Source: a candidate division LCP-89 bacterium B3_LCP (GTDB taxonomy: Bacteria > Electryoneota > B3-LCP). From it: a stretch of 64,000 bases of DNA. Below, piece by piece: positions 1-64,000 of the stretch (its first letter is position 1; the number at the start of each line of letters is the position of its first letter). The stretch lies in the NCBI GenBank assembly GCA_005223185.1, contig NJBN01000008.1:62001-126000 (forward strand). The letters are read 5' to 3'. The position numbers were made by a program, and so were the translations under genes. The notes below the pieces were generated by a model that was given only the letters and a program-made list of their open reading frames with translations, searched no databases and had not been told where the DNA came from.

Positions 1-568
1 GAAGCGGAACCAGCAGATCGAAATGCTCCCTGCCGTAAGCCGCTCCGGTGGGATTTGAGGGGGAATTCAGAAATATCAACCTGGGATCGGTGGCTAATCC
101 AGCTTCCAACTGCGCAGGAGTCAACCTGAATCCGTTTTCCTGCGATGTGGGTAGTTCTATAACTTCACCTTGAGCTATATGCACCATCTCCGGATAGGAA
201 GTCCAGTACGGCGTCGGCATCAGAACCCTGTCTCCCGGATTGACGCAAACCAGAATCGAACTGGACAGTGCATGCTTGGAACCGCTGGATATGACCACCT
301 CATCCGCTGTTCTCTGTATGCCGGTCTCTCTGCTGAATTTATCCGCTACAGCTTCCCTCAGTTCAAGGATACCAGCACCCGCGGTATATCTGGTGAAGTT
401 ACTGTTTATAGCTTCTATTCCCGCGTCCTTGATGGGATCGGGAGTGGAAAAATCAGGTTCTCCCACCGACAGATTGATGACTTCGGGATTGCTGCGTGCC
501 TGTGCCGCTATTTCCAGTATCATGGATGGCGTCAAACGACTTATCCTGTCAGCCGCCTTGAATGCCAT
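1..568 (-). CDS. Class I/II aminotransferase (aspartate-type), 3' part beyond the window
   Basis: The frame opens at an ATG at 568 (MAFKAADRISRLTPSM) behind a GGAGG Shine-Dalgarno about ten bases upstream and stays open to base 1, so the N-terminal 189 residues are present and the rest is missing. It has the fold-type I signature SVGEPDF near residue 35, the TAGAGILELREA substrate region and NSPSNPTG near residue 170. The PLP-binding lysine lies beyond the edge. By family it transfers amino groups between aspartate or a similar amino acid and 2-oxoglutarate. A hairpin terminator separates it from pckA upstream, so it may have its own transcript. It is a paralogue of the aminotransferase at 2293-3510. 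Confidence 0.9.
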   Translation of the reverse strand, partial: MAFKAADRISRLTPSMILEIAAQARSNPEVINLSVGEPDFSTPDPIKDAGIEAINSNFTRYTAGAGILELREAVADKFSRETGIQRTADEVVISSGSKHALSSSILVCVNPGDRVLMPTPYWTSYPEMVHIAQGEVIELPTSQENGFRLTPAQLEAGLATDPRLIFLNSPSNPTGAAYGREHFDLLVPL

Positions 569-590
569 TGTTGTTAGCCTCCAAAGTTAT

Positions 591-632
591 AAAAAACCAT
601 CCGGACTAAGGATTTGCCTATGTACGGATGGT
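591..632 (-). terminator. Intrinsic terminator after pckA
   Basis: On the minus strand ACCATCCG pairs with CGGATGGT across a loop of about 21 bases and is followed by a run of T. It sits between the pckA stop and the next gene start. Confidence 0.7.
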
Positions 633-655
633 AAAGTTATACGTTTAAATTGCGT

Positions 656-2302
656 TTATCGCTTTGGACCAGCTGCAATCACTTCAGGAGTACAGCCCGC
701 TTCGTACTTCTTGAAATTTTCGATGAACCGCGTCGCCAGTTCCTTGTACATCTGCATATAGACCTCCCTGTCGGGCCAGGAACTCGCTGGATCCAGCACC
801 TGATCCGGTACGCCAGGGCAGGTTTTCGGCACTGCAAATCCGAAGACCGGATCAGTGGTATATTCAACGTCCAGAAGCTTTCCATCCAGCGCGGCGTTTA
901 GCAGCATCCTGGTGTACTTGATGCTGATTCGTTTACCTACACCGTATTTTCCTCCAACCCAGCCGGTATTGACCAACCAGCAGTTCACGTCATGCTTCAA
1001 GATTTTTCCTTTCAGCAATTCCGCGTAGTGGGAAGGGTGATGCACCATGAAAGGCGCCCCGAAACAGGAACTGAAGGTGATCTCTGGCTCTTTCCCTAAG
1101 TCAACTTCGGTGCCAGCGATTTTCGCCGTGTATCCCGATATGAATTGATAGAGAGCCTGATCGGGCGTAAGTTTGGCAATCGGAGGAATTACACCCGACG
1201 CATCACAGGTCAGCAGGATGATATTCTTGGGATGTGTGCCCATTTTTTCAGGCACAGCGTTATCTATATACTCCAGAGGATAGGACGCGCGTGTGTTTTC
1301 AGTAAAGCTTTCATCGTCCAGGTCTATCATTCTGGTTACCGGATCATAAGCAACGTTCTCGAGGACCGTTCCGAACTTGCGCGTACAAGCGTAAATCTGC
1401 GGTTCAGCCGACGGTGACAGGCGGATGACTTTGGCATAGCAACCAGCTTCAAAGTTGAATATGCCTTCATCGCTCCAGCCGTGCTCATCGTCTCCAATCA
1501 GGCTTCTGGCAGGATCAGCGGAAAGAGTAGTCTTACCCGTACCCGACAGTCCGAAGAAAAGGGCGCTGTTGCCATCACTACCGATATTAGCAGAACAGTG
1601 CATGGGCATGATGCCTTGCTGTGGAAGCAGGAAATTCAGTACGGTAAACGCCGATTTCTTTATTTCGCCAGCATAAGCACTGTTCCCTATAACGCACATC
1701 TTGGCGTCGAAATTGAGCACGATGAAAGTCTTGGAAACCGTGGAATCTATCTGTGGGATGCCTTTAAATGAAGGAATACATAAGATAGTGAATTCCGGTA
1801 CATGGCGGCGGTATTCTTCGTTTGTTTTGGGTAGTACAAACATGTTACGCACGAAGTGGGCGTGCCAGGCGTGTTCACAGATTACGCGTATAGGCATGGC
1901 GTAGTTGGGATCAGCACCGGCATAGCAATCCTGCACAAAGAGGTCGCGACCCTGCAAAAAACCCTGCATACGGTTGAATAGATCGTTGAACTTCTCCTGG
2001 CTGAAGGGGCGGTTGTATTCACCCCACCAGATCTTGTCTTCGGTGGTCCCTTCTTTCACTACGAATTTATCGTTAGCAGAGCGTGCCGTATGCTTGCCGG
2101 TCATAGCTACCATGGGTCCCTGCTGAGTTATCCGTCCTTCCTGACGAAAGGTAAATTCCTCATAAAGCGCTTCAATCGGTAGATTCCAATATACCTTGCG
2201 CAGTTCGGATAATCCGTGATTTTTCAGTCCGTAATCACTCTTCAGTGATTTTGCCTCGCTTTCGGCGGGTGTCTTTATATTTAGAATGTTGTTCACAGCC
2301 AA
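656..2302 (-). CDS. pckA: Phosphoenolpyruvate carboxykinase (ATP)
   Basis: Interconverts oxaloacetate plus ATP with PEP, CO2 and ADP at the branch between the TCA cycle and gluconeogenesis. The 548 residues match the usual ATP-type length. The P-loop GLSGTGKTTL is at 251-260, the metal-binding DDEHGW at 271-276 and the substrate-site MHCSANIG near 234. The start overlaps the 3' end of the upstream aminotransferase by 10 bases, which implies translational coupling. The pair would take aspartate to oxaloacetate and then PEP. The direction used in this organism is inference. Nothing appears truncated. Confidence 0.98.
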   Translation of the reverse strand: MAVNNILNIKTPAESEAKSLKSDYGLKNHGLSELRKVYWNLPIEALYEEFTFRQEGRITQQGPMVAMTGKHTARSANDKFVVKEGTTEDKIWWGEYNRPFSQEKFNDLFNRMQGFLQGRDLFVQDCYAGADPNYAMPIRVICEHAWHAHFVRNMFVLPKTNEEYRRHVPEFTILCIPSFKGIPQIDSTVSKTFIVLNFDAKMCVIGNSAYAGEIKKSAFTVLNFLLPQQGIMPMHCSANIGSDGNSALFFGLSGTGKTTLSADPARSLIGDDEHGWSDEGIFNFEAGCYAKVIRLSPSAEPQIYACTRKFGTVLENVAYDPVTRMIDLDDESFTENTRASYPLEYIDNAVPEKMGTHPKNIILLTCDASGVIPPIAKLTPDQALYQFISGYTAKIAGTEVDLGKEPEITFSSCFGAPFMVHHPSHYAELLKGKILKHDVNCWLVNTGWVGGKYGVGKRISIKYTRMLLNAALDGKLLDVEYTTDPVFGFAVPKTCPGVPDQVLDPASSWPDREVYMQMYKELATRFIENFKKYEAGCTPEVIAAGPKR

Positions 2303-3510
2303 TCCCTCACTAATTTTCTGTCGCCAATGTAAATCTCGTTGGGCGATTCAGGATCCAACGCCCACTTGATGCGCTCAACGCCCTGTTTGATATCCTTTAC
2401 TGTAGTTGCGTAACTCAACCGTAGATGACCTTCCATTCCGAATTCCTTACCCGGAACCGTTACCACCAGCGCCTTTTCCAGCAGGAATTTACACAGTTCG
2501 ATTGAATTCTTATTATATGCGCTAAAATCAGGCAAGCAGTAATAAGTACCATCCGGTTTTACGGTCTTGACTCCGGTGAAAGACGCCAACTCCTGCATCA
2601 TGACGTTGCGGTTGTTCTCAAGGGTCAAACGCAACGAATCCACCACACTCTGCAAGCCAGTCAGAGCGCCTTCTGCTGCAGCCTGCATTACAATGGAAGT
2701 ACATGACGTTGTCTGCGCCAGAATATTGGTCATCACCTCGACCAACTTTTTGTTAGCGATAGTCCAACCCACACGGAAGCCGGTCATGCCGTACAGTTTG
2801 GATATGCCATTCATGGTGATCACGTGCGTGTTTTCCAGGTCCTTATTAGTAAACTTGTAAGCAGAAACATGGGTTTTACCGTCAAAGACGAGCCGGTTGT
2901 AGATGTCGTCCATGATTAGGTAAATCCCCTTCTTCTCACAGAATTCCACCAGTTCAGCGATGAACTCCTCTCCGTACATCACACCGGAAGGATTGTTGGG
3001 ACTGTTGATGATGATGGCTTTGGTGTAGGAACCAACACTCTGTTCAATCTCCTGCATGCGCGGATAGAACGAACCGTCTTCAGGCGTTACAACTACAGGA
3101 ATGCCGTATAACATCTTGATCATTTCCGGGTAGCTGACCCAGTACGGCGCCACGATTATAACTTCATCCTGTGGATTAAGTATAGCGAAGAGGAGATTGT
3201 AGAGTGCCTGCTTGGCGCCGTTTGATACGATAACGTTTTCAGGTTCGGGTACTCTGTCGTAGATTTCTTCGGTGTACCTGATTATCGCCTTCTTCAGCGA
3301 TGGTATTCCATCAGAAGGTGCGTACTTAATATCGCCCGCATTGAGTTTGGCGGCGGAACTCAGGATTGCATTTATGGGAGCTTTATTCTTGGGTTCTCCG
3401 GCTCCTAAATGAACCACCGCTTCACCTTTCTCTTTTAAAAGCCTGGCTTTTTCGTTCAATGCCAGCGTGGGCGACTCAGCGATTGACAATGCCAGTTGAC
3501 TGAGGCTCAT
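2293..3510 (-). CDS. Aspartate/aromatic-type pyridoxal-phosphate aminotransferase
   Basis: A 405-residue fold-type I aminotransferase. Visible landmarks are the N-terminal LGAGEPKNKAP, SNGAKQAL near 96, NSPNNPSG at 169-176, DDIYNRL near 201 and the PLP lysine K238 in MNGISKLYGMTG, followed by FRVGW. The residues fit aspartate:2-oxoglutarate aminotransferase, but related alanine or aromatic enzymes cannot be excluded by eye. It starts at ATG 3510 with an AAGGAG Shine-Dalgarno and overlaps pckA, so the two probably form one transcript that feeds aspartate carbon into PEP. It is a clear paralogue of the partial gene at 1-568. Confidence 0.93.
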   Translation of the reverse strand: MSLSQLALSIAESPTLALNEKARLLKEKGEAVVHLGAGEPKNKAPINAILSSAAKLNAGDIKYAPSDGIPSLKKAIIRYTEEIYDRVPEPENVIVSNGAKQALYNLLFAILNPQDEVIIVAPYWVSYPEMIKMLYGIPVVVTPEDGSFYPRMQEIEQSVGSYTKAIIINSPNNPSGVMYGEEFIAELVEFCEKKGIYLIMDDIYNRLVFDGKTHVSAYKFTNKDLENTHVITMNGISKLYGMTGFRVGWTIANKKLVEVMTNILAQTTSCTSIVMQAAAEGALTGLQSVVDSLRLTLENNRNVMMQELASFTGVKTVKPDGTYYCLPDFSAYNKNSIELCKFLLEKALVVTVPGKEFGMEGHLRLSYATTVKDIKQGVERIKWALDPESPNEIYIGDRKLVRDWL

Positions 3511-3579
3511 ATGCTTAGTCTCCTTATAATGTGCGCAGTGCGCGCGATCTATGTTTTAGTCCTTCAGACTGTTGTAAAC

Positions 3580-4344
3580 CTATGATGTGATGACATAGGC
3601 TGCAGCAAGTGAGAAGAACAGGTTCGATGTATTTATACCCTGGTTATCGTAGTAATTTCGAATATCATCCTGCAGTGTCATACCGAAGTGGATGCCTGGA
3701 CTTAAACTCAGATTTGGTTTGATATTCAAGGAATATGTTGCATCAATCTGCCAATCTAACAATCCGCCAGCATCGGTAACTCCGGACCAGAGATTATGTC
3801 TATCATCTCCCCACCCCAAAGATGATGAAAGGAAAAGGTTGCCCGGTCCAACTGTTATGTCCTCAGACAAGCAAAAATCGGCATACACTCCGTGAAGCTG
3901 CCAGATATCCCAGTATATCATCAACGTTGGTGAAGTAAAAATGTCGCCGGTTACCCAGGCGGCTATCTCCGCTGTGCTCGATCCCAAGCCTGACGAGGTG
4001 GGAAAACTGCCATAGAAGAACTCTCCGCCGAATGAAAAAGTTTTATAGTTGCCTAAATAGAAATCCAGAAAAACATCCCATTCGTGGAAATTCCCTGGGT
4101 GTTTACCATTCTCATCGGTTAAGTCGTAGCTTCCCCAGAAGGTCATGGAAATACCGTGCGTTTCCATCCAGATATCCGGCTGAAGAACTGGATTTTCGTC
4201 GAATACAATTCCCCGCCAGATGTATTTCGACTGCATGCTTAAATCAAATCCGAGGGTAGGCGCTCTATCTTCTTGAGCGATGGAAAGACTTACAGCCATT
4301 CCAATGATTAAACAAACGGCTGAAAAGCGGTATAGCATATTCAT
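3580..4344 (-). CDS. Outer-membrane beta-barrel protein (TorF-like putative porin)
   Basis: 254 residues with a signal peptide ending SLSIAQ near residue 24, followed by alternating aromatic beta-strands rich in W, Y and G. The early SKYIWRGI motif is typical of the TorF/Gcw_chp putative porin family. The last strand ends in an aromatic-poor VITS, so the barrel closure is not textbook. The ATG overlaps the TGA of pta by one base, which implies co-translation with phosphate acetyltransferase, although no functional link is obvious. The substrate is unknown. Family assignment is from motif resemblance only. Confidence 0.7.
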   Translation of the reverse strand: MNMLYRFSAVCLIIGMAVSLSIAQEDRAPTLGFDLSMQSKYIWRGIVFDENPVLQPDIWMETHGISMTFWGSYDLTDENGKHPGNFHEWDVFLDFYLGNYKTFSFGGEFFYGSFPTSSGLGSSTAEIAAWVTGDIFTSPTLMIYWDIWQLHGVYADFCLSEDITVGPGNLFLSSSLGWGDDRHNLWSGVTDAGGLLDWQIDATYSLNIKPNLSLSPGIHFGMTLQDDIRNYYDNQGINTSNLFFSLAAAYVITS

Positions 4345-5342
4345 CAGACGGTAACTCCTTCCAATGAAGCGGATATCAAAGCATTGATGGCCGCGACGTT
4401 TACAATATCTGAGGCGTTGCAGCCGCGGGATAGATCAAATGCGGGTTTTTCCAATCCCTGCACGATAGGACCGATTGCCTGAGCGCCCGCTAACCGCTGA
4501 GTTATCTTGTATGCGATGTTACCCGCATCCAGATCAGGAAATATGAACACGTTAGCTTCACCCTTTACCGGTGATCCGGGCGCTTTGCTCTCTGCTACTT
4601 TGGGAACGATGGCAGCATCCACCTGCAGTTCACCATCCAACCGCAAGTCCGGGCGTAACTCTTTCGCCATTGCCGTCGCCTGTCTGACTTTATCTATGGA
4701 AGGTCCTTCAGCGGATCCTTTGGTGGAATAACTGAGCATCCCTACTACAGGTTCTTCACCAGTCAGCGCCTGGTGTATGTGCGCCGCCGATACCGCGATG
4801 GAAGCTAATTGTACTGCATCGGGATTGGGCACTACAGCGCCATCGGAATACATATAGACTTTGCCAGTGGGCATCACCATCATGAAGGAACTGGATACCA
4901 CTTTGATTCCTTCAGCCAGACCTATGCAGTACAAAGCCGCTCGTATGACATCTCCGGTAGAATGAGCCGCTCCAGCTACAGAACCTTGCGCTCTGCCGGT
5001 TTTCACCATAAGAGCCCCGAAGTACAGCGGATCTACCGCCAGTTGGCGAGCCTGATCCAGTGTCATGCCCTTGTGCTTGCGCCGCTCGTAGAGTATATCG
5101 GCTAACTCACCCTTGTAAGCTGCCATCTTTGGATCAAGCAGTTCCGCATTGTCTAAGTCCAATTCCAATTCCCGTGCGCGGCTTTCCATAATCTGCACGT
5201 CCCCCAGGACAATGGAGTGAATGATGTCATTATTTTGAAGTTCGGCAACAGCCTGTAAGGTGCGGTCGTCTTCACCTTCGGGGAAGACGACGCTGCGGCC
5301 CAACGCTTTCGCTCTATCACGAATCTGAGATAGTATATCCAA
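4344..5342 (-). CDS. pta: Phosphate acetyltransferase
   Basis: Converts acetyl-CoA and phosphate to acetyl phosphate and CoA. The 332-residue single-domain form begins MDILSQIRDRAKALG and has VFPEGEDDRTLQA near residue 19, TGRAQGSVAGAAHSTGDVIR near 115 and FIFPDLDAGNIAYK near 269, all characteristic of the PTA family. The start codon is TTG at 5342, behind a purine-rich GGGGGAAAAG. An ackA partner is not in the window. A good promoter lies at 5376-5404. Confidence 0.96.
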   Translation of the reverse strand: MDILSQIRDRAKALGRSVVFPEGEDDRTLQAVAELQNNDIIHSIVLGDVQIMESRARELELDLDNAELLDPKMAAYKGELADILYERRKHKGMTLDQARQLAVDPLYFGALMVKTGRAQGSVAGAAHSTGDVIRAALYCIGLAEGIKVVSSSFMMVMPTGKVYMYSDGAVVPNPDAVQLASIAVSAAHIHQALTGEEPVVGMLSYSTKGSAEGPSIDKVRQATAMAKELRPDLRLDGELQVDAAIVPKVAESKAPGSPVKGEANVFIFPDLDAGNIAYKITQRLAGAQAIGPIVQGLEKPAFDLSRGCNASDIVNVAAINALISASLEGVTV

Positions 5343-5375
5343 CTTTTCCCCCGCTTGTTAATAGAATAAAAAATT

Positions 5376-5404
5376 AATATACAACATTCAATTCCCAAAG
5401 GCAA
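5376..5404 (-). promoter_or_regulatory. Sigma70-type promoter of pta
   Basis: On the minus strand TTGCCT, a 17-bp spacer and TATATT lie about 35 bases upstream of the TTG start. The same spacing and -10 recur at other promoters in this window. Confidence 0.6.
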
Positions 5405-5466
5405 GTTAAATCGATCACAAGAGATATACATATATTTAGGGGAAACACAGTTTAAGTCAGCGAAAC

Positions 5467-5501
5467 AGAAAAAGGGGGCTGACCCTTTTGGGACAGCCCC
5501 C
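5467..5501 (-). terminator. Intrinsic terminator after the subtilisin-like protease
   Basis: On the minus strand GGGGGCTG pairs with CAGCCCCC, an inner CCC/GGG continues the stem around an AAAA loop, and TTTTT follows. It lies 33 bases beyond the stop codon at 5534. Confidence 0.85.
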
Positions 5502-5533
5502 TTCCTTTTATCCTGACTCCTAACTTCTGACTC

Positions 5534-8320
5534 CTACTTCATCAGCATCATCTTGCCGCTGGCGGTGAAGCCATCTGCTTTAAGCTGATAAATGTAGATA
5601 CCCGATGCTAAACCGGAACCATCGAAGGTTACCTCGTGGCTGCCAGCCTGGCGGAAACCATCAACTAACGAAGCGACTAATCTACCGCTTACATCATAGA
5701 CCGTAAGATTGACCTTGGCTGCTTCCGGTAATGTGAAGTTTAAAGTTGTCGTTGGATTAAACGGGTTTGGATAGTTCTGATTCATCGAGAACGATTCCGG
5801 CTGTATGGAAGAAACGGAATTTGTGGGGTAATCCATTTCTAACGATTCGCCTGAACTGAACCACTCTTCAATGACCATTCCATCGCCAGTAGTACTCTTC
5901 TCAAAGGTGAAGCTATCTGAGTGCCAGATTGCGTTCGGATAATAACCGACGCGTGCTTCGTAGGTATAAATACCATTCGGAGCACCTGCCGGAACACTCT
6001 GTGAACGCGTTCTGTCAATGAAGGATGATGCAGGTATGTTCAAGTTAGCCGGACCCACTGTAGGACCAAACCAGGTCAAGTCCGGTAACTGCACCATAAT
6101 CCAGGCCTGGAACGATGCCATCGAAGTCTCATTATTAGTGATGACGATGTCGAAGTCGAAACTGCCGCCTGTCGCCGGTATAACGATGGGCGGGCTAACT
6201 GGTTCGATGTCAATGGTAACGTCCAGCACAGGCGCTTCAATGCCGCTGACGACGAGAGCGTAATCAGCATCTAATTCAGGTGTTTCCGGATGACTGTCCT
6301 GGATGATTTCATCTGCTGAGATTTCTACCGTCCAGTCACCTACTTGAGGATTCTCCACAAATACGTTCTCTACTGTATTCTTATCGTCAGCAGTTCCGCC
6401 AGATACTGAATACGGAGAATCATACAGACCTCTATTACCCCAGTAAATTGTACCACCAGGAGAAGTTACTTTAAGTGAGAGGTCGTTGATGCGATGCTGA
6501 GTCTGGACTGCGGGATTTCCAGGAGGATCCGCATAAACGAGAGTAATCTTCAGTTCAGGTTCTCCCGCACTCACGGTAACCACGTGCTGAGTGACGTCGA
6601 AAGGAGCCAAGATGTCTGATTCATCGATGACATAAATCTTATTGCGCATGTCGTACAGTTTCTGAAGATCAGGCATTCCCCATCCCTGATGCACTCTGGT
6701 CTTATCATGGGTGGGACCCGAGAAATCATACTGATAAGCCGTAGCTACCAGCATAGCCTTCGCTGTTGACATATGGGCACGATTCTCGAACACCGAACCA
6801 CCAGGAATTACCGTGTTTCCAAAGATACCAGCATCCCACATTTCGAAGAACAGACCGACGTGGCCCGCGATGATCGGCGTGGCGGAACTGGTGCCACTGA
6901 ACTGGCCATAGCCGGTAGTTGACGTTGAGTACGTGGTATAGACCATATCGTAGAAATGAGTGAAGGTCGGTTTGACTCTGCCATCAGAGGCTGGACCAAT
7001 ACTGGCACTATTGTTCCACATGTCATCTCCTCTATCAAGCGTGTTGTAGTGGTAGAGCCCGCCACCTGAGATCATGTTCTTCGCCCATGCTTGAGGACGT
7101 GAATCTTCCCATCCTGAATTACTCTGGGACTGGCAGTGAACCAGGTCAAAGTCGAAGCAATAGGCGTCAGCATCAGCCGAAAATGTGGTGTAGGTTGTTG
7201 TGCGGGGACTTCCGACACTGGCGGTCTGGAAGACGGCATTATAAGGAGCCTGCACCAATTCACTGGAGCATACGTACCGATTTCCTCCAGTAAGCCCCCA
7301 ATAGCTGTAGGAAGCAGTGATACCTTGACCTTCCGGCAGCAGACCTCTGGCGTTGGCAACAACTCCGCTGGCGAAGCAGACACCTGCAGTGGCTGTTCCG
7401 TGTGATGCTGTAGACGGGGTTCCGTGCAGAAGCAGTGGATGATAGTTGAATTCCTGATGATTGTACTGGCACCCACTGTCGAAGGACTCACCGCGAACGT
7501 CATATCCGGCAAACCCGCCGACACTCTCTATGTAATTGGCGCCGCCAATTTCACGAACGACGTCCATATCTTCTTCGTATGGACCCCATCTGTCAATAAA
7601 GAGGATCTCATTCCAGCGTGCTACCTGGAAGAGTTGATCTGGATTCAGTGTCGCCTCAACCAGAAGCTTGCCAGCGTCAGCACGATTGACCAATCCACCC
7701 AAGGTTGAGATACGATCAGCTACGATAGCTTTCTGTTCGATGTTGTGCACCTGGATATTAAAGCGCTGGCGGGGATAAGCTGACCAGGCGTTGTCCAGGT
7801 TTTCTAACATGTACTCTTCAAGCCTGTAAGCAGGATGATATTGCCCTACCCAGCGGACGTAGGGCAGATTCTCGACCTGCTCGTAAACGCCACTATCCAT
7901 CTCCACTAAGTACGCAAACTGAGCGATATAGTGATGTACTGTACCACCTAACTGGGTGATTTCATTCTGGAATTCCTCAATTGGCTGGGTAATAAATTGT
8001 ACTATATACAGATTCACATTCTCATCTGCAGCCAGAATTGATTCAACGGCAGGCACTTCATGTATTGGATCGAAATGGGCATACCGTAATCCAAGTTCAT
8101 ATGATGCCTGGGCTCTGCGAAGTAATCGCCCATTTTTGTTGATTTCATAAAACGTGGCGAGTTCTCCATTTTCAGTCGGTTCTTCCCACAACTTAAGATT
8201 AATTGAAGAACCATCCATAGCAGTGATGTTCACATCAGCGTTCTGGTCTGCCGTAGCAACAACACTAAATGAAGTTGCAGCGAACAGTGCACAGATTAAC
8301 AAACTCAATGTTTTCTTCAT
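5534..8320 (-). CDS. Secreted subtilisin-like serine protease (S8) with type IX sorting domain
   Basis: 928 residues. Signal peptide 1-24 (ends VVATA), an inhibitor-like propeptide region to about 250, then an S8 catalytic domain with Asp281 in SFDSG, His307 in SHGTATAG and Ser478 in GTSSATP. A beta-sandwich P-like domain follows (about 575-695). Next comes a roughly 115-residue domain that is also present in the neighbouring protein at 8717-10519. The C-terminus (about 850-928) carries NQNYPNPFNPTTTL and a terminal GKMMLMK, the Por/type IX sorting signature. It should be exported to the cell surface or medium and degrade protein there. It starts at ATG with GAGGTGG upstream and ends in a strong terminator, so it is probably monocistronic. 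Confidence 0.93.
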   Translation of the reverse strand: MKKTLSLLICALFAATSFSVVATADQNADVNITAMDGSSINLKLWEEPTENGELATFYEINKNGRLLRRAQASYELGLRYAHFDPIHEVPAVESILAADENVNLYIVQFITQPIEEFQNEITQLGGTVHHYIAQFAYLVEMDSGVYEQVENLPYVRWVGQYHPAYRLEEYMLENLDNAWSAYPRQRFNIQVHNIEQKAIVADRISTLGGLVNRADAGKLLVEATLNPDQLFQVARWNEILFIDRWGPYEEDMDVVREIGGANYIESVGGFAGYDVRGESFDSGCQYNHQEFNYHPLLLHGTPSTASHGTATAGVCFASGVVANARGLLPEGQGITASYSYWGLTGGNRYVCSSELVQAPYNAVFQTASVGSPRTTTYTTFSADADAYCFDFDLVHCQSQSNSGWEDSRPQAWAKNMISGGGLYHYNTLDRGDDMWNNSASIGPASDGRVKPTFTHFYDMVYTTYSTSTTGYGQFSGTSSATPIIAGHVGLFFEMWDAGIFGNTVIPGGSVFENRAHMSTAKAMLVATAYQYDFSGPTHDKTRVHQGWGMPDLQKLYDMRNKIYVIDESDILAPFDVTQHVVTVSAGEPELKITLVYADPPGNPAVQTQHRINDLSLKVTSPGGTIYWGNRGLYDSPYSVSGGTADDKNTVENVFVENPQVGDWTVEISADEIIQDSHPETPELDADYALVVSGIEAPVLDVTIDIEPVSPPIVIPATGGSFDFDIVITNNETSMASFQAWIMVQLPDLTWFGPTVGPANLNIPASSFIDRTRSQSVPAGAPNGIYTYEARVGYYPNAIWHSDSFTFEKSTTGDGMVIEEWFSSGESLEMDYPTNSVSSIQPESFSMNQNYPNPFNPTTTLNFTLPEAAKVNLTVYDVSGRLVASLVDGFRQAGSHEVTFDGSGLASGIYIYQLKADGFTASGKMMLMK

Positions 8321-8524
8321 TTTCGTCCACCTCTCTTTTTGTGAGCAACGTTATTCTATACCGTCTTACCTAACGGATTAGTTGTTTATGACAGGAAAGT
8401 ACATGATGTATATATACGTTTGGACAACCAGGTTGTTTGGATTTTAAACCTCACCTGGTAAATTTAAGGAATAAAACAAAGCATGGGGCTGTCCTAAAAA
8501 CAGGACTGTCCCATTAGGGTAAAT

Positions 8525-8637
8525 GTCATTCTGAGTCCCAATTTATTGGGGCGAAGAATCTCTTGTTATTCTGTAAATCCCGTGGTCGGGGTCGTCCCTG
8601 ACCCCGACATGAGACTCTTCGCTGCGCTCGGAGTGAC
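8525..8637. repeat. Nested palindromic repeat with a second repeat inside its loop
   Basis: The outer arms GTCATTCTGAG and CTCGGAGTGAC pair, then GCGAAGAATCTC pairs with GAGACTCTTCGC. Inside lies a TCGGGGTCG...CGACCCCGA hairpin (about 8579-8610) of the family also seen at 29182-29230 and 62443-62490. The nesting suggests one repeat inserted into another. Confidence 0.75.
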
Positions 8638-8645
8638 ACATTGCC

Positions 8646-8692
8646 TGTTGCGTCAGGTCCTTATCAGTCGGCTGACTGAAGAGACCTGACGC
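8646..8692. repeat. GCGTCAGG palindrome family, copy 1
   Basis: GCGTCAGGTC and GACCTGACGC form arms about 23 bases apart, preceded by TGTT. Related copies are at 48835-48887, 52502-52543 and 61858-61899. Confidence 0.8.
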
Positions 8693-8716
8693 TTTAGAAA
8701 AACTCCTTTTTCCTCT

Positions 8717-10519
8717 TTACTTGAGAAGCAACATTTTACCTGCTTCCACGAACTCACCCGCCTGCAACTGGTAGATGTACACGCCGGAAGACAGGTTCGA
8801 TCCATCGAAGGTCAGCTCATGAGCACCCGCGGCTCGCCACCCATCCACTAAAGTTGCCACGCGACTGCCGTGTGAGTTGTACACATTCAGACTCACCCGG
8901 GATGCTTCCGGTAGGGCAAAGCTGATAGTGGTCATGGGATTGAACGGATTTGGTGAATTGGAGTGGATTATATACTCCGCTACCGATGCATTGACAGGAA
9001 TTCCATCACACAGAGTTGTACCTTCAGTACATGCCCAGGATCCACCGGAGCCGTCCGTTACACCTTCCTTGGCAAAGGTGAAGGTATCAATGGACCAGAT
9101 CAAGCCCAGAGCCTCATCACCGATGAAAGAGCGGTAAGTGTATTCTCCTTCCGGTGCACCGGAAGGAACGTTCTGAGTCATATCTCTCGTTAGTGGAACT
9201 CCAGTTTGCAAGGTTATATTACGAGATATCACCGGACCGTAAAGTGACCCGTTGGGCATCACTACGTCGATCCAGACGTCGAAAGTTTCCGTATTCACTG
9301 GCGCACTTAAGTCCAATGTATAGTTAAACGAACCGCCAGCAGCAGGAATCACTACAGGAGGGCTTTCAGGAGTCAGGGTTACTGCGACCGGGAAGTTCTC
9401 ATCCGGTGGCGTGAAGAGTACGGCGTAATCGTTTTGTACACCCAGCAATGTGGGATCGAAGCTGTTGTTCAGACCCAACTGCAAACCGACCGCTTCTGCC
9501 TGATTTTCGATACCGAAAGTAGCTTCACTCGGATCGGAAACTGTATGCCATTGGAAGAGGATCATTCCATCGCCAGTAACGGTAGTATGCACCGCTGGGT
9601 CATACAGGATCACCTGGAAAGTTTCCAGAGCAGTCTCCGGTGACCATTGCGGCACCTGGTAGAATTCAACGATGAAAGTCCCACCGACAACATAATAGAA
9701 AGTGGCGATTTCACCGCTATGTTCTAAGTTCAGGTCTTCCCAGAAGGGAGCCAGCATGGCGGGAGGCCCATCGGCATTGGGAATTCCCGTGTTGGACCAG
9801 TCAACTTCTGACTGAGCATCACCCATTGCCAGCCATCCGTTTGTACAGATGGTGATCTGGTCGTAGGTCATTCCGTAATACTGGAAACTGAAGGGCAGAT
9901 CCACTACCGCGGAGTGATCATCCTGACCTGTAAGTTCGCTGACAACAGCACCGGGTCCGCCACCTGTCGGAGCGATCTCCAGCCAGTCGAAAGCCGGTCC
10001 ATCCGGATCAGAACTCTCTAATGCAGAATAACCATAGGCGTCAGGCCCCGTTGGCAGGGAAGAGATGTTTGGACCTATCCATTGACTTCGGGTGAAACTG
10101 TACAAGCCATCTATGTCGGTATAAGCGATAATCCTATAGCGATAATTATCCTGAATCGGTACCACGTCATTGAAATCAGCGTATGCACCCGGCGTCATTC
10201 CATTCATGTCAGCGATTAACTCGCCGTTGCGGTAGATTTTAACGCCGTTCAGCGACGTAATTGTCGTACCATCACTGTTTTCTGATGGATTTGTCCAGGA
10301 GATGGTAACATTAAATTCGTCTGGTATGGTGACAATTTCCAGATCGGAGGGCATCAGGGGACGTACAGTGTAGGGTACTCCGCCCATGTCATATTCATAT
10401 TGTCCCGCTCCGATCATGGTGGAGGAGGCATTTAAGGCAAAGTTGTTATTTAACGGATCGACGTAATCGGGATCGTCGTATAAATCACCTGTTCCAGGTG
10501 AAGGTGAGAAATTCACCAC
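8717..10519 (-). CDS. Downstream part of a secreted protein interrupted by in-frame TGA; type IX sorting domain
   Basis: 600 residues from a GTG at 10519, but probably not an independent gene. It has no signal peptide, and its first 45 residues (LYDDPDYVDPLNNNFAL) read as the end of the beta-helix encoded just upstream in the same frame. After that come an FN3-like domain (about 55-150), a surface domain with DAYGYSA, DLPFSFQYYG and CTNGWL (about 155-375), a roughly 115-residue domain shared with the protease at 5534-8320, and a C-terminal sorting domain with SNSPNPFNPMTTI and a final GKMLLLK. Only four codons separate it from the TGA of 10532-11050. The parent is likely one protein of about 777 residues, now either broken or read through. 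Confidence 0.75.
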   Translation of the reverse strand: MVNFSPSPGTGDLYDDPDYVDPLNNNFALNASSTMIGAGQYEYDMGGVPYTVRPLMPSDLEIVTIPDEFNVTISWTNPSENSDGTTITSLNGVKIYRNGELIADMNGMTPGAYADFNDVVPIQDNYRYRIIAYTDIDGLYSFTRSQWIGPNISSLPTGPDAYGYSALESSDPDGPAFDWLEIAPTGGGPGAVVSELTGQDDHSAVVDLPFSFQYYGMTYDQITICTNGWLAMGDAQSEVDWSNTGIPNADGPPAMLAPFWEDLNLEHSGEIATFYYVVGGTFIVEFYQVPQWSPETALETFQVILYDPAVHTTVTGDGMILFQWHTVSDPSEATFGIENQAEAVGLQLGLNNSFDPTLLGVQNDYAVLFTPPDENFPVAVTLTPESPPVVIPAAGGSFNYTLDLSAPVNTETFDVWIDVVMPNGSLYGPVISRNITLQTGVPLTRDMTQNVPSGAPEGEYTYRSFIGDEALGLIWSIDTFTFAKEGVTDGSGGSWACTEGTTLCDGIPVNASVAEYIIHSNSPNPFNPMTTISFALPEASRVSLNVYNSHGSRVATLVDGWRAAGAHELTFDGSNLSSGVYIYQLQAGEFVEAGKMLLLK

Positions 10520-10531
10520 GGATCCACCGCC

Positions 10532-11050
10532 TCAACCAGGGCAGTATTCTTTGTAGTTGCCGGAAGTGTTGTTCCAGGCATTGTTAAATGCCATCCAGCG
10601 GTTAACATCTTCATGGCAGTAGATGCCGTAGTGCGAGGAGTATGAAAAAATGTTGGAAGTCAACATCATATCCGAACCGATCCAGAAATAGACGACTTCA
10701 TAATTCCCCGCGAAAGTGCAGTGGTCTATCCAGCCATGACCTGCATCCTGGTATTCCAGCGCAGCGCCATCGGCATTGGTGAGAACCACACCGTATACAT
10801 CTAAGCTGGCGCTCTCTTCGATTATTATTCTACTATTTTGTAGATCAATCAGAGCCCCGCACGACAGGATGCACACCGTTTCATCTGCTAAAGTCAACCC
10901 GCCGGTGTAAGTTTCCGCTGGATCTAAGTAGATCATACGGTTGTATCCGGCGCCCGGCAGAGCATCGTTGTATGCCTGCTGCAACGGGATCGCCAATACT
11001 TGTCCAGATAACAACAGCAGTGCAACTGTAACCAAAGTAACTCTCTTCAT
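10532..11050 (-). CDS. Upstream part of the interrupted secreted beta-helix protein
   Basis: 172 residues from an ATG with an AGGAGGA Shine-Dalgarno. The signal peptide MKRVTLVTVALLLLSGQVLA is followed by beta-helix rungs of the right-handed parallel type (LDPAETYTGGLTLADETV, IDLQNSRIIIEES, GIYCHEDVNRWMAFNNAWNN). It stops at TGA in the context TAC TGC CCT GGT TGA GGC GGT. The same frame then continues open for more than 600 codons. The family normally continues with a last rung ending VDP, exactly what the downstream frame encodes. So this is a truncated N-terminal half unless the TGA is read through or is a sequencing error. Confidence 0.75.
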   Translation of the reverse strand: MKRVTLVTVALLLLSGQVLAIPLQQAYNDALPGAGYNRMIYLDPAETYTGGLTLADETVCILSCGALIDLQNSRIIIEESASLDVYGVVLTNADGAALEYQDAGHGWIDHCTFAGNYEVVYFWIGSDMMLTSNIFSYSSHYGIYCHEDVNRWMAFNNAWNNTSGNYKEYCPG

Positions 11051-11116
11051 GCCTCGTCCTCCTTTTCGTGATTTTTGTCAAGTCCGTAGTTTACTTTGAG
11101 GATTTTAATCTAAGAT

Positions 11117-11145
11117 AATATAATAAAACTTTAACTAAATTGCAA
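11117..11145 (-). promoter_or_regulatory. Promoter of the beta-helix protein gene
   Basis: Minus strand: TTGCAA, 17-bp spacer, TATATT, about 65 bases upstream of the ATG at 11050. Confidence 0.6.
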
Positions 11146-11199
11146 GCGAAAAAATAAAATAGGTGAAAAAAGTAGGTGAATTGTTTTAAAATAAAATTG

Positions 11200-11418
11200 G
11201 GCGAACACACAGGTTCGCCCCTACAACTATTCTTCAACGTTGGGTGGCATGCTTCCGGTCCCGCTTTAGCGGGAACGAAACATGTCCTATTTACGTAAAT
11301 GAAACTCGACTGTGAAGTGTCGGGCCACCCTTTCCAGATAGACAGGGGGAGGTCGGACATTCCTGTCTGACCTCTGCCGATAACTTTCAGACAGACATGA
11401 ATGTCTGTCCTCCCCAGA
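11200..11418. repeat. Cluster of dispersed palindromic repeats
   Basis: No gene is seen. A GGGCGAAC...GTTCGCCCCTAC hairpin (about 11209-11228) is followed by a CATGCTTC-family element at 11242-11286. Then come two palindromes built on GGACATTCCTGTCTG and GACAGACATGAATGTC at about 11345-11415, close to the stop of the next gene. Similar GACAGACATTCC sequence recurs near 16745. Confidence 0.75.
11242..11286 (+). repeat. CATGCTTC palindrome family, copy 1
   Basis: GGGTGGCATGCTTCCGG, then a CCCGCTTTAGCGGG core hairpin and GAACGAAACATGTC. Other copies are at 13563-13609 (same orientation), 16829-16872 and 17534-17577 (opposite orientation). Confidence 0.85.
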
Positions 11419-13392
11419 TTACTTCAGCAGTACCATCTTCCCCGTCCCCACAAACTCCCCTGCCGTCAGCCGGTAGATGTAGATACCTGATACCAATCCT
11501 GACCCATCGAAAGTGATATGGTGTTGTCCTGGTTCCATCCAATCGTGTAGGGGTAGCCCTCCGTGTCTACCCTGTCCAGGGCGACCACAGAGGGTCGCCC
11601 CTACATTACGTCCGTTAATATCGAAAACGTCGAGTTTCACCATACTTGCCACCGGCAGAGAGAAACCGATAACCGTCGTCGCGTTGAAGGGGTTGGGGGA
11701 GTTTTGATGGAGGTGGAAATCCACGGCTGTTATGGGAGGTAAGGATACCGTAATTGGATCTGAGAAGGTGATGGAACCTCCGATATCAATCTGCTCAAGG
11801 CGGTATTCATAGGTCTCGCCAGCTTGAACTGTCTGATCGATGTAACTGTAATTATGCGGTTCTTCTGTTGTACCGTACCCGGGAATCAGCGGACTAACAT
11901 CCTGGTACTGCTCTTCGCCCTGCCTCCGTTCAACCTTCCATCCATAGCAGTCCATTTCCGATGCTGTCTGCCAGTTGAGTTCGACTCCACTATCGATCAT
12001 CTCAGCCGTAAAACTCACCAGCACCACCGGCATCGGCGGCCCGGATTGGGAGTATTTGATGGTGCAGTAGTCAGACGATGTTCCTTCACCAACACTCGTT
12101 CCACCCACAAATACTTCACCAGTCGGTAATACCGCAACAGTATTAGGATAATCCGTGCCATTGCCAGGTCCATTATAAATTGCAATCCATTGTTCAACTC
12201 CAGATGAATCGTACTTGATAGTTGCAAAATCGGAGAGTGTGACGCCACCTGAACTGGTACCGGTTACGTATAAATTTCCAATGTTATCAGTTGCTAAGGA
12301 TAATCCCTGTTCACTTTGATTACTAGGCCCATTATACCTATTCTCCCACAATTCTTCGCCATCTGAACTATACTTTATAGTAACGTGATCTTTAAAACCC
12401 AGGATTTCACCGTCGCTTTGTCCAGTTATATATATGTTTCCGATTGAATCAGCTATTACGTAACTAGCAATATCACTGAATCCATTATCATAACATGCAA
12501 TCCACAGCATTTCTCCGGCGCTGTTGTACTTGATTGTTGCATAGTCAGACCAGTTTCCTTCACGAGAGCTATAACCTGTTACTATAACATTGCCCTCACA
12601 GTCTAATGTCATTGATAACGCACGATCCATCCCATGAGTTGGTCCATCGTATAGCTGAATCCATTGCTCTATTCCCGAAGAATTGTACTTTATTGTCACA
12701 AAATCATCCGCTGTATCAGAAGACCAACTATATCCGGTAACATAGACATCTCCATGTGAATCGACAGCTATTGATTGTGCCTCATCATCCAGATTTGCAT
12801 AGCCATTATATCGCGCGCTCCATAACTCTTCTCCGTCAGAGCTATATTTGACAGTTGCATAATCAGCCATTGTCCCATAACCATAACTATTTCCTGTTAC
12901 GTAGACACATCCATCTCCGCCAACAGCTATCGAATTAGGCATTTCGTACCCACTGGTGGAATTACTATATATAGAGATCCATAGTGTATCACCATAAGAG
13001 TTATATTTTATTGTTACGTAGTTACTGGTGTCATACATATTCAGATTAGTCCTACCAGTCACATACACATTTGCGAAGTCATCGATAACCATATCAGATA
13101 CAATGTCATCATAATTTCCTAATCCACTATATGAAGCAATCCATTGCACGTAGCCAAATGAGTTATACTTGATCGTTACAAAGTCATTTTCATTAAAACC
13201 CACTGATTGTATACAGTTACCACTCACATATACATTTCCATCAACATCAACTGCTAAGGATTTTGCAGTATCCATTATATGAACGAGCCCATCATACCTC
13301 GCCACCCACTCCTCCCAAACCTGAGCACTCACAGCAGAAACCAACATGAGCAGGGCAACCATCAGAGTGATAATCATTATTTTCCGTTTCAT
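11419..13392 (-). CDS. Secreted SBBP beta-propeller protein with type IX sorting domain
   Basis: 657 residues. The signal peptide (MKRKIMIITLMVALLMLVSA, ending VSAQ) is followed by about eight repeats of roughly 50 residues with the SBBP pattern (DxxGNVYVTGxS...DxxTIKYNSxGxxxWxxxYxG), which should form a beta-propeller. A fibronectin/Ig-like segment around 460-550 (VSFTAEMIDSGVELNWQTAS) precedes the sorting domain (HQNSPNPFNATTVIGF to GKMVLLK). The sorting domain is interrupted by about 20 extra residues encoded by a palindromic repeat (11546-11605). It is probably an exported or surface-attached binding protein; the ligand is unknown. The promoter is at 13436-13464. Confidence 0.9.
   Translation of the reverse strand: MKRKIMIITLMVALLMLVSAVSAQVWEEWVARYDGLVHIMDTAKSLAVDVDGNVYVSGNCIQSVGFNENDFVTIKYNSFGYVQWIASYSGLGNYDDIVSDMVIDDFANVYVTGRTNLNMYDTSNYVTIKYNSYGDTLWISIYSNSTSGYEMPNSIAVGGDGCVYVTGNSYGYGTMADYATVKYSSDGEELWSARYNGYANLDDEAQSIAVDSHGDVYVTGYSWSSDTADDFVTIKYNSSGIEQWIQLYDGPTHGMDRALSMTLDCEGNVIVTGYSSREGNWSDYATIKYNSAGEMLWIACYDNGFSDIASYVIADSIGNIYITGQSDGEILGFKDHVTIKYSSDGEELWENRYNGPSNQSEQGLSLATDNIGNLYVTGTSSGGVTLSDFATIKYDSSGVEQWIAIYNGPGNGTDYPNTVAVLPTGEVFVGGTSVGEGTSSDYCTIKYSQSGPPMPVVLVSFTAEMIDSGVELNWQTASEMDCYGWKVERRQGEEQYQDVSPLIPGYGTTEEPHNYSYIDQTVQAGETYEYRLEQIDIGGSITFSDPITVSLPPITAVDFHLHQNSPNPFNATTVIGFSLPVASMVKLDVFDINGRNVGATLCGRPGQGRHGGLPLHDWMEPGQHHITFDGSGLVSGIYIYRLTAGEFVGTGKMVLLK
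11546..11605. repeat. 60-bp branched palindrome inserted in frame in a coding sequence
   Basis: The outer arms TGTAGGGG and CCCCTACA enclose two hairpins, GGGTAG...CTACCC and GGGCGACC...GGTCGCCC. The length is a multiple of three and it keeps the frame of the SBBP protein open. The second half matches intergenic copies at about 11209, 13501 and 52546. Confidence 0.85.
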
Positions 13393-13435
13393 AATTTCAC
13401 CCTTTTCTTATGAACAATTTTAGAACCCTTGATTT

Positions 13436-13464
13436 AATATAGCAATAATTCTGCTATTTGTCAA
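13436..13464 (-). promoter_or_regulatory. Strong promoter of the SBBP protein gene
   Basis: Minus strand: TTGACA, 17-bp spacer, TATATT, about 45 bases upstream of the ATG at 13392. Confidence 0.75.
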
Positions 13465-13497
13465 GCACTTTTTAAAATAGGGGGGAGATTTTTCTGT

Positions 13498-13612
13498 TTG
13501 CGGGTCGAGACAAGCCCGACCCCTACACGCTACACGGCGGGGGAAGCACCCCCGCCCTACGGGGGGTGGCATGCTTCTGGTCTCGCTTTAGCGGGAACGA
13601 AGCATGTCTTCC
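13498..13612. repeat. Composite repeat block upstream of the helicase-exonuclease gene
   Basis: Three palindromes lie head to tail: CGGGTCG...CCGACCCCTAC (13501-13527), GGCGGGGG...CCCCCGCC (13536-13559) and a CATGCTTC element (13563-13609). An open frame runs through the block into the downstream gene, but its translation is that of the repeats, so it is not counted as coding. Confidence 0.8.
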
Positions 13613-13640
13613 CACCAAAACCCCTTGCATTGACTTCCAC

Positions 13641-13669
13641 TTGCATCTTTCCCCCGATTTGCTTATATT
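13641..13669 (+). promoter_or_regulatory. Promoter giving a nearly leaderless transcript
   Basis: TTGCAT, 17-bp spacer, TATATT. The -10 ends only 8 bases before the ATG at 13678, so the mRNA would begin at or next to the start codon. No Shine-Dalgarno is visible. Confidence 0.55.
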
Positions 13670-13677
13670 ACCACCCC

Positions 13678-16593
13678 ATGCAACGCCTCATCAAACACCT
13701 GACCTCATCAGAAATCCTGCAGGGGGCGCCCTCCTACCAGCGCTATCAAAAGGCGCAATCCGCCCGCTATGACGACAAATCCACAGATATCCACCCAGCC
13801 AGCAGGACGGCATTGAGCAGAATCGGCATAGATGAGCTCTATCTTCACCAGGCTGAAGCTCTGCGAGCTTTCAACGGTGGAGCTAATCCGCTGGTGGTAA
13901 CCCCCACGGCATCCGGTAAAAGTCTGGTCTATCAATTAGCCATCTTAGAAGAGCTGCAGCGCGATCCTGAAGCCAGAATGTTGCTGCTCTTCCCTCTGAA
14001 AGCTTTGGAACGGGATCAATTGGGGCGCTTGCAGGAGTTGTTGGAACTTTCAGGTTTATCTGAAAGCTGTTCCGCCGCTATCGTGGACGGTGATACTTCC
14101 CGCGACGAACGGGAAAAACTACGCGCCCACCCGCCCAACCTGATGCTGACCAACCCGGATATGCTGCACTATGGGATCCTGCCCTATCATCGCGGCTGGT
14201 CGTCTTTCTTTCGCAACCTGCGCTTCATTGTCATAGACGAACTGCACATTTATCGAGGTATCTTCGGTTCGCATGTGCTGCAGATACTGCGGCGTTTAGA
14301 CCGCATCTGCCGTTTCTACGGATCGCCGCCCCGCTGGATCGCCGGTTCAGCTACTATCGGCAACCCGCTGGAACTGGCTGAAGAATTGACAGGCGCGGAT
14401 TTTACTTTAATCGAACGCAGCGGAGCGCCCACTTCGGGCAGGCATTTCCTGTTCTTAAATCCGGTGGACAGCCCCTACACCCTGGCGACTCGGGTCCTGC
14501 CCGACGTCCTGAAAAAGGGATACAAAGCTATCGCCTTCACCAAATCCCGCCGCGCCACTGAACTGCTGCACAAGTGGATTTTGGACGCCAATCCCAAGCT
14601 GGAAAACCGCCTGAGCAGCTATCGCGCTGGTTTCCTGCCTGAAGAGCGGCGCGATATCGAAAAACGTCTGCTGTCGGACAAGCTGTCCGGCGTCATCAGT
14701 ACCAGCGCTTTAGAATTGGGTATGGATATCGGGGGAATAGACGTCTGTTTACTTTTGGGTTATCCGGGAACCATCTCAACGATGATGCAGCGTGCGGGAC
14801 GAGCCGGAAGGGGTGAGCGGGATTCATTAGTCATCCTGATCGCTGGTGAGGATGCTTTAGATCAGTATTTCATGCGTCACCCTGATCAGCTTTTCCTGCG
14901 CCCCAGCGAAGCGGCTATCGTGGATGGATCAAACGCTGACATTAACAAATCACATGTCGTCTGTGCTGCCGCTGAGATCCCTATCGTCGATAAGGATCCA
15001 TACCTGACTGAAGAACGCCGTGAGCAGATAGGGCCGTTGGTCGATCAAGGCAAGCTGATCCCTGGATCGGGCGGGAAACGCTGGTTTCCGGGGATTCCCA
15101 AGCCCCACCGCCAGTTGAACATCCGTTCGATGGGGGAGAGCTATTCCATTCACAATTCAGATACCGGACGGCAGATCGGTGACATAGGTGGGGGTCGCCT
15201 CTGGAACGAATGCCATCCCCAGGCGATCTATATGCACCGTGCGAGGCAATACCTGATCGAGAGCATCGATGACGGCGCCTGTGTGGTCAAAGCGAAACCC
15301 AGCGATCTGGATTATTACACCATGGCGCTGGGTGAGAAGGAGACCGAAATTCTATCGCGCCAGCGGGAATTGGATTTGGGCTGTGGAAAAGCTGTCGAAG
15401 GCGAATTGAAAGTTACTCAGCGGGTTACAGGTTTCCAGAAGCGGCGGCTCTACGGCGGACAACTGCTATCCACTCACGAGTTGGATGGACCTCCGCAAAT
15501 CTTGATAACGCGCGGTTTCTGGCTGGAGATGAATGATGAATTGCAGAGTTTAACCGAAGAGCGGCATTATCACTATATGGGCAGCCTCCATGCTACGGAA
15601 CACGCGCTCATTTCTGTCTTTCCGCTGGAAGTCATGTGCGATAGGGGGGACGTTGGAGGGATATCTTTCGTTCATAATCAGCAGGTGGGTGGGGCTGCTA
15701 TCTTCTTCTATGACGCTTACCAAGGCGGTTTGGGCATAACCAGGAGGGCTTTTGAACGCTTGGATAGTCTGATCGGACGAACGTTGTCTCTGGTGAAAGA
15801 ATGTCCCTGCGAAGATGGTTGCCCTTCCTGTGTGCATTCACCTCAATGCGGAGCTGGAAACCGACCTCTGGACAAGCAAGGTTCCATATTCCTGATGGCA
15901 AAAGCGCTGGAGGTCGAAGAGACCGGTGGAAAACGTGCCGAGGTTACGGAATTACCTGAAGCTTTGGAAAGAGAAACTGAACCGACAAAGGAAAAACCTG
16001 TAATCCTTCATACACTGCCTGAATGGACGTCTGGCAAGAGGATAATCTCCTTTGACCTGGAAACACAGCGTGGTCCTGATGAAGTAGGCGGTTGGGGTAA
16101 CACTCATCTGATGGGCTTGAGTCTGGCGGTTGTGCAGGATTTATCCAACGGTGAATGCCAAACCTACCGGGAAGATGACGTAGATGAGCTCATCGAACTC
16201 CTGTTCAACGCTGATCTGGTCATCGGTTTCAACTGCGTCAAGTTCGATTTTGGCGTGTTGGCAGGTTATAGCGGACGGGATTTTTCCGGTGTCAATGTAT
16301 TAGACTTGCTTTTGTTAGTTCATAAGAATAGCGGAAAACGCCGCAGCTTAGATTCGCTGGCAAATTATAACTTAGGAAAAGGAAAATCAGGAACCGGTCA
16401 GCAGGCACTGCGGTACTATAGAGAGGGTCGCTGGAAGGAACTGGAAGAATACTGCCGCATGGACGTGGAAATCACCGCAGATCTCTTCTTCTTGGTGCTG
16501 CATACCGGAAGGTTGAAACTGCAGAGTAGCAAGGGCAATGTCGATCATGTTGACTGCCCCCTGAACCTGAAAAGCATCCTCTCTTCTAACTAA
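13678..16593 (+). CDS. MrfA-type DEXH helicase fused to an MrfB-type DEDD exonuclease
   Basis: 971 residues from ATG 13678. The open frame extends to 13498, but that part is repeat DNA upstream of the promoter. The N-terminal superfamily 2 helicase has a P-loop TPTASGKS (75-82), DELH (187-190), GSATIGNP and the motif VI region MMQRAGRAGRG. Four cysteines in CPCEDGCPSCVHSPQC (about 707-722) are the DUF1998 metal site of MrfA/YprA. An RNase H-like exonuclease follows (about 785-955), with acidic motifs FDLETQ, GFNCVKFDF and YCRMDVE. In Bacillus subtilis MrfA and MrfB are separate proteins that repair mitomycin C damage. Here they are one chain, so a similar DNA repair role is inferred. It appears monocistronic. 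Confidence 0.88.
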   Translation: MQRLIKHLTSSEILQGAPSYQRYQKAQSARYDDKSTDIHPASRTALSRIGIDELYLHQAEALRAFNGGANPLVVTPTASGKSLVYQLAILEELQRDPEARMLLLFPLKALERDQLGRLQELLELSGLSESCSAAIVDGDTSRDEREKLRAHPPNLMLTNPDMLHYGILPYHRGWSSFFRNLRFIVIDELHIYRGIFGSHVLQILRRLDRICRFYGSPPRWIAGSATIGNPLELAEELTGADFTLIERSGAPTSGRHFLFLNPVDSPYTLATRVLPDVLKKGYKAIAFTKSRRATELLHKWILDANPKLENRLSSYRAGFLPEERRDIEKRLLSDKLSGVISTSALELGMDIGGIDVCLLLGYPGTISTMMQRAGRAGRGERDSLVILIAGEDALDQYFMRHPDQLFLRPSEAAIVDGSNADINKSHVVCAAAEIPIVDKDPYLTEERREQIGPLVDQGKLIPGSGGKRWFPGIPKPHRQLNIRSMGESYSIHNSDTGRQIGDIGGGRLWNECHPQAIYMHRARQYLIESIDDGACVVKAKPSDLDYYTMALGEKETEILSRQRELDLGCGKAVEGELKVTQRVTGFQKRRLYGGQLLSTHELDGPPQILITRGFWLEMNDELQSLTEERHYHYMGSLHATEHALISVFPLEVMCDRGDVGGISFVHNQQVGGAAIFFYDAYQGGLGITRRAFERLDSLIGRTLSLVKECPCEDGCPSCVHSPQCGAGNRPLDKQGSIFLMAKALEVEETGGKRAEVTELPEALERETEPTKEKPVILHTLPEWTSGKRIISFDLETQRGPDEVGGWGNTHLMGLSLAVVQDLSNGECQTYREDDVDELIELLFNADLVIGFNCVKFDFGVLAGYSGRDFSGVNVLDLLLLVHKNSGKRRSLDSLANYNLGKGKSGTGQQALRYYREGRWKELEEYCRMDVEITADLFFLVLHTGRLKLQSSKGNVDHVDCPLNLKSILSSN

Positions 16594-16622
16594 AGTGTAC
16601 ATTTAGTTTTGCGATAAAACCC

Positions 16623-16651
16623 TTGCATTTTACTTGCGTGAACGTTATATT
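16623..16651 (+). promoter_or_regulatory. Orphan promoter after the helicase gene
   Basis: TTGCAT, 17-bp spacer, TATATT, the same elements as the promoter at 13641-13669. The expected start near 16658 is followed at once by the terminator at 16670-16700, so any full-length transcript would be about 45 bases. Confidence 0.45.
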
Positions 16652-16669
16652 CCCAAAACTTATCAATCA

Positions 16670-16700
16670 CCGTCCCGACCTGTCGGGACGGCTGTTTTTT
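16670..16700 (+). terminator. Intrinsic terminator
   Basis: CCGTCCCGA pairs with TCGGGACGG around a four-base loop, followed by CTGTTTTTT. It may also end the transcript of the helicase-exonuclease gene. Confidence 0.8.
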
Positions 16701-17020
16701 CGAGGAGGGGGGGGTAGACACCTTCGTCTACAAGAAGCATGGGGAGGACAGACATTCCTGTCTGTCAGTCATAGAGTAGTGCGGGGGCTTGTGGCGAAGC
16801 CATGCCTGAGGTGCCCCCGCTTAAAGAAACATGCTTCGTTCCCCCTAAAGTGGGACCAGAAGCATGCCACCCTTGTGACATGGGATTAAAATCCCATGCC
16901 CAATTTCAAAACGCCAAGTGGATAAATCCACTACTCTGAAATACAAGACAGTCTCTTTAGAGACTTGACCTGAAATTTGGGCGTCCGAATTATGGACATT
17001 GATTAATTATCTTAACAGGT
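16701..17020. repeat. Repeat-filled spacer with a CATGCTTC element and a branched palindrome
   Basis: No gene is seen. It contains GTAGAC...GTCTAC, GACAGACATTCCTGTCTGTC, a GCGGGGGC...GCCCCCGC hairpin, a CATGCTTC element at 16829-16872 and a branched element at 16877-16990. In the branched element the arms CATGGGATT/AATCCCATG, AGTGGAT/ATCCACT and AGTCTCTT/AGAGACT are enclosed by GCCCAATTTCA and TGAAATTTGGGC. A second copy with compensating changes is at 57072-57200. Confidence 0.75.
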
Positions 17021-17095
17021 AGCGCGGGGGCTTGCCCTTGTAAATGGCAGCAAACTTCAATTGAAAAAGTTGGAACATGTGTGAGGAGATTGAGC

Positions 17096-17521
17096 ATGGA
17101 ATTAATCATCGGATCAAACGTTATAAGAAATACTTCTGGTGTACTCAATATCCAAGGAGAGGAGCAAATATTCCTTGAACTAGGTAAAAATAATCAACAA
17201 CTTTTACTAACCATAGATGTTTACGATGAGAATAGGAAGCATATTGCCAAATTGCGTAGAAATGCTTGGGCATTCAACGAAAAAGATAGATTTAATATAA
17301 CGACAAATCCAAAGAGCTTGACACTCATTGATAAGAAAACTAAAGAGATATTGGTCGAGGCTCGGGTGTTAGGCGTCTCAAAAATTGAGATTGTACAAGG
17401 TAAAATTTACACACATACTGGCCAACTACTTGAAATTGCACCTCAATATTGGCGTATAGGTGGTATAACATTGAGTGGTAATAATATTGATAGCTGTGGT
17501 GGGGCTGTTTCAATTGAATGA
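17096..17521 (+). CDS. Conserved-looking hypothetical protein
   Basis: 141 residues from ATG 17096, chosen over the GTG at 17081 because GAGGAGA sits 6-12 bases upstream. No signal peptide or membrane segment. The sequence alternates short beta-strands (FLELGKNNQQLLLTIDVYD, RFNITTNPKSLTLIDKKTK) and ends in a Gly-rich GGITLSGNNIDSCGGAVSIE. I do not recognise a named family. It is more AT-rich than the genes on either side and is bracketed by inverted CATGCTTC repeats (16829-16872 and 17534-17577), so it may be a recent arrival. No function is proposed. Confidence 0.75.
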   Translation: MELIIGSNVIRNTSGVLNIQGEEQIFLELGKNNQQLLLTIDVYDENRKHIAKLRRNAWAFNEKDRFNITTNPKSLTLIDKKTKEILVEARVLGVSKIEIVQGKIYTHTGQLLEIAPQYWRIGGITLSGNNIDSCGGAVSIE

Positions 17522-17533
17522 GATATTATAATA

Positions 17534-17577
17534 ACATGCTTCGCTCCCGCTAAAGCGGGACCAGAAGCATGCCACCC
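17534..17577 (-). repeat. CATGCTTC palindrome family, copy 4
   Basis: ACATGCTTCGC, a CCCGCTAAAGCGGG core, then ACCAGAAGCATGCCACCC. It is close to copy 3 in sequence and the same orientation. Confidence 0.85.
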
Positions 17578-17944
17578 ACCTGATTCTAAGCCCCGTAGGG
17601 GCGTGACACTCATAACCGCAGGCGCAGCCTGTGGTATAGACACTGAGCACAAAGTTGACCTTTAAAGGGTCAAACTAAACGAGCCAAGATATTCGATCCC
17701 TTCAGGATCGTAAATACATGTTGATTACACGCTCCCGCAGGTTTCACCTGCGGCTACTATAGTATATCCCCTTCGGGGATTGAAAGCACCAAGTGGATAA
17801 ATCCACTAATCTGATTTTTAGAACAGTCACTTCAGAGACTTGGATTTAAAAATTGAGCACTGGAACTTTAGTCCAGTGCAGAAACTCCCGTCAAACGAGA
17901 GCGTTCGACGGCACTAGAAAATAAAGAGTTTAGTTTAATCCACC
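17578..17944. repeat. Repeat-filled spacer upstream of the biotin carboxylase gene
   Basis: No gene is seen. Successive hairpins include CCCCGTAGGGG, TTGACCTTTAAAGGGTCAA, GATCCCTTCAGGATC and CGCAGGTTTCACCTGCG followed by CCCCTTCGGGG (also at 48784-48834). Next come AGTGGATAAATCCACT, AGTCACTTCAGAGACT and CACTGGAACTTTAGTCCAGTG (also at 46376-46403). No promoter with the local consensus was found before accC. Confidence 0.7.
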
Positions 17945-19453
17945 ATGTTCAACCGCATCCTAATCGCTAACCGTGGCGAAATTGCCGTGCGCATCATCCG
18001 CGCAGCCCGTGAGATGGGAATAGAGACCGTAGCGGTCTATTCCGATGCTGACCGCATGGCTCTGCACACGCGCCTGGCTGATTACGCCTACAATATCGGT
18101 CCTCCGCCTTCGGCCGAAAGCTACCTGAACAAGGAGCGCATCATCGAAGCAGCTCGGCAAGCAAAAGCCGAAGCCATCCATCCCGGTTACGGATTTTTAG
18201 CTGAAAATGCTGATTTCGCCGGTGCGGTTACCAATGCTGGATTAACTTTTATCGGTCCACCTCCACAGGCTATCCGTGATATGGGCTTGAAGACTCGCGC
18301 CCGGGAAATTATGCAGAAAGCCGGTGTACCGGTAACTCCCGGCACCGAATCTGCCATCGAACCGGGAAAGGGAGCAGAGAAAATCGCCCAAGAGATCGGC
18401 TACCCTGTGCTGATCAAGGCGGCATCAGGCGGTGGTGGCAAGGGAATGCGCATAGTTCACAAACCGGAAGAACTGTTGAAATCCATGGAAGCTGCCAGCC
18501 GCGAAGCTGCTTCCGCTTTCGGTGATCCACAGGTTTACATTGAAAAGTATCTGGAAAGTCCCCGCCACATCGAAATCCAGGTGTTAGCTGACCATCACGG
18601 CAACGTGATACATCTGAACGAACGCGAATGCTCCATCCAGCGCCGTCATCAGAAGGTGATAGAAGAAGCTCCATCACCTGTGATCACGCCAGAATTACGC
18701 GAAAAGATTGGTGCTGCTGCTGTTGCCGCCGCCAGAGCATGCGGCTATCAGAACGCCGGAACGGTGGAATTCCTCTTTGACAAGCGCCGTAATTTCTACT
18801 TCATGGAGATGAACACGCGCCTGCAGGTGGAACATCCGGTTACCGAAATGACCACTGGTATCGACTTGGTGAAAGAGCAATTGAAAATAGCGGCAGGTGA
18901 ACCTTTAACGATAAAACAAGAAGACGTAAAAATATCCGGTCATGCTATCGAATGCCGTATTTATGCGGAAGATCCATTAAATAATTTCTTCCCATCCACT
19001 GGAAGGATCGACTATTTTCATACTCCGGCGGGTCCGGGAATACGTAACGATTCCGGCATCTTCGAAGGAGGTGAAATCAGCGTCTATTACGACCCGTTGA
19101 TTTCCAAACTGGTCGCCTGGGGAGGGGATAGAGCAGAAGCTATCCAGCGAATGAAGGGCGCCCTGCAGGAATACCACATCGCTGGCGTTCACTCGAATAT
19201 TGCTTTCTGTCTGTTGGTTATGAATACTCCTGCATTTGTGGACGGGAAAATAGATACTCATTTCATAGAGCAACATGTCCAACTCAGCGATATGGCTGAA
19301 GGATCTGAAGAATTAAGGAAGATCGCCGCAATCGCCGCCGTAACCGCATTTCATAGCGAACCTAAAGCGGCTAAGATCTCGAAGGGTGGGATCCCATCCG
19401 CCATTTCACCCTGGCTGACCTCCGGTAGAAGGAATGGCAGGGAACATATTTAG
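17945..19453 (+). CDS. accC: Biotin carboxylase subunit of an acyl-CoA carboxylase
   Basis: 502 residues. Carboxylates biotin on the carrier protein using ATP and bicarbonate. It has the biotin carboxylase N-terminus FNRILIANRGEIAVRII, the ATP-grasp glycine loop ASGGGGKGMRIV near 160 and the catalytic EMNTRLQVEHPVTE near 290. The length, about 50 residues beyond AccC, fits propionyl/methylcrotonyl-type carboxylase alpha subunits. The biotin carrier and methylmalonyl-CoA mutase genes follow, so a propionyl-CoA to methylmalonyl-CoA route is plausible. The carboxyltransferase gene is not in the window. Confidence 0.95.
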   Translation: MFNRILIANRGEIAVRIIRAAREMGIETVAVYSDADRMALHTRLADYAYNIGPPPSAESYLNKERIIEAARQAKAEAIHPGYGFLAENADFAGAVTNAGLTFIGPPPQAIRDMGLKTRAREIMQKAGVPVTPGTESAIEPGKGAEKIAQEIGYPVLIKAASGGGGKGMRIVHKPEELLKSMEAASREAASAFGDPQVYIEKYLESPRHIEIQVLADHHGNVIHLNERECSIQRRHQKVIEEAPSPVITPELREKIGAAAVAAARACGYQNAGTVEFLFDKRRNFYFMEMNTRLQVEHPVTEMTTGIDLVKEQLKIAAGEPLTIKQEDVKISGHAIECRIYAEDPLNNFFPSTGRIDYFHTPAGPGIRNDSGIFEGGEISVYYDPLISKLVAWGGDRAEAIQRMKGALQEYHIAGVHSNIAFCLLVMNTPAFVDGKIDTHFIEQHVQLSDMAEGSEELRKIAAIAAVTAFHSEPKAAKISKGGIPSAISPWLTSGRRNGREHI

Positions 19454-19476
19454 TGATGAATCTTAGGATTGATTAG

Positions 19477-19995
19477 ATGAAGTATTTCGCAGAGATCGAC
19501 GACCTTTCATACCAGATAGAACTGAAAAGTGATAACCATTTTTCTATTGATGGTAAAGCACATTCATTTGATCTGATGAGAAGCTCCAAACCCGAACAAT
19601 TTTCGCTTATAATTGACGGTCAATCCTACCAGGTCTGGATGGAGAAACTCAACTCCACATCTGCTGGTTCACCTGCGCGAGTGCGCGTTCATCTGAGCGG
19701 TTATGATTTTGAATTCACTCTTGATGATGAGAGGTCAAAGAAACTGCGGGAATATACTTCTGCGGAGAGCAGCACTGAAGATGAGGGCAGAGTGGTAGCT
19801 CCCATGCCGGGTCTGGTGGTGAAACTGTTGGTCGAACTCGGTCAGAAGGTGAAGAAAGGCGACGGCGTCGCCATTGTGGAAGCCATGAAGATGGAGAACG
19901 AGATCCGTGCGCCAATCATAGGGGAAGTGAGAGAAATCGTTGTCACAGAAAAGCAGGCTGTTGAAAAGGGCGATACATTAGCTGTAATCGGATAA
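19477..19995 (+). CDS. Biotin carboxyl carrier protein
   Basis: 172 residues. The C-terminal half is a biotinyl/lipoyl domain with the attachment lysine in EAMKMENE near residue 135, preceded by APMPGLVVKLLVELGQKVKKG. The N-terminal 95 residues form a beta-rich domain, as in the BT domain of propionyl-CoA carboxylases. It lies 23 bases after the biotin carboxylase gene and upstream of the mutase. The biotin ligase birA two genes downstream would modify it. Confidence 0.93.
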   Translation: MKYFAEIDDLSYQIELKSDNHFSIDGKAHSFDLMRSSKPEQFSLIIDGQSYQVWMEKLNSTSAGSPARVRVHLSGYDFEFTLDDERSKKLREYTSAESSTEDEGRVVAPMPGLVVKLLVELGQKVKKGDGVAIVEAMKMENEIRAPIIGEVREIVVTEKQAVEKGDTLAVIG

Positions 19996-20021
19996 TTATT
20001 TGACGTTTATTTTAATAAGCA

Positions 20022-21698
20022 ATGAGCCAAAACAGGAGTAAAATTTCGCCCCTGAAATCAGCCTTTGCAGAATGGAAGACGGAGACGCTATCCAAATTCC
20101 TGCAGAAGGTAAAGGAACGGCGCGGTATATTCTCCACTGATAGTGATATACCAGTGGAGAGGCTTTACGTACCGGAAAGTCACACAGAAGCAGACTATTT
20201 AGAACAGATTGGCTTCCCCGGCGAATATCCCTTCACCCGGGGCGTTTACCCCACCATGTACCGGGGGCGCTTCTGGACCATGCGCCAGTATGCCGGATTC
20301 GGTTCAGCGGAAGAATCGAATCAGCGCTACCATTACCTCTTAAATCAAGGTCAGACCGGACTTTCCGTAGCTTTCGATCTACCCACCCAGATTGGCTATG
20401 ACAGTGACCATCCTTTAGCAGAAGGGGAAGTTGGCAAGGTCGGCGTTGCTATATGTTCATTGGCAGATATGGAGGTACTCTTTAAGGGCATCAAGTTGGA
20501 TCAGGTCTCCACCTCGATGACCATCAACGCCACCGCAGGTACTCTGCTGGCACTGTACGTCGCCATCGCCAAAAAGCAGGGCGCTGAACTTGGGAAATTA
20601 TCCGGCACCATTCAGAATGACATCCTTAAAGAATACATAGCTCGCGGCACTTATATCTACCCGCCTAAGCCATCGATGCGCTTGATAACGGATGTCTTTG
20701 CCTGGTGCAAGGAAAATTTACCTGCCTGGAATACCATTTCCATATCCGGCTATCACATCCGCGAAGCCGGTTCAACCGCGGTACAGGAGGTGGCTTTTAC
20801 TCTGTCCAACGGTATTGCTTATGTCAAAGCTGCCTTGGATGCCGGCCTGGAAGTTGACCAGTTTGCGCCCCGGCTGGCGTTCTTTTTCAATTCGCATAAC
20901 AACCTGTTCGAAGAAATAGCCAAATTCCGAGCGGCACGGCGTATCTGGGCGAAAATAATGAAGAACCGCTTTGAAGCTCGTAACCCGCGTTCCTTGATGC
21001 TCCGCTTTCATACGCAGACCGCCGGATCGACTCTGACCGCCCAGCAGCCCGATAACAACGTCATCCGCGTTACCATGCAGGCTTTGGCTGCCGCTCTGGG
21101 TGGCACGCAATCGCTTCACACGAATTCCCGCGATGAAGCGCTGGGGCTTCCCACCGAAGATTCAGCGCAGATAGCCTTGCGAACTCAACAGATCATAGCC
21201 CACGAATCCGGAGTTACAGATACGGTCGATCCTCTGGCTGGTTCTTACTTCATTGAAGAGCTCACTGACCAGATCGAACGGAAAGTGGAAGAACTCATTG
21301 ACAAAATTGACGCTATGGGCGGATCCGTTCAGGGCATTGAACAGGGAATTTTCCAGCGGGAAATAGCTGCCAGTGCCTATCAAACTCAGAAGGAGATTGA
21401 ATCGGAGGATAAAATTGTCGTTGGCGTCAATGCCTTTAAAGCGGAAGCCGAATCACCGCAGGAAATGCTTGAAATTAATCCTCAAGTAGCAGCATCTCAA
21501 CGTCTGAGGCTGGCGAAGTTACGGGCTGAAAGAGATAATTCTTCCGTTAATCAAATTCTGACCAAGCTCATGACCGCTGCTAAGGGATCCGAAAACCTGA
21601 TGCCGGTCATTTTAGAAGCGGTTGAACGGCATGCAACTCTGGGCGAAATAAGCGATTCACTTCGCCAGGTGTGGGGTGAATATCAGGGAGATAACTAA
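20022..21698 (+). CDS. Methylmalonyl-CoA mutase large subunit, catalytic domain only
   Basis: 558 residues. Catalyses the B12-dependent isomerisation of methylmalonyl-CoA and succinyl-CoA. The TIM-barrel domain is recognisable from [49 protein letters not shown] and [19 protein letters not shown]. It ends soon after the linker region, so the B12-binding domain must be a separate protein encoded outside the window, as in archaeal and many FCB mutases. It is co-directional with the carboxylase genes and 6 bases before birA. Confidence 0.95.
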
Positions 21699-21704
21699 AT
21701 ACTT

Positions 21705-22484
21705 ATGCCCGGCAGCAACTTCGGAAGAAGGATATTCCAATTAGATTCTGTAACCTCCACGCAGGATATTCTAAAAAGTGAATTTCACAGGGGAGCTAAA
21801 GAGGGTACTGTTGCAATTGCATCTGAACAGCTTTCCGGTCGCGGGCGCATGGCCAGGAGCTGGTACTCACCCGCCGGGAAAGGGTTATGGGCTTCGGTTA
21901 TCCTGCAGCCGGAAGGTCCGGAAGAGAATTGGACCTGGGTGCCTCTCTGGGCTGGGATAGTGGTGGAGAAAACACTTCGATCACTGCTGGAGCCAGGTGA
22001 AATTACTTCTGATTTCGAAATACAACTTAAATGGCCCAATGACATATTGATGCAGGATAGGAAACTGGGCGGCATTATTGCTGAAAATGTCTGCAATACT
22101 GAAGAAGAACAGGCAATCATACTGGGAGTTGGGTTAAACCTGCTGCAGCGTGAAGAAGATTTCCCGCCTCACCTTCGTGCGCGTTCTGCGTCTCTGCTTG
22201 CGCTTACCGGGAAAAGTTTTTCACCGGACTACGCATTGGAACGTCTCCTAAATGCCCTGGAAGAAATGCATCCTCTGATTTGCCCCATCGATTCACTTTT
22301 AATAGGAAAACTGTGGCTGAGTTCTGCCTGGGCTTTAAACAGAAAATTACGCGTATTAAGTGGTAAGACGAGCTACGAAGGCGTTTTCACGGGACTTGGT
22401 GCTAATGGTGAAATGGCGTTGCAGCAAGAAGGGGAGGAACCGCTTTATCTTACAACCACAGAAGGAATTCAACCTGTAGATTGA
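21705..22484 (+). CDS. birA: Biotin--[acetyl-CoA carboxylase] ligase
   Basis: 259 residues, catalytic domain only, without the N-terminal helix-turn-helix found in regulatory BirA. Visible are LDSVTSTQDILK, the biotinyl-AMP loop SGRGRMARSWYSP with GKGLWASV, and LKWPNDILMQDRKLGGI. It attaches biotin to the carrier protein encoded two genes upstream, which explains the clustering. The stop overlaps the region before coaX. Confidence 0.94.
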   Translation: MPGSNFGRRIFQLDSVTSTQDILKSEFHRGAKEGTVAIASEQLSGRGRMARSWYSPAGKGLWASVILQPEGPEENWTWVPLWAGIVVEKTLRSLLEPGEITSDFEIQLKWPNDILMQDRKLGGIIAENVCNTEEEQAIILGVGLNLLQREEDFPPHLRARSASLLALTGKSFSPDYALERLLNALEEMHPLICPIDSLLIGKLWLSSAWALNRKLRVLSGKTSYEGVFTGLGANGEMALQQEGEEPLYLTTTEGIQPVD

Positions 22485-22486
22485 TC

Positions 22487-23281
22487 ATGAAAGAGGATCG
22501 TATCGCTACTCACGGTTTACTTTTAACGATAGACGTAGGCAACACCAATGTCGTCTTAGGGCTTTTTCAGGGCGATCGGTTAGCACACTATTGGCGGCTG
22601 GCTACTTCTGTCTCTCGGACTTCCGATGAAGCCTGGATTATGCTGAAATCCTTGTGCGATTCAGAAGAAATTGACACCGGTCAAATCGACGGTATGGCAA
22701 TATCCTCCGTTGTACCGGATTTGACGTCCATATTTGCGGATATGGCCCGCGATAGGTTAAACATCAAACCGTATGAAGTCAAAGCAGAAACGGCTCCTTC
22801 CCTGAAGATATCATATAAGGATCCAACCGCAGTTGGAGCTGACCGGATATGCAACGCGGTTGCAGGTTATGACAGATGCGGTGGACCTTTGATTGTAGCG
22901 GATTATGGGACGGCAACTACGTTTGACGTTATCAACCGGCAGGGTGATTACTTGGGCGGAATAATTACTCCGGGCATAGAGCTTGCACAGAAAATTCTCC
23001 GACAGAGTGCGGCGAGATTGCCCAAAGTGTCACTGCAATTCCCGCCGAAAGTGATCGCTGACACCACAGAAACCTCTATCCAGGCGGGGATTCTCTACGG
23101 CGCTGTGGATAAATTGGAAGGGTTGTGCCGCAGGATATGGGATGAGTTAGGAGAATCCGGTCATGTTATGGCTACCGGCGGTTTATCACCGTTGATTGCA
23201 CAACACACTGAAGTTATCGATACAGTTGAACCTAATTTGGTTTTAGAAGGTCTGCGCATCCTTTTTTCTAGGCACGGTTGA
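22487..23281 (+). CDS. coaX: Type III pantothenate kinase
   Basis: 264 residues from ATG 22487; a TTG six bases upstream overlaps the birA stop. First step of CoA synthesis. ASKHA-fold motifs DVGNTNVVLGLF at the N-terminus, GADRICNAVAGYDR near 117, DYGTATTFDVI near 140 and GGIITPGIELA near 158 match the type III family. birA and coaX are often neighbours in bacteria, and this pair is nearly overlapping. Confidence 0.95.
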   Translation: MKEDRIATHGLLLTIDVGNTNVVLGLFQGDRLAHYWRLATSVSRTSDEAWIMLKSLCDSEEIDTGQIDGMAISSVVPDLTSIFADMARDRLNIKPYEVKAETAPSLKISYKDPTAVGADRICNAVAGYDRCGGPLIVADYGTATTFDVINRQGDYLGGIITPGIELAQKILRQSAARLPKVSLQFPPKVIADTTETSIQAGILYGAVDKLEGLCRRIWDELGESGHVMATGGLSPLIAQHTEVIDTVEPNLVLEGLRILFSRHG

Positions 23282-23283
23282 TA

Positions 23284-24924
23284 ATGATATTATCGTGGAA
23301 CAGAATCTGCTTATCAGCCTTCTTGAGTTTAACCTGTCTTCTGTGTGGGTGTGGCGTAAAGCAGCTTACAATTTTGGAAGAGGGGAACATTTCTCCGCAA
23401 TTGGATGTTGTCTACCCTCGTATTGCAGAGGGTGATTCTATTTTTACAGTACAGCCTGTGGATTCGACTTTCGCTTTGGGATCTGTTGTGCCGGAACGTT
23501 CTTCGGTAACGGTAAACGGAGTTCCCGCGCGTGTTTGGGATAACGGATCGTTCTTAGCTTACTTCCCTCTCGACGAGGAGAACAAAATATATTCCTTTGA
23601 AGCAGTTACTTCGGAAGGGAAAACCAGCACGGCAACGATTCCTTTTGAATATCCTGACAAATCTACCGATGCCTCCTGTAAAAGTTATGCAGATTCTATC
23701 AATTCTCTGCTGCCCTTGCGTATAACTTTCGTCAGGGACCACAATGTTGTACGCACTTCGCCCAGGCGCGCCTATTGGCTATTCCCGCTTTGCGGAACAA
23801 CCGCATTGGCTGATTCTTTCGCAATGCCCTATTTCAGAATTCCACTTACTGATGATTTACACGGTTGGGTGGAAGATAAATTTGTCGAGATAGATACTTC
23901 CTGTAATAAGGTTGTGAAGTCAGTCTTGCATAGCATTTCCGTTAATGCTAATAATGGGCGAACGACAGTCAGCATACCGTTGCAGGAACGCATGCTTTTT
24001 AACCTGATCGAACAGCCTGAAAGCGGATCCTTGCGACTGGATCTGTTCGGCGCCACCGCCAGATTGGATCAGATCTATTACGATCCTAAAGGTAGGATTG
24101 TACGCGAAATTCGCTGGAATCAGTCCAGTGATGATTTGTTAAGCTTAACGATATTGCTGAATATTTCCAAGTTGTGGGGATACCGTACGTTTTATCATGA
24201 GAATACTTTAAAAGTAGAAATCCGAAATGAACCCAAGATAGCCGGGCACTCCCTGAAAGGGCGAAAGATCGTTCTGGATGCCGGACATGGAGGCGATAAC
24301 TTAGGCGCTATCGGTCCGACCAGACTGCCGGAAAAAGAACCGAACTTGGAAATCGTATTTGCGCTCAAAAAGCTGCTGGAAAAGGAAGGCGCTGAAGTCA
24401 TTCTGACCCGCGAGAATGATTCAACAGTAAATATATATGACAGAATTGATTATGCAGTAGATCAGGAAGCTGAGATACTATTATCCATACATAACAACGC
24501 ACTGCCGGATGGAAAGAACCCCTTTATAAACAGAGGTAGTGCAGTTTATTATTACCGCCCGCAGAGCAGGCAATTAGCTAAGCATCTTCACGAAAATCTG
24601 CTGGAATCATCCGGGCTGGATGATTTCGGCTTCTATTATAAAAACCTGGCACTAACGCGCCCCACTGAATTGTTAGCAGTACTGGTGGAATGCGCCTTTA
24701 TCATTCATCCTGAAGAGGAGATGCTGCTGCAGGATGATCGTTTCATAAAGAGGGTTGCTAAAGGTTTGCGAAATGGAATAAAGGATTTCTTAAAAGAATA
24801 CAAGAGACAAACTAAAAACCAAAACAGAAGATTTTCCCCGTGGTTTGATTCTTATAATTCACGGGGGTTTAATCCCAACAAACCGATAGGAAGAGATGGG
24901 CAAGTTCATTTACATGTCCCGTGA
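23284..24924 (+). CDS. N-acetylmuramoyl-L-alanine amidase (Amidase_3), probable lipoprotein
   Basis: 546 residues. Cleaves the amide bond between MurNAc and the peptide stem in the periplasm. The N-terminus is hydrophobic with a possible lipobox ending LLCGC. A roughly 280-residue beta-rich AMIN-like region precedes the catalytic domain. Zinc ligands are visible in VLDAGHGG and SIHNNA, plus a conserved Glu in KEPNLE, and the catalytic Glu is in VECAFI. The 3' end overlaps the greA start by 29 bases in another frame, so the two are probably coupled. Confidence 0.93.
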   Translation: MILSWNRICLSAFLSLTCLLCGCGVKQLTILEEGNISPQLDVVYPRIAEGDSIFTVQPVDSTFALGSVVPERSSVTVNGVPARVWDNGSFLAYFPLDEENKIYSFEAVTSEGKTSTATIPFEYPDKSTDASCKSYADSINSLLPLRITFVRDHNVVRTSPRRAYWLFPLCGTTALADSFAMPYFRIPLTDDLHGWVEDKFVEIDTSCNKVVKSVLHSISVNANNGRTTVSIPLQERMLFNLIEQPESGSLRLDLFGATARLDQIYYDPKGRIVREIRWNQSSDDLLSLTILLNISKLWGYRTFYHENTLKVEIRNEPKIAGHSLKGRKIVLDAGHGGDNLGAIGPTRLPEKEPNLEIVFALKKLLEKEGAEVILTRENDSTVNIYDRIDYAVDQEAEILLSIHNNALPDGKNPFINRGSAVYYYRPQSRQLAKHLHENLLESSGLDDFGFYYKNLALTRPTELLAVLVECAFIIHPEEEMLLQDDRFIKRVAKGLRNGIKDFLKEYKRQTKNQNRRFSPWFDSYNSRGFNPNKPIGRDGQVHLHVP

Positions 24925-25372
24925 AGGGATTGATAAGGTGAAGCGCGAGCTGAAACAGCTTCTCAAAGTAGAGCAGCCGCGGATATCCAAGAAGCTGGCG
25001 TCAGCTCGGGAGCACGGTGATCTGTCTGAGAACGCCGAGTATGACGCCGCGCGTGAAGAGATGGAACATATGCAGAGGCGGATCGGCAGGCTGCAGGAAA
25101 CGTTAGCCAGAGCACAGATATTCGATCCGAAAAACATCGATCCAGATGAAGTTACGCTCCTGGCAACCGTCGAACTGCAGGACTTGAAAAAGAAGAAAAA
25201 TATCACCTACAAGCTCGTTTCCGCAGAAGAGGTTGACGTGGAACGGAATATGATATCGATAGAATCACCAGTCGGACGAGCTTTGGTGGGAAAGAGGGTG
25301 GATGAAATCGTAACAATAAAAGTGCCCGTAGGTACTTTAGAATATAAAATCCTGTCTGTAAGCAGGGATTAA
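24896..25372 (+). CDS. greA: Transcription elongation factor GreA
   Basis: 158 residues, normal GreA length. It rescues backtracked RNA polymerase by stimulating transcript cleavage. The N-terminal coiled coil holds the functional acidic tip (HGDLSENAEYDAAREEM) and the C-terminal FKBP-like domain has SPVGRALVGKRVDEIV. The start at 24896 overlaps the amidase gene; an alternative ATG at 24914 would shorten it by six residues. Confidence 0.97.
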   Translation: MGKFIYMSREGIDKVKRELKQLLKVEQPRISKKLASAREHGDLSENAEYDAAREEMEHMQRRIGRLQETLARAQIFDPKNIDPDEVTLLATVELQDLKKKKNITYKLVSAEEVDVERNMISIESPVGRALVGKRVDEIVTIKVPVGTLEYKILSVSRD

Positions 25373-25383
25373 GAGGTATTATC

Positions 25384-26073
25384 ATGGCCGAATCCGATAA
25401 GGCTAAAGAGAGTGCGAATTCGGGAATTCGCAGGGTTTACCGATCTCATCAACAGCGTATCTTAGCTGGCGTCTGTGGCGGGATAGCAGAATATTTCAAC
25501 ATCGACGTTGTCATAATACGACTGCTATGGGTGTTAATCACTCTGTTCGGTGGTGCAGGAATACTGGCATATATAATCTGCTGGATCGTAATCCCGGACG
25601 GTCATCCGGGTCAAAACGTCCCACCTCCTGCTTCGAAATCAAGTTCTGCCGGAATGATAATTGGTATAGTTTTGGTATTTGTCGGTGTGGGATTCCTAAC
25701 CTCTTTGATGGGTTTTCAAGGCTGCTTTTTCCCTTTTGTATTACCGTATATAGCCGGACCTGTCATACTTGTACTTGTAGGATTGGGCTTGATATCGGGT
25801 TGGATCATAGCTAAATCCAGAACGGATTCTACTGCGCAGTCATCAGGAACAGGGGATGCTAACACCGAATCACAGAGCCGCCCCAAACGCCTCTTCAGGT
25901 CTAAAGATCAACGCGTTATTTCCGGTCTGTGTGGCGGTTTGGGCGAACATTTCAAAATTGATCCGACCATTGTGAGAATACTCTGGATTCTCTTTGGAAT
26001 TACCTCCTTCGGTTTTGCGGTGTTGCTGTACGTCATCCTGATCTTTGCCATCCCGGAAGAGCCTATTTCATGA
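25384..26073 (+). CDS. Membrane protein with two PspC domains
   Basis: 229 residues. PspC domains at about 15-75 (RILAGVCGGIAEYFNID) and 163-225 (RVISGLCGGLGEHFKID) each contain one membrane helix. Two further hydrophobic segments (MIIGIVLVFVGVGFL and VILVLVGLGLISGWII) lie between them. PspC proteins relate to envelope-stress responses, but the duplicated form is not well defined. It lies 8 bases after greA-terminal sequence and is followed closely by a second membrane protein, an arrangement seen with LiaF/LiaI-like genes. Confidence 0.85.
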   Translation: MAESDKAKESANSGIRRVYRSHQQRILAGVCGGIAEYFNIDVVIIRLLWVLITLFGGAGILAYIICWIVIPDGHPGQNVPPPASKSSSAGMIIGIVLVFVGVGFLTSLMGFQGCFFPFVLPYIAGPVILVLVGLGLISGWIIAKSRTDSTAQSSGTGDANTESQSRPKRLFRSKDQRVISGLCGGLGEHFKIDPTIVRILWILFGITSFGFAVLLYVILIFAIPEEPIS

Positions 26074-26080
26074 GTATTTT

Positions 26081-26572
26081 ATGACACCCCATAAACATTC
26101 TCCCATTCTTGGTTGGATACTGCTGATCCTGGGCGGTATCCTTCTGTTCCATCATTGGGATATATTCAGGCTGGATTGGATCAATATACTGATCATATTG
26201 GGTATCGGGCTATTTTTGATCGGTATTTTTCAAAAAAGTCACACCGCCGTATTTCCCGGAACTTTTCTCTTTCTTTTGGGATTGCTATTTTACCTGCAAG
26301 ACAGCTATGTAATAAGAGGGGGCTGGAGTGAATTATGGCCCCTGATCTTACTGTTTTTGGGTGTGGCTTTCATCACACTCTACATATTCAATCCAGCTGA
26401 CAGAGGCGCCCTCTGGCCCGGAATAATTCTGATCGCTATATCGTTCTTCTTCCTGTTTTTCCCCTGGTCATGGTTCGATATAGCCTGTTGGGTGAGTAAC
26501 CTTTGGCCCATTCTTCTAATTATTGCGGGACTGTTGATTATTCGGGAATCCCGGCAGAAAAACAGGACTTAA
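26081..26572 (+). CDS. Small integral membrane protein, LiaF/LiaI-like
   Basis: 163 residues from ATG 26081; an upstream TTG overlaps the PspC gene and would add 12 non-hydrophobic residues. Hydrophobic stretches dominate (ILGWILLILGGILLFHHW, WINILIILGIGLFLIGIF and similar), giving about six to eight short membrane helices in hairpins. The pattern resembles the LiaI/LiaF N-terminal transmembrane region that accompanies PspC proteins. Assignment rests on hydrophobic pattern and neighbourhood only. Confidence 0.7.
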   Translation: MTPHKHSPILGWILLILGGILLFHHWDIFRLDWINILIILGIGLFLIGIFQKSHTAVFPGTFLFLLGLLFYLQDSYVIRGGWSELWPLILLFLGVAFITLYIFNPADRGALWPGIILIAISFFFLFFPWSWFDIACWVSNLWPILLIIAGLLIIRESRQKNRT

Positions 26573-26608
26573 ATCCGCACTTCATTCGCTCGTGAATACG
26601 AAAGAAAA

Positions 26609-28156
26609 ATGCTAAGACGCGATAAGGTAATCCTGGTCATCATGGATGGTCTGGGATTATCACCTTCGGAAAATAGTGACGGCAATGCTTTCAAGCTTGC
26701 CGACACACCGCATTTGGATAAGATTTTCGCCGCATATCCACTTTGTAAGGTCGAAGCATCAGGGCGGGCAGTGGGATTGCCGGCTGGTCAGATGGGCAAT
26801 TCCGAAGTGGGTCACCAGAATATCGGCGCCGGGAGGGTGGTTTATCAGGATATCACCAGGATAGATTTAGCAGTCGAAAGAGGTGAGTTCGATACCAATT
26901 CAGCTTTGCATGAGGCATTTGATTACGCTGCCCAAAGAGATGTAACTTTGCACCTGATCGGGTTGGTGAGTGATGGAGGCGTGCATTCTTCTTTAAATCA
27001 CCTGGAAGCGATAATTTCTGCTGCAAATAGTAAGGGTGTAAAGCGGTTAACCATTCATGCACTGATGGATGGTAGAGATACTCCTCCGCATAGCGGTATC
27101 GATCACATCCGCAGGGTTGCCAGCTATTGTGAAAAGGTCGGCACGGGCAGTATCGGCAGCGTTATGGGTCGTTACTATGCCATGGACAGGGATAACCGCT
27201 GGGAGCGTGTCGAACGGGCATACAATGCGTTGGTCAAGGGCAAAGGACATATATTCGATGATCCTGTTACTGCCATGCAAGCGAGTTACGACAAAGATAT
27301 CACCGATGAATTCGTTGAGCCGTCGATAATCCAGAACAACGGTGAAATGTCACCACGTATCTGTGATAAAGACGCTGTTATTTTCTTCAACTTCCGAGCC
27401 GACCGCGCCCGGGAGATCAGCCGCGCCCTGACCGAACCGGGATTTCGTGAATTTCCCGTTGAGCCAATGAACCTCCATTACACCACTATGACCCGCTACC
27501 ACCAGGATTTCCCCTTTCCGGTACTTTTTCTACCGCAGACACTGTCGAACATTCTGGGTGAAATAGTGTCAGACGTAGGTCTTAAACAACTTCGAATAGC
27601 CGAGACGGAGAAGTACGCTCACGTAACCTTCTTCTTCAATGGCGGCGAAGAGAGGGTCTTCGATGGGGAAGACCGCATCCTCATCCCATCACCGAGGGTT
27701 GCCACTTACGATCTACAGCCGGAAATGAGCCAGCCTGAGGTTACTGACCGCGCAGTTGAAGCTATCGCCGGCGAAAAATACAACCTGATCGTCCTGAATT
27801 ATGCCAATCCGGATATGGTGGGTCATACGGGTATAGTGCCAGCGGCTATTAAGGCTGTGGAAGCTGTTGACAACGGCGTCTGGCAGGTAATGCGAGCGGC
27901 ATTTGCGCACCATTACGCCATGATTCTAACTGCTGATCACGGCAATTGCGAACAGATGATCGATCCCGCTGACGGAGGGCCCCACACTGCGCATACCACC
28001 AATCCCGTTCCCTGTTTGATTATGGATAAGAGAGCTAATGTCTGTCTTCGACCGGAAGCAGCGCTCTGCGATATAGCGCCTACTATCCTGGATATTTTGG
28101 GCATGGCACAACCTCCCGAAATGGAAGGTCAGTCAATTCTCGATAGTGGAGGGTGA
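26609..28156 (+). CDS. gpmI: 2,3-bisphosphoglycerate-independent phosphoglycerate mutase
   Basis: 515 residues, full length. Interconverts 3- and 2-phosphoglycerate in glycolysis. The alkaline-phosphatase-fold metal site begins VILVIMDGLG, the phosphorylated serine is in QMGNSEVGHQNIGAGR near 60, HALMDGRDTPP is near 150, and the second metal cluster has NYANPDMVGHTG and TADHGNCEQM. The stop overlaps the GTG of the next gene (GTGA). Confidence 0.97.
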   Translation: MLRRDKVILVIMDGLGLSPSENSDGNAFKLADTPHLDKIFAAYPLCKVEASGRAVGLPAGQMGNSEVGHQNIGAGRVVYQDITRIDLAVERGEFDTNSALHEAFDYAAQRDVTLHLIGLVSDGGVHSSLNHLEAIISAANSKGVKRLTIHALMDGRDTPPHSGIDHIRRVASYCEKVGTGSIGSVMGRYYAMDRDNRWERVERAYNALVKGKGHIFDDPVTAMQASYDKDITDEFVEPSIIQNNGEMSPRICDKDAVIFFNFRADRAREISRALTEPGFREFPVEPMNLHYTTMTRYHQDFPFPVLFLPQTLSNILGEIVSDVGLKQLRIAETEKYAHVTFFFNGGEERVFDGEDRILIPSPRVATYDLQPEMSQPEVTDRAVEAIAGEKYNLIVLNYANPDMVGHTGIVPAAIKAVEAVDNGVWQVMRAAFAHHYAMILTADHGNCEQMIDPADGGPHTAHTTNPVPCLIMDKRANVCLRPEAALCDIAPTILDILGMAQPPEMEGQSILDSGG

Positions 28157-29181
28157 AACTGTTGAAGGCTTTAATGATAAGCCCGGGATCGGAGGCTGAT
28201 CCTGAAACCACGGCAACCTCAGAATTTAATATACGCCATGCGGAAGTCCCGCAGCCGGTTCCCGGGAAGGGTGAAGCCTTAATAAAGGTGCGTATGGCAG
28301 GCATCTGCCGCACTGACCAGGAGCTTGCTAAGGGATATATGAGCTTTGAGGGCATTCCCGGTCATGAATTTACCGGCGTCGTAGTCGATCTTCATAAATC
28401 CATCGCTGTTGACTATAAACATTTAAATGGCAAGCGCGTCGTCGGTGAAATCAACTGCGGATGCGGTGATTGTCAATGGTGTAATGAGGGCTTGGATGGG
28501 CACTGCCCCGACCGAACAGTACTGGGCATTAAGGGCAAAGACGGGGCTTTCGCCCAATACCTGACACTGCCTGCTAAAAACCTGCACACCGTCCCCGATG
28601 AGATGGACGACCGCACTGCCGTCTTCGCTGAACCTCTGGCTGCGGCGCTGGAAATCTTCCAGCAGGTGCAGATCAAACCATCACATAGAATACTGGTAAT
28701 CGGTGATGGCAAGTTGGGGATATTGATAGCTAAAGTTCTCCAACTTGCAGGTTGCGATGTAACCTGCTTGGGAAAGTGTAAAAATAAATTGGATCTGCTG
28801 GGGGGCTGGGGCGTTCAAGCGGTGGATTGTGATAAATTCCAACCTGAATTCTTTGATATGGTAGTGGAAGCATCAGGAAATCCAGAAGGTTTCTCCACTG
28901 CCCTGAATTCACTGAAACCCCGTGGTACCCTAATCTTAAAGAGCACCTACCACGGCGCCATGAATCTGGATGCATCACCTCTAGTGATAAATGAAATCAA
29001 CCTGATTGGATCACGCTGTGGACCTTTTGAACCTGCTTTGAGGTTACTGGAAAAGGATCTGATCCCGGTCAAGGATTTGGTAACGGAAATTTATTCATTC
29101 GACTTAAGCGAACAAGCCTTTGCTCATGCCGCCGAACCTGAAACGCTAAAGATTCTGCTATCCTTCGGGAGGAAATTATAA
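28153..29181 (+). CDS. Zinc-dependent medium-chain alcohol dehydrogenase family protein
   Basis: 342 residues from a GTG that overlaps the gpmI stop. MDR fold: catalytic zinc ligands in MAGICRTDQE, GHEFTG and the CGCGDCQWC structural-zinc region with four cysteines, then an NAD(P)-binding Rossmann segment (RILVIGDGKLGILIAKVLQL). It resembles threonine/sorbitol dehydrogenase-like MDR enzymes, but the substrate cannot be read from sequence. Its place between gpmI and aroB suggests coexpression with central metabolism rather than a specific pathway. Confidence 0.85.
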   Translation: MKLLKALMISPGSEADPETTATSEFNIRHAEVPQPVPGKGEALIKVRMAGICRTDQELAKGYMSFEGIPGHEFTGVVVDLHKSIAVDYKHLNGKRVVGEINCGCGDCQWCNEGLDGHCPDRTVLGIKGKDGAFAQYLTLPAKNLHTVPDEMDDRTAVFAEPLAAALEIFQQVQIKPSHRILVIGDGKLGILIAKVLQLAGCDVTCLGKCKNKLDLLGGWGVQAVDCDKFQPEFFDMVVEASGNPEGFSTALNSLKPRGTLILKSTYHGAMNLDASPLVINEINLIGSRCGPFEPALRLLEKDLIPVKDLVTEIYSFDLSEQAFAHAAEPETLKILLSFGRKL

Positions 29182-29230
29182 ATCCCGTAGTCGGGGTCGC
29201 CTGCGCCCATGGTGTCCTCGACCCCGACAA
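29182..29230 (+). repeat. TCGGGGTCG palindrome family, copy between the dehydrogenase gene and aroB
   Basis: TAGTCGGGGTCGCC and a GCGCCCATGG core are followed by CCTCGACCCCGACAA. The reverse complement of 62443-62490 matches it almost base for base. It occupies the space where an aroB ribosome site would lie and has an open frame that falsely extends aroB upstream. Confidence 0.85.
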
Positions 29231-29238
29231 ATTGTATT

Positions 29239-30363
29239 ATGTCTGAAAACCCTAAAAACATCCCGGTACGCAAGCTGCAAGTAGCCATCCCCGGGAAAAG
29301 CTATCCTGTCATCATAGGCTCAGACGTCCGCAGTCTATTCTCCAACTATTTCAAGCAGTCTGGCAGCGGTCGAGCATTCTGGATAACGGACAGAAACGTC
29401 GCTGACGCCTGGGGTGCAAGTCTGGGAAAACTCTGTGGCAATTCCGGCGAAGAACTGACCATACTGCCTCCCGGTGAGGATCAGAAGAACCTGACAACAG
29501 TCGAGAACCTCTGCCGAATCTTGGTCAAAATGGGCGTCGAAAGGGGCGATACTCTGATTGCCTGCGGAGGAGGGGTAGTGGGTGATATCGTAGGTTTTAC
29601 TGCTGCCTGCTACATGCGAGGAATCTCTTTCGTGCAGCTACCGACCACTCTGCTGGCAATGGTGGACGCTTCCGTCGGAGGCAAGACGGGTGTGGATCTA
29701 GCGGAAGGAAAGAATTTGGTCGGCGCCTTCCACCAGCCTCGCTTTGTGTTGATTGACGTGGACTTTCTGGAGACTCTGGATCCGCGTGAAATCCTGTCAG
29801 GATATGCAGAGGTTGTAAAAACTGCTTTGATCGGCGATGCAGCTCTCTTTCAGGATTTGAAATCAGGATTGCAGGAACGCTTCTTCGATGGATCAAAGGA
29901 AGCGCTGATTCAGGTGATCGAAGCGTGTGTCAAGTATAAAGCTGAAGTCGTCGCCGAAGATGAACGAGAGGGTGACCTGAGAAGAGTGCTGAACTTCGGG
30001 CACACTATCGGACATGCACTGGAAGTTTTGGGTGATTACCGCCTGTTAAAGCACGGTGAGGCGGTCTTCTGGGGGATGTTTGCAGCGCTGGAGTTGTCTA
30101 AATCACAGGGATTGCTCAAACTATCGGAAGCGCTGGAGATTGAGGAATTCTTGGCTTCCAGTTTTGCTAAAATTCCTCCCATTGATTTCAATCCCAACGA
30201 TATACGCGATCTAATAACACATGACAAAAAAGTCAGAAACGGTAATCCCAACTTCATTCTGTTGAAAGGAATCGGACAACCGGTTATCATCGATCAAGTG
30301 GACGAAAAAGAGATACGGGAATCTTTAGATTCCCTCAAGAATAAAATGAAATCCCTGCGCTGA
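29239..30363 (+). CDS. aroB: 3-dehydroquinate synthase
   Basis: 374 residues from ATG 29239 (MSENPKNIPVR); the upstream ATG at 29209 lies in a dispersed repeat and is rejected. Converts DAHP to 3-dehydroquinate in the shikimate pathway. NAD and metal-site motifs GGGVVGDIVGFTAACYMRG, PTTLLAMVDASVGGKTGVD, and NFGHTIGHALE are all present. The Shine-Dalgarno is poor, probably because of the repeat just upstream. aroQ follows 20 bases on. Confidence 0.96.
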   Translation: MSENPKNIPVRKLQVAIPGKSYPVIIGSDVRSLFSNYFKQSGSGRAFWITDRNVADAWGASLGKLCGNSGEELTILPPGEDQKNLTTVENLCRILVKMGVERGDTLIACGGGVVGDIVGFTAACYMRGISFVQLPTTLLAMVDASVGGKTGVDLAEGKNLVGAFHQPRFVLIDVDFLETLDPREILSGYAEVVKTALIGDAALFQDLKSGLQERFFDGSKEALIQVIEACVKYKAEVVAEDEREGDLRRVLNFGHTIGHALEVLGDYRLLKHGEAVFWGMFAALELSKSQGLLKLSEALEIEEFLASSFAKIPPIDFNPNDIRDLITHDKKVRNGNPNFILLKGIGQPVIIDQVDEKEIRESLDSLKNKMKSLR

Positions 30364-30383
30364 TTATAGCATAAGAGGTAATT

Positions 30384-30809
30384 ATGCCAAAAATATTAAT
30401 CATAAACGGTCCCAACCTGAACCTGCTGGGTTCCAGGGAACCTGAAATCTACGGCAGAGAAACACTGAATGACATCTATGCTGCTCTAAAGAAACGATTT
30501 CCTGACGTCAAATTCGAGACCTATCAATCCAATTCCGAAGGTGCGCTTATAGACCGTCTCCAGCAAGCGCGCGGGAAAGTCGATGGCGTTGTCTTCAATC
30601 CCGGCGGTTATACGCATACTTCTATCGCCCTGCTTGATGCCATAAAAGCCGTCGAACTACCGGTAATTGAAATCCACCTATCTCTGCCCGAAGCCCGAGA
30701 AGATTTCCGCCATCATTCCTACATCACACCAGCTTGCAGAGGGAGAATAGCAGGTTTGGGCTCGATGGGTTACCAGTTGGCGGTAGAAGCCTTAATAAGT
30801 GAAATTTGA
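30384..30809 (+). CDS. aroQ: 3-dehydroquinate dehydratase, type II
   Basis: 141 residues. Next step after AroB: dehydration of 3-dehydroquinate to dehydroshikimate. INGPNLNLLGSREPEIYG (with the active-site Tyr), the NPGGYTHTSIAL loop, EIHLS and RHHSYITPAC fit the dodecameric type II family. AGAGGT lies just upstream of the ATG. Confidence 0.97.
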   Translation: MPKILIINGPNLNLLGSREPEIYGRETLNDIYAALKKRFPDVKFETYQSNSEGALIDRLQQARGKVDGVVFNPGGYTHTSIALLDAIKAVELPVIEIHLSLPEAREDFRHHSYITPACRGRIAGLGSMGYQLAVEALISEI

Positions 30810-30839
30810 TCTGTCTGTTTATTCACAACGGAGTACATC

Positions 30840-31868
30840 TTGAGTCCAGATATTGCCCTGACATTACCGGGGAGAAGAGGACGCAATCCTTTTAGAGTTT
30901 CGCAGTATGATCCTGAACGCGATAGCGGAGACTGGGAAATAGCACTTAACGGTGCGGATAATTCCACCATCTTTCACACCCAGGCGTTTCTTGATTATCA
31001 CCCTCCCAACCGCTTCGATAACTATCACCTGATCTTCCGGGTTGGGGAAGACCCACGTTGTATTTTGACCGGGGCTGTACGTGAAATAGAGGGAAAACGA
31101 GCTTTGGTCTCCTATCCCGGAGCTTCCTACGGTGGACTGGTTTACGCCCCCGGCTTATCCTTCAGCACCGCCGGTCATCTGGTTGATACTTTAATAAAAT
31201 ACGTGAAAAATGCCGGCTTTGAAACGCTAATCATCACGCCACCGCCAGCTATCTATTCCACCTGGCCCGCCGACGTCATCACTTTCCAGATGCTAAAATC
31301 GGGATTCCAGTATCAGAAGAGGGAAATTACCCAGGCTATTCCCCTTTATTACCCTGATGGCGACGTTTTCAGGACCCTTTGCAACAAAACCCGCACCGCC
31401 GTACGTAAAGCTCTGAAATCCCACCTTCGCTTCGATGAAGACGTAGCGCTTTCAGATGAAAATCTAAAAACCTTCTACCCTCTGCTGGTGGATAACAGAA
31501 AGCGATTGGGAGTAATCCCTACGCATTCTTTAGATGAACTAAAAACCCTGCGTGATCTGGTCGGAAATCGGCTCTCGCTTTCGTTAGTTTACCACGAAAA
31601 CGTACCGGTAGCAGGAATATTAAATTTCACCTGCAACGCCCGGGTGCTATTGATATTTTACGTCTGTCACGATTGGGATTACCAGGAATTACGTCCCGTA
31701 CCACTAATTATTTACCAAACTATGCAATGGGCCTTCCGTCGCGGCTTCCGCTATCTTGATTTTGGAACGTCAACTCTTGACATGGATCCCAACTGGGGTT
31801 TGATCAAATTCAAGGAAAATTTCGGATCGTTAGGCTATTTTCGGGATACCCTGGAGTTGCAGTTATAA
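30840..31868 (+). CDS. GNAT/FemAB-like acyltransferase family protein
   Basis: 342 residues from a TTG with CGGAG upstream. Two related halves are visible: SNDWE-like N-terminal part (ADNSTIFHTQAFLDYHP) and a C-terminal GNAT-type half with LVYHENVPVAGILNF, WAFRRGFRYLDFGTST and LIKFKENFGS. The pattern is that of the FemAB/BioF2-like group that joins amino acids to lipids, peptidoglycan or polysaccharides. The substrate is unknown. It precedes radical SAM and glycosyltransferase genes, so a cell-surface polymer role is a reasonable guess. Confidence 0.75.
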   Translation: MSPDIALTLPGRRGRNPFRVSQYDPERDSGDWEIALNGADNSTIFHTQAFLDYHPPNRFDNYHLIFRVGEDPRCILTGAVREIEGKRALVSYPGASYGGLVYAPGLSFSTAGHLVDTLIKYVKNAGFETLIITPPPAIYSTWPADVITFQMLKSGFQYQKREITQAIPLYYPDGDVFRTLCNKTRTAVRKALKSHLRFDEDVALSDENLKTFYPLLVDNRKRLGVIPTHSLDELKTLRDLVGNRLSLSLVYHENVPVAGILNFTCNARVLLIFYVCHDWDYQELRPVPLIIYQTMQWAFRRGFRYLDFGTSTLDMDPNWGLIKFKENFGSLGYFRDTLELQL

Positions 31869-31890
31869 CCATAGAGGTTTTCTTCGATAA

Positions 31891-33339
31891 TTGAAAGTAC
31901 TCCTAATATACCCACCACTGAAGACTGACAACCCTTACGAACCTGTCCCCTTTCCCTTAGGTTTGGGTTATGTTGCTTCCTCTCTACGAACAGCAGGTCA
32001 CCAGACCTTTATCTTAGATGCCAGCCTGGGTCCCGTTCGCAGAGAGAAGAAGGGCGGCCTCTACCATTTCGGTCTGGATATTGCGGAAATCGTTAATAGA
32101 GCGACAGAGATACAACCTGATATCATTGGAATATCCGTACCTTTCACCTCGCGGCTTAAAGCATCAGTTGATATAGCGCAAGTTATCAGAAAAGCCTTGC
32201 CAGAGGTTCATCTAATCTCAGGCGGTATGCACGCCACAGTTGATCCAACTACCCTGCTGGAAAACGGCTTCGATGCGGTTATTCTTGGTGAAGCTGAAAC
32301 GACTTTACCGGAATATCTGGAGGCCCTTAGCGCAGGTGAGTTAAAGAAACGGTCAATTGATGGAATCGCCTGCATGGATGCTGCACAGGTGAAGATATCC
32401 CCACAGACCTGTCACCTGTCAGATATCGATCAACTGCCCTTCCCTGCCCGCGATCTCGTACCATTTGAAGAATATATTAGACGTAGCGGCGGTAGGTGGA
32501 TCCGTCCCGGCGTGCGTATTGCGTCAATCATTTCCAGCCGGGGATGCCCTTACCGCTGTACCTACTGTTCGGCTTTTCGGGTGACCGGACGTAAGTACCG
32601 CAGACGCTCTCCGGAAAACGTCCTGGAAGAGATAAACGATCTGGTCAAACGATATAGTATAAAAATAATCGCGTTCGAAGATGACAATTTAACTGCCGAC
32701 CGCAAACGAGCTATAGAGATCTTTGAAGGCATAGCCAGAAGATTCCCCAAGTTAGAATGGGTTACACCCAATGGAGTATCCATTCGCAACCTGGACAGGG
32801 AACTACTGCAGATTATGAAGCGATCCGGATGCCGCACGGTAAACCTGGCTTTCGAATCTGGCGATGAACAGATCCTGCGTGAATCTATGAAGAAATATCT
32901 TGACCTGGAATACGGGCGGCAGGTTCGAGAATGGTGCAGGGAAGCGGGAATTAATGTTAACGGTATGTTTATTCTGGGTATGCCTGGAGAAACTCCGGTG
33001 TCCATGCGGCGCACTAAAGACTACGCTATCTCCCTGGATCTGGACGGCATAGGAATATTCATCGCCACTCCCTTCCCAGGTACCGAGCTTTACGATACCT
33101 GTAAGGAAAATGGATACCTGGATGAACGCTATGCTAAAGGCGACGCCCTCTTCCAATCTGATCCCGAAGTGCTACATCAACCACTTATTGAAACCCCCTG
33201 GCTCAAGCGGGACCAATTGGTAGCTTTCTACGGGGAATTTGAAAGCCAGTTCATGCAGAATTATTATGCTAAACGTCCCTTCGCAAGGGTTAAAAAAGTC
33301 GTGCTCAAAGTCTTGCAACGTGCAGGGTGGGGGAGATGA
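31891..33339 (+). CDS. B12-binding radical SAM protein
   Basis: 482 residues from a TTG at 31891. An N-terminal cobalamin-binding Rossmann-like domain (PPLKTDNPYEPVPFPLGLGY, VHLISGGMHATVDP, AVILGEAETTLPEYL) precedes a radical SAM core with the cluster motif CPYRCTYC near residue 222. Members methylate or otherwise modify unactivated carbons; the substrate is unknown. The stop overlaps the next ATG (ATGA), so it is coupled to the membrane glycosyltransferase. Confidence 0.9.
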   Translation: MKVLLIYPPLKTDNPYEPVPFPLGLGYVASSLRTAGHQTFILDASLGPVRREKKGGLYHFGLDIAEIVNRATEIQPDIIGISVPFTSRLKASVDIAQVIRKALPEVHLISGGMHATVDPTTLLENGFDAVILGEAETTLPEYLEALSAGELKKRSIDGIACMDAAQVKISPQTCHLSDIDQLPFPARDLVPFEEYIRRSGGRWIRPGVRIASIISSRGCPYRCTYCSAFRVTGRKYRRRSPENVLEEINDLVKRYSIKIIAFEDDNLTADRKRAIEIFEGIARRFPKLEWVTPNGVSIRNLDRELLQIMKRSGCRTVNLAFESGDEQILRESMKKYLDLEYGRQVREWCREAGINVNGMFILGMPGETPVSMRRTKDYAISLDLDGIGIFIATPFPGTELYDTCKENGYLDERYAKGDALFQSDPEVLHQPLIETPWLKRDQLVAFYGEFESQFMQNYYAKRPFARVKKVVLKVLQRAGWGR

Positions 33340-34529
33340 ACCGTTCGGTCTGGATCATCATTGTAGTCGCCCTGCTGTTTCGCATCCTTCTAATTTTTGC
33401 CACCCCACTTTACGATCAACCCGCCTTGATTCCCTATTTCAACGATGAACCGGCACATTACAATTATGTGAGTTATTTAGCAAAATACGGCAGATTGCCG
33501 GTTCAGACGTCATCGTCACAGGATGGCTTTGATGAATATAAATTCGAATACTATCAAGCGCCTCTGTACTATTTACTGGTATCACCTTTCAAGGCTATCG
33601 GTGAGAAGCTGACGCCGAGTTGGGAACATATATGGGTGCGCCTGGTTTCGGTGCTCTTTTCGCTGGCTGGGTTGATAGTTCTGTTCAGAACCGTTCAGAG
33701 CTTTTGTGAAAAGAGAAGGGCGGCGATATATCTGCTTCTATTAGCCGCCTTCGCAGGAATCCCGCTACGCTTCGGAGCGCTGGTGACTAACGACAGTCTG
33801 CTCTTTCTGATAGCCTGCCTCTATTTCAGCCTCATCTTACAGGTCATGAATTCCAAATGTGATAAGCGCTTATTATCTATGGGTATCTTAACCGTTGCTG
33901 CTGGTCTCTGGACCAAAGTATCCTTTATTGTAATGGTGCCGGTTCTGCCGCTGGTTCTCTGGAAGAAACCGACCTGCTCACGGCCAAAAGCTACAGCCGC
34001 ACTGATCTTACCGCTAATGGTAATCCTGCCCTGGTATTTCCGCAACTATCTGCTATATCAGAGATTCATACCTATCGAAGTCGGATTCGGTGGAGTTGAT
34101 CCGGTTACTCCACAGACTGCTCTATGGCGCATATTTTATACTGCTGACTATTTCGTCCGCTCCTTCGTCTTCCCCTACGATCAACTCTGGGGGGGATTCT
34201 TGGATCATCCGACCTATATCTTTGTAGCCACACTGATGATACTGCTGGTGATATTCGGTTTGAAGAAACTCCGTAACGATCAGCTTGAATGGTTCTGGGT
34301 TTTCATGCTGGCGATTGGGCTAAATCTGGGCGGTTACCTGTTGTTAAATGTCAGCCGCTTCCAGGCGGAAGCGAGGCTCCTGATTCCAGCTTTGCCGTTT
34401 ATTCTGTATCTCTTTGCAGCAGGAATTGAGAAAATGATGGGGGAGAGACAAAAGAGCGCCTATGTGCTGCTCGCTTTATGGATCGTCCTGCCCTGGGTGA
34501 GTGGGCTGGCTGGTAAGTTGATTATGTGA
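33336..34529 (+). CDS. Membrane glycosyltransferase of the PMT/ArnT type
   Basis: 397 residues from the ATG overlapping the upstream stop; a GTG at 33327 is possible. About ten membrane helices. The first extracytoplasmic loop after helix 1 has the acidic YFNDEPAHYNYVSYLAKYG motif typical of GT-C enzymes that use polyprenyl-phosphate sugars. It probably acts on a lipid or surface glycan. It is the last gene before the island boundary at 34615. Confidence 0.85.
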   Translation: MNRSVWIIIVVALLFRILLIFATPLYDQPALIPYFNDEPAHYNYVSYLAKYGRLPVQTSSSQDGFDEYKFEYYQAPLYYLLVSPFKAIGEKLTPSWEHIWVRLVSVLFSLAGLIVLFRTVQSFCEKRRAAIYLLLLAAFAGIPLRFGALVTNDSLLFLIACLYFSLILQVMNSKCDKRLLSMGILTVAAGLWTKVSFIVMVPVLPLVLWKKPTCSRPKATAALILPLMVILPWYFRNYLLYQRFIPIEVGFGGVDPVTPQTALWRIFYTADYFVRSFVFPYDQLWGGFLDHPTYIFVATLMILLVIFGLKKLRNDQLEWFWVFMLAIGLNLGGYLLLNVSRFQAEARLLIPALPFILYLFAAGIEKMMGERQKSAYVLLALWIVLPWVSGLAGKLIM

Positions 34530-34614
34530 TATATAACCACGTAGTGCTGGACTAAGTCCGTTAGCCGACAGATGTGGCGTAGCCACTCCCATGGAGCAAT
34601 CCGGCCATTACACG

Positions 34615-34653
34615 TGTACCCCTGAGACGATTCGAACATCCGACCCGCGGTTT
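34615..34653 (+). repeat. Island attachment site, left: 3' half of tRNA-Arg(CCT)
   Basis: Starts TGTACCCCTGAGACGATTCG and ends CGACCCGCGGTTT. It matches 43485-43523 with one difference (A for G). It covers the tRNA 3' end, T arm and the 3' side of the anticodon stem, which is the usual crossover region for tyrosine recombinases. Confidence 0.85.
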
Positions 34654-34719
34654 TTACGTTGAGAATGCTTAAATATGAATGAATATTTTGTATTATTTTG
34701 GAGTATTTTCGAGTTTCAT

Positions 34720-34739
34720 ATGTAGCAAATTATGTAACA
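34720..34739 (+). repeat. Paired ATGTARCA repeat near the left island end
   Basis: ATGTAGCA, AATT, ATGTAACA. The same arrangement with AATC as spacer is at 43416-43435. Possible integrase arm-type sites. Confidence 0.55.
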
Positions 34740-34830
34740 TCTGATTCAAGTGCGTTTTAAAGATCCGATGGGGCTGCACAAAGAATCAACTTGAAATCAC
34801 CGTATTGCAATTATTCTGCAATTAAGGATC

Positions 34831-34869
34831 AAAAAAAATGCCGGATTCATTTAGTTGGATCCGGTTTTT
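34831..34869. terminator. Bidirectional terminator-like hairpin
   Basis: A run of eight A, then CCGGAT paired with ATCCGG across a 12-base loop, then TTTTT. No nearby gene is known to use it. Confidence 0.55.
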
Positions 34870-35306
34870 CTTCATCGATATAATCAAGTCGTTTTTCGGT
34901 ATGTTAACCAGATCACTTGAAGGTCGGTAATAAGCCTGACCTTCGTTACGGCAACGATTCTTTCGGCTTCAACAATTGGATTGAACTCTCTGGTCTCTTT
35001 CAGACCTTACTTGAAAACATTAAGATAATTATAATGAATCCTTTGATTATGGCAAGTTAGAGAAAATACATGTTTTCGTCCGTTCTTCAAGCAATGATGG
35101 ACAGGTATATTCTGGATTCTTATATACGTCTAAAAAATATGATCGGTTTAAAACATATGCCTGGATATTACATTTGAACTTCATATATTGTCATTTGAAA
35201 GCTATTTTTGGGATGTTACTCAGTAATACTGTAAATGTGAAATGATTGAATATAATGATGTTATCGTTGTCAATAATAATATTTCTTTGAAAATACAAAA
35301 AAAAGC

Positions 35307-35335
35307 TTGACTTTTATGAAATAATTTGTTATAAT
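35307..35335 (+). promoter_or_regulatory. Consensus sigma70 promoter of the island RNA
   Basis: TTGACT, 17-bp spacer, TATAAT. Expected start near 35342. Confidence 0.8.
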
Positions 35336-35341
35336 TGGGGT

Positions 35342-35656
35342 AACTTCAAGAAAAGTAAGATTTCTCATGTGCGAGAACCCCACCGCGGGTGTGGGGCGCT
35401 TTATTGGGCAGGATGTACAAGCCTGCAAGATGAAAGGAAAACTGATTCGTGGAAGCAAAGGTGAATCGGCATCACCTGTTATGTCTATAGGATGCCAGTA
35501 AACAATGAATACTTAGTATACCGGTATTAACTTTTTCTTACAGAGTTCTACCTGTGTTATGCAGGGGTTGGCTGTGATTCAAGCCACTTCAAAACTTCAC
35601 ATATCAAGAAATGTCTTCACACCAGAGAGGATCATAGTGTCCTCTCTGGTTTTTTT
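35342..35656 (+). ncRNA. Candidate structured RNA of unknown class (stand-alone RNA or terminated leader)
   Basis: About 315 bases between a consensus promoter and a perfect terminator, with no sensible frame. The ends can pair: ATTTCT and ATGTG near 35361-35375 match CACAT and AGAAAT near 35598-35613. Inner hairpins include CCCCAC/GTGGGG (about 35378-35398), GCAGG/CCTGC (about 35407-35428), GATTC/GAATC (about 35444-35466) and GGCATC/GATGCC (about 35467-35494). I compared it by eye with c-di-GMP, SAM, cobalamin, THF, 6S, tmRNA and RNase P cores and saw no match. The secreted hydrolase-like gene starts 42 bases after the T run, so it could also be a regulatory leader. Confidence 0.55.
35622..35656 (+). 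terminator. Strong intrinsic terminator
   Basis: CCAGAGAGGA pairs perfectly with TCCTCTCTGG around an eight-base loop, followed by seven T. Confidence 0.9.
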
Positions 35657-35698
35657 ATGGATCAAGGAAGCAACAAATCAATTAATTTGGAGGTAGCC

Positions 35699-38600
35699 AT
35701 GAGAAAAGTAGCACTAATTCTTATATGCACAGCGAGTTTGATGTGTACATTATTTGTCGATGTATTAAGGTCGAGCACGTGGGGTACAGATCCAAGTTGG
35801 ATATCAAGTGATGATGCATTCACGATGAGTATCGCTTTAGGCGACATCGATTGCGATGGAGATTTGGATTTAGTGGCGGGTAACTATAAATACCCTTATA
35901 GCTGGTTAGGCAGCGATGCATCTGATATCGATTCAGCCAATATAGGTGGTGCATTAGTTGCTTATGAATACGATAACGGGAGTCTTACGAGCAATGATCC
36001 AACCACCTATTTTTCCTACATGTGTGTCGAATGTATCGACCTGGGCGACTATGATGGTGATGGTGACTTAGACGTTGCAGTTGGTACTATTGTGGGCAAG
36101 GGCAAAGATGGTGGTGTCAGAATTTATGAGAACATGTATTACCAGGGTATATCCTGGGACAGTCTGTACTATGGCGATCCTGTATTCACATCCGATAACT
36201 CGTATGATTGTGCTTGTGTGCGCTGGGTGGACTACGATTGTGATGGAGAGTTAGAATTAGCCGCTCTGGAAGTTAATGGGATGCTATATCTATATGACAG
36301 AAATGAACAGGATTGGGGTGAAAATGACCCAATCAGAATAGCTGAATACCCAGAATTCAGTGATGGGTCAGACCCAGGTGACCCTGAACCTCATCCGTTC
36401 GAGAGTTTTCCTATTCCTGGTACAACGATGGAATTTGGGGACATAGATGAAGATGGTTACCCTGATATGTTTGTAAACATGCAAGCAGGAGATAAAGACT
36501 TGGGAGGGAGTCAATGGGAGACTACGCCTTATATCTTCATCAACAAAGGAAGTTCTCCCTACTATTCTGTGAACGAATACTACCGTAATATTAAAAACGT
36601 TACAGATAAGGGGAGAGAAACAATCTCATGTGCCAGCTTCGGCTGGTGGTGGGAAGATCCGAAAGAGGAGCCAGTTTTTGCCCTGGCAATAGCAGGCAGA
36701 ACTCACATTCTCCCGGATGTGCCTGGATGGCCGTTAAACGAACAAAGGAAAGATAGAGACCCGAGAGGTGTAAATATCTACACTGTATCAAGCCACCCAA
36801 ATGAAGAACTAGATGATGAATGGGCCAGCAAATTTAACTATATTAATGATAATGAATGGCCACAATACTATACGGATATCATTTGGAGTAACATCGATGA
36901 CGATGATGAATGTAGTTCTAATAACCTGATGCTCAGTTCCTACGCCAACGCAGGCACAGATGGCCAGGGGGATTTAGACTGGGTGAGAGGATATGAGCAT
37001 CTCTTTATCGATCCCGCAACAACACCTTCTAACGACCAACTACCAGATTGGAAAAGTCTAACCACTGACCTCAGTACATGCTTGGCTGTTGGTGATTTAA
37101 GCGACGGAACCTCTCAAACCTATAGCGACACATTTGACGTGTCGGGTTTCAGCTCAAGAGGTTGGTTACACCCGTATCACAGACCGATCTGCTCAATAGA
37201 TAGCATCAAACAGCTTGTAAGTAGTACCTGGAGTGTTGTATCTGCATCTAATTACTGCTATGACCTGCAAGAAGCGTGGATTTCAATAGATGCAGATAGC
37301 GTCAGTTCAGCATCGAAGATTGCTATTCACTATACTTGCCACACGTACGTCGATCTCATCATCGGCAATGACGGAGAAAACGTAGCCTTCATTCACGATG
37401 TCGACCTCTTATCGTACAGTGAACCAACTTTATCAGTAACCGAACCCGATGATCGTTACACCTATGGCTGGGATTATAACGCTTCCGAAGAGTATGCCAT
37501 GGACGAAACGAACCCATTAGGAGTGACCTTCTCCCGCTGGGGACCGCCAGATGACGTTGATGCTATCCTCGATGATAACAAGAACATAGGTTTAACTGGC
37601 ATACACGTCGATTGGGGGGGAAGGGAAACTCTACAAGGTCATTTCTACTGGGATTACACCGATAGGAAGTTAGACTATGTTCATGATGCTGCAACGAGTA
37701 GAAATCTGAAGGCATTCGTAAGCGCCTTCGATCCAGCACCGCTCTGGACAAAGGGAGATTACGATCATGATCCAGGTGGCACATGGGAGGATGAGAAAAA
37801 GCGAGTAGCAGACGAACGGATTCACACTCAATACGTGCGTGCCCTGGTTAACCGGTACAGACCGGACGGTGTTTACGATCAGTGTACCGGTGGATCCTGG
37901 GGAGACTGGGGAGTTAAAATCTTCCAGTTTGAGAATGAACCCGACCATCACCCTTGGGAGTACAGTTGGAAGGGATACAAAGGTGACATGCCCAGTTCAG
38001 ATGATCCCAGAGTTCAAGCCATAGCGTATAAACTATTCTGGGAATATCAAATGGTAAACAATATCTCATACGATGCGTATGATGAAGTACATAACCTGAT
38101 GACTGTCTCGCCTAACTGGGGAACTCATCACCCGTCTCATTTTGACGATAGAATCAGTCCTACTGCTGTCTATCACGGAGTTCCACCGATACCCTATCTG
38201 AATGCCATAAACGCGGTTGGCTATCTGGACGGCGATAGCCTAAATTGTGATAGCGCGCTGGTAAAATACGTGGACTTCATAGCTCAGCAGTTCTATTGTG
38301 CTAAAAACTGGGCTCCTGATTTCGCAGACCCATTTGCGTATGAATGTGTGGATAACGACCCGGATTACATGCTGGGTAACGAGCATCTTGTCTGGGGATA
38401 CTACAATAACCTGACTCCCACACAGCGCATGCTCGAAATATACATTTACGGTGATACTACAGGTCAGCATACAGAATGGAATCCACTTTACCAGGATCAG
38501 ATAGAGGAACAAAACGAGCACCCCTTCCTCTTGATGGAATGGAACTTCGGTTTCTTAGAACAGAAGCTGGAATGGTCAGCTTCGCTGATTGCCGAAATTT

Positions 38601-40468
38601 TCTCCATAGACGTCTTTCCGGGATGCGAAGCCAGGGACCACTACCTGATACAGTACTGCGCGCCCGGCTGGGAAGAATGGACTGAATGGGAACCCGCTGC
38701 CCGCACCATGGACACCATGTCCAAGCTGCTGACGGGCAAGCGGATTAAGAGCTATACTTACCAAAGCACCCCACCTGAGAGCGATGACCTGGTGGCCATT
38801 ACCTACGTGGACCGCGATACTTCGACGCATCTGGTAGATATTATCAGGACATACGAGGATCCCAAGACCTCCGCTACCGACTTTGTGCTGGATAACCAGG
38901 ACCTGGATACCTACGACCGCCTCCTGGTTTACGACATAACCGGCGGCTTTATGGACCGGGGCGTGGTGGATACCGGTAGCGATATGGCGGTTGAATTTGC
39001 CGCCAACGAACTACGGGAGGACTGGTTACTCTTAGTAGATGAAGGCGCTGCTGATTCTGCTGGCGCGGATGAATACGCCCAGGGCATCCAATTAGAGCGC
39101 GGGTGGAACCTGATATCCTGGTACTTAGTGCCGTCTGATACGACGGGTGGTGATTTATGCTTTGAGGATCTCTTTGGTGATACCGCCGGGATTACCTGGT
39201 TCGATAACGACCAGACGGATATTACCGATAAGGTTGGGAAATATGATATGAGACCACAATGGTACTACTACCCTCAAAACGGTTATGGCTACGAAGTAGG
39301 GACTCGTTGGGAATGGGATCTGAAACAGTCCTACCCCATCTACATGGAAAGTCCTGCACACCATTGGGTGTTTGAGGATCAGGACCTTTTCGAACCCGAT
39401 AGCGCTGATTTCACTCCCCATGACGCCTGGGATGATTACACTCAGGTCGGACTGCAGAATCCCGCACAGCCCACGCACTGGTACTTCATAGCGTACGCTT
39501 CCAGGAAACAGATCGATATCGAAGGGAGCAATACCTTATCCTGGCTCTTTGCTTATGAAAATAATCAATTAAGCATAATCAAAGATGATGAAGGAAATTG
39601 GTATATCGAAGACAACCATGCATCGAAACTGAAGTACTTGACACCTGGGAAAGGCTACTATCTTGGTTTTGGGGATGATGAAGAGGTGGAAAACTGTCCC
39701 TGGTTCAGTGATGAGGGCTCAGTACCAGCCAGCCTTCCTATCGATCCCAAAACGACCCTCAGCATCACTAGCTCCGCTTCCCATTTCCAGTTTATAGAGA
39801 AGACTCACTGGTGGTATCCCATTCAGATTGATACCATTGCAGTGGATGGGGAAAGTCCGGTGGAAGGCGATGAGATCGCCGTATTCGACGGGAATCTGTG
39901 CGTGGGCGCCGTGGTTTTCGATGGCGAATATCCCATATCCATGGCAGCTTGGATGGATGACGTCGTTACACCGGATGAAACTGACGGTTACTATCCCAGC
40001 AACGATATGACCTTCATCTGGTTCGACGTATCTGAAAACCAGGAGCTCACCTTCAATGCTCCGCCGGAAATTTACGGAGCTCAGCCCGAAATTGATCCTT
40101 TGTATCCGAGTCATTCCGGTTTCGGCGTCGGTTTCTGTGCCGTACGCAGTCTTGTTGATGGAGTGAATTCTGTCCTGCAGCTTCCCACGGTGTACAAATT
40201 AGGTCAAAACTATCCCAATCCTTTCAATGCTCAGACGGTGATTCCGCTGGAACTGCCCCAGAGATCACATCTTAAAATTGAGCTTTTCAACATTATGGGG
40301 CAGAATTTAGGCGTCATCTATGAAGGTGTTGAAGAGGCAGGTTGGGCAAAGGTCAGGTACAATTCCAGATACCTGCCGTCCGGCGTTTACCTCTATCTCA
40401 TCACGGCTGAAGGCTTGGAACGAGGAGGAAAATTCCAGGATGTTGGTAAGATGGTGCTGGTAAAATAA
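35699..40468 (+). CDS. Large secreted glycoside-hydrolase-like protein with FG-GAP repeats and sorting domain
   Basis: 1589 residues from ATG 35699 with GGAGG upstream; the frame opens earlier at 35657, just after a terminator, and is rejected. Signal peptide 1 to about 22. FG-GAP/VCBS repeats with calcium-type loops (GDIDCDGDLDLV, GDYDGDGDLDVA) fill about 35-210. A TIM-barrel-like region (about 610-1060) has a putative acid/base Glu in FENEPD near 745 and a nucleophile candidate in LMEWNFG near 946, as in clan A glycosidases. Later come a GWNLISWYLVP module and a C-terminal sorting domain with NYPNPFNAQTVIP. It probably degrades a polysaccharide outside the cell. The substrate and exact GH family are not readable. 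Confidence 0.8.
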   Translation: MRKVALILICTASLMCTLFVDVLRSSTWGTDPSWISSDDAFTMSIALGDIDCDGDLDLVAGNYKYPYSWLGSDASDIDSANIGGALVAYEYDNGSLTSNDPTTYFSYMCVECIDLGDYDGDGDLDVAVGTIVGKGKDGGVRIYENMYYQGISWDSLYYGDPVFTSDNSYDCACVRWVDYDCDGELELAALEVNGMLYLYDRNEQDWGENDPIRIAEYPEFSDGSDPGDPEPHPFESFPIPGTTMEFGDIDEDGYPDMFVNMQAGDKDLGGSQWETTPYIFINKGSSPYYSVNEYYRNIKNVTDKGRETISCASFGWWWEDPKEEPVFALAIAGRTHILPDVPGWPLNEQRKDRDPRGVNIYTVSSHPNEELDDEWASKFNYINDNEWPQYYTDIIWSNIDDDDECSSNNLMLSSYANAGTDGQGDLDWVRGYEHLFIDPATTPSNDQLPDWKSLTTDLSTCLAVGDLSDGTSQTYSDTFDVSGFSSRGWLHPYHRPICSIDSIKQLVSSTWSVVSASNYCYDLQEAWISIDADSVSSASKIAIHYTCHTYVDLIIGNDGENVAFIHDVDLLSYSEPTLSVTEPDDRYTYGWDYNASEEYAMDETNPLGVTFSRWGPPDDVDAILDDNKNIGLTGIHVDWGGRETLQGHFYWDYTDRKLDYVHDAATSRNLKAFVSAFDPAPLWTKGDYDHDPGGTWEDEKKRVADERIHTQYVRALVNRYRPDGVYDQCTGGSWGDWGVKIFQFENEPDHHPWEYSWKGYKGDMPSSDDPRVQAIAYKLFWEYQMVNNISYDAYDEVHNLMTVSPNWGTHHPSHFDDRISPTAVYHGVPPIPYLNAINAVGYLDGDSLNCDSALVKYVDFIAQQFYCAKNWAPDFADPFAYECVDNDPDYMLGNEHLVWGYYNNLTPTQRMLEIYIYGDTTGQHTEWNPLYQDQIEEQNEHPFLLMEWNFGFLEQKLEWSASLIAEIFSIDVFPGCEARDHYLIQYCAPGWEEWTEWEPAARTMDTMSKLLTGKRIKSYTYQSTPPESDDLVAITYVDRDTSTHLVDIIRTYEDPKTSATDFVLDNQDLDTYDRLLVYDITGGFMDRGVVDTGSDMAVEFAANELREDWLLLVDEGAADSAGADEYAQGIQLERGWNLISWYLVPSDTTGGDLCFEDLFGDTAGITWFDNDQTDITDKVGKYDMRPQWYYYPQNGYGYEVGTRWEWDLKQSYPIYMESPAHHWVFEDQDLFEPDSADFTPHDAWDDYTQVGLQNPAQPTHWYFIAYASRKQIDIEGSNTLSWLFAYENNQLSIIKDDEGNWYIEDNHASKLKYLTPGKGYYLGFGDDEEVENCPWFSDEGSVPASLPIDPKTTLSITSSASHFQFIEKTHWWYPIQIDTIAVDGESPVEGDEIAVFDGNLCVGAVVFDGEYPISMAAWMDDVVTPDETDGYYPSNDMTFIWFDVSENQELTFNAPPEIYGAQPEIDPLYPSHSGFGVGFCAVRSLVDGVNSVLQLPTVYKLGQNYPNPFNAQTVIPLELPQRSHLKIELFNIMGQNLGVIYEGVEEAGWAKVRYNSRYLPSGVYLYLITAEGLERGGKFQDVGKMVLVK

Positions 40469-40563
40469 ACTAAAACCGTGGGGCGGGGGAAACACCCCCG
40501 CCCTACGATTATGAACTTATGGGTCTTTACCTTTAAAAATCGTTCTACAAAAAATAATTTCTC

Positions 40564-40592
40564 TTGACTTTCGTGATTTGAGAGCTTATATT
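40564..40592 (+). promoter_or_regulatory. Promoter of the FG-GAP protein gene
   Basis: TTGACT, 17-bp spacer, TATATT, 29 bases before the ATG at 40622. Confidence 0.75.
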
Positions 40593-40621
40593 TAAGTTAG
40601 GGAGAAATCAGGAGGTTAATC

Positions 40622-42658
40622 ATGAAGTACACAATCATATTTCTACTACTCCCGCTTGTTGCGTTTGCACAGGAATTTGAATTCCAGCAGGAGTTGGACA
40701 CAATTCCTATCGAGATTGATGGATACCAACTACCCTATCCCTGGCTGGGTGGGTTTGCACTAACTAATCCAGCACTTGTCGATATAGACGCTGATGGTTT
40801 GTATGAAATGGTTATGTCCAATAACAAAGGTGGACTATATTATTTGGAAAACGACGGAACTCCGCAAGTACCGGATTTCTATATCGAAGAAGAGGAGTGG
40901 CAGGGAATTGACCTGAATATGGGATTATTTCCATTTTTCTGTGATATTGACGCAGACAGCGATCTGGATTTAATTTTAGAAACTGTTAGTCTCCCTATAT
41001 ATATCTATGAAAATGTGGGGACGATTTATGATCCCGTCTTTGAATTGCTGGAAGATATGGTGGAGGATACAAGTGGGACTCCCATCGAAGGTACATTCGG
41101 AGATCTTGTGGACATAGACGGAGATGGTGATTATGACTTCTTCACGGGGAATTGGTATTCATGTACAATTAGCTTTTATGAAAATGTCGGTGATTCCAGC
41201 AGTTATGCCTTTGCCCTGGTTACTACAAATTTTCAGGGTATCAGCACTAACGGTTATAAGAATTACCTTGAATTCTGCGATATCGACGCCGATGGGGACT
41301 GGGATCTTTACATAGGTACTGACGAAGGGTACATCTATTATTTCCGTAACGACAGCGTGCTGCCGGATTATACATTCACCTGTTTATCCACGAATTATTT
41401 GGGTGAAGATGTTGGAGATGATGCAAATCCTGAATTTTGTGACATAGATGCAGATGGAGATTTCGACCTCTTCGTTGGCAAAGGGAACGAATACGATCAC
41501 AATGACAATGGTGATATGCAGTTCTGGCGCAATGAAGGTACTATGGAAGTAAGCAATTTCGTGCAAGAAAACCAGATGTATTTGACCTTTGATATAGCCG
41601 GTGCTGATGAGCCGGATTTTGTAGATTATAATTACGATAGTGACATGGATCTGTACGTTCTCTATAAATATATAGCGTTGCTTAGCAATGTTGGTAATGC
41701 TGAGGATCCGTCCTTCCAGGTGGTTGACCTCGAAATGGTTGGCTCTGGCTTTTTAGCTTCAAGTAATGACTACGGCGATCTAAACGATGATGGTGATGAG
41801 GATATGGTGGTAGCAGGCGGCTGGTCAGGTATAGTTGGGTTCTGGGAATGCGATGGCGACACGAGTCTGCCGGGCTTTACAGAGCAGACATCAATTGATG
41901 TAGGTTGTTTGTTAGGTTCTCCAGCTCTTGGTGACCTGGATGCGGACGGTGACCTGGATATGATTCTTTCAGCGACCAATTGGTCAAGTTTTTGGAATTT
42001 TTATTACGAAAATCAGGGCACGCCCGAACATTTCAACTACGTTCTAATTGATTCGAATTTCCAGGGGATATATATAGATGAGGGTGCTGTGCCCAGTCTG
42101 GTTGACTTCGATTTCGACGGGGACCTCGACTTAATGCTCGGCGGAATAGGGTATTCGGCTGTGAATTATATTTGGTACTATGAAAACCAGGGAACGCCTG
42201 AGGTACCGGATATGGTTTTAGTATCGCAAGACCTGTTGGGATTGGGCGAAATTAATACCGGTTATGGAGTAGAGTTTGTGGACATCGATAACGATATGGA
42301 TTTCGACGTGTTCGCAGGAACTGAGGCAGGCGGTATAAAATTCTACCGCAACATTACAGAACACGCAGAAGTCGGTCCTAAGCGGCCTATAGGTCCGCCG
42401 AAATACAGCATAGATTCTGATTTAACACACAATCCTCAACAATCCTTGTTTACTTTCACCTTACCCAGCCCGCAAAATGTTACACTGGCGGTGTACAACC
42501 TCCTGGGTCGTAAGATAACCACTATCGTAAGTGGCAGCCAGCCGGCTGGCACGCACTCCTTCCTCTGGAATCCATCATCGCAAGCGTCGGGGGTGTATAT
42601 TATCCGCCTTGAGACCGCGCAGGAAGCAGTAGCTAAAAGGGTTATGGTGGTGAGGTGA
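40622..42658 (+). CDS. Secreted FG-GAP/VCBS repeat protein with sorting domain
   Basis: 678 residues from ATG with AGGAGG six bases upstream. The short signal peptide MKYTIIFLLLPLVAFA is followed by about nine repeats with DIDADGD-type calcium loops and YENxGT connectors, predicted to form a beta-propeller. The C-terminal 80 residues (LFTFTLPSPQNVTLAVYNLLGRK to VYIIRLE) are a sorting domain that lacks the classic NPFNP box. It lacks an obvious catalytic site, so binding or adhesion is more likely. It shares its repeat type with the large hydrolase-like protein upstream. Confidence 0.88.
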   Translation: MKYTIIFLLLPLVAFAQEFEFQQELDTIPIEIDGYQLPYPWLGGFALTNPALVDIDADGLYEMVMSNNKGGLYYLENDGTPQVPDFYIEEEEWQGIDLNMGLFPFFCDIDADSDLDLILETVSLPIYIYENVGTIYDPVFELLEDMVEDTSGTPIEGTFGDLVDIDGDGDYDFFTGNWYSCTISFYENVGDSSSYAFALVTTNFQGISTNGYKNYLEFCDIDADGDWDLYIGTDEGYIYYFRNDSVLPDYTFTCLSTNYLGEDVGDDANPEFCDIDADGDFDLFVGKGNEYDHNDNGDMQFWRNEGTMEVSNFVQENQMYLTFDIAGADEPDFVDYNYDSDMDLYVLYKYIALLSNVGNAEDPSFQVVDLEMVGSGFLASSNDYGDLNDDGDEDMVVAGGWSGIVGFWECDGDTSLPGFTEQTSIDVGCLLGSPALGDLDADGDLDMILSATNWSSFWNFYYENQGTPEHFNYVLIDSNFQGIYIDEGAVPSLVDFDFDGDLDLMLGGIGYSAVNYIWYYENQGTPEVPDMVLVSQDLLGLGEINTGYGVEFVDIDNDMDFDVFAGTEAGGIKFYRNITEHAEVGPKRPIGPPKYSIDSDLTHNPQQSLFTFTLPSPQNVTLAVYNLLGRKITTIVSGSQPAGTHSFLWNPSSQASGVYIIRLETAQEAVAKRVMVVR

Positions 42659-42744
42659 AGTTTAATATCTAGAAGTTAATCTGTGCAAAGAAAGTCATAG
42701 GCAAATTAAGTATTATTAATCATTGTAAGCCTTGATGAGGCAAT

Positions 42745-43089
42745 ATGAAGAAATTAGCATTGCCAGTCATTGCTGTATCGCTTTTCGTCATTCTCTTATT
42801 TGGATTTTGTGGAATTTGCACAGCAGCTCAATATGATGCCATCGTTGTCAACGATACAACTGGCGTTGGTATTGATTCTGTTCAGGTAAGTTGGACATTC
42901 CCTGATACTACTTCATTCCTCACTTATACGGACACTAACGGAAAGACAAGTGTGAACTACAACGGCTCTTCTGGAAACACCACTGTCTCCGTTTTCAAAT
43001 CCGGCTATCACCCTGTACACCCAGCATCGGGAACAATAAACGCGACTACAAGTCAATATCGATACCTGTTTACGATGTTACCGAATTAA
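42745..43089 (+). CDS. Small secreted protein with a carboxypeptidase-regulatory-like fold
   Basis: 114 residues with GAGG upstream. An N-terminal hydrophobic segment and signal peptide (LFVILLFGFCGICTA) precede one beta-sandwich of about 85 residues. The pattern VVNDTTGVGIDSVQVSW...TDTNGKTSVNYN...VSVFKSGYHP is that of CarboxypepD_reg-like or PEGA-type modules in FCB secreted proteins. No sorting domain follows. It is the last island gene, ends in a strong terminator, and its function is unknown. Confidence 0.75.
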   Translation: MKKLALPVIAVSLFVILLFGFCGICTAAQYDAIVVNDTTGVGIDSVQVSWTFPDTTSFLTYTDTNGKTSVNYNGSSGNTTVSVFKSGYHPVHPASGTINATTSQYRYLFTMLPN

Positions 43090-43114
43090 TTTGAATATCG
43101 GAATTAAGATGCAG

Positions 43115-43145
43115 AAAAGAGCTCAGTTTGCTGAGCTCTTTTTCT
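43115..43145 (+). terminator. Intrinsic terminator
   Basis: AAAAGAGCTCAG pairs with CTGAGCTCTTTT around TTTG; T-rich sequence follows. It ends the transcript of the small secreted protein gene. Confidence 0.9.
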
Positions 43146-43301
43146 ATAAAAAACAACGTCATTTAAGATAGAAATAACTTAGATCGAAGCCCTATAAATC
43201 TTATATAGAATTTGTTTTATGGGGTTAATTCCTCAATCGGTTTTCCGTCCAGACCAGCGTCCATAGCTATTTCCTTGCACCGTTTGGCAAGGGTTGAGTC
43301 A

Positions 43302-43421
43302 AATCACGTTGTGCTAAGTTCGATTTCCGTCACCGAGCGGTATCTACACGCGATTCCCGATGATCTTCGGGAAGCAGCTGAGATTCTATCAAAAAAGGCG
43401 AAAATTACGGTTGCTATGTAG
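43302..43421 (+). pseudogene. C-terminal remnant of a tyrosine recombinase (integrase)
   Basis: The last 39 codons read NHVVLSSISVTERYLH, then IPDDLREAAEIL, and stop at TAG. SSISVTERYLH matches the box II region of tyrosine recombinases, where the Tyr is the nucleophile. The preceding His of the usual LGH box is retained only in altered form. No upstream catalytic Arg region exists, so the rest of the gene is gone. It ends 66 bases from the tRNA gene, where an island integrase is expected. Confidence 0.65.
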
Positions 43422-43435
43422 CAAATCATGTAGCA
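43416..43435 (+). repeat. Paired ATGTAGCA repeat near the right island end
   Basis: ATGTAGCA, AATC, ATGTAGCA, overlapping the stop codon of the integrase remnant. Counterpart of 34720-34739. Confidence 0.55.
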
Positions 43436-43486
43436 CAGCGAATTCTTAAATTGGCAGCATCCCACTTATTTTCAATAGAATCACTG

Positions 43487-43560
43487 TACCCCTGAGACGA
43501 TTCGAACGTCCGACCCGCGGTTTAGGAAACCGCTGCTCTATCCAACTGAGCTACAGGGGC
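43487..43560 (-). tRNA. tRNA-Arg (anticodon CCT)
   Basis: Cloverleaf on the minus strand: acceptor GCCCCTG with CAGGGGT (first pair G-U), D-arm AGCTCAGTTGGATAGAGC, anticodon loop TTCCTAA on a GCGGT/ACCGC stem, T loop TTCGAAT. CCA is not encoded. It decodes AGG. Its 3' half is duplicated at 34615-34653. Confidence 0.95.
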
Positions 43561-43667
43561 GATTAACAAAAAGAATGTAACGTCAAATGCCCCTTAAATC
43601 CAGTATTTTTTTGAAATTCTCTGAATAGTTCTGCGTGCCACCTATCCGCTGACTCACTGTCCGTAAG

Positions 43668-43806
43668 GACCACCAAGTGGAAGTAAATTTAATCGCCGAG
43701 TGCGGTGACTCGGCTACACTGGTGATGAAACCCAACCCTGAAGGATCGGGCACCTACCATTGGGTGCGTGCCATAGGCATTCCTAGGGAGCAACACTTGG
43801 TGTAAC
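43668..43806. repeat. Branched palindrome beside the tRNA gene
   Basis: The outer arms CACCAAGTG and CACTTGGTG enclose a GCCGAGT...ACTCGGC hairpin and CCCAACC/GGGTGC type arms. The form resembles the other multi-hairpin repeats, but the sequence differs. Confidence 0.6.
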
Positions 43807-43832
43807 AATTCCCAATTCTACATTCAATATTC

Positions 43833-44249
43833 TTACAACTCCCCAAAATACCCTTCAATCCTTTTCCTGATCTCATCCCGCACGCGTTCAAATACCGCCA
43901 GCTTTTCCGCATCGGTTCCTGTGGCTGAGGCAGGATCATCGAAGGACCAGTGCAGACGTTCCCCTCGGGTGGGGATATACGGACAGTTTTCCTTAGCATT
44001 TTCGCACACAGTGATAACTATGTCGAACTCCTTCTCACCGAAACTCCCCACTGTTTTCGATTCGTGATGGGAAATATCAATGCCAATACGCTTCATGGCT
44101 TCTATTGCTGGAATGCGCACCTGTGTCTTCTCCGTTCCAGCAGAAAAAGCCTGAAAACCATCGCCATACAGGTGATTCAAGAGACCTTCTGCCATCTGGC
44201 TTCTGGCTGAATTATGAGTACACACGAAAAGGACGGTTTTGGGGATCAA
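43833..44249 (-). CDS. arsC: Arsenate reductase, thioredoxin-coupled (low-molecular-weight phosphatase fold)
   Basis: 138 residues from a TTG behind AAAGGAAG. Reduces arsenate to arsenite. The P-loop CTHNSARSQ holds the nucleophilic Cys, and the two redox cysteines are in VCENAKENCP, as in the Bacillus/Staphylococcus type. SFDDPASATGT near 102 carries the general acid Asp. No ars transporter or ArsR gene is adjacent, so it is an isolated gene next to the island. Confidence 0.93.
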   Translation of the reverse strand: MIPKTVLFVCTHNSARSQMAEGLLNHLYGDGFQAFSAGTEKTQVRIPAIEAMKRIGIDISHHESKTVGSFGEKEFDIVITVCENAKENCPYIPTRGERLHWSFDDPASATGTDAEKLAVFERVRDEIRKRIEGYFGEL

Positions 44250-44514
44250 ATCAGCTTCCTTTACTTATACACAATCTTGGGGATATGTAGAAGCATCAGT
44301 AAGAGGGGGACATTCTAACAAAAACATGACCTATCAACAAAACCACCTGTCCTCCGGCTGTGACGCTTCCAAAAAGGTTTGATGGTCGGTTTTTTAATGT
44401 AAATGATATTTTAGTGAAAACTCTAAAAAGTGTGGGGATCTAGTGCTCAAAGTGGGCGAACAATAGCTTTTTTATGAAGAAGGAAAAGAGGGAGTTTCTT
44501 TTTAAAATCCAACT
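44250..44514. other. Gene-free spacer
   Basis: No credible gene, promoter consensus or repeat family member was seen here, apart from the arsC leader at its left end. Confidence 0.5.
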
Positions 44515-45951
44515 CTAGATATTTTCCTTCTCAAAGTTTTTTACCACTTTATCCACATGCTTTAGTTTGACAACTCTCATCCTATTTGCGAGAATTCTTC
44601 CTATTTTTTCTTTTCTTTTTCTAGTTAACCCCTGTTCTGTTTGAATGTCTATTGCCTGTAAAAGTTCATCTGCAGTTATTTGATTTGTAGCTACTAATAT
44701 CTCGCCAATCCGCAAATCTGAAGGACTACTTGTTTTAATAGCCTCCTTCATCTTAGATTTCTCAATCATTTTTGCATGGATTACTTCTGGATTCATACCT
44801 AATAGGTTAGCCCTTTCAAACAAAATTGTGTCATGAATATTTTTAGTTCCTTTTTTGCTTCTAGATTTCGCGCCAGTTTCGGAAATCTTCAGTAAGTCCG
44901 TTTTCGTTATTGTTTCCTTTTGGGCATTTTCTTCAAAAGATACCACTAAGTCGGCAACTAGATTTACCCACTTTTTCCACTCTTCATCTATTGCCAGAAA
45001 ATGATTGATGCCTGGGAGAACCATCATTCCCAGACCCCAATCTGTAGGCATAATTTGCTGTAAAACATCATGACTGATCATCTGATCTCGCCCACCAAAG
45101 AGGAAAAGGATTCTTCTTCCATGTTCTTTTAATAGTTCTTTACTGGGGTTGGTATATTCTCCTAAGACTATACCTTCAAAAAGCCGATCCTTTAGAACAT
45201 CTTTACGTTTATCTGAGAAATATTTTTCGAGAATATTATTGAACTTATCCCATTTTTTTTGATCGAAAAGACGCTCTGCATTAACATTTTTCAAATTTAC
45301 AGCGCCATTCAATAAAAAACAGGCATTTAACCTCTTCTCGTTCTCCAAGAAAGCACAGAGCATCATCGCAGCGCCCAATGAATAGCCCAGATACGAGACT
45401 CGCACGTTTCTCGAAAATAAATTTTTATAAAAAAAGCAGGAGTTTTGAGGTTTCACACAATCCGTTTTCCCTTTAATGTGATTTAGCAACTCTTCGATTT
45501 CATCTCTGTACTGGTTGAAGCGAATATAGAACATGTCAGCTTCATTCAAGATTACTTCACTTGGTTTGCTAGTTAATTGTCTATAACTTGGATTCTTTAT
45601 CCGAAAACGGGTATGCCGATTCAAATGATCTGGTAAGGGTAGAAGAACACTTATGATTCCACGAGATGCCAGGCGGCTGCCTAACTCGTCATATAGTGAA
45701 TAATGGTTAATCTCATCTAATCCATTTGTCATGACGATTACACGATCAGCTTTTTTTCTGGCGTCTGATAGAATCTCACGGGGAATGTAGAATCGCAGAA
45801 AGAAGCGGTGATAGTCTTCAATACCCAGCCTTGGATTATGTGCACAAGCTGGAGAAAGCTTGTGCATGCAAACAAACTGATCATTTGCGTAAACTATCTG
45901 CTCGTCTTTTGTTCGATCCTCATGTCTGACACGACTTATTTCTGGAAGCAT
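44515..45951 (-). CDS. Alpha/beta hydrolase fused to a C-terminal MshEN-like domain
   Basis: 478 residues. The N-terminal hydrolase (about 45-335) has the nucleophile Ser191 in GYSLGA, acid Asp289 in GGRDQM and His317 in GINHFLA, a complete triad. A Lys-rich linker (about 345-400) leads to RIGEILVATNQITADELLQA (413-432) and a second, weaker copy from about 449 (KIGRILANRMRVV). The first copy fits the 24-residue RLGxxL...I...L...L..Q pattern of MshEN/T2SSE N-terminal domains, some of which bind c-di-GMP. No signal peptide. The natural substrate is unknown. A terminator hairpin lies immediately upstream of its Shine-Dalgarno (AAGGAG). The gene is AT-rich compared with its neighbours. Confidence 0.75.
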   Translation of the reverse strand: MLPEISRVRHEDRTKDEQIVYANDQFVCMHKLSPACAHNPRLGIEDYHRFFLRFYIPREILSDARKKADRVIVMTNGLDEINHYSLYDELGSRLASRGIISVLLPLPDHLNRHTRFRIKNPSYRQLTSKPSEVILNEADMFYIRFNQYRDEIEELLNHIKGKTDCVKPQNSCFFYKNLFSRNVRVSYLGYSLGAAMMLCAFLENEKRLNACFLLNGAVNLKNVNAERLFDQKKWDKFNNILEKYFSDKRKDVLKDRLFEGIVLGEYTNPSKELLKEHGRRILFLFGGRDQMISHDVLQQIMPTDWGLGMMVLPGINHFLAIDEEWKKWVNLVADLVVSFEENAQKETITKTDLLKISETGAKSRSKKGTKNIHDTILFERANLLGMNPEVIHAKMIEKSKMKEAIKTSSPSDLRIGEILVATNQITADELLQAIDIQTEQGLTRKRKEKIGRILANRMRVVKLKHVDKVVKNFEKENI

Positions 45952-45966
45952 AGTTTTTCTCCTTAC

Positions 45967-46005
45967 AAAAAAAGATCAGTCTTCTTACTCATAAGAAGTC
46001 TGATC
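45967..46005 (-). terminator. Leader terminator just upstream of the hydrolase Shine-Dalgarno
   Basis: On the minus strand GATCAG, A, CTTCTTA pairs with TAAGAAG, A, CTGATC around a short loop, then seven T. AAGGAG follows within three bases and the ATG about 15 bases after the T run, so transcripts from upstream would stop before the gene unless read through. Confidence 0.75.
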
Positions 46006-46526
46006 CTATTAATTCGAATTCGCTTACTGCTTCTTAATCAAGGTATATTCAGTTTCGAAACAGCATACCCGTCGGAATGCTGGTATAGTATCTTCCTACT
46101 CCTTGAACATTTATCGTGAATGCGGAATCACTTGCGGTTTGCAAATCTGAACCTTTAATTCTATTTTAACAAGTGGTATTGGACGCTCCTAATAAAGCAA
46201 CCTTCATGTTTTAAATATTAACGTAACCTGCCAATCACTCTTCTATGTAATTTATACTCCTTGTCCTAATTTCGAAAAATAATTTAGTAAATAAATGTTG
46301 CGGATGCAATTAAAATTTCTAATTTCCTTTAAAGACCAATCAAACTCATTGACTTCAGTCAATTGGATCTTAAAATTGAACACCGGAACTTTAGTCCGGT
46401 GCATAAGCGGAAAAGTAGACAGTTCCCACCCAACCAACAGCGAATCCGGGAAGTAGCCCTTGATTTAATAAACGGATATGCCTATATTTATCCCGAATTT
46501 AACCGAAATTCGTCTAACTTTTCATC
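46006..46526. other. Gene-free divergent spacer
   Basis: The left part is the upstream region of the hydrolase gene and the right part holds the ABC exporter promoter. A repeat at about 46330-46410 has CAATTG arms, then CACCGGAACTTTAGTCCGGTG (also at 17855-17880). No gene longer than 40 codons is convincing. Confidence 0.6.
46460..46488 (+). promoter_or_regulatory. Promoter of the ABC exporter gene
   Basis: TTGATT, 17-bp spacer, TATATT, 38 bases before the ATG at 46527. Confidence 0.65.
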
Positions 46527-48347
46527 ATGCGACCCTATATACGATTACTCTCGCTCATCAAACCGTATAAGAAGACGCTCCTCCTGGCGTTCTTCTGTTC
46601 GGTGATGTACGCCCTATTCAATGCTGTGGCGATCTGGTTCTCAGCCTCATTTATCACCGCTATATTCACTCCGGAAACAAACCAGCTAACTGCGGGCATA
46701 TCTGATCAAGCCGCGAGTCTAAATGAGAATCTCAAAGTCCTGGCATGGCAGATCATCGGCGGAGGAGACCGCTTCGATATCGTCATGCGGGCTGTGATGA
46801 TCTTCTTTCTGGCATTTCTCTTTCGCAATGCTTTCGACGTCAGCCAGGTTTACCTGATCACTTTTGTCGAACAGAGGGTCATCAAGGACCTGCGCGACAA
46901 ACTGTACCGCCACATGTTGTCACAATCGCTGGGTTTTTTCCACAGGCGCAAGTCAGGCGAACTGGCTTCGGTTACCTTAAACGACGTGACCGCTTTGCAG
47001 GAAAAGATGATGAAGGCGATCAAATTCATCATGCGGGAGCCGTTCGTTATAGTCCTGTTTCTGTTCCTTCTCTTTACGATCTCATGGAAGCTGACGCTTA
47101 CCATCCTGATAATCGCGCCTGTTGCTGGCTTGTTGATCGATGTGTTGGGTAAGAGTCTCAAGCGCAAGAGTTCCCGTATGCAGGAAGCTCTGTCCAATGT
47201 AACTGCGCTTCTGTATGAGCGGTTGGGAGGAATTCGCCTGATAAAAACTGCAGGCACTGAAGACCAGGAAATAGATAGATTTGAAGGCACGACAACGAGT
47301 TACTTTCGAAAAGCGTTACGCCAGCGCAGATTTGATATTTTGATAGTGCCCTTAACGGAAATTATTGGGCTGGCGATCATTTCGCTGATACTGATTTACG
47401 GCGGTTACTTAGTTTTCCGCACCTCGACCATGGATGCTGAAGATTTCGTCCGCTTCATAGCTATCGTGTTCGCGATATTGGCTCCCGCTAAAGAACTTGG
47501 TGGAGCTTACACATCTGTGCAGATTGCTTCCGCATTTGCCGCGCGTATCTTCGGAATTATGGATACTAAAGAACAACTACCGACGGCAAAAGAACCTGTA
47601 CAGGTAGATAACCTGAAAAAAGCCATTCGCTTAGATGACGTCAGTTTTCGGTATTCGCAAAAAGATGATAACGCCCTTTCCCATGTTGATCTGAATATCA
47701 ACCGAGATGAAACTATTGCGCTGGTGGGGCCATCCGGAGCGGGGAAGACCACTCTGATTGGATTAATCACCCGTCTTTTCGATCCCACCCAAGGAAGTAT
47801 AAAGCTTGATGACGTCAACTTACGTGATCTGGACATCAATGGGTTACGCAAGCTCTTCGGTGTAGTCAGTCAGGATATCGTACTCTTCAATGATACTGTG
47901 GCTGCGAACATCGCCTATGGAACCCGTGAAATCGACTTGGATCGCGTCCATGAAGTGGCAAAGTTAGCCTATGCTGATGATTTCATCAGAGCGATGCATG
48001 AAGGATATGATACTAAAATCGGCGACCGGGGGATGCGCCTTTCCGGTGGTCAGCAGCAGCGGCTCTCAATTGCACGGGCGCTGGTTCACGATCCGCCAGT
48101 GATAATCTTCGATGAAGCCACTTCTCATCTTGACAGTGAATCTGAGAACCTGATCCAACAGGCTATGGAATCGCTGCGAGAGAATCACACGCTGATCGTG
48201 ATAGCTCACCGCCTGGCGACAGTGCGCCGCGCCGACCGCATTGTGGTGTTAGATAAGGGCACAATCATCGATCAGGGAACGTACGATGAACTACATGATC
48301 GCTGTGAACTGTTCACCCGCCTCTGCCAGCAGCAATTTCTGACTTAA
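46527..48347 (+). CDS. ABC exporter, fused permease and ATPase (MsbA-like)
   Basis: 606 residues. Six membrane helices in 1-330, with the export-ABC coupling region SQSLGFFHRRKSGELASVTLND. The ATPase follows, with Walker A GPSGAGKTTL near 390, signature LSGGQQQRLSIARAL and Walker B VIIFDEATSHLD. The half-transporter would work as a homodimer, exporting lipid or another hydrophobic compound. It is followed after one base by a receiver-domain gene, so the two share a transcript. Confidence 0.93.
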   Translation: MRPYIRLLSLIKPYKKTLLLAFFCSVMYALFNAVAIWFSASFITAIFTPETNQLTAGISDQAASLNENLKVLAWQIIGGGDRFDIVMRAVMIFFLAFLFRNAFDVSQVYLITFVEQRVIKDLRDKLYRHMLSQSLGFFHRRKSGELASVTLNDVTALQEKMMKAIKFIMREPFVIVLFLFLLFTISWKLTLTILIIAPVAGLLIDVLGKSLKRKSSRMQEALSNVTALLYERLGGIRLIKTAGTEDQEIDRFEGTTTSYFRKALRQRRFDILIVPLTEIIGLAIISLILIYGGYLVFRTSTMDAEDFVRFIAIVFAILAPAKELGGAYTSVQIASAFAARIFGIMDTKEQLPTAKEPVQVDNLKKAIRLDDVSFRYSQKDDNALSHVDLNINRDETIALVGPSGAGKTTLIGLITRLFDPTQGSIKLDDVNLRDLDINGLRKLFGVVSQDIVLFNDTVAANIAYGTREIDLDRVHEVAKLAYADDFIRAMHEGYDTKIGDRGMRLSGGQQQRLSIARALVHDPPVIIFDEATSHLDSESENLIQQAMESLRENHTLIVIAHRLATVRRADRIVVLDKGTIIDQGTYDELHDRCELFTRLCQQQFLT

Positions 48348-48348
48348 C

Positions 48349-48753
48349 ATGAACCGACCCGCCTTAATCGTCGATGACAACGACGACTACACCTCCATGC
48401 TTCTAAACCATTTAGAGCCACTTGGCTACAACTTCGACCGCGCTCATTCGGGGAGGGAGGGGTGGCAGAAATGGAAGGAGACTGATCTCACACACTACCA
48501 TCTTGTCGTAACCGACATCACCATGGAGAGCCAGACCGCTGGTTTATCCTTGATTCGCAAACTGCGAAAAGCCGGTTACAAAGGCTTGATCATGGTGGCC
48601 AGTACGGGGGTAAACAATCCCCTGGTACTGCAGATTACCAAACTGTTCTACAAACTGATAGGCGTTGATATCCTGGTACCCAAAGAGCCGCTGAAGTCGG
48701 GGGAATTCCGGTGTGTGGGTTTGAGTGGTGGAGGGAGGAAGTTTGTAGTGTGA
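48349..48753 (+). CDS. Single-domain response regulator (receiver), altered C-terminus
   Basis: 134 residues. Acidic pocket DDNDD at the N-terminus, phospho-acceptor Asp in VVTDITME near 56 and the conserved Lys in VPKEPL, so the receiver is intact up to strand beta5. The usual last helix is replaced by a Gly-rich tail (RCVGLSGGGRKFVV) that runs into a repeat-filled spacer, which suggests the 3' end was changed by an insertion or frameshift. No histidine kinase is nearby. It shares the transcript of the ABC exporter. Confidence 0.82.
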   Translation: MNRPALIVDDNDDYTSMLLNHLEPLGYNFDRAHSGREGWQKWKETDLTHYHLVVTDITMESQTAGLSLIRKLRKAGYKGLIMVASTGVNNPLVLQITKLFYKLIGVDILVPKEPLKSGEFRCVGLSGGGRKFVV

Positions 48754-49118
48754 AACCCGACACTAAAGAGGTCGGGTGACCCCCCAAGGTTTTACCTGCT
48801 GCTATTATTGTATATCCCCTTCGGGGATTGAAAAGCGTTAGGTAACACCTTCCCGCCAAGGCGGAAAACCAAGACCTGACGCAACAGGCAAACGCCACCC
48901 TAAACATAATAACCTAACTCCTCTCTTGATATTGTTCTGAAATGTGTTTACATTGTATGGGTTGGGTTTTGTTCAAGTAGAAGAAATGCTAGGAGAAACC
49001 TGGCAATGAAGAGGTTGGGGCACACGGCGGCCATGGAATGGTCCATGCCAGTCTAGAAAAAGATTTGTTAGGTATTAAGAATCCCATATTATTAACACAA
49101 TTCAGATACAGATAAAAT
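48754..49118. repeat. Repeat-filled spacer upstream of the HNH gene
   Basis: Contains CCCCTTCGGGG preceded by an imperfect ACCTGCTGCTATTATTG (copy of 17736-17785) and a GCGTTAGG...CCTGACGC element (48835-48887). The remainder is AT-rich with a weak possible promoter before the HNH gene. No gene is seen. Confidence 0.65.
48835..48887. repeat. GCGTCAGG palindrome family, copy 2
   Basis: GCGTTAGGT and ACCTGACGC arms enclose an inserted CCGCCAAGGCGG hairpin. It follows a CCCCTTCGGGGATTG element directly. Confidence 0.7.
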
Positions 49119-49517
49119 ATGCCGAACCGCCCTAAAATACCTGCTGAAATTGCTAGAGAGATTCTAGTAGAAAGTGGGCATAGGTGCGCTGTTTGTGGAA
49201 CGCCCTGTCCACTAGAAAAAGCACATATTATCCCTTGGAAAAAAACAAAGGATCATAGTGTAAAAAATTTGATTTGCCTGTGCGCGAACTGTCATAATCG
49301 TGCGGATATTGAGAAGTGGGGTGCTAAGACTTTAAAGAAGTACAAAGAGAAACCATGGATAATGAAAAATTTTGAGAAGGCGGGTGATATCATTACATCA
49401 AAAACGACATTTGAGATTGATATGGAAGAGAAGAGTTTAAGTGAAAGACAAAAAAGATGGCTTCAGTACGCTCTTGCAGCTTTTTTAGAAATACCCCCAG
49501 ATTCAGTTCGGTTTTGA
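49119..49517 (+). CDS. HNH endonuclease domain protein
   Basis: 132 residues. A compact HNH module with zinc cysteines CAVC and CANC, catalytic His in EKAHIIPWKK, Asn in KNLICLC and His in CHNRADIEK (about 27-70). The C-terminal 50 residues (ITSKTTFEIDMEEKSLSERQ onward) resemble no named domain I know. No membrane segment or signal. It lies 75 bases upstream of a STAND ATPase gene in the same direction, which suggests a nuclease partner in a defence module. Compared with housekeeping genes here it is AT-rich. Confidence 0.82.
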   Translation: MPNRPKIPAEIAREILVESGHRCAVCGTPCPLEKAHIIPWKKTKDHSVKNLICLCANCHNRADIEKWGAKTLKKYKEKPWIMKNFEKAGDIITSKTTFEIDMEEKSLSERQKRWLQYALAAFLEIPPDSVRF

Positions 49518-49592
49518 TAAATTAGGAAGAATAATTAAAATAAAAATCTAAGAATAGGTGAAACAGCATTTGGCATCGCTGAGGTCAACAAT

Positions 49593-52442
49593 ATGGTTAT
49601 AGAATCCCTAGTTCTATTTTCGGCTATCAAGAAATTCTCTGATGTAGTCGGGTTAACTGCTGATATTCAGAGGTCTCCGGAAAAGACTTTAGATGCAATT
49701 TATGAGAAAGTGGTTCAGGATAATCCCAGGTTTCTTCAATATTGGAACAGAATATTTCAAGGCGATTTGAAGAGGATATTCGATAGGACGTTTGAGGCTA
49801 TAGCGCCGGGCAACGAATCTGTTAAGCGAAAGTTCATACTGGCCACCGGTTCTGATCCGGGCTTGAACCAGATTTGTATCGATATCGAACGGGGCTTCCT
49901 ACCAAAGGTCGAGCAACTGGTCCCTATCTTTGAAAATGTCCTACCTGGTGAGAATCCTCACCAGGTCGCAGAAAAATTTATCCGATTGTTGTATAAAAGC
50001 ATAAATTTGGATAAACAACAGGCTTTTTTACTTGATTCGAGCCATTTGAAAGAACTCGATGAAGTAATCTCAAACACAGAGAAGATACTTGAGCGCATAG
50101 TCAAACCGTTAGATGCTGGAACGAGAATAATTGTAGAAGAGGGAAAACCTCACAGTGATGAGGTATTAGTCTCCGCTGCCAAACTGCCGATGACCGATGC
50201 AACCCTCTTGGGCCGCGAAAAAGAGCTTAAGATGTTGGATAATGCCTGGGAGAACGAAAACTGCAATGTCATTAGTTTAGTAGCTTTCGGGGGTGTGGGA
50301 AAGACTGCGCTGGTGAATGTGTGGCTGAACAATATAGCTCAGGATCACTACCGGGGTGCTCAAAAGGTGTACGGCTATTCTTTCTATACCCAAGGGACAA
50401 GCGAAGACAAACAGGCTTCCGCCGATCCCTTTATAACGGCAGCGCTGGAATGGTTTGGTGATCCCGATCCCACGGAAGGGTCTCCCTGGCAGAAGGGAGA
50501 ACGGCTGGCTAAATTGGTGCGGGAAGAGCGCACACTGCTGATTTTGGACGGTTTAGAACCGATCCAGTACCCGCCCGGCGAGATGGGAGGACGGCTGCGT
50601 GACCCTGGCATGCAGAGCCTTCTGCGAGGATTGGGCAGCCATAACCCGGGTTTGTGCGTGATAACCACACGGTTGGAAGTGGAAGACTTGAAACGTTTTA
50701 AGGGATCGCTGGCAGAATATATCGACCTGGAAAAATTGACGCCGGAAGCGGGGGCAAAATTGCTGGAACTACGCGGTGCCAAAGGTTCGGAAAAGGAGCT
50801 GAAGAAAGCATCTGAGGAGTTCGAAGGACACGCCCTGGCACTGAACCTGTTGGGCAATTACCTATCGGTAGTATATGATGGAGACATTCGCAAGAGAGAT
50901 CAGATCCCCAAACTTACCAAATATCCCCAGCAGGGTGGCTATGCTCGGCGGGTGATGGAATCCTACCAACGGATGTTTAAAGACAAACCCGAGCTGGACG
51001 TGCTCTACATGGTGGGTCTCTTCGACCGGCCGGCGGAAGGGGGAGCTATAGAAGCTCTGAAAGCAGAACCCGTCATTGCAGGACTGACCACAAGGATAGC
51101 TGATCTTTCTCATGAGGACTGGCAATTTACACTACATAACCTACGCACGGCCAAGTTACTGACTGAGAAGATTGAGGGCGAACCGGATACCTTAGACTGC
51201 CACCCACTGATACGCGAACATTTTGGAGAGAGACTAAAAAAAGAAAACTCCGCCACCTGGAAAGAGGCACACCGCAGGTTGTATGAATATTACAAAACTA
51301 CTGCCAAAGAATTTCCCGATACAATTGAAGAAATGATTCCCCTCTACGAAGCTGTTGTGCATGGTTGTCATGCAGAGTTGCACAAAGAGGTGCTGCATGA
51401 GGTTTACTGGAAGCGTATACAAAGAGGAAACAAGTATTTCTCTAAAAGACAATTGGGTGTGTATGGTTATGAACTATCTGCTTTGTCTTGCTTCCTTGAT
51501 CCTCAAAGTAAAGATGTGGTGGAAGGACTTAGTGAAACAGATGAGGTATTTATATTAAGTGAGTTAGGGTTCAGTTTGAGAGCACAAGGCCGTTTAGTTG
51601 AAGCAGTTCAACTCTTACAACTAGTGCATAAATCAAATTTTAAGCAAAGTGACTGGATAAACTATGCTATTCAGGTTGGCAATATTAGTGAACTCTATTT
51701 AATTATTGGTGACATAGGAAATGCGTTGGTCATTGCAGGAAATAGTTTTGAGGCTTCTGAGATGAGCAGTAATATTCCACAATTTATAACTACTCAAACT
51801 GCTTTCGCAAATGCCTTGCATAAGGCAGGAAATATTAAACAAGCTAAAATTTTATTTTCTAGAGCCGAAGAAATTCAAAAATCATATCAACCTAATTATC
51901 CTTTGCTATATTCTCTTCAAGGCTTTAACTATTGTGATTTGCTTTTAAGCCTTGGCAATTATTCCGAAGTAATAAATAGGGGTAGTCAAACATTGAAATG
52001 GATGACACAGCAAAATTGGCTACTCGGTATTGCACTGGATAACCTTACTCTAGGACGTGCATATCTATTACAGATTCTGAATGACAAGAGAAGCGCTTTC
52101 AGTAAGGCTGAGAACCACCTGAACGAGGCAGTGATTGGTTTGCGGAAAGCTGGCGTGCAGGAATATATCGCAAGAGGCTTGCAGACTCGTGCTGAGTTGT
52201 ACAGGGTGAAGGAAGACTTTACGAACTGCTTATACGATTTAGAAGAGGCGATGGAGATTGCCACGTTAGGGGGTATGCGTTTGTTCGAGGCGGATTGTCA
52301 TTTGGGGTATGCAAGGTTGTATATGGCTAAGGGTGAGAAGGAGAAGGCGCGGGAGCATTTATGCAAGGCAAAAGAGATTATAGACGATACGGGCTACCAC
52401 CGGCGGGATGAGGAGGTTAAGAATTTAGAATGTAGAATTTAG
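49593..52442 (+). CDS. STAND NTPase (NB-ARC-like) with C-terminal TPR-like sensor
   Basis: 949 residues from ATG with GAGG upstream. The N-terminal helical part (1 to about 195) has no recognised effector motif. The NTPase follows, with P-loop FGGVGKTALV near 232, Walker B TLLILDGLEP near 310 and sensor ITTR near 353, then a winged-helix-like region containing GHALALNLLG near 413. From about 640 the protein is helical repeats of TPR type (ARLYMAKGEKEKAREHLCKA). STAND proteins sense a ligand, oligomerise and activate an effector. The missing recognisable effector and the adjacent HNH gene suggest that the nuclease acts in trans. The repeat region is more AT-rich than the NTPase core. Confidence 0.85.
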   Translation: MVIESLVLFSAIKKFSDVVGLTADIQRSPEKTLDAIYEKVVQDNPRFLQYWNRIFQGDLKRIFDRTFEAIAPGNESVKRKFILATGSDPGLNQICIDIERGFLPKVEQLVPIFENVLPGENPHQVAEKFIRLLYKSINLDKQQAFLLDSSHLKELDEVISNTEKILERIVKPLDAGTRIIVEEGKPHSDEVLVSAAKLPMTDATLLGREKELKMLDNAWENENCNVISLVAFGGVGKTALVNVWLNNIAQDHYRGAQKVYGYSFYTQGTSEDKQASADPFITAALEWFGDPDPTEGSPWQKGERLAKLVREERTLLILDGLEPIQYPPGEMGGRLRDPGMQSLLRGLGSHNPGLCVITTRLEVEDLKRFKGSLAEYIDLEKLTPEAGAKLLELRGAKGSEKELKKASEEFEGHALALNLLGNYLSVVYDGDIRKRDQIPKLTKYPQQGGYARRVMESYQRMFKDKPELDVLYMVGLFDRPAEGGAIEALKAEPVIAGLTTRIADLSHEDWQFTLHNLRTAKLLTEKIEGEPDTLDCHPLIREHFGERLKKENSATWKEAHRRLYEYYKTTAKEFPDTIEEMIPLYEAVVHGCHAELHKEVLHEVYWKRIQRGNKYFSKRQLGVYGYELSALSCFLDPQSKDVVEGLSETDEVFILSELGFSLRAQGRLVEAVQLLQLVHKSNFKQSDWINYAIQVGNISELYLIIGDIGNALVIAGNSFEASEMSSNIPQFITTQTAFANALHKAGNIKQAKILFSRAEEIQKSYQPNYPLLYSLQGFNYCDLLLSLGNYSEVINRGSQTLKWMTQQNWLLGIALDNLTLGRAYLLQILNDKRSAFSKAENHLNEAVIGLRKAGVQEYIARGLQTRAELYRVKEDFTNCLYDLEEAMEIATLGGMRLFEADCHLGYARLYMAKGEKEKAREHLCKAKEIIDDTGYHRRDEEVKNLECRI

Positions 52443-52706
52443 AATTTGGAATGCCTCAGGGTGGCCCGACCTCTTCAGGGTCGGGTTTATTTATGCCAAA
52501 AGCGTCAGGTCTCCACTTCGTTCAGGACCTGACGCAACAGTAAACGGGTCGGTGCAAGGCCGACCCCTACGCGTCACATGGCGGGGGAAGCATCCCGCTG
52601 ACGCGGGACAGGCTCCTCGCTCTACGGAATATTGGACCTGCGAAACTTAGTAGTCGGCGTCGTACTTGACGCCGACAATCCTCTTTCCAAAAAATATAAA
52701 AACTAC
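52443..52706. repeat. Repeat-filled spacer upstream of the transport operon
   Basis: Contains CCCGACCTCTTCAGGGTCGGG, a GCGTCAGG element (52502-52543), CGGGTCGG...CCGACCCCTAC (about 52545-52571), GGCGGGGG with a CCCGCTGACGCGGG insert, and GTCGGCGTCG...CGACGCCGAC. No gene is seen. Confidence 0.7.
52502..52543. repeat. GCGTCAGG palindrome family, copy 3
   Basis: GCGTCAGGTCTCCACTTCG, then TTCAGGACCTGACGCAACAG. Arms pair perfectly over ten bases. Confidence 0.85.
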
Positions 52707-52753
52707 TTGACAAACGTTTGTTTAATTGTTATATTTTAATCAAACGTTCGTTT
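52707..52753 (+). promoter_or_regulatory. Strong promoter with two TetR-type operators
   Basis: TTGACA (52707-52712), 17-bp spacer, TATATT (52730-52735). AAACGTTTGTTT (52712-52723) overlaps the -35 and AAACGTTCGTTT (52742-52753) covers the expected start, 30 bases apart. A TetR gene lies in the operon, so autorepression is likely. Confidence 0.8.
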
Positions 52754-52777
52754 ATAACCGGGGCGATGGGAATCATT

Positions 52778-54127
52778 ATGAAATTCAAAACGATCCTGAT
52801 CATACTTATCTTAAACGTTCCTCTGTACGGGCAGAGCATCTTTGAAGATGCCTTAAGCACCGATTCCGAAGAAGGCGCAACAGATCAGAACGCCTACGAA
52901 CTGAACGGTTACTTGCGTGGGGCTTTGTATGGAGGTAAAGAATCAAATCGTGACAGAGCGCAAGTGAAGAGTCAGTATGCGGAGGTAGCTCTGAAATTGC
53001 GCATTAAAAAAGGGAACTATGGCGATGGCTATACAGAGATTCGGTATAGAAACTTAAGGGGGTATAATAGCAACATCACTGAAGTTGAATTGCGCGAAGC
53101 GTATATCAAAGCCTACATCGGCCATTTCGACTTCCATGTAGGTCAACAGATCGTTGTCTGGGGAAGAGCAGATGGATTTAATCCCACTGACAACATCTGC
53201 CCAAAGGATATGCTGGTGTATTCCCCCAATGAGGACGACAGACGCTTAGGTAATTTCCTGTTTAGATCGTTTTATAACATGCACCCCTTGCGTTGGGAGT
53301 TTATCTGGGTACCTCTATACGTTCCTTCAGTAATGCCCACTGCCAATATCATACCTATGATTCCAGGGATGCAAAATGTGTATTTTGGTAGTTCAGTCGA
53401 TATTATTACCGACCGCGACTTTATTGGAGCAATAAAACTGAGTATTGAATTACCATCATTTGATGGTTCTGTCTCGTATTTTAATGGTTTTAATCCTATG
53501 CCAGGATTGCGTACTGTCTTTGTGGATCCGAGCGGATCTTTAATGAACGTTGATCCTACTGCATACAGACTACACATCTTAGGAATGGATTTCTCAACAG
53601 TCGCCTGGGGAAACACAGGCATCCGAGGCGAATTCGCATATCGCATACCTGAAGAGGATCCTGACAGTTATACATACATCCCTTACTCTGATCTACAATA
53701 CACCGTCGGTCTCGATAAAGGCATCGGAACTGTCTACAGCCTGATCGTTCAATATATCGGTCGGTATGTACCTGACTTCACAGAACTAACATTTCCTGTA
53801 TTTCCTGCAGATTCTACCCAAATACCGGTCCATGAAATAACTCTGAAAAACAGAATGATCGCCAGACAGCAGGATCGGATATCTCATTCAATATCCTTCC
53901 GATCGGCGTGGTCGCTGATGTATGAAACACTGGATCTGGAACTTATGGGGCTGTATGATTTCACCACCGAAGAGCTGTTCGTCAGACCTAAAATATCCTA
54001 CGACATTGCCGATGATTTAACCGTAACCGCTGGAGCGGACATTTACGCCGGACCAGATGACACGCTATTCGGCTCGATAGATTCGGTCTTAAGCGCCCTC
54101 TTTCTCGAACTGAAAGCGTCATTCTAA
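52778..54127 (+). CDS. Outer-membrane beta-barrel protein, DUF1302-like
   Basis: 449 residues from ATG 52778 (MKFKTILIILILNVPLYGQ). The frame opens at 52718, but that lies inside the promoter, and another ATG at 52766 gives a poorer signal peptide. The mature part is a barrel with alternating strands (YTEIRYRNLRGY, AYIKAYIGHFDFHVGQQIVV, WGRADGFNPTDNICP) ending in LELKASF. The WGxADxxNPxD motif is typical of DUF1302 proteins that accompany RND/MMPL exporters. It probably forms the outer-membrane part of the export system encoded downstream. Confidence 0.82.
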   Translation: MKFKTILIILILNVPLYGQSIFEDALSTDSEEGATDQNAYELNGYLRGALYGGKESNRDRAQVKSQYAEVALKLRIKKGNYGDGYTEIRYRNLRGYNSNITEVELREAYIKAYIGHFDFHVGQQIVVWGRADGFNPTDNICPKDMLVYSPNEDDRRLGNFLFRSFYNMHPLRWEFIWVPLYVPSVMPTANIIPMIPGMQNVYFGSSVDIITDRDFIGAIKLSIELPSFDGSVSYFNGFNPMPGLRTVFVDPSGSLMNVDPTAYRLHILGMDFSTVAWGNTGIRGEFAYRIPEEDPDSYTYIPYSDLQYTVGLDKGIGTVYSLIVQYIGRYVPDFTELTFPVFPADSTQIPVHEITLKNRMIARQQDRISHSISFRSAWSLMYETLDLELMGLYDFTTEELFVRPKISYDIADDLTVTAGADIYAGPDDTLFGSIDSVLSALFLELKASF

Positions 54128-54138
54128 AGAGGAAATAC

Positions 54139-54780
54139 ATGAAGAAAACTGACAGAAGAGATCCCAAAGGGCGGATATTCGACGCTGCGGTAAAACTTTT
54201 TGCCAGGAAGGGGTACGCTGCAGTGGGCGTCCGCCAGATTGCGCGCAAAGCTGACGTCAACATCGCCATGATATCCTATTATTATGACGGCAAGGTTGGA
54301 CTCCTGAAAGAAATCATCGACCAGTTCCACCTTCGCTACCTGGAAGTTCTTCTAAGCGGCGTCGATGGTGATAAATCACCTGAAGACATGGGCAGATCGG
54401 TCGTCAAAAATATGGTGAAGTTCATTCGCCAGAACACGGAACTGGCTATTGCTGCTTTTCACGCGCTGCCGTTGGATATACCGGAAATTGCCAAGTTCAA
54501 AGCAGAAAAAGTGACAACTCTGCTGCGCAGCGCCAAGGGCATACTTCAGCAGTTTGGAATAAACGATGATGATCCTGTTCAAATCGTAGCTATAGGTCCT
54601 TCGCTGATAGCTATAATCCTCACGCATTTCAGGTTTAGACCGGTTCAGGAGAAAGTATTTAATGTGAAGTTTGACGATGAGTTCTACGAGAAGTTTGCGG
54701 ATACTGTAGCTACCTTGTTCCTGCACGGCATCAACGGCGTCGCAGCACGGAGTAATAAAAATATCAGGAGAAAAGCATGA
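54139..54780 (+). CDS. TetR/AcrR-family transcriptional regulator
   Basis: 213 residues. N-terminal helix-turn-helix at about 10-57 (RIFDAAVKLFARKGY, VRQIARKADVNIAMISYYYD), followed by a helical ligand domain. It is the second gene of the operon, and the two operator-like repeats at 52712-52753 are its likely targets. Its last codons overlap the RND gene start (ATGA). The ligand is unknown; a substrate of the exporter is the simplest guess. Confidence 0.93.
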   Translation: MKKTDRRDPKGRIFDAAVKLFARKGYAAVGVRQIARKADVNIAMISYYYDGKVGLLKEIIDQFHLRYLEVLLSGVDGDKSPEDMGRSVVKNMVKFIRQNTELAIAAFHALPLDIPEIAKFKAEKVTTLLRSAKGILQQFGINDDDPVQIVAIGPSLIAIILTHFRFRPVQEKVFNVKFDDEFYEKFADTVATLFLHGINGVAARSNKNIRRKA

Positions 54781-57050
54781 AATCCATAGCAGATTTTACA
54801 GTAAAATTCAGGTGGCTGATTATTCTTTCGTTTATCATATTGACTGTGATCTTTGCTTTACAGTTACCCAAGACAAAAATTGATTCAGACATTAAGAACC
54901 AACTGCCGGAAGACATGCCTTCCAGGATCGTTACCGATCAGATCGATGAACTCTTCGGAGGCACCGACATGGCGATGTTGATGATCGAAACTGACGATGT
55001 TCTAAAATCCGAAACCCTTCAACGAACCAAAGCTCTTTCGAAGAAGATGAAACGTATCAAGGGCGTTAACAAGGTGCTGTCCCTTTTCGAACTGAAGAGC
55101 ATCAAGGGCGAAGACGGCGCCATGATAGTCAATCCTGCGGTCAAACGGATACCGACGAGCGCTAAGCAGCGGGAAAAACTTCGTAATGAAATTAAGGAAA
55201 ATGACATCGTTTACGGCAGTGTGGTCTCATTTGACTTCACCGCGACCGCTGTAATTGGTTTGCTGGATCCGGATGTCGATGACATCCGCATAGTTGCTGA
55301 ACTGCAGCGCATTATCAATGAAACTCCGGGCAAAGAAAAAATCACTATGGGCGGTATGCCTTTTACGCGTGTCAATATTTCTAAGGATATCCGGGGAGAC
55401 ATGCGCAGGCTTATGCCTTTAGGGCTTTTAATTATGCTCATATTTCTGTTTATCAGCTTCAGGCAACTCAGGGGAGTTCTGTTGCCCTTCATCGTTGTGG
55501 TGATGTCCGTAATCTTTGCTTTGAGTTTAATACCGCTTTTGGGCTGGAAGATAATGGTGATGACGGTTGTCCTGCCGGTGATGCTGCTGGCGATTGCCAA
55601 CGATTATGGAATCCATTTGATAGCGCGGTATCAGGAAGAGAACTTTGTCGGAAATGACGTTACCAAAGAGAAGTTGGTAAAAAGTGTCATCCGCAGCCTG
55701 GCTAAACCCATAGCCCTGACCGGATTAACCACCATCGCTGGAATGCTCTGCCTGCTGGGACATACCATGGTGCCAGCGTGGCAGTTAGGCGTTCTGGCAG
55801 CTATGGGAATAGCTTATGCGCTGTCAGCGAGTCTCCTGTTCATTCCCGCCGTTCTGGCTGTGATCCCCAAGGCGAAACCGATACTTCAAGGTGAAAACCA
55901 AGAAGGAAAGGTCAGATTCTTAGAACGACTGCTCATATCCATGGGAAGCTTAGTATCCCGCTGGCCGAAACAGATAATAGTCATATCGCTGATCGTTACC
56001 GTTCTCACGGCGCTGGGTGCATTTCGCGTAGAAATAGATACCAATCCCAGTAACTACTATTCAGGCGGATCGCCTGTAGTCTATGCCAATGACTTAGCCA
56101 ATGAGAAGTTTGGAGGTTCCACTAACATATCGGTTGTTTTGAAAGGAGATATAAAACAACCAGAATTAATGGACAAAATCCACAACCTTGAAAAAAAATT
56201 GGAGGAATTGCCGGAAGTTGGTAATACCGTTTCCATAGCCCGCGTTGTCCGCCAGATGAGCCGAGCACTGAACGATGAAGATGAATCCGGATATGATCAG
56301 ATTCCTCAGAGCCGGAATGCCGTTGCCCAATATTTCGAGCTATATTCCATGAGCGGCGATCCGGATGATTTTGAAAAGTTAGTGGATTTTCCTTACGAAC
56401 ATGCTCAGGTTACCGCCCGCATCAGAGAGGTCAGCACAAAGCAGATTAACCGGGTGGTGGATTACGTTTCAGAATTGACGCAGGATGATGAGAATGTGCA
56501 ACTGGTCGGTGGTTTTGCCACTATATTGAGGGAACTTGCTGAACTCGTCGTCCGCGGTCAGATCATCTCTCTGATTTCGGCAGTGATAATCGTTGGGCTG
56601 CTGATAGCCCTGGTGTTCCGTTCCCCGACTGCTGGTTTGGTATCGGCAATACCGCTGGCTATTTCTATGACTATTCTCTTTGGATTGATGGGCTTCTTCG
56701 GAATTGAACTCAACGTAGCCACCGCTCTATTGTCTTCCATTATGATAGGCGTGGGTATTGATTATACCATCCATTTTCTCTGGCGTTACAGAGAGGAGAA
56801 AAGATCAGGTTTGAGATCACCGGAAGCTGTTAAAAAAACGCTGACAACAACAGGAAGAGGCATCGTATTTAACGCACTTTCGGTAATCATAGGTTTTTCT
56901 GCCTTGCTGGTATCGAATTTCCTGCCGGTGAGGTTTTTCGGCTTTCTAGTGGTGGTATCGATCAGTTCGTGTCTGGTAGGAGCGTTGGTGCTCATCCCTG
57001 CGCTGTGCATAGTGTTCAAACCGAAGTTCTTAGAAGCGAATAATAAATGA
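54777..57050 (+). CDS. RND/MMPL-family exporter
   Basis: 757 residues with the duplicated RND layout: TM1 (about 13-31), a periplasmic domain, five helices (about 205-370), TM7 near 400, a second periplasmic domain and five more helices (about 620-750). ANDYGIHLIARY and GVGIDYTIHFLWRY are the paired Asp-containing proton-relay motifs. The family moves lipids, hopanoids or other hydrophobic molecules. The gene order outer-membrane protein, regulator, RND, LolA-like protein points to transfer of a lipid-like substrate to the outer membrane. Confidence 0.92.
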   Translation: MKSIADFTVKFRWLIILSFIILTVIFALQLPKTKIDSDIKNQLPEDMPSRIVTDQIDELFGGTDMAMLMIETDDVLKSETLQRTKALSKKMKRIKGVNKVLSLFELKSIKGEDGAMIVNPAVKRIPTSAKQREKLRNEIKENDIVYGSVVSFDFTATAVIGLLDPDVDDIRIVAELQRIINETPGKEKITMGGMPFTRVNISKDIRGDMRRLMPLGLLIMLIFLFISFRQLRGVLLPFIVVVMSVIFALSLIPLLGWKIMVMTVVLPVMLLAIANDYGIHLIARYQEENFVGNDVTKEKLVKSVIRSLAKPIALTGLTTIAGMLCLLGHTMVPAWQLGVLAAMGIAYALSASLLFIPAVLAVIPKAKPILQGENQEGKVRFLERLLISMGSLVSRWPKQIIVISLIVTVLTALGAFRVEIDTNPSNYYSGGSPVVYANDLANEKFGGSTNISVVLKGDIKQPELMDKIHNLEKKLEELPEVGNTVSIARVVRQMSRALNDEDESGYDQIPQSRNAVAQYFELYSMSGDPDDFEKLVDFPYEHAQVTARIREVSTKQINRVVDYVSELTQDDENVQLVGGFATILRELAELVVRGQIISLISAVIIVGLLIALVFRSPTAGLVSAIPLAISMTILFGLMGFFGIELNVATALLSSIMIGVGIDYTIHFLWRYREEKRSGLRSPEAVKKTLTTTGRGIVFNALSVIIGFSALLVSNFLPVRFFGFLVVVSISSCLVGALVLIPALCIVFKPKFLEANNK

Positions 57051-57210
57051 TATACGATTGACGTCTTACCGCCATAGGATTAAAATCCTATGCCCGAATT
57101 TTACGTAAATTGGTTGAAACCAATGGTAACATCCATAATCTCAACAGTCGCTTCAGCGACTTTACCTGAAATTTGGGCATCCGAATTTATTCGGGTGGCA
57201 AAAGATCATC
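57051..57210. repeat. Branched palindromic repeat within the transport operon
   Basis: CATAGGATT/AATCCTATG, TTGGTTGAAACCAA and AGTCGCTTCAGCGACT hairpins are enclosed by GCCCGAATTTTACG and CTGAAATTTGGGC arms. It matches 16877-16990, with changes on both sides of several stems. It lies between the RND gene and the LolA-like gene. Confidence 0.8.
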
Positions 57211-57289
57211 ACTATTGGAAAGTTTTACATAATAAGAGGGGGTGGCTCGCAATCTCGAGACTATCTTATTCAACCTAAATGAGGAAATC

Positions 57290-58090
57290 ATGAAACGAAT
57301 CCTATCACTTACGATTACTATACTCGTGCTTTGCACGTCCCATACTTTGATGGCACAGGATAAAATGACAGCGCGAGAAATCGTGGATAATTCCTACGAA
57401 ACGACTAAGTTAGCTGGTGCGGAAGCTACTTCAACCATGACCATAATGGATAGTAAGGGCAGGGAGAGGGTGCGCAAGATAGCTATGGTAACGAAACTCT
57501 TCGATGGCGGCGAAACTGAGAAGAAATTGGTGCGTTTCCTGGCGCCCGCTGATGTGAAGGGAACGGGTCTGTTGACCTTCGATTACGAAGTAGAAGACGA
57601 TGACATGTGGTTGTATATGCCCGCGCTACGCAAAACCCGCCGCATCGTGAGCAGTGAAAAAGCGAAAAGTTTCATGGGCAGTGAATTCTCCTATGCCGAT
57701 ATGACGCCACCAAATTTGGATGATTTCGGATATAATATCCTTAGCGAAATTGAGGTCAATGGCACTTTATGCTGGGAGATTGAGATCATACCCAATGATG
57801 AAGATATAGCCGATGAAAATGGCTTCTCTAAGAAGATATCCTATATTGGTAAAGAGGATTTCGTCATCAGGAAAGCTGTCTATTACGATTTGGACGAAAC
57901 GTTGCTGAAAGAACTGACCGTTCACGAGTTTAGACTGCTTGATCCGGAGAATATGAAATACAGACCCGTCAACATGGAGATGGTGAATATCCAGAACGAC
58001 CGCAAATCGTTTTTAGTAGTCAATAATATTCAGTTTAATCCTGATGTGAAGGATGAGTATTTTACGACCAGGTACCTGGAGAGAGAGTAG
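57290..58090 (+). CDS. Outer-membrane lipoprotein-sorting (LolA-like) protein
   Basis: 266 residues from ATG 57290 with GAGGAA upstream; the longer frame from 57242 has no signal. The signal peptide ends LMAQ near residue 21. The body matches the LolA-like outer-membrane lipoprotein-sorting family that travels with RND exporters: KGTGLLTFDYEVEDDDMWLY, LRKTRRI and MGSEFSYADMTPP. It is a periplasmic carrier with a half-barrel fold, probably handing a lipid or lipoprotein from the RND pump to the outer membrane. Confidence 0.88.
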   Translation: MKRILSLTITILVLCTSHTLMAQDKMTAREIVDNSYETTKLAGAEATSTMTIMDSKGRERVRKIAMVTKLFDGGETEKKLVRFLAPADVKGTGLLTFDYEVEDDDMWLYMPALRKTRRIVSSEKAKSFMGSEFSYADMTPPNLDDFGYNILSEIEVNGTLCWEIEIIPNDEDIADENGFSKKISYIGKEDFVIRKAVYYDLDETLLKELTVHEFRLLDPENMKYRPVNMEMVNIQNDRKSFLVVNNIQFNPDVKDEYFTTRYLERE

Positions 58091-58315
58091 CGCGGGGGCT
58101 TGCCCCCGCCTGGATGCTTGGGTGCCCCACAGCTCTGCTGTGGGTATGCTAAGTGACTGGAGATAGTCAGTGTCATTTCGGTAAGCGAAGTTGATGCGGT
58201 GCGTAGCACTCTCTGAAGGAGTCCTTCGGACCTACGGAGAATCCAGTGAAAGGGGATAATTGTCATCCCTGCGAACGCAGGGATGACTATTGATCCATTC
58301 AGGAAGGCAGGCACC
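58091..58315. repeat. Repeats between convergent genes
   Basis: GCGGGGGCTTGCCCCCGC, CCCACAGCTCTGCTGTGGG and GTCATCCCTGCGAACGCAGG are separate perfect or near-perfect hairpins. They may end transcription from both sides. Confidence 0.75.
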
Positions 58316-58840
58316 TCACTTCTTCGTCAATCCCATTATCAAGCCCAGTACTACCGACCACACCGCCGCTAAACCGATCTGGTACTCTTTAGGCAGGCTG
58401 AAAGTAACCGTATGGGCAGGGATCCAGAACCAGATCAGCGTCCACCAGGCTCTGGTTAGTCCAGTAAGATCCCACTTCCAGGATATCAGGTTATCTTCCA
58501 GCCGGTGAAAGAACATCATCTGCGGCCCGAAAAAAAGATTGGTCAGCACCGATACCGCAAATGCCCACCCTATTCCAGCATTCATGAAAACCGGCAGCAT
58601 CTGGTGATCCAGAAGTGCCAGGGTAAATCCCTTCATTCCGGCGAAGCCGTATTTGATGATTATCCCCAAAAGCGCCCAGGCTAATACCTTTCCCGCCAAT
58701 TGCGCAAGGTTGCACGGTAAAGCTATCCTCTTCTTCTGTATACAGGATGAAAGCACTTCCCCCAAAGTCCCCAGAACTGCAAATTGCACTGCCGCCGAAA
58801 ACAGAGGATTGGCAGATACCCAATTGACATACGATTCCAT
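58316..58840 (-). CDS. Integral membrane protein of unknown function
   Basis: 174 residues, four to five predicted helices (SAAVQFAVLGTLGEVL, GKVLAWALLGIIIKYGFAG, MNAGIGWAFAVSVLTNLFFG and AAVWSVVLGLIMG). LIWFWIPAHTVTFSLPKEYQ between helices is distinctive and resembles the Mpv17/PMP22-type signature, but I would not name a function. The ATG overlaps the acyl-CoA synthetase stop by one base (TAATG), so it is the last gene of the fetAB-ligase transcript. Confidence 0.75.
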   Translation of the reverse strand: MESYVNWVSANPLFSAAVQFAVLGTLGEVLSSCIQKKRIALPCNLAQLAGKVLAWALLGIIIKYGFAGMKGFTLALLDHQMLPVFMNAGIGWAFAVSVLTNLFFGPQMMFFHRLEDNLISWKWDLTGLTRAWWTLIWFWIPAHTVTFSLPKEYQIGLAAVWSVVLGLIMGLTKK

Positions 58841-60408
58841 TAAGAATCAACCTCGCCGCAGAAAATATCCCGCAGCCCCTTCTTGTATATCTTTCCTGAT
58901 CCGGTTTTAGGTAGTTCCTGCAGGAGTATCACCCGCTTTGGTACCTTAAACGACGACAGGTTGTCTTTACAGAAACGGATCAATTCCTTGCCCGACGTCT
59001 TCGATTCTATCTTCAATACTACGAACGCTCCCACAATCTCGCCCCAGGTTTCGTCAGGGATACCGACCACCGCAGCTTCGATAACGTCCGGATGTTCGTA
59101 AAGAAGGCTTTCCACTTCGATTGAATAGATGTTCTCACCACCGCTGATAATCATATCCTTTTTGCGATCCACGATGTTAAGGTACCCTTCAGAATCGATC
59201 ACGGCCAGATCACCTGTGCGCAGCCAGCCGTCGGAAAATACTTCTTTAGTCTCATCCGGTCTGTTCCAGTAACCGGGCGTTATCGTATCCCCCTTCACCC
59301 AGATTTCGCCAACTTCCCGGTCGTTTCTAACTACCTCTTCTGGATCGTCTTCCCTGACCACCTTAAGATCCACCGTTTTAAAAGGTCTCCCCGTGCGCGC
59401 TCTATAACTTATCTGTTCCTCTTCTGGAAGTGCTTTTAGATGTTCTTTCAGTAAACTCAGGGTCAGATAGGGGCTGGTTTCGGTCATGCCGTATGTCTGC
59501 ACGTATTCGCATCTGAAGGCTTCGATTGTGCGCCGCACCACATCGATAGCGATGGGCGCGCCTCCACTCAGAATCATCCTTAAGGAGGAAAGGTCAGTTG
59601 TGTGAACGTCAGGATTTTTCACCATCAGGTTGAGCATAGTTGGAATCAGGTTACTGATGGTGATTCGCTCATTTTCGATCAACTTCAGGGCGCTCTCCGC
59701 ATCGAAGGCGGGAAGCATCACGTGCCTGCCGCCCACAGCCGTTATTGCGAAGGTTGCCCAGGCGTCAGCAAGGTGAAACATGGGCGCGATATGTCCCCAG
59801 ACGTCATCGCTGGAAAGCTGCAGTTCATCTATGGTACCCTGTGCATGACAGCAGATGTTTTTGTGCGTTAATATCACACCTTTGGGTTTGCCGGTAGTGC
59901 CGCTGGTGTAATACAGGTGTGCAATCGCATCGTTCTGAACAGAGGCAGGAAGGAAATCCGCTGCACATTGAAGCGCTTCATTATAGGAAAACTGATCACC
60001 ATCCATGACATCCGGTTTTTCCCCTAGCCACAGTGTGCCTCTTAAGTTGTTTATGCTTTTCAGGATACTCTCGACCTCTGTCTTAAAGCACGGTGACGCC
60101 AGCAGCCAGCGCGATCCGGCATCGTTCAGGATGTAAACCAGCTCCTTTACCGATAGCCGGTAATTGAGCGGATTTAAGATGGTACCCAGTCCAGCGGCAG
60201 TATAATATGCTTCATAGAAATGAACTGAATTTACGTCCAGAATGGATATCCTGTCACCCTGTCCGATCCCCTGTGACCGCAGGAAATTCCCCAGACTGCT
60301 AATCCGGCGGTGAACCTCACCGTAAGTCAGGCGTACTGCCCCGTCAACCACCGCGATGCTATCGGGCGCCCCTTCTAGTGCTTCGGTTAGTGTATCCCAG
60401 ATTGTCAT
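58840..60408 (-). CDS. Acyl-CoA synthetase (AMP-binding)
   Basis: 522 residues, ANL superfamily. Activates a fatty or other carboxylic acid to acyl-CoA through an acyl-AMP. Core motifs are YYTSGTTGKPKGVILTH near 165, YGMTETSPY near 312, WLRTGDLAVID near 395 and the catalytic Lys in PKTGSGKIYKKGL near 508. The pocket resembles medium or long-chain fatty acid ligases. The start overlaps the fetB stop (ATGA), a coupling of unknown meaning. Confidence 0.94.
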   Translation of the reverse strand: MTIWDTLTEALEGAPDSIAVVDGAVRLTYGEVHRRISSLGNFLRSQGIGQGDRISILDVNSVHFYEAYYTAAGLGTILNPLNYRLSVKELVYILNDAGSRWLLASPCFKTEVESILKSINNLRGTLWLGEKPDVMDGDQFSYNEALQCAADFLPASVQNDAIAHLYYTSGTTGKPKGVILTHKNICCHAQGTIDELQLSSDDVWGHIAPMFHLADAWATFAITAVGGRHVMLPAFDAESALKLIENERITISNLIPTMLNLMVKNPDVHTTDLSSLRMILSGGAPIAIDVVRRTIEAFRCEYVQTYGMTETSPYLTLSLLKEHLKALPEEEQISYRARTGRPFKTVDLKVVREDDPEEVVRNDREVGEIWVKGDTITPGYWNRPDETKEVFSDGWLRTGDLAVIDSEGYLNIVDRKKDMIISGGENIYSIEVESLLYEHPDVIEAAVVGIPDETWGEIVGAFVVLKIESKTSGKELIRFCKDNLSSFKVPKRVILLQELPKTGSGKIYKKGLRDIFCGEVDS

Positions 60409-61199
60409 GGGTTTAGTTTAAACATCCCTCGATCCAAATTTCCATAAGTATCAAAACTACTCTTTAAGGTCATACGAACGGCTAAGAACAGAGTGATTGC
60501 TGTACCCGTAAATATTGCTATCATAATAGCAATCTGGTACTTTATGGCAGTCATGGGATCAGCGCCGCCTAAAATTACTCCAGTCATCATACCGGGCAGA
60601 GATACCAAACCCACTGTCGCCATGGTCGCAATAAAAGGCGCCAGCGCCGCCTGAAAGGCGTCCTTCATAAAGGGACGGCAGGCTTCCTGTAACTTAGCGC
60701 CCTGAGCTAAAGCATGTTGAAAAGCTTTGTCATTGTCTCGCAGAGACCGATAAAATCCGCCAATGCCGATAATATCAGCTCGCAGGCAGTTGCCTAATAT
60801 CATCCCGGCGATCGGTATGGCATACTGTGCATCCAGCAACTGGGGACGGTGTAGGATCGGCCCCAGGAAGAAGAGAGTGGGGATTGCTGTTCCGATTAAG
60901 ATTGAAGCGAACAGAGGATAAATTAACCGCTTCATTTTCAATCGGCAGTGCCGCAGCACCGATACGTCCGCAACAACGACCATTGCTATCAGCCAGGCGG
61001 CGTTCAGCAAGAAGTTGTTGAGATTGAACACTACCTGCAGGTAGAATCCCACGAAGAGAAGCTGCACCGACATGCGAATTACGGCAATGATCGCCGTGCT
61101 TACAATAGGAATGCGGTACCAAAGCAGGATGCTAAGCGGGAAAATCAGCAGGGCGTAACTACCGATTACGCTTAAAATGGGGATATCAATGGCGTTCAT
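60405..61199 (-). CDS. fetB: ABC transporter permease, FetB/UPF0014 family
   Basis: 264 residues with about seven membrane helices. GMILGNCLRADIIGIGGFYR near 135 and VGLVSLPGMMTGVILGGADP near 200 are the family signatures. In E. coli FetAB exports iron and protects from oxidative stress; the same role here is inference. The start overlaps the fetA stop and the stop overlaps the acyl-CoA synthetase start, so these genes are translationally linked. Confidence 0.88.
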   Translation of the reverse strand: MNAIDIPILSVIGSYALLIFPLSILLWYRIPIVSTAIIAVIRMSVQLLFVGFYLQVVFNLNNFLLNAAWLIAMVVVADVSVLRHCRLKMKRLIYPLFASILIGTAIPTLFFLGPILHRPQLLDAQYAIPIAGMILGNCLRADIIGIGGFYRSLRDNDKAFQHALAQGAKLQEACRPFMKDAFQAALAPFIATMATVGLVSLPGMMTGVILGGADPMTAIKYQIAIMIAIFTGTAITLFLAVRMTLKSSFDTYGNLDRGMFKLNP

Positions 61200-61846
61200 G
61201 ATCGTTCCCCATCTGGTCGATTGAGAGTGACTACCCGGTCTCTGCAGAAGAAGTTCTCCGGATCGTGAGATACCGAGAGAACTGACAAATCCAGGCGTTC
61301 GATAAAGAACTCGTTTACGGCATGCTTGCTGTCCTCATCCAACGCGGATGAGGCTTCGTCCAACAGGTAGATCCTGCGATCCAGTAGATCAGCAGAAATG
61401 ATGGCGATCCTCTGTTTTTCTCCACCTGATACTAAACTGACGTCTTGATCCAAAAGGTCGCGGGGAAGCAGCAAACGGTCGAAGAGGTTCGGTATTCGCG
61501 ACAGATTGTCGCATTTATCCGCATTGGTACGATAGCTGAACGGCCGCTGCAATATTTCGCTCACCGTGCCGGATCCCAGAAGTGGTTCCTGAGCTACGTA
61601 TGCCATGTGCGTGCGCAGTTCCCAAACGGATGATCCTGTCAGTTCTCTACCGCCGATATGTATGCTGCCCCTTTCCGGTACGACGAAACCCAAAATACTC
61701 TTCAGCAGGGTTGACTTACCCGATCCGGAACGCCCTGTCAAGGTGATTTTCTCGCCAGGTTCCAGATGAAGGGCGAAGTCCGATAGGACGATCTTACCGT
61801 CAAACTGTACGGTCAGGTTATCTATTTGAATTGCAGGAGGCATCAC
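61196..61846 (-). CDS. fetA: ABC transporter ATP-binding protein, FetA-like
   Basis: 216 residues. Walker A LTGRSGSGKSTLLKS near 37, signature LVSGGEKQRIAI near 138 and Walker B IYLLDEASSALDE near 158. Partner of the FetB-like permease in an overlapping gene pair. First gene of the four-gene transcript; a GCGTCAGG repeat lies directly upstream. Confidence 0.87.
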   Translation of the reverse strand: MMPPAIQIDNLTVQFDGKIVLSDFALHLEPGEKITLTGRSGSGKSTLLKSILGFVVPERGSIHIGGRELTGSSVWELRTHMAYVAQEPLLGSGTVSEILQRPFSYRTNADKCDNLSRIPNLFDRLLLPRDLLDQDVSLVSGGEKQRIAIISADLLDRRIYLLDEASSALDEDSKHAVNEFFIERLDLSVLSVSHDPENFFCRDRVVTLNRPDGERS

Positions 61847-61857
61847 AAAAATGATTT

Positions 61858-61899
61858 ACTGTTGCGTCAGGTCCTTAACGAAGTGGAGACCTGACGCTA
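61858..61899. repeat. GCGTCAGG palindrome family, copy 4
   Basis: GTTGCGTCAGGTCC, a TTAACGAAGTGGA spacer and GACCTGACGC. It is the inverted match of the copy at 52502-52543. Confidence 0.85.
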
Positions 61900-61942
61900 T
61901 TATGCCACAGGATTATTCGTAAGTTAATTGTCAACATCAACT

Positions 61943-62395
61943 TCACGAACGGATTTCCTTAAGTACTTTGAGTTTGGCGTTGATCATTTCCTTATGCGAG
62001 AGATTGAGGAGATTGGACAACTTGCGCACTAAATAGTCTTCGTGGGAATCCAGGGTGCCATCAGCGTATATCACCCGCCAGATCTCTTCCATTATAAGAA
62101 GCTTTTGACCCCTGTCAAATTCCTGATTCAGCTTGTTGGTGAACTGCCAGAGATCCAAACTCTCTTCACGCGTCCCCTGAGCTTCTTCGATCAACTCGTG
62201 AGTTTCAGTCTCACTCAGTGAAAAGCGCTCCTGCAGCGTCCTGACGACATGTGTCCGCTCATCAGGCGTGAATTCATCGTCTGCCTGAGCTATTTCTAAG
62301 AGCATGACACATAACGAAAGCGTCAGATCAGGTGAATTTACTACAGTGCTCTTTACCTGTGTATCAGCCATTAATTTCTTGATTCTTTGAAGCAT
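61943..62395 (-). CDS. TerB-family protein
   Basis: 150 residues, all helical. VMLLEIAQADDEFTPDERTHV near residue 31 and WRVIYADGTLDSHEDYLVRK near 106 carry the paired acidic metal-site motifs of the TerB/DjlA-N fold. TerB-type proteins occur in tellurite-resistance and membrane-stress systems, but single copies like this are widespread and unassigned. It is separated from the gene upstream by a TCGGGGTCG-family repeat. Confidence 0.85.
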   Translation of the reverse strand: MLQRIKKLMADTQVKSTVVNSPDLTLSLCVMLLEIAQADDEFTPDERTHVVRTLQERFSLSETETHELIEEAQGTREESLDLWQFTNKLNQEFDRGQKLLIMEEIWRVIYADGTLDSHEDYLVRKLSNLLNLSHKEMINAKLKVLKEIRS

Positions 62396-62442
62396 ATATT
62401 TTATTTCCTGGAATTATATCTGGTTGCATTAGTAATGTGTCT

Positions 62443-62490
62443 TGTCGGGGTCAAGGGCACCATAGGCGCAGGCAATCCCGACTATGGGAT
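62443..62490 (-). repeat. TCGGGGTCG palindrome family, copy upstream of the TerB gene
   Basis: Reverse complement reads ATAGTCGGGATTGCC, a GCGCCTATGG core and CTTGACCCCGACAA, nearly identical to 29182-29230. Confidence 0.85.
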
Positions 62491-62506
62491 ATCGATTAGG
62501 ACAAGC

Positions 62507-64000
62507 TCAATCCACTAACCTCGTTTCAGGCGTCTCCTCTTCCTTTTCCGGTAATTTGAAATGCTCTGGTTGAGATTCGATCACCCGATCCAGCCAGCCA
62601 TCTGGATAACCGACCTGATGTGTACGACCCTCTTCATCCCTGACGTATCCGTCATTGTACTTGCAGATCAAGAATTCGCCCAATTCACGCCATTTGTCCA
62701 CTACCTCGACGCCCCGCATTACAGAGTACTGGGTAAGTTCGGATATTGCAACTTTAGGATCTTTATCATACAGCTTCTGAATCGAATTTTCAAATGTCGT
62801 TTGCCCTGAGATCATATCATTTTCGAGTTCAAATTGCACGGCTTGTATGTCCTCTATCATGTAAGAGTACTTAAGGTTGGCGAAGTTAGCCACAAAGTTG
62901 AATGCCCACCAGGCTGAATCCCAGGAAAACTGTCTGATTGAACCTGTCGAATACGGTTCAGGGACTTCATCTATACAGCAGTACAAGGGCACGTAACAGG
63001 TTGTGTAGGTGTCATCTACGCCGTACCAGAGCACGCCTCCGATGGGGTCAGGCAGCCAGGAACGCGATTGCGATACAATCGAATATCCCGTCTGCTGCGT
63101 GGAAACGGGGCGTTCCCAGGCGTATTCAACGCTATCGATTTCCCAGTTTAAAGGCCGCCAGCGGTAAGGCGAACCGTACTGTCCCGCATCCAGTCCGTCT
63201 GTCATATCGAAATCAGTCCCTTCGAAGTGATCCCGCATGATGGAGAAAACATCGGACAGAGACAGCTTTTCATCCGGCTTGACCCAGAGGGGATAGGGTT
63301 CTGATCCTTCTACTGATCTATGGTAATCCGGCGATAGATTCAAAGAAGGCGCCGCACGGCGAAGGATACTCCATACCCGCGTATCACCCCACTTCCTGTT
63401 ACTGGGAGTGGAAGGGCAGTAGCTTTCAGCAAAGTTGAACGGTTCGCCGGAGTTGGGATCATAATACCCTCTCTCAACGGCAAAGGAGATAATGTTTTCG
63501 GAATAGAGGCAATTTTCAGGATCATTTAGTGGGAAAGTGCCGATTCTGGCTTTATTGGCATGACAGGAAACGTACCCATCGGGTACTTTGACGGCAACCC
63601 ATATCGCTCCATCGCCACCCGGTCCCGGACCGATAATCTCCAGTAACCACGCTTCTTGGGTATCGGCAATAGAGATGGATTCGCCGGTAGATCCGTAACC
63701 GTAGGTGTCCACCAGTTCGGTTATCAATTCTATGGCTTGACGAGCGGTTTTGGTTCGCTGCAATGCTAATTGCATCAGATCCCAGTAGCGCATTGTGCCG
63801 TCAGGATTATGAAGTTCAGCGCGTCCATCGAAAGTAGATTCTCCCATCGCCAGCTGGTGTTCGTTCATCAAGCGAATGACTGAGTATGTATGCGGTATCT
63901 GGGCGATTTTCCCCCGGAAGTTTCCACCCCAATCTCTTATTTCCAGTGAATCACATGGTTCATGGTCTGCTGCGGGCGTGTGTCTGAGTATAGGGTGGAA
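62507..64000 (-). CDS. C69-family dipeptidase, 5' end beyond the window
   Basis: The frame is open from the window edge (64000) through 497 codons to a TGA at 62507, so the N-terminus with its autoprocessed nucleophilic Cys is missing. The first visible residues, HTPAADHEPCDSLEIRDWGG, and MNEHQLAMGEST after IPHTYSVIR, are the family's core. Later come ETGPGGDGAIWVAV-like and SCHANKARIGTFPL motifs. It is an Ntn-hydrolase that cleaves dipeptides. An internal ATG at 63871 is within conserved sequence and is not the real start. The C-terminal tail (PEKEEETPETRLVD) is acidic. Confidence 0.93.
   Translation of the reverse strand, partial: FHPILRHTPAADHEPCDSLEIRDWGGNFRGKIAQIPHTYSVIRLMNEHQLAMGESTFDGRAELHNPDGTMRYWDLMQLALQRTKTARQAIELITELVDTYGYGSTGESISIADTQEAWLLEIIGPGPGGDGAIWVAVKVPDGYVSCHANKARIGTFPLNDPENCLYSENIISFAVERGYYDPNSGEPFNFAESYCPSTPSNRKWGDTRVWSILRRAAPSLNLSPDYHRSVEGSEPYPLWVKPDEKLSLSDVFSIMRDHFEGTDFDMTDGLDAGQYGSPYRWRPLNWEIDSVEYAWERPVSTQQTGYSIVSQSRSWLPDPIGGVLWYGVDDTYTTCYVPLYCCIDEVPEPYSTGSIRQFSWDSAWWAFNFVANFANLKYSYMIEDIQAVQFELENDMISGQTTFENSIQKLYDKDPKVAISELTQYSVMRGVEVVDKWRELGEFLICKYNDGYVRDEEGRTHQVGYPDGWLDRVIESQPEHFKLPEKEEETPETRLVD

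Follow-up and report, generated by a model that had tools for sequence, protein, structure and literature searches.

A block of 8.9 kb in the analysed window (the whole stretch of 64,000 nt, bases 62001-126000 of contig C9 of a 3.79-Mb candidate division LCP-89 genome in 18 contigs, here G000) is a decayed tRNA-integrated island, and is very probably what is left of an integrative element that once occupied tRNA-Arg(CCT), had its core deleted and kept its cargo. Candidate division LCP-89 has been placed in the FCB group, and the window's family is represented in the collection by six genomes (G000-G005). Because the decayed block can be tied to intact relatives in the same tRNA, it becomes possible to define an element family in an uncultured phylum, together with the family's core genes and the arm sites of its integrase.

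Ends of the island

The intact tRNA-Arg(CCT), the only tRNA in the window, lies on the minus strand at 43486-43560, and its 3' half forms attL. Its 3' end thus points to the left, and the left repeat copy (34615-34653, minus strand) is the displaced 3' half, attR, in the orientation and order that a tRNA-integrated element leaves behind. The preliminary description's 39-bp, one-mismatch repeat of the tRNA 3' half at both ends was recovered by a repeat search permitting three mismatches, which returned just two copies in the window (34615-34653 and 43485-43523, 8,870 nt apart) and none in 100 shuffles. The identity ends within the anticodon loop; the corresponding repeat of the intact element in G001 is 48 nt long with zero mismatches.

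Inside these repeats lie paired arm-type sites. The left pair, TATGTAGCAAATTATGTAACA (34719-34739, plus strand), recurs in the intact G001 element, again at the left end. The right pair (43415-43435, plus strand) overlaps the stop codon of the integrase and stands about 50 nt away from the tRNA, a spacing of 50, 50 and 49 nt in G000, G001 and G005, respectively. The pairs had been placed 67-105 bases inside or near each end; their presence was borne out, with corrected positions of 66 nt inside the repeat on the left and about 50 nt from the tRNA on the right. The motif TGTARCA-N4-ATGTARCA matches exactly at 34721-34739 and 43417-43435; with two mismatches permitted, the expectation is 0.31 matches, and two or more turned up in 4 of 100 shuffles. 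With a free 5-nt spacer, the motif was confined, among 122 loci, to tRNA-Arg(CCT) elements, those of G000, G001 and G005. Additionally, the island and the G001 element have homologous left ends by local alignment (score 33.5; the highest of 500 shuffles was 18), and the homology takes in a terminator-like hairpin (34840-34870, plus strand). Terminator-like hairpins are abundant here generally (16 seen vs. 6.7 expected in window positions 34500-43800).

Entry would have proceeded by tyrosine-recombinase recombination between attP and the 3' half of tRNA-Arg(CCT), with the integrase bound to the TGTARCA pairs that lie within either end and cutting in the shared tRNA segment. The tRNA would thereby have been rebuilt with the element's own 3' half, and the original 3' half shifted to the far left end. 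A compositional contrast between inside and outside, suggested earlier as a check, did not appear: GC content is 0.443 in the island vs. 0.481 and 0.434 in the flanks, and the island's tetranucleotide distance falls within the range of ordinary tiles, leaving a foreign origin unsupported by composition.

Relatives at the same tRNA

The closest point of comparison is an intact 11.9-kb element in tRNA-Arg(CCT) of G001 (candidate division LCP-89 bacterium Meg19_1012_Bin_459, JALGVT010000007.1). Its core comprises a 361-aa integrase, an ArdC protein (domains ArdcN and MPTase-PolyVal), a clamp-loader-like ATPase and a second tyrosine recombinase. It shares with the window the tRNA, the arm sites, a homologous left end and an integrase 91% identical over the surviving stump, in agreement with the earlier reading of the block as a tRNA-integrated element; it differs from the window in its intact core and in its cargo of glycosyltransferases and GH130 proteins (phosphorylases). 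The integrase at tRNA-Arg(CCT) in G005 is 66% identical to that of G001, and the integrases of this tRNA class form one clade with a support of 100/100. Of the features that define the LCP-89 tRNA-Arg(CCT) family, the window carries the integrase clade and the TGTARCA pairs at both ends, and has the core of ArdC and clamp-loader ATPase as remnants only.

An empty tRNA-Arg site in relatives, proposed earlier as a check, was located in G004, where the tRNA is uninterrupted; ahead of it, separated by one additional gene, stand the aroB, aroQ, GNAT-like and mannosyltransferase genes known from the left flank in the window. In G002 a second copy of the tRNA 3' part lies 7.7 kb off, and no integrase is present there; in G003, where the locus is on a short contig, neither arm pairs nor a second tRNA copy were found. 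The right flank (window 43560-48000) is not conserved, proS adjoining tRNA-Arg(CCT) in G001, G002 and G004 and lying on contig C12 in the window's own genome.

Gene remnants and the deletion junction

Remnants of three core genes (integrase, ATPase and ArdC) are present in the island, of which the ATPase and ArdC pieces are reported here for the first time. An ArdC anti-restriction gene remnant (34876-34999, minus strand) corresponds to ArdC residues 132-147 and 159-181 at 70-75% identity by tblastn, and to the G001 ardC at 80% nucleotide identity over 60 nt. At the other end lie 88 nt (43230-43317, minus strand) of a phage-type clamp-loader (DnaX-like) ATPase gene; this remnant has a 1-nt frameshift, and its closest copy is an intact gene of the same genome (G000:C16:249892-249980; 92% nucleotide identity over 89 positions). 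The integrase stump (43317-43421, plus strand) retains the last 34 codons with the catalytic-tyrosine region SVTERYLH, and matches the end of the intact G001 integrase at 91% amino acid (34 aa) and 81% nucleotide identity. The recombinase similarity predicted for the stump was therefore found, and with a tyrosine recombinase of an intact element at the same tRNA. The recombinase C-terminus described earlier beside the intact tRNA holds for these 34 residues; the rest of its 69-aa ORF is the ATPase remnant, which lies upstream of the stump on the opposite strand, so that the ORF is a chimera of two broken genes. Similarly, the earlier statement that the cargo lacks phage genes is accurate for the intact genes and has to be amended for the ATPase and ArdC remnants.

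The ATPase remnant meets the integrase stump exactly at 43317, indicating that the right end was formed by a deletion that extends from within the ATPase gene to the 3' end of the integrase gene. Such a deletion, reaching to the last 34 integrase codons, would have taken away the mobility functions, and the element is presumably immobile now. Considered together, these observations leave next to no room for the left tRNA fragment being a decayed tandem tRNA gene with an unrelated stump beside it: tRNA duplications do happen, but this account is contradicted by the arm pairs at both ends, the homologous left ends, the three remnants of one gene module and the intact element in the same tRNA.

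The arrangement of the remnants is the reverse of the G001 core order, with ArdC at the left end and the ATPase at the right. One simple deletion does not explain this order; it requires that another element occupied the slot as well or that the block was rearranged internally. Beyond the island, past the 5' end of the tRNA, alignment revealed a second integrase fragment (43569-43640, minus strand) that scores 67 vs. a maximum of 47 in 300 shuffles and matches best with tRNA-Arg(CCT) integrases. Its 24 aa align with residues 280-303 of the G001 integrase at 46% identity, and it lies in the opposite orientation. The opposed positions of the ArdC and ATPase remnants, together with this additional integrase fragment and a tRNA that lacks proS as its neighbour, show that the locus saw more than one event.

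A tandem array in the same genome

The same features raise the question of whether at least two elements entered this tRNA in turn and were fused by deletions, the island being a collapsed tandem array. We regard this as a serious possibility, to which we give somewhat less than even weight. Consistent with it are the opposite ends at which the ArdC and ATPase remnants lie and the occurrence, across the tRNA, of a further integrase fragment belonging to the same class, and the same genome does contain related elements arrayed in tandem at tRNA-Arg(TCT) (G000:C16:233930-306477). There, displaced 3' fragments of the tRNA (233930-234003) lie at three positions (261899, 298118 and 306417), each of the first two att sites has an integrase directly inside it, and two ArdC-ATPase modules occur at 249-252 and 284-286 kb. 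Two of the three displaced fragments are broken by short inserts in their T-loop part.

However, just one displaced tRNA-Arg(CCT) fragment is among the matches listed for the window's genome, and inside the 298-kb end of the C16 array the relatives of cargo 1 and cargo 2, another secreted protein, the ATPase and ArdC already follow each other in the order seen in the window, so that one element suffices for most of the window. The C16 elements resemble the island in this cargo order next to attR and in the ArdC-ATPase core, and differ in having an integrase of another clade, another target tRNA, a tandem arrangement and restriction and other defence genes. The first unit of the array holds type IIG-like and type IV-like restriction genes. 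Defence genes are also found at C16:270478-282181, where type I restriction genes for methylase and specificity and a SIR2-like gene followed by a Dsr1-like gene were noted.

Cargo genes and leader

Three secreted-protein genes on the plus strand make up the intact cargo. Domain searches assigned FG-GAP repeats and a type IX secretion tail both to cargo 1 (35699-40468), a secreted protein of 1,589 aa, and to cargo 2 (40622-42658), of 678 aa; cargo 1 has in addition a central domain that is possibly a glycoside hydrolase. Cargo 3 (42745-43089) is an ORF for a small protein of 114 aa with a probable signal peptide and no family match in domain and family searches. This cargo had been called unusual; on the contrary, its class is ordinary for the genome, in which at least 150 type IX secretion tails were counted, and such tails were rejected as a mark of island cargo for that reason. 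Relatives of cargo 2 were likewise rejected as an island mark, with 24 matches in the same genome; since this large family is dispersed across the genome, cargo 2 provides no evidence for mobility.

The central domain of cargo 1 may be a glycoside hydrolase, a reading that rests on the motifs FENEP and EHPF...EW since the AlphaFold model of the domain failed (pLDDT 37); no relative of solved structure was found by sequence. The domain occurs at nine places in 4 of 61 genomes. With the window excluded, five of the eight places (G000 C18, G000 C16, G003 C294, G004 C33 and G005 C195) have an integrase or core module no more than 20 kb away, a limit that was chosen afterwards and for which a rough estimate expects at most about 9% of places to be so situated.

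Upstream of cargo 1, an extended sigma-70-like promoter (TTGACT-17-TATAAT, 35307-35335, plus strand, 11/12 matches) precedes a candidate RNA (35342-35656, plus strand, fold z-score -2.6) whose end is formed by the block's strongest terminator-like hairpin (35621-35650). Rfam searches of the island and of the candidate RNA alone returned the tRNA only, and a DNA search of 39 genomes of the phylum gave no convincing relative of the RNA. The preliminary description had counted this RNA as cargo; it is better read as the 5' leader of cargo 1, given that a TTGACT promoter and a hairpin also precede two cargo 1 paralogues, on C16 and C18. The upstream regions of these paralogues are 78% identical to each other, sharing the TTGACTTTTA promoter start and a hairpin ahead of the ribosome site, and have in common with the window's leader the promoter and hairpin only. 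Judged from these sequence features, such a leader is what the candidate RNA most likely represents, and conditional termination within it is the likeliest reading of its role. The cargo was retained and is probably expressed.

Core genes, phage relationships and known systems

Among 81 genomes, clear relatives of the ATPase were found in G000, G001 and G005 only. Elsewhere, relatives occur in planctomycete MAGs (45-56% identity) and on IMG/VR contigs (43-52%), some of the latter carrying terminase, head protein, RecT or exonuclease genes, which marks the ATPase as one of phage type. Additionally, both core proteins (ATPase and ArdC) were assigned to phage families by PHROG. These relationships would fit a prophage remnant, with the clamp loader and ArdC left from a phage stripped of its structural genes; such an origin is nonetheless improbable, as no structural or packaging genes were recognised in the island or, with all larger genes scanned, in the intact G001 element, and the core recurs in C16 beside secreted and restriction genes. 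A test for an integrative conjugative or mobilisable element (ICE/IME) also recognised no relaxase or conjugation genes in the island or the G001 element.

An integrative element decayed by deletion, the reading preferred here, places the island beside those of the Islander catalogue, which maps tRNA-integrated islands by an intact tDNA and a displaced fragment (PMC4383910). The two have in common the intact tRNA, a displaced 3' fragment in the same orientation (here downstream on the same strand), a tyrosine integrase next to the tRNA and a size of 2-200 kb; the window's host belongs to an uncultured phylum, unlike the hosts of Islander islands. The integrase ORF on which Islander relies is reduced in the island to its last 34 codons and is intact in the G001 relative, and the Islander integrase filter would consequently reject the island. 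In architecture, the block may also be likened to tycheposons, tRNA-bordered cargo elements with a tyrosine recombinase (PMC10872708), which share the tRNA border, the tyrosine recombinase and variable cargo and occur in another phylum.

The LCP-89 family to which the element would have belonged has a core of a site-specific integrase, ArdC and a phage-type clamp-loader ATPase, in some members with a second tyrosine recombinase, and its cargo varies, with secreted type IX proteins, restriction systems and glycan enzymes among it. More tentatively, and with less confidence than in the collapsed-array account, LCP-89 may host an undescribed tRNA-targeted family, combining the tyrosine integrase with ArdC and the phage-type clamp-loader ATPase and lacking structural and conjugation genes, that disseminates type IX-secreted proteins of very large size (in some cases preceded by attenuator-like leaders) along with defence systems, possibly packaged by a helper phage; no description of this combination was found in the literature searched, of which coverage was partial. 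Intact relatives sit in other tRNA genes of the same genome and its kin. Overall, the findings suggest one way in which secreted surface proteins of very large size, which are otherwise nothing unusual in these bacteria, may pass from one genome to another.

A further element, of about 20 kb with 38-nt ends, was observed at a tRNA-Lys in G002 (G002:C1:101470-121707). It is filled with type IX-secreted proteins and has arm pairs of its own, TTTTGCAGTA occurring twice per end.
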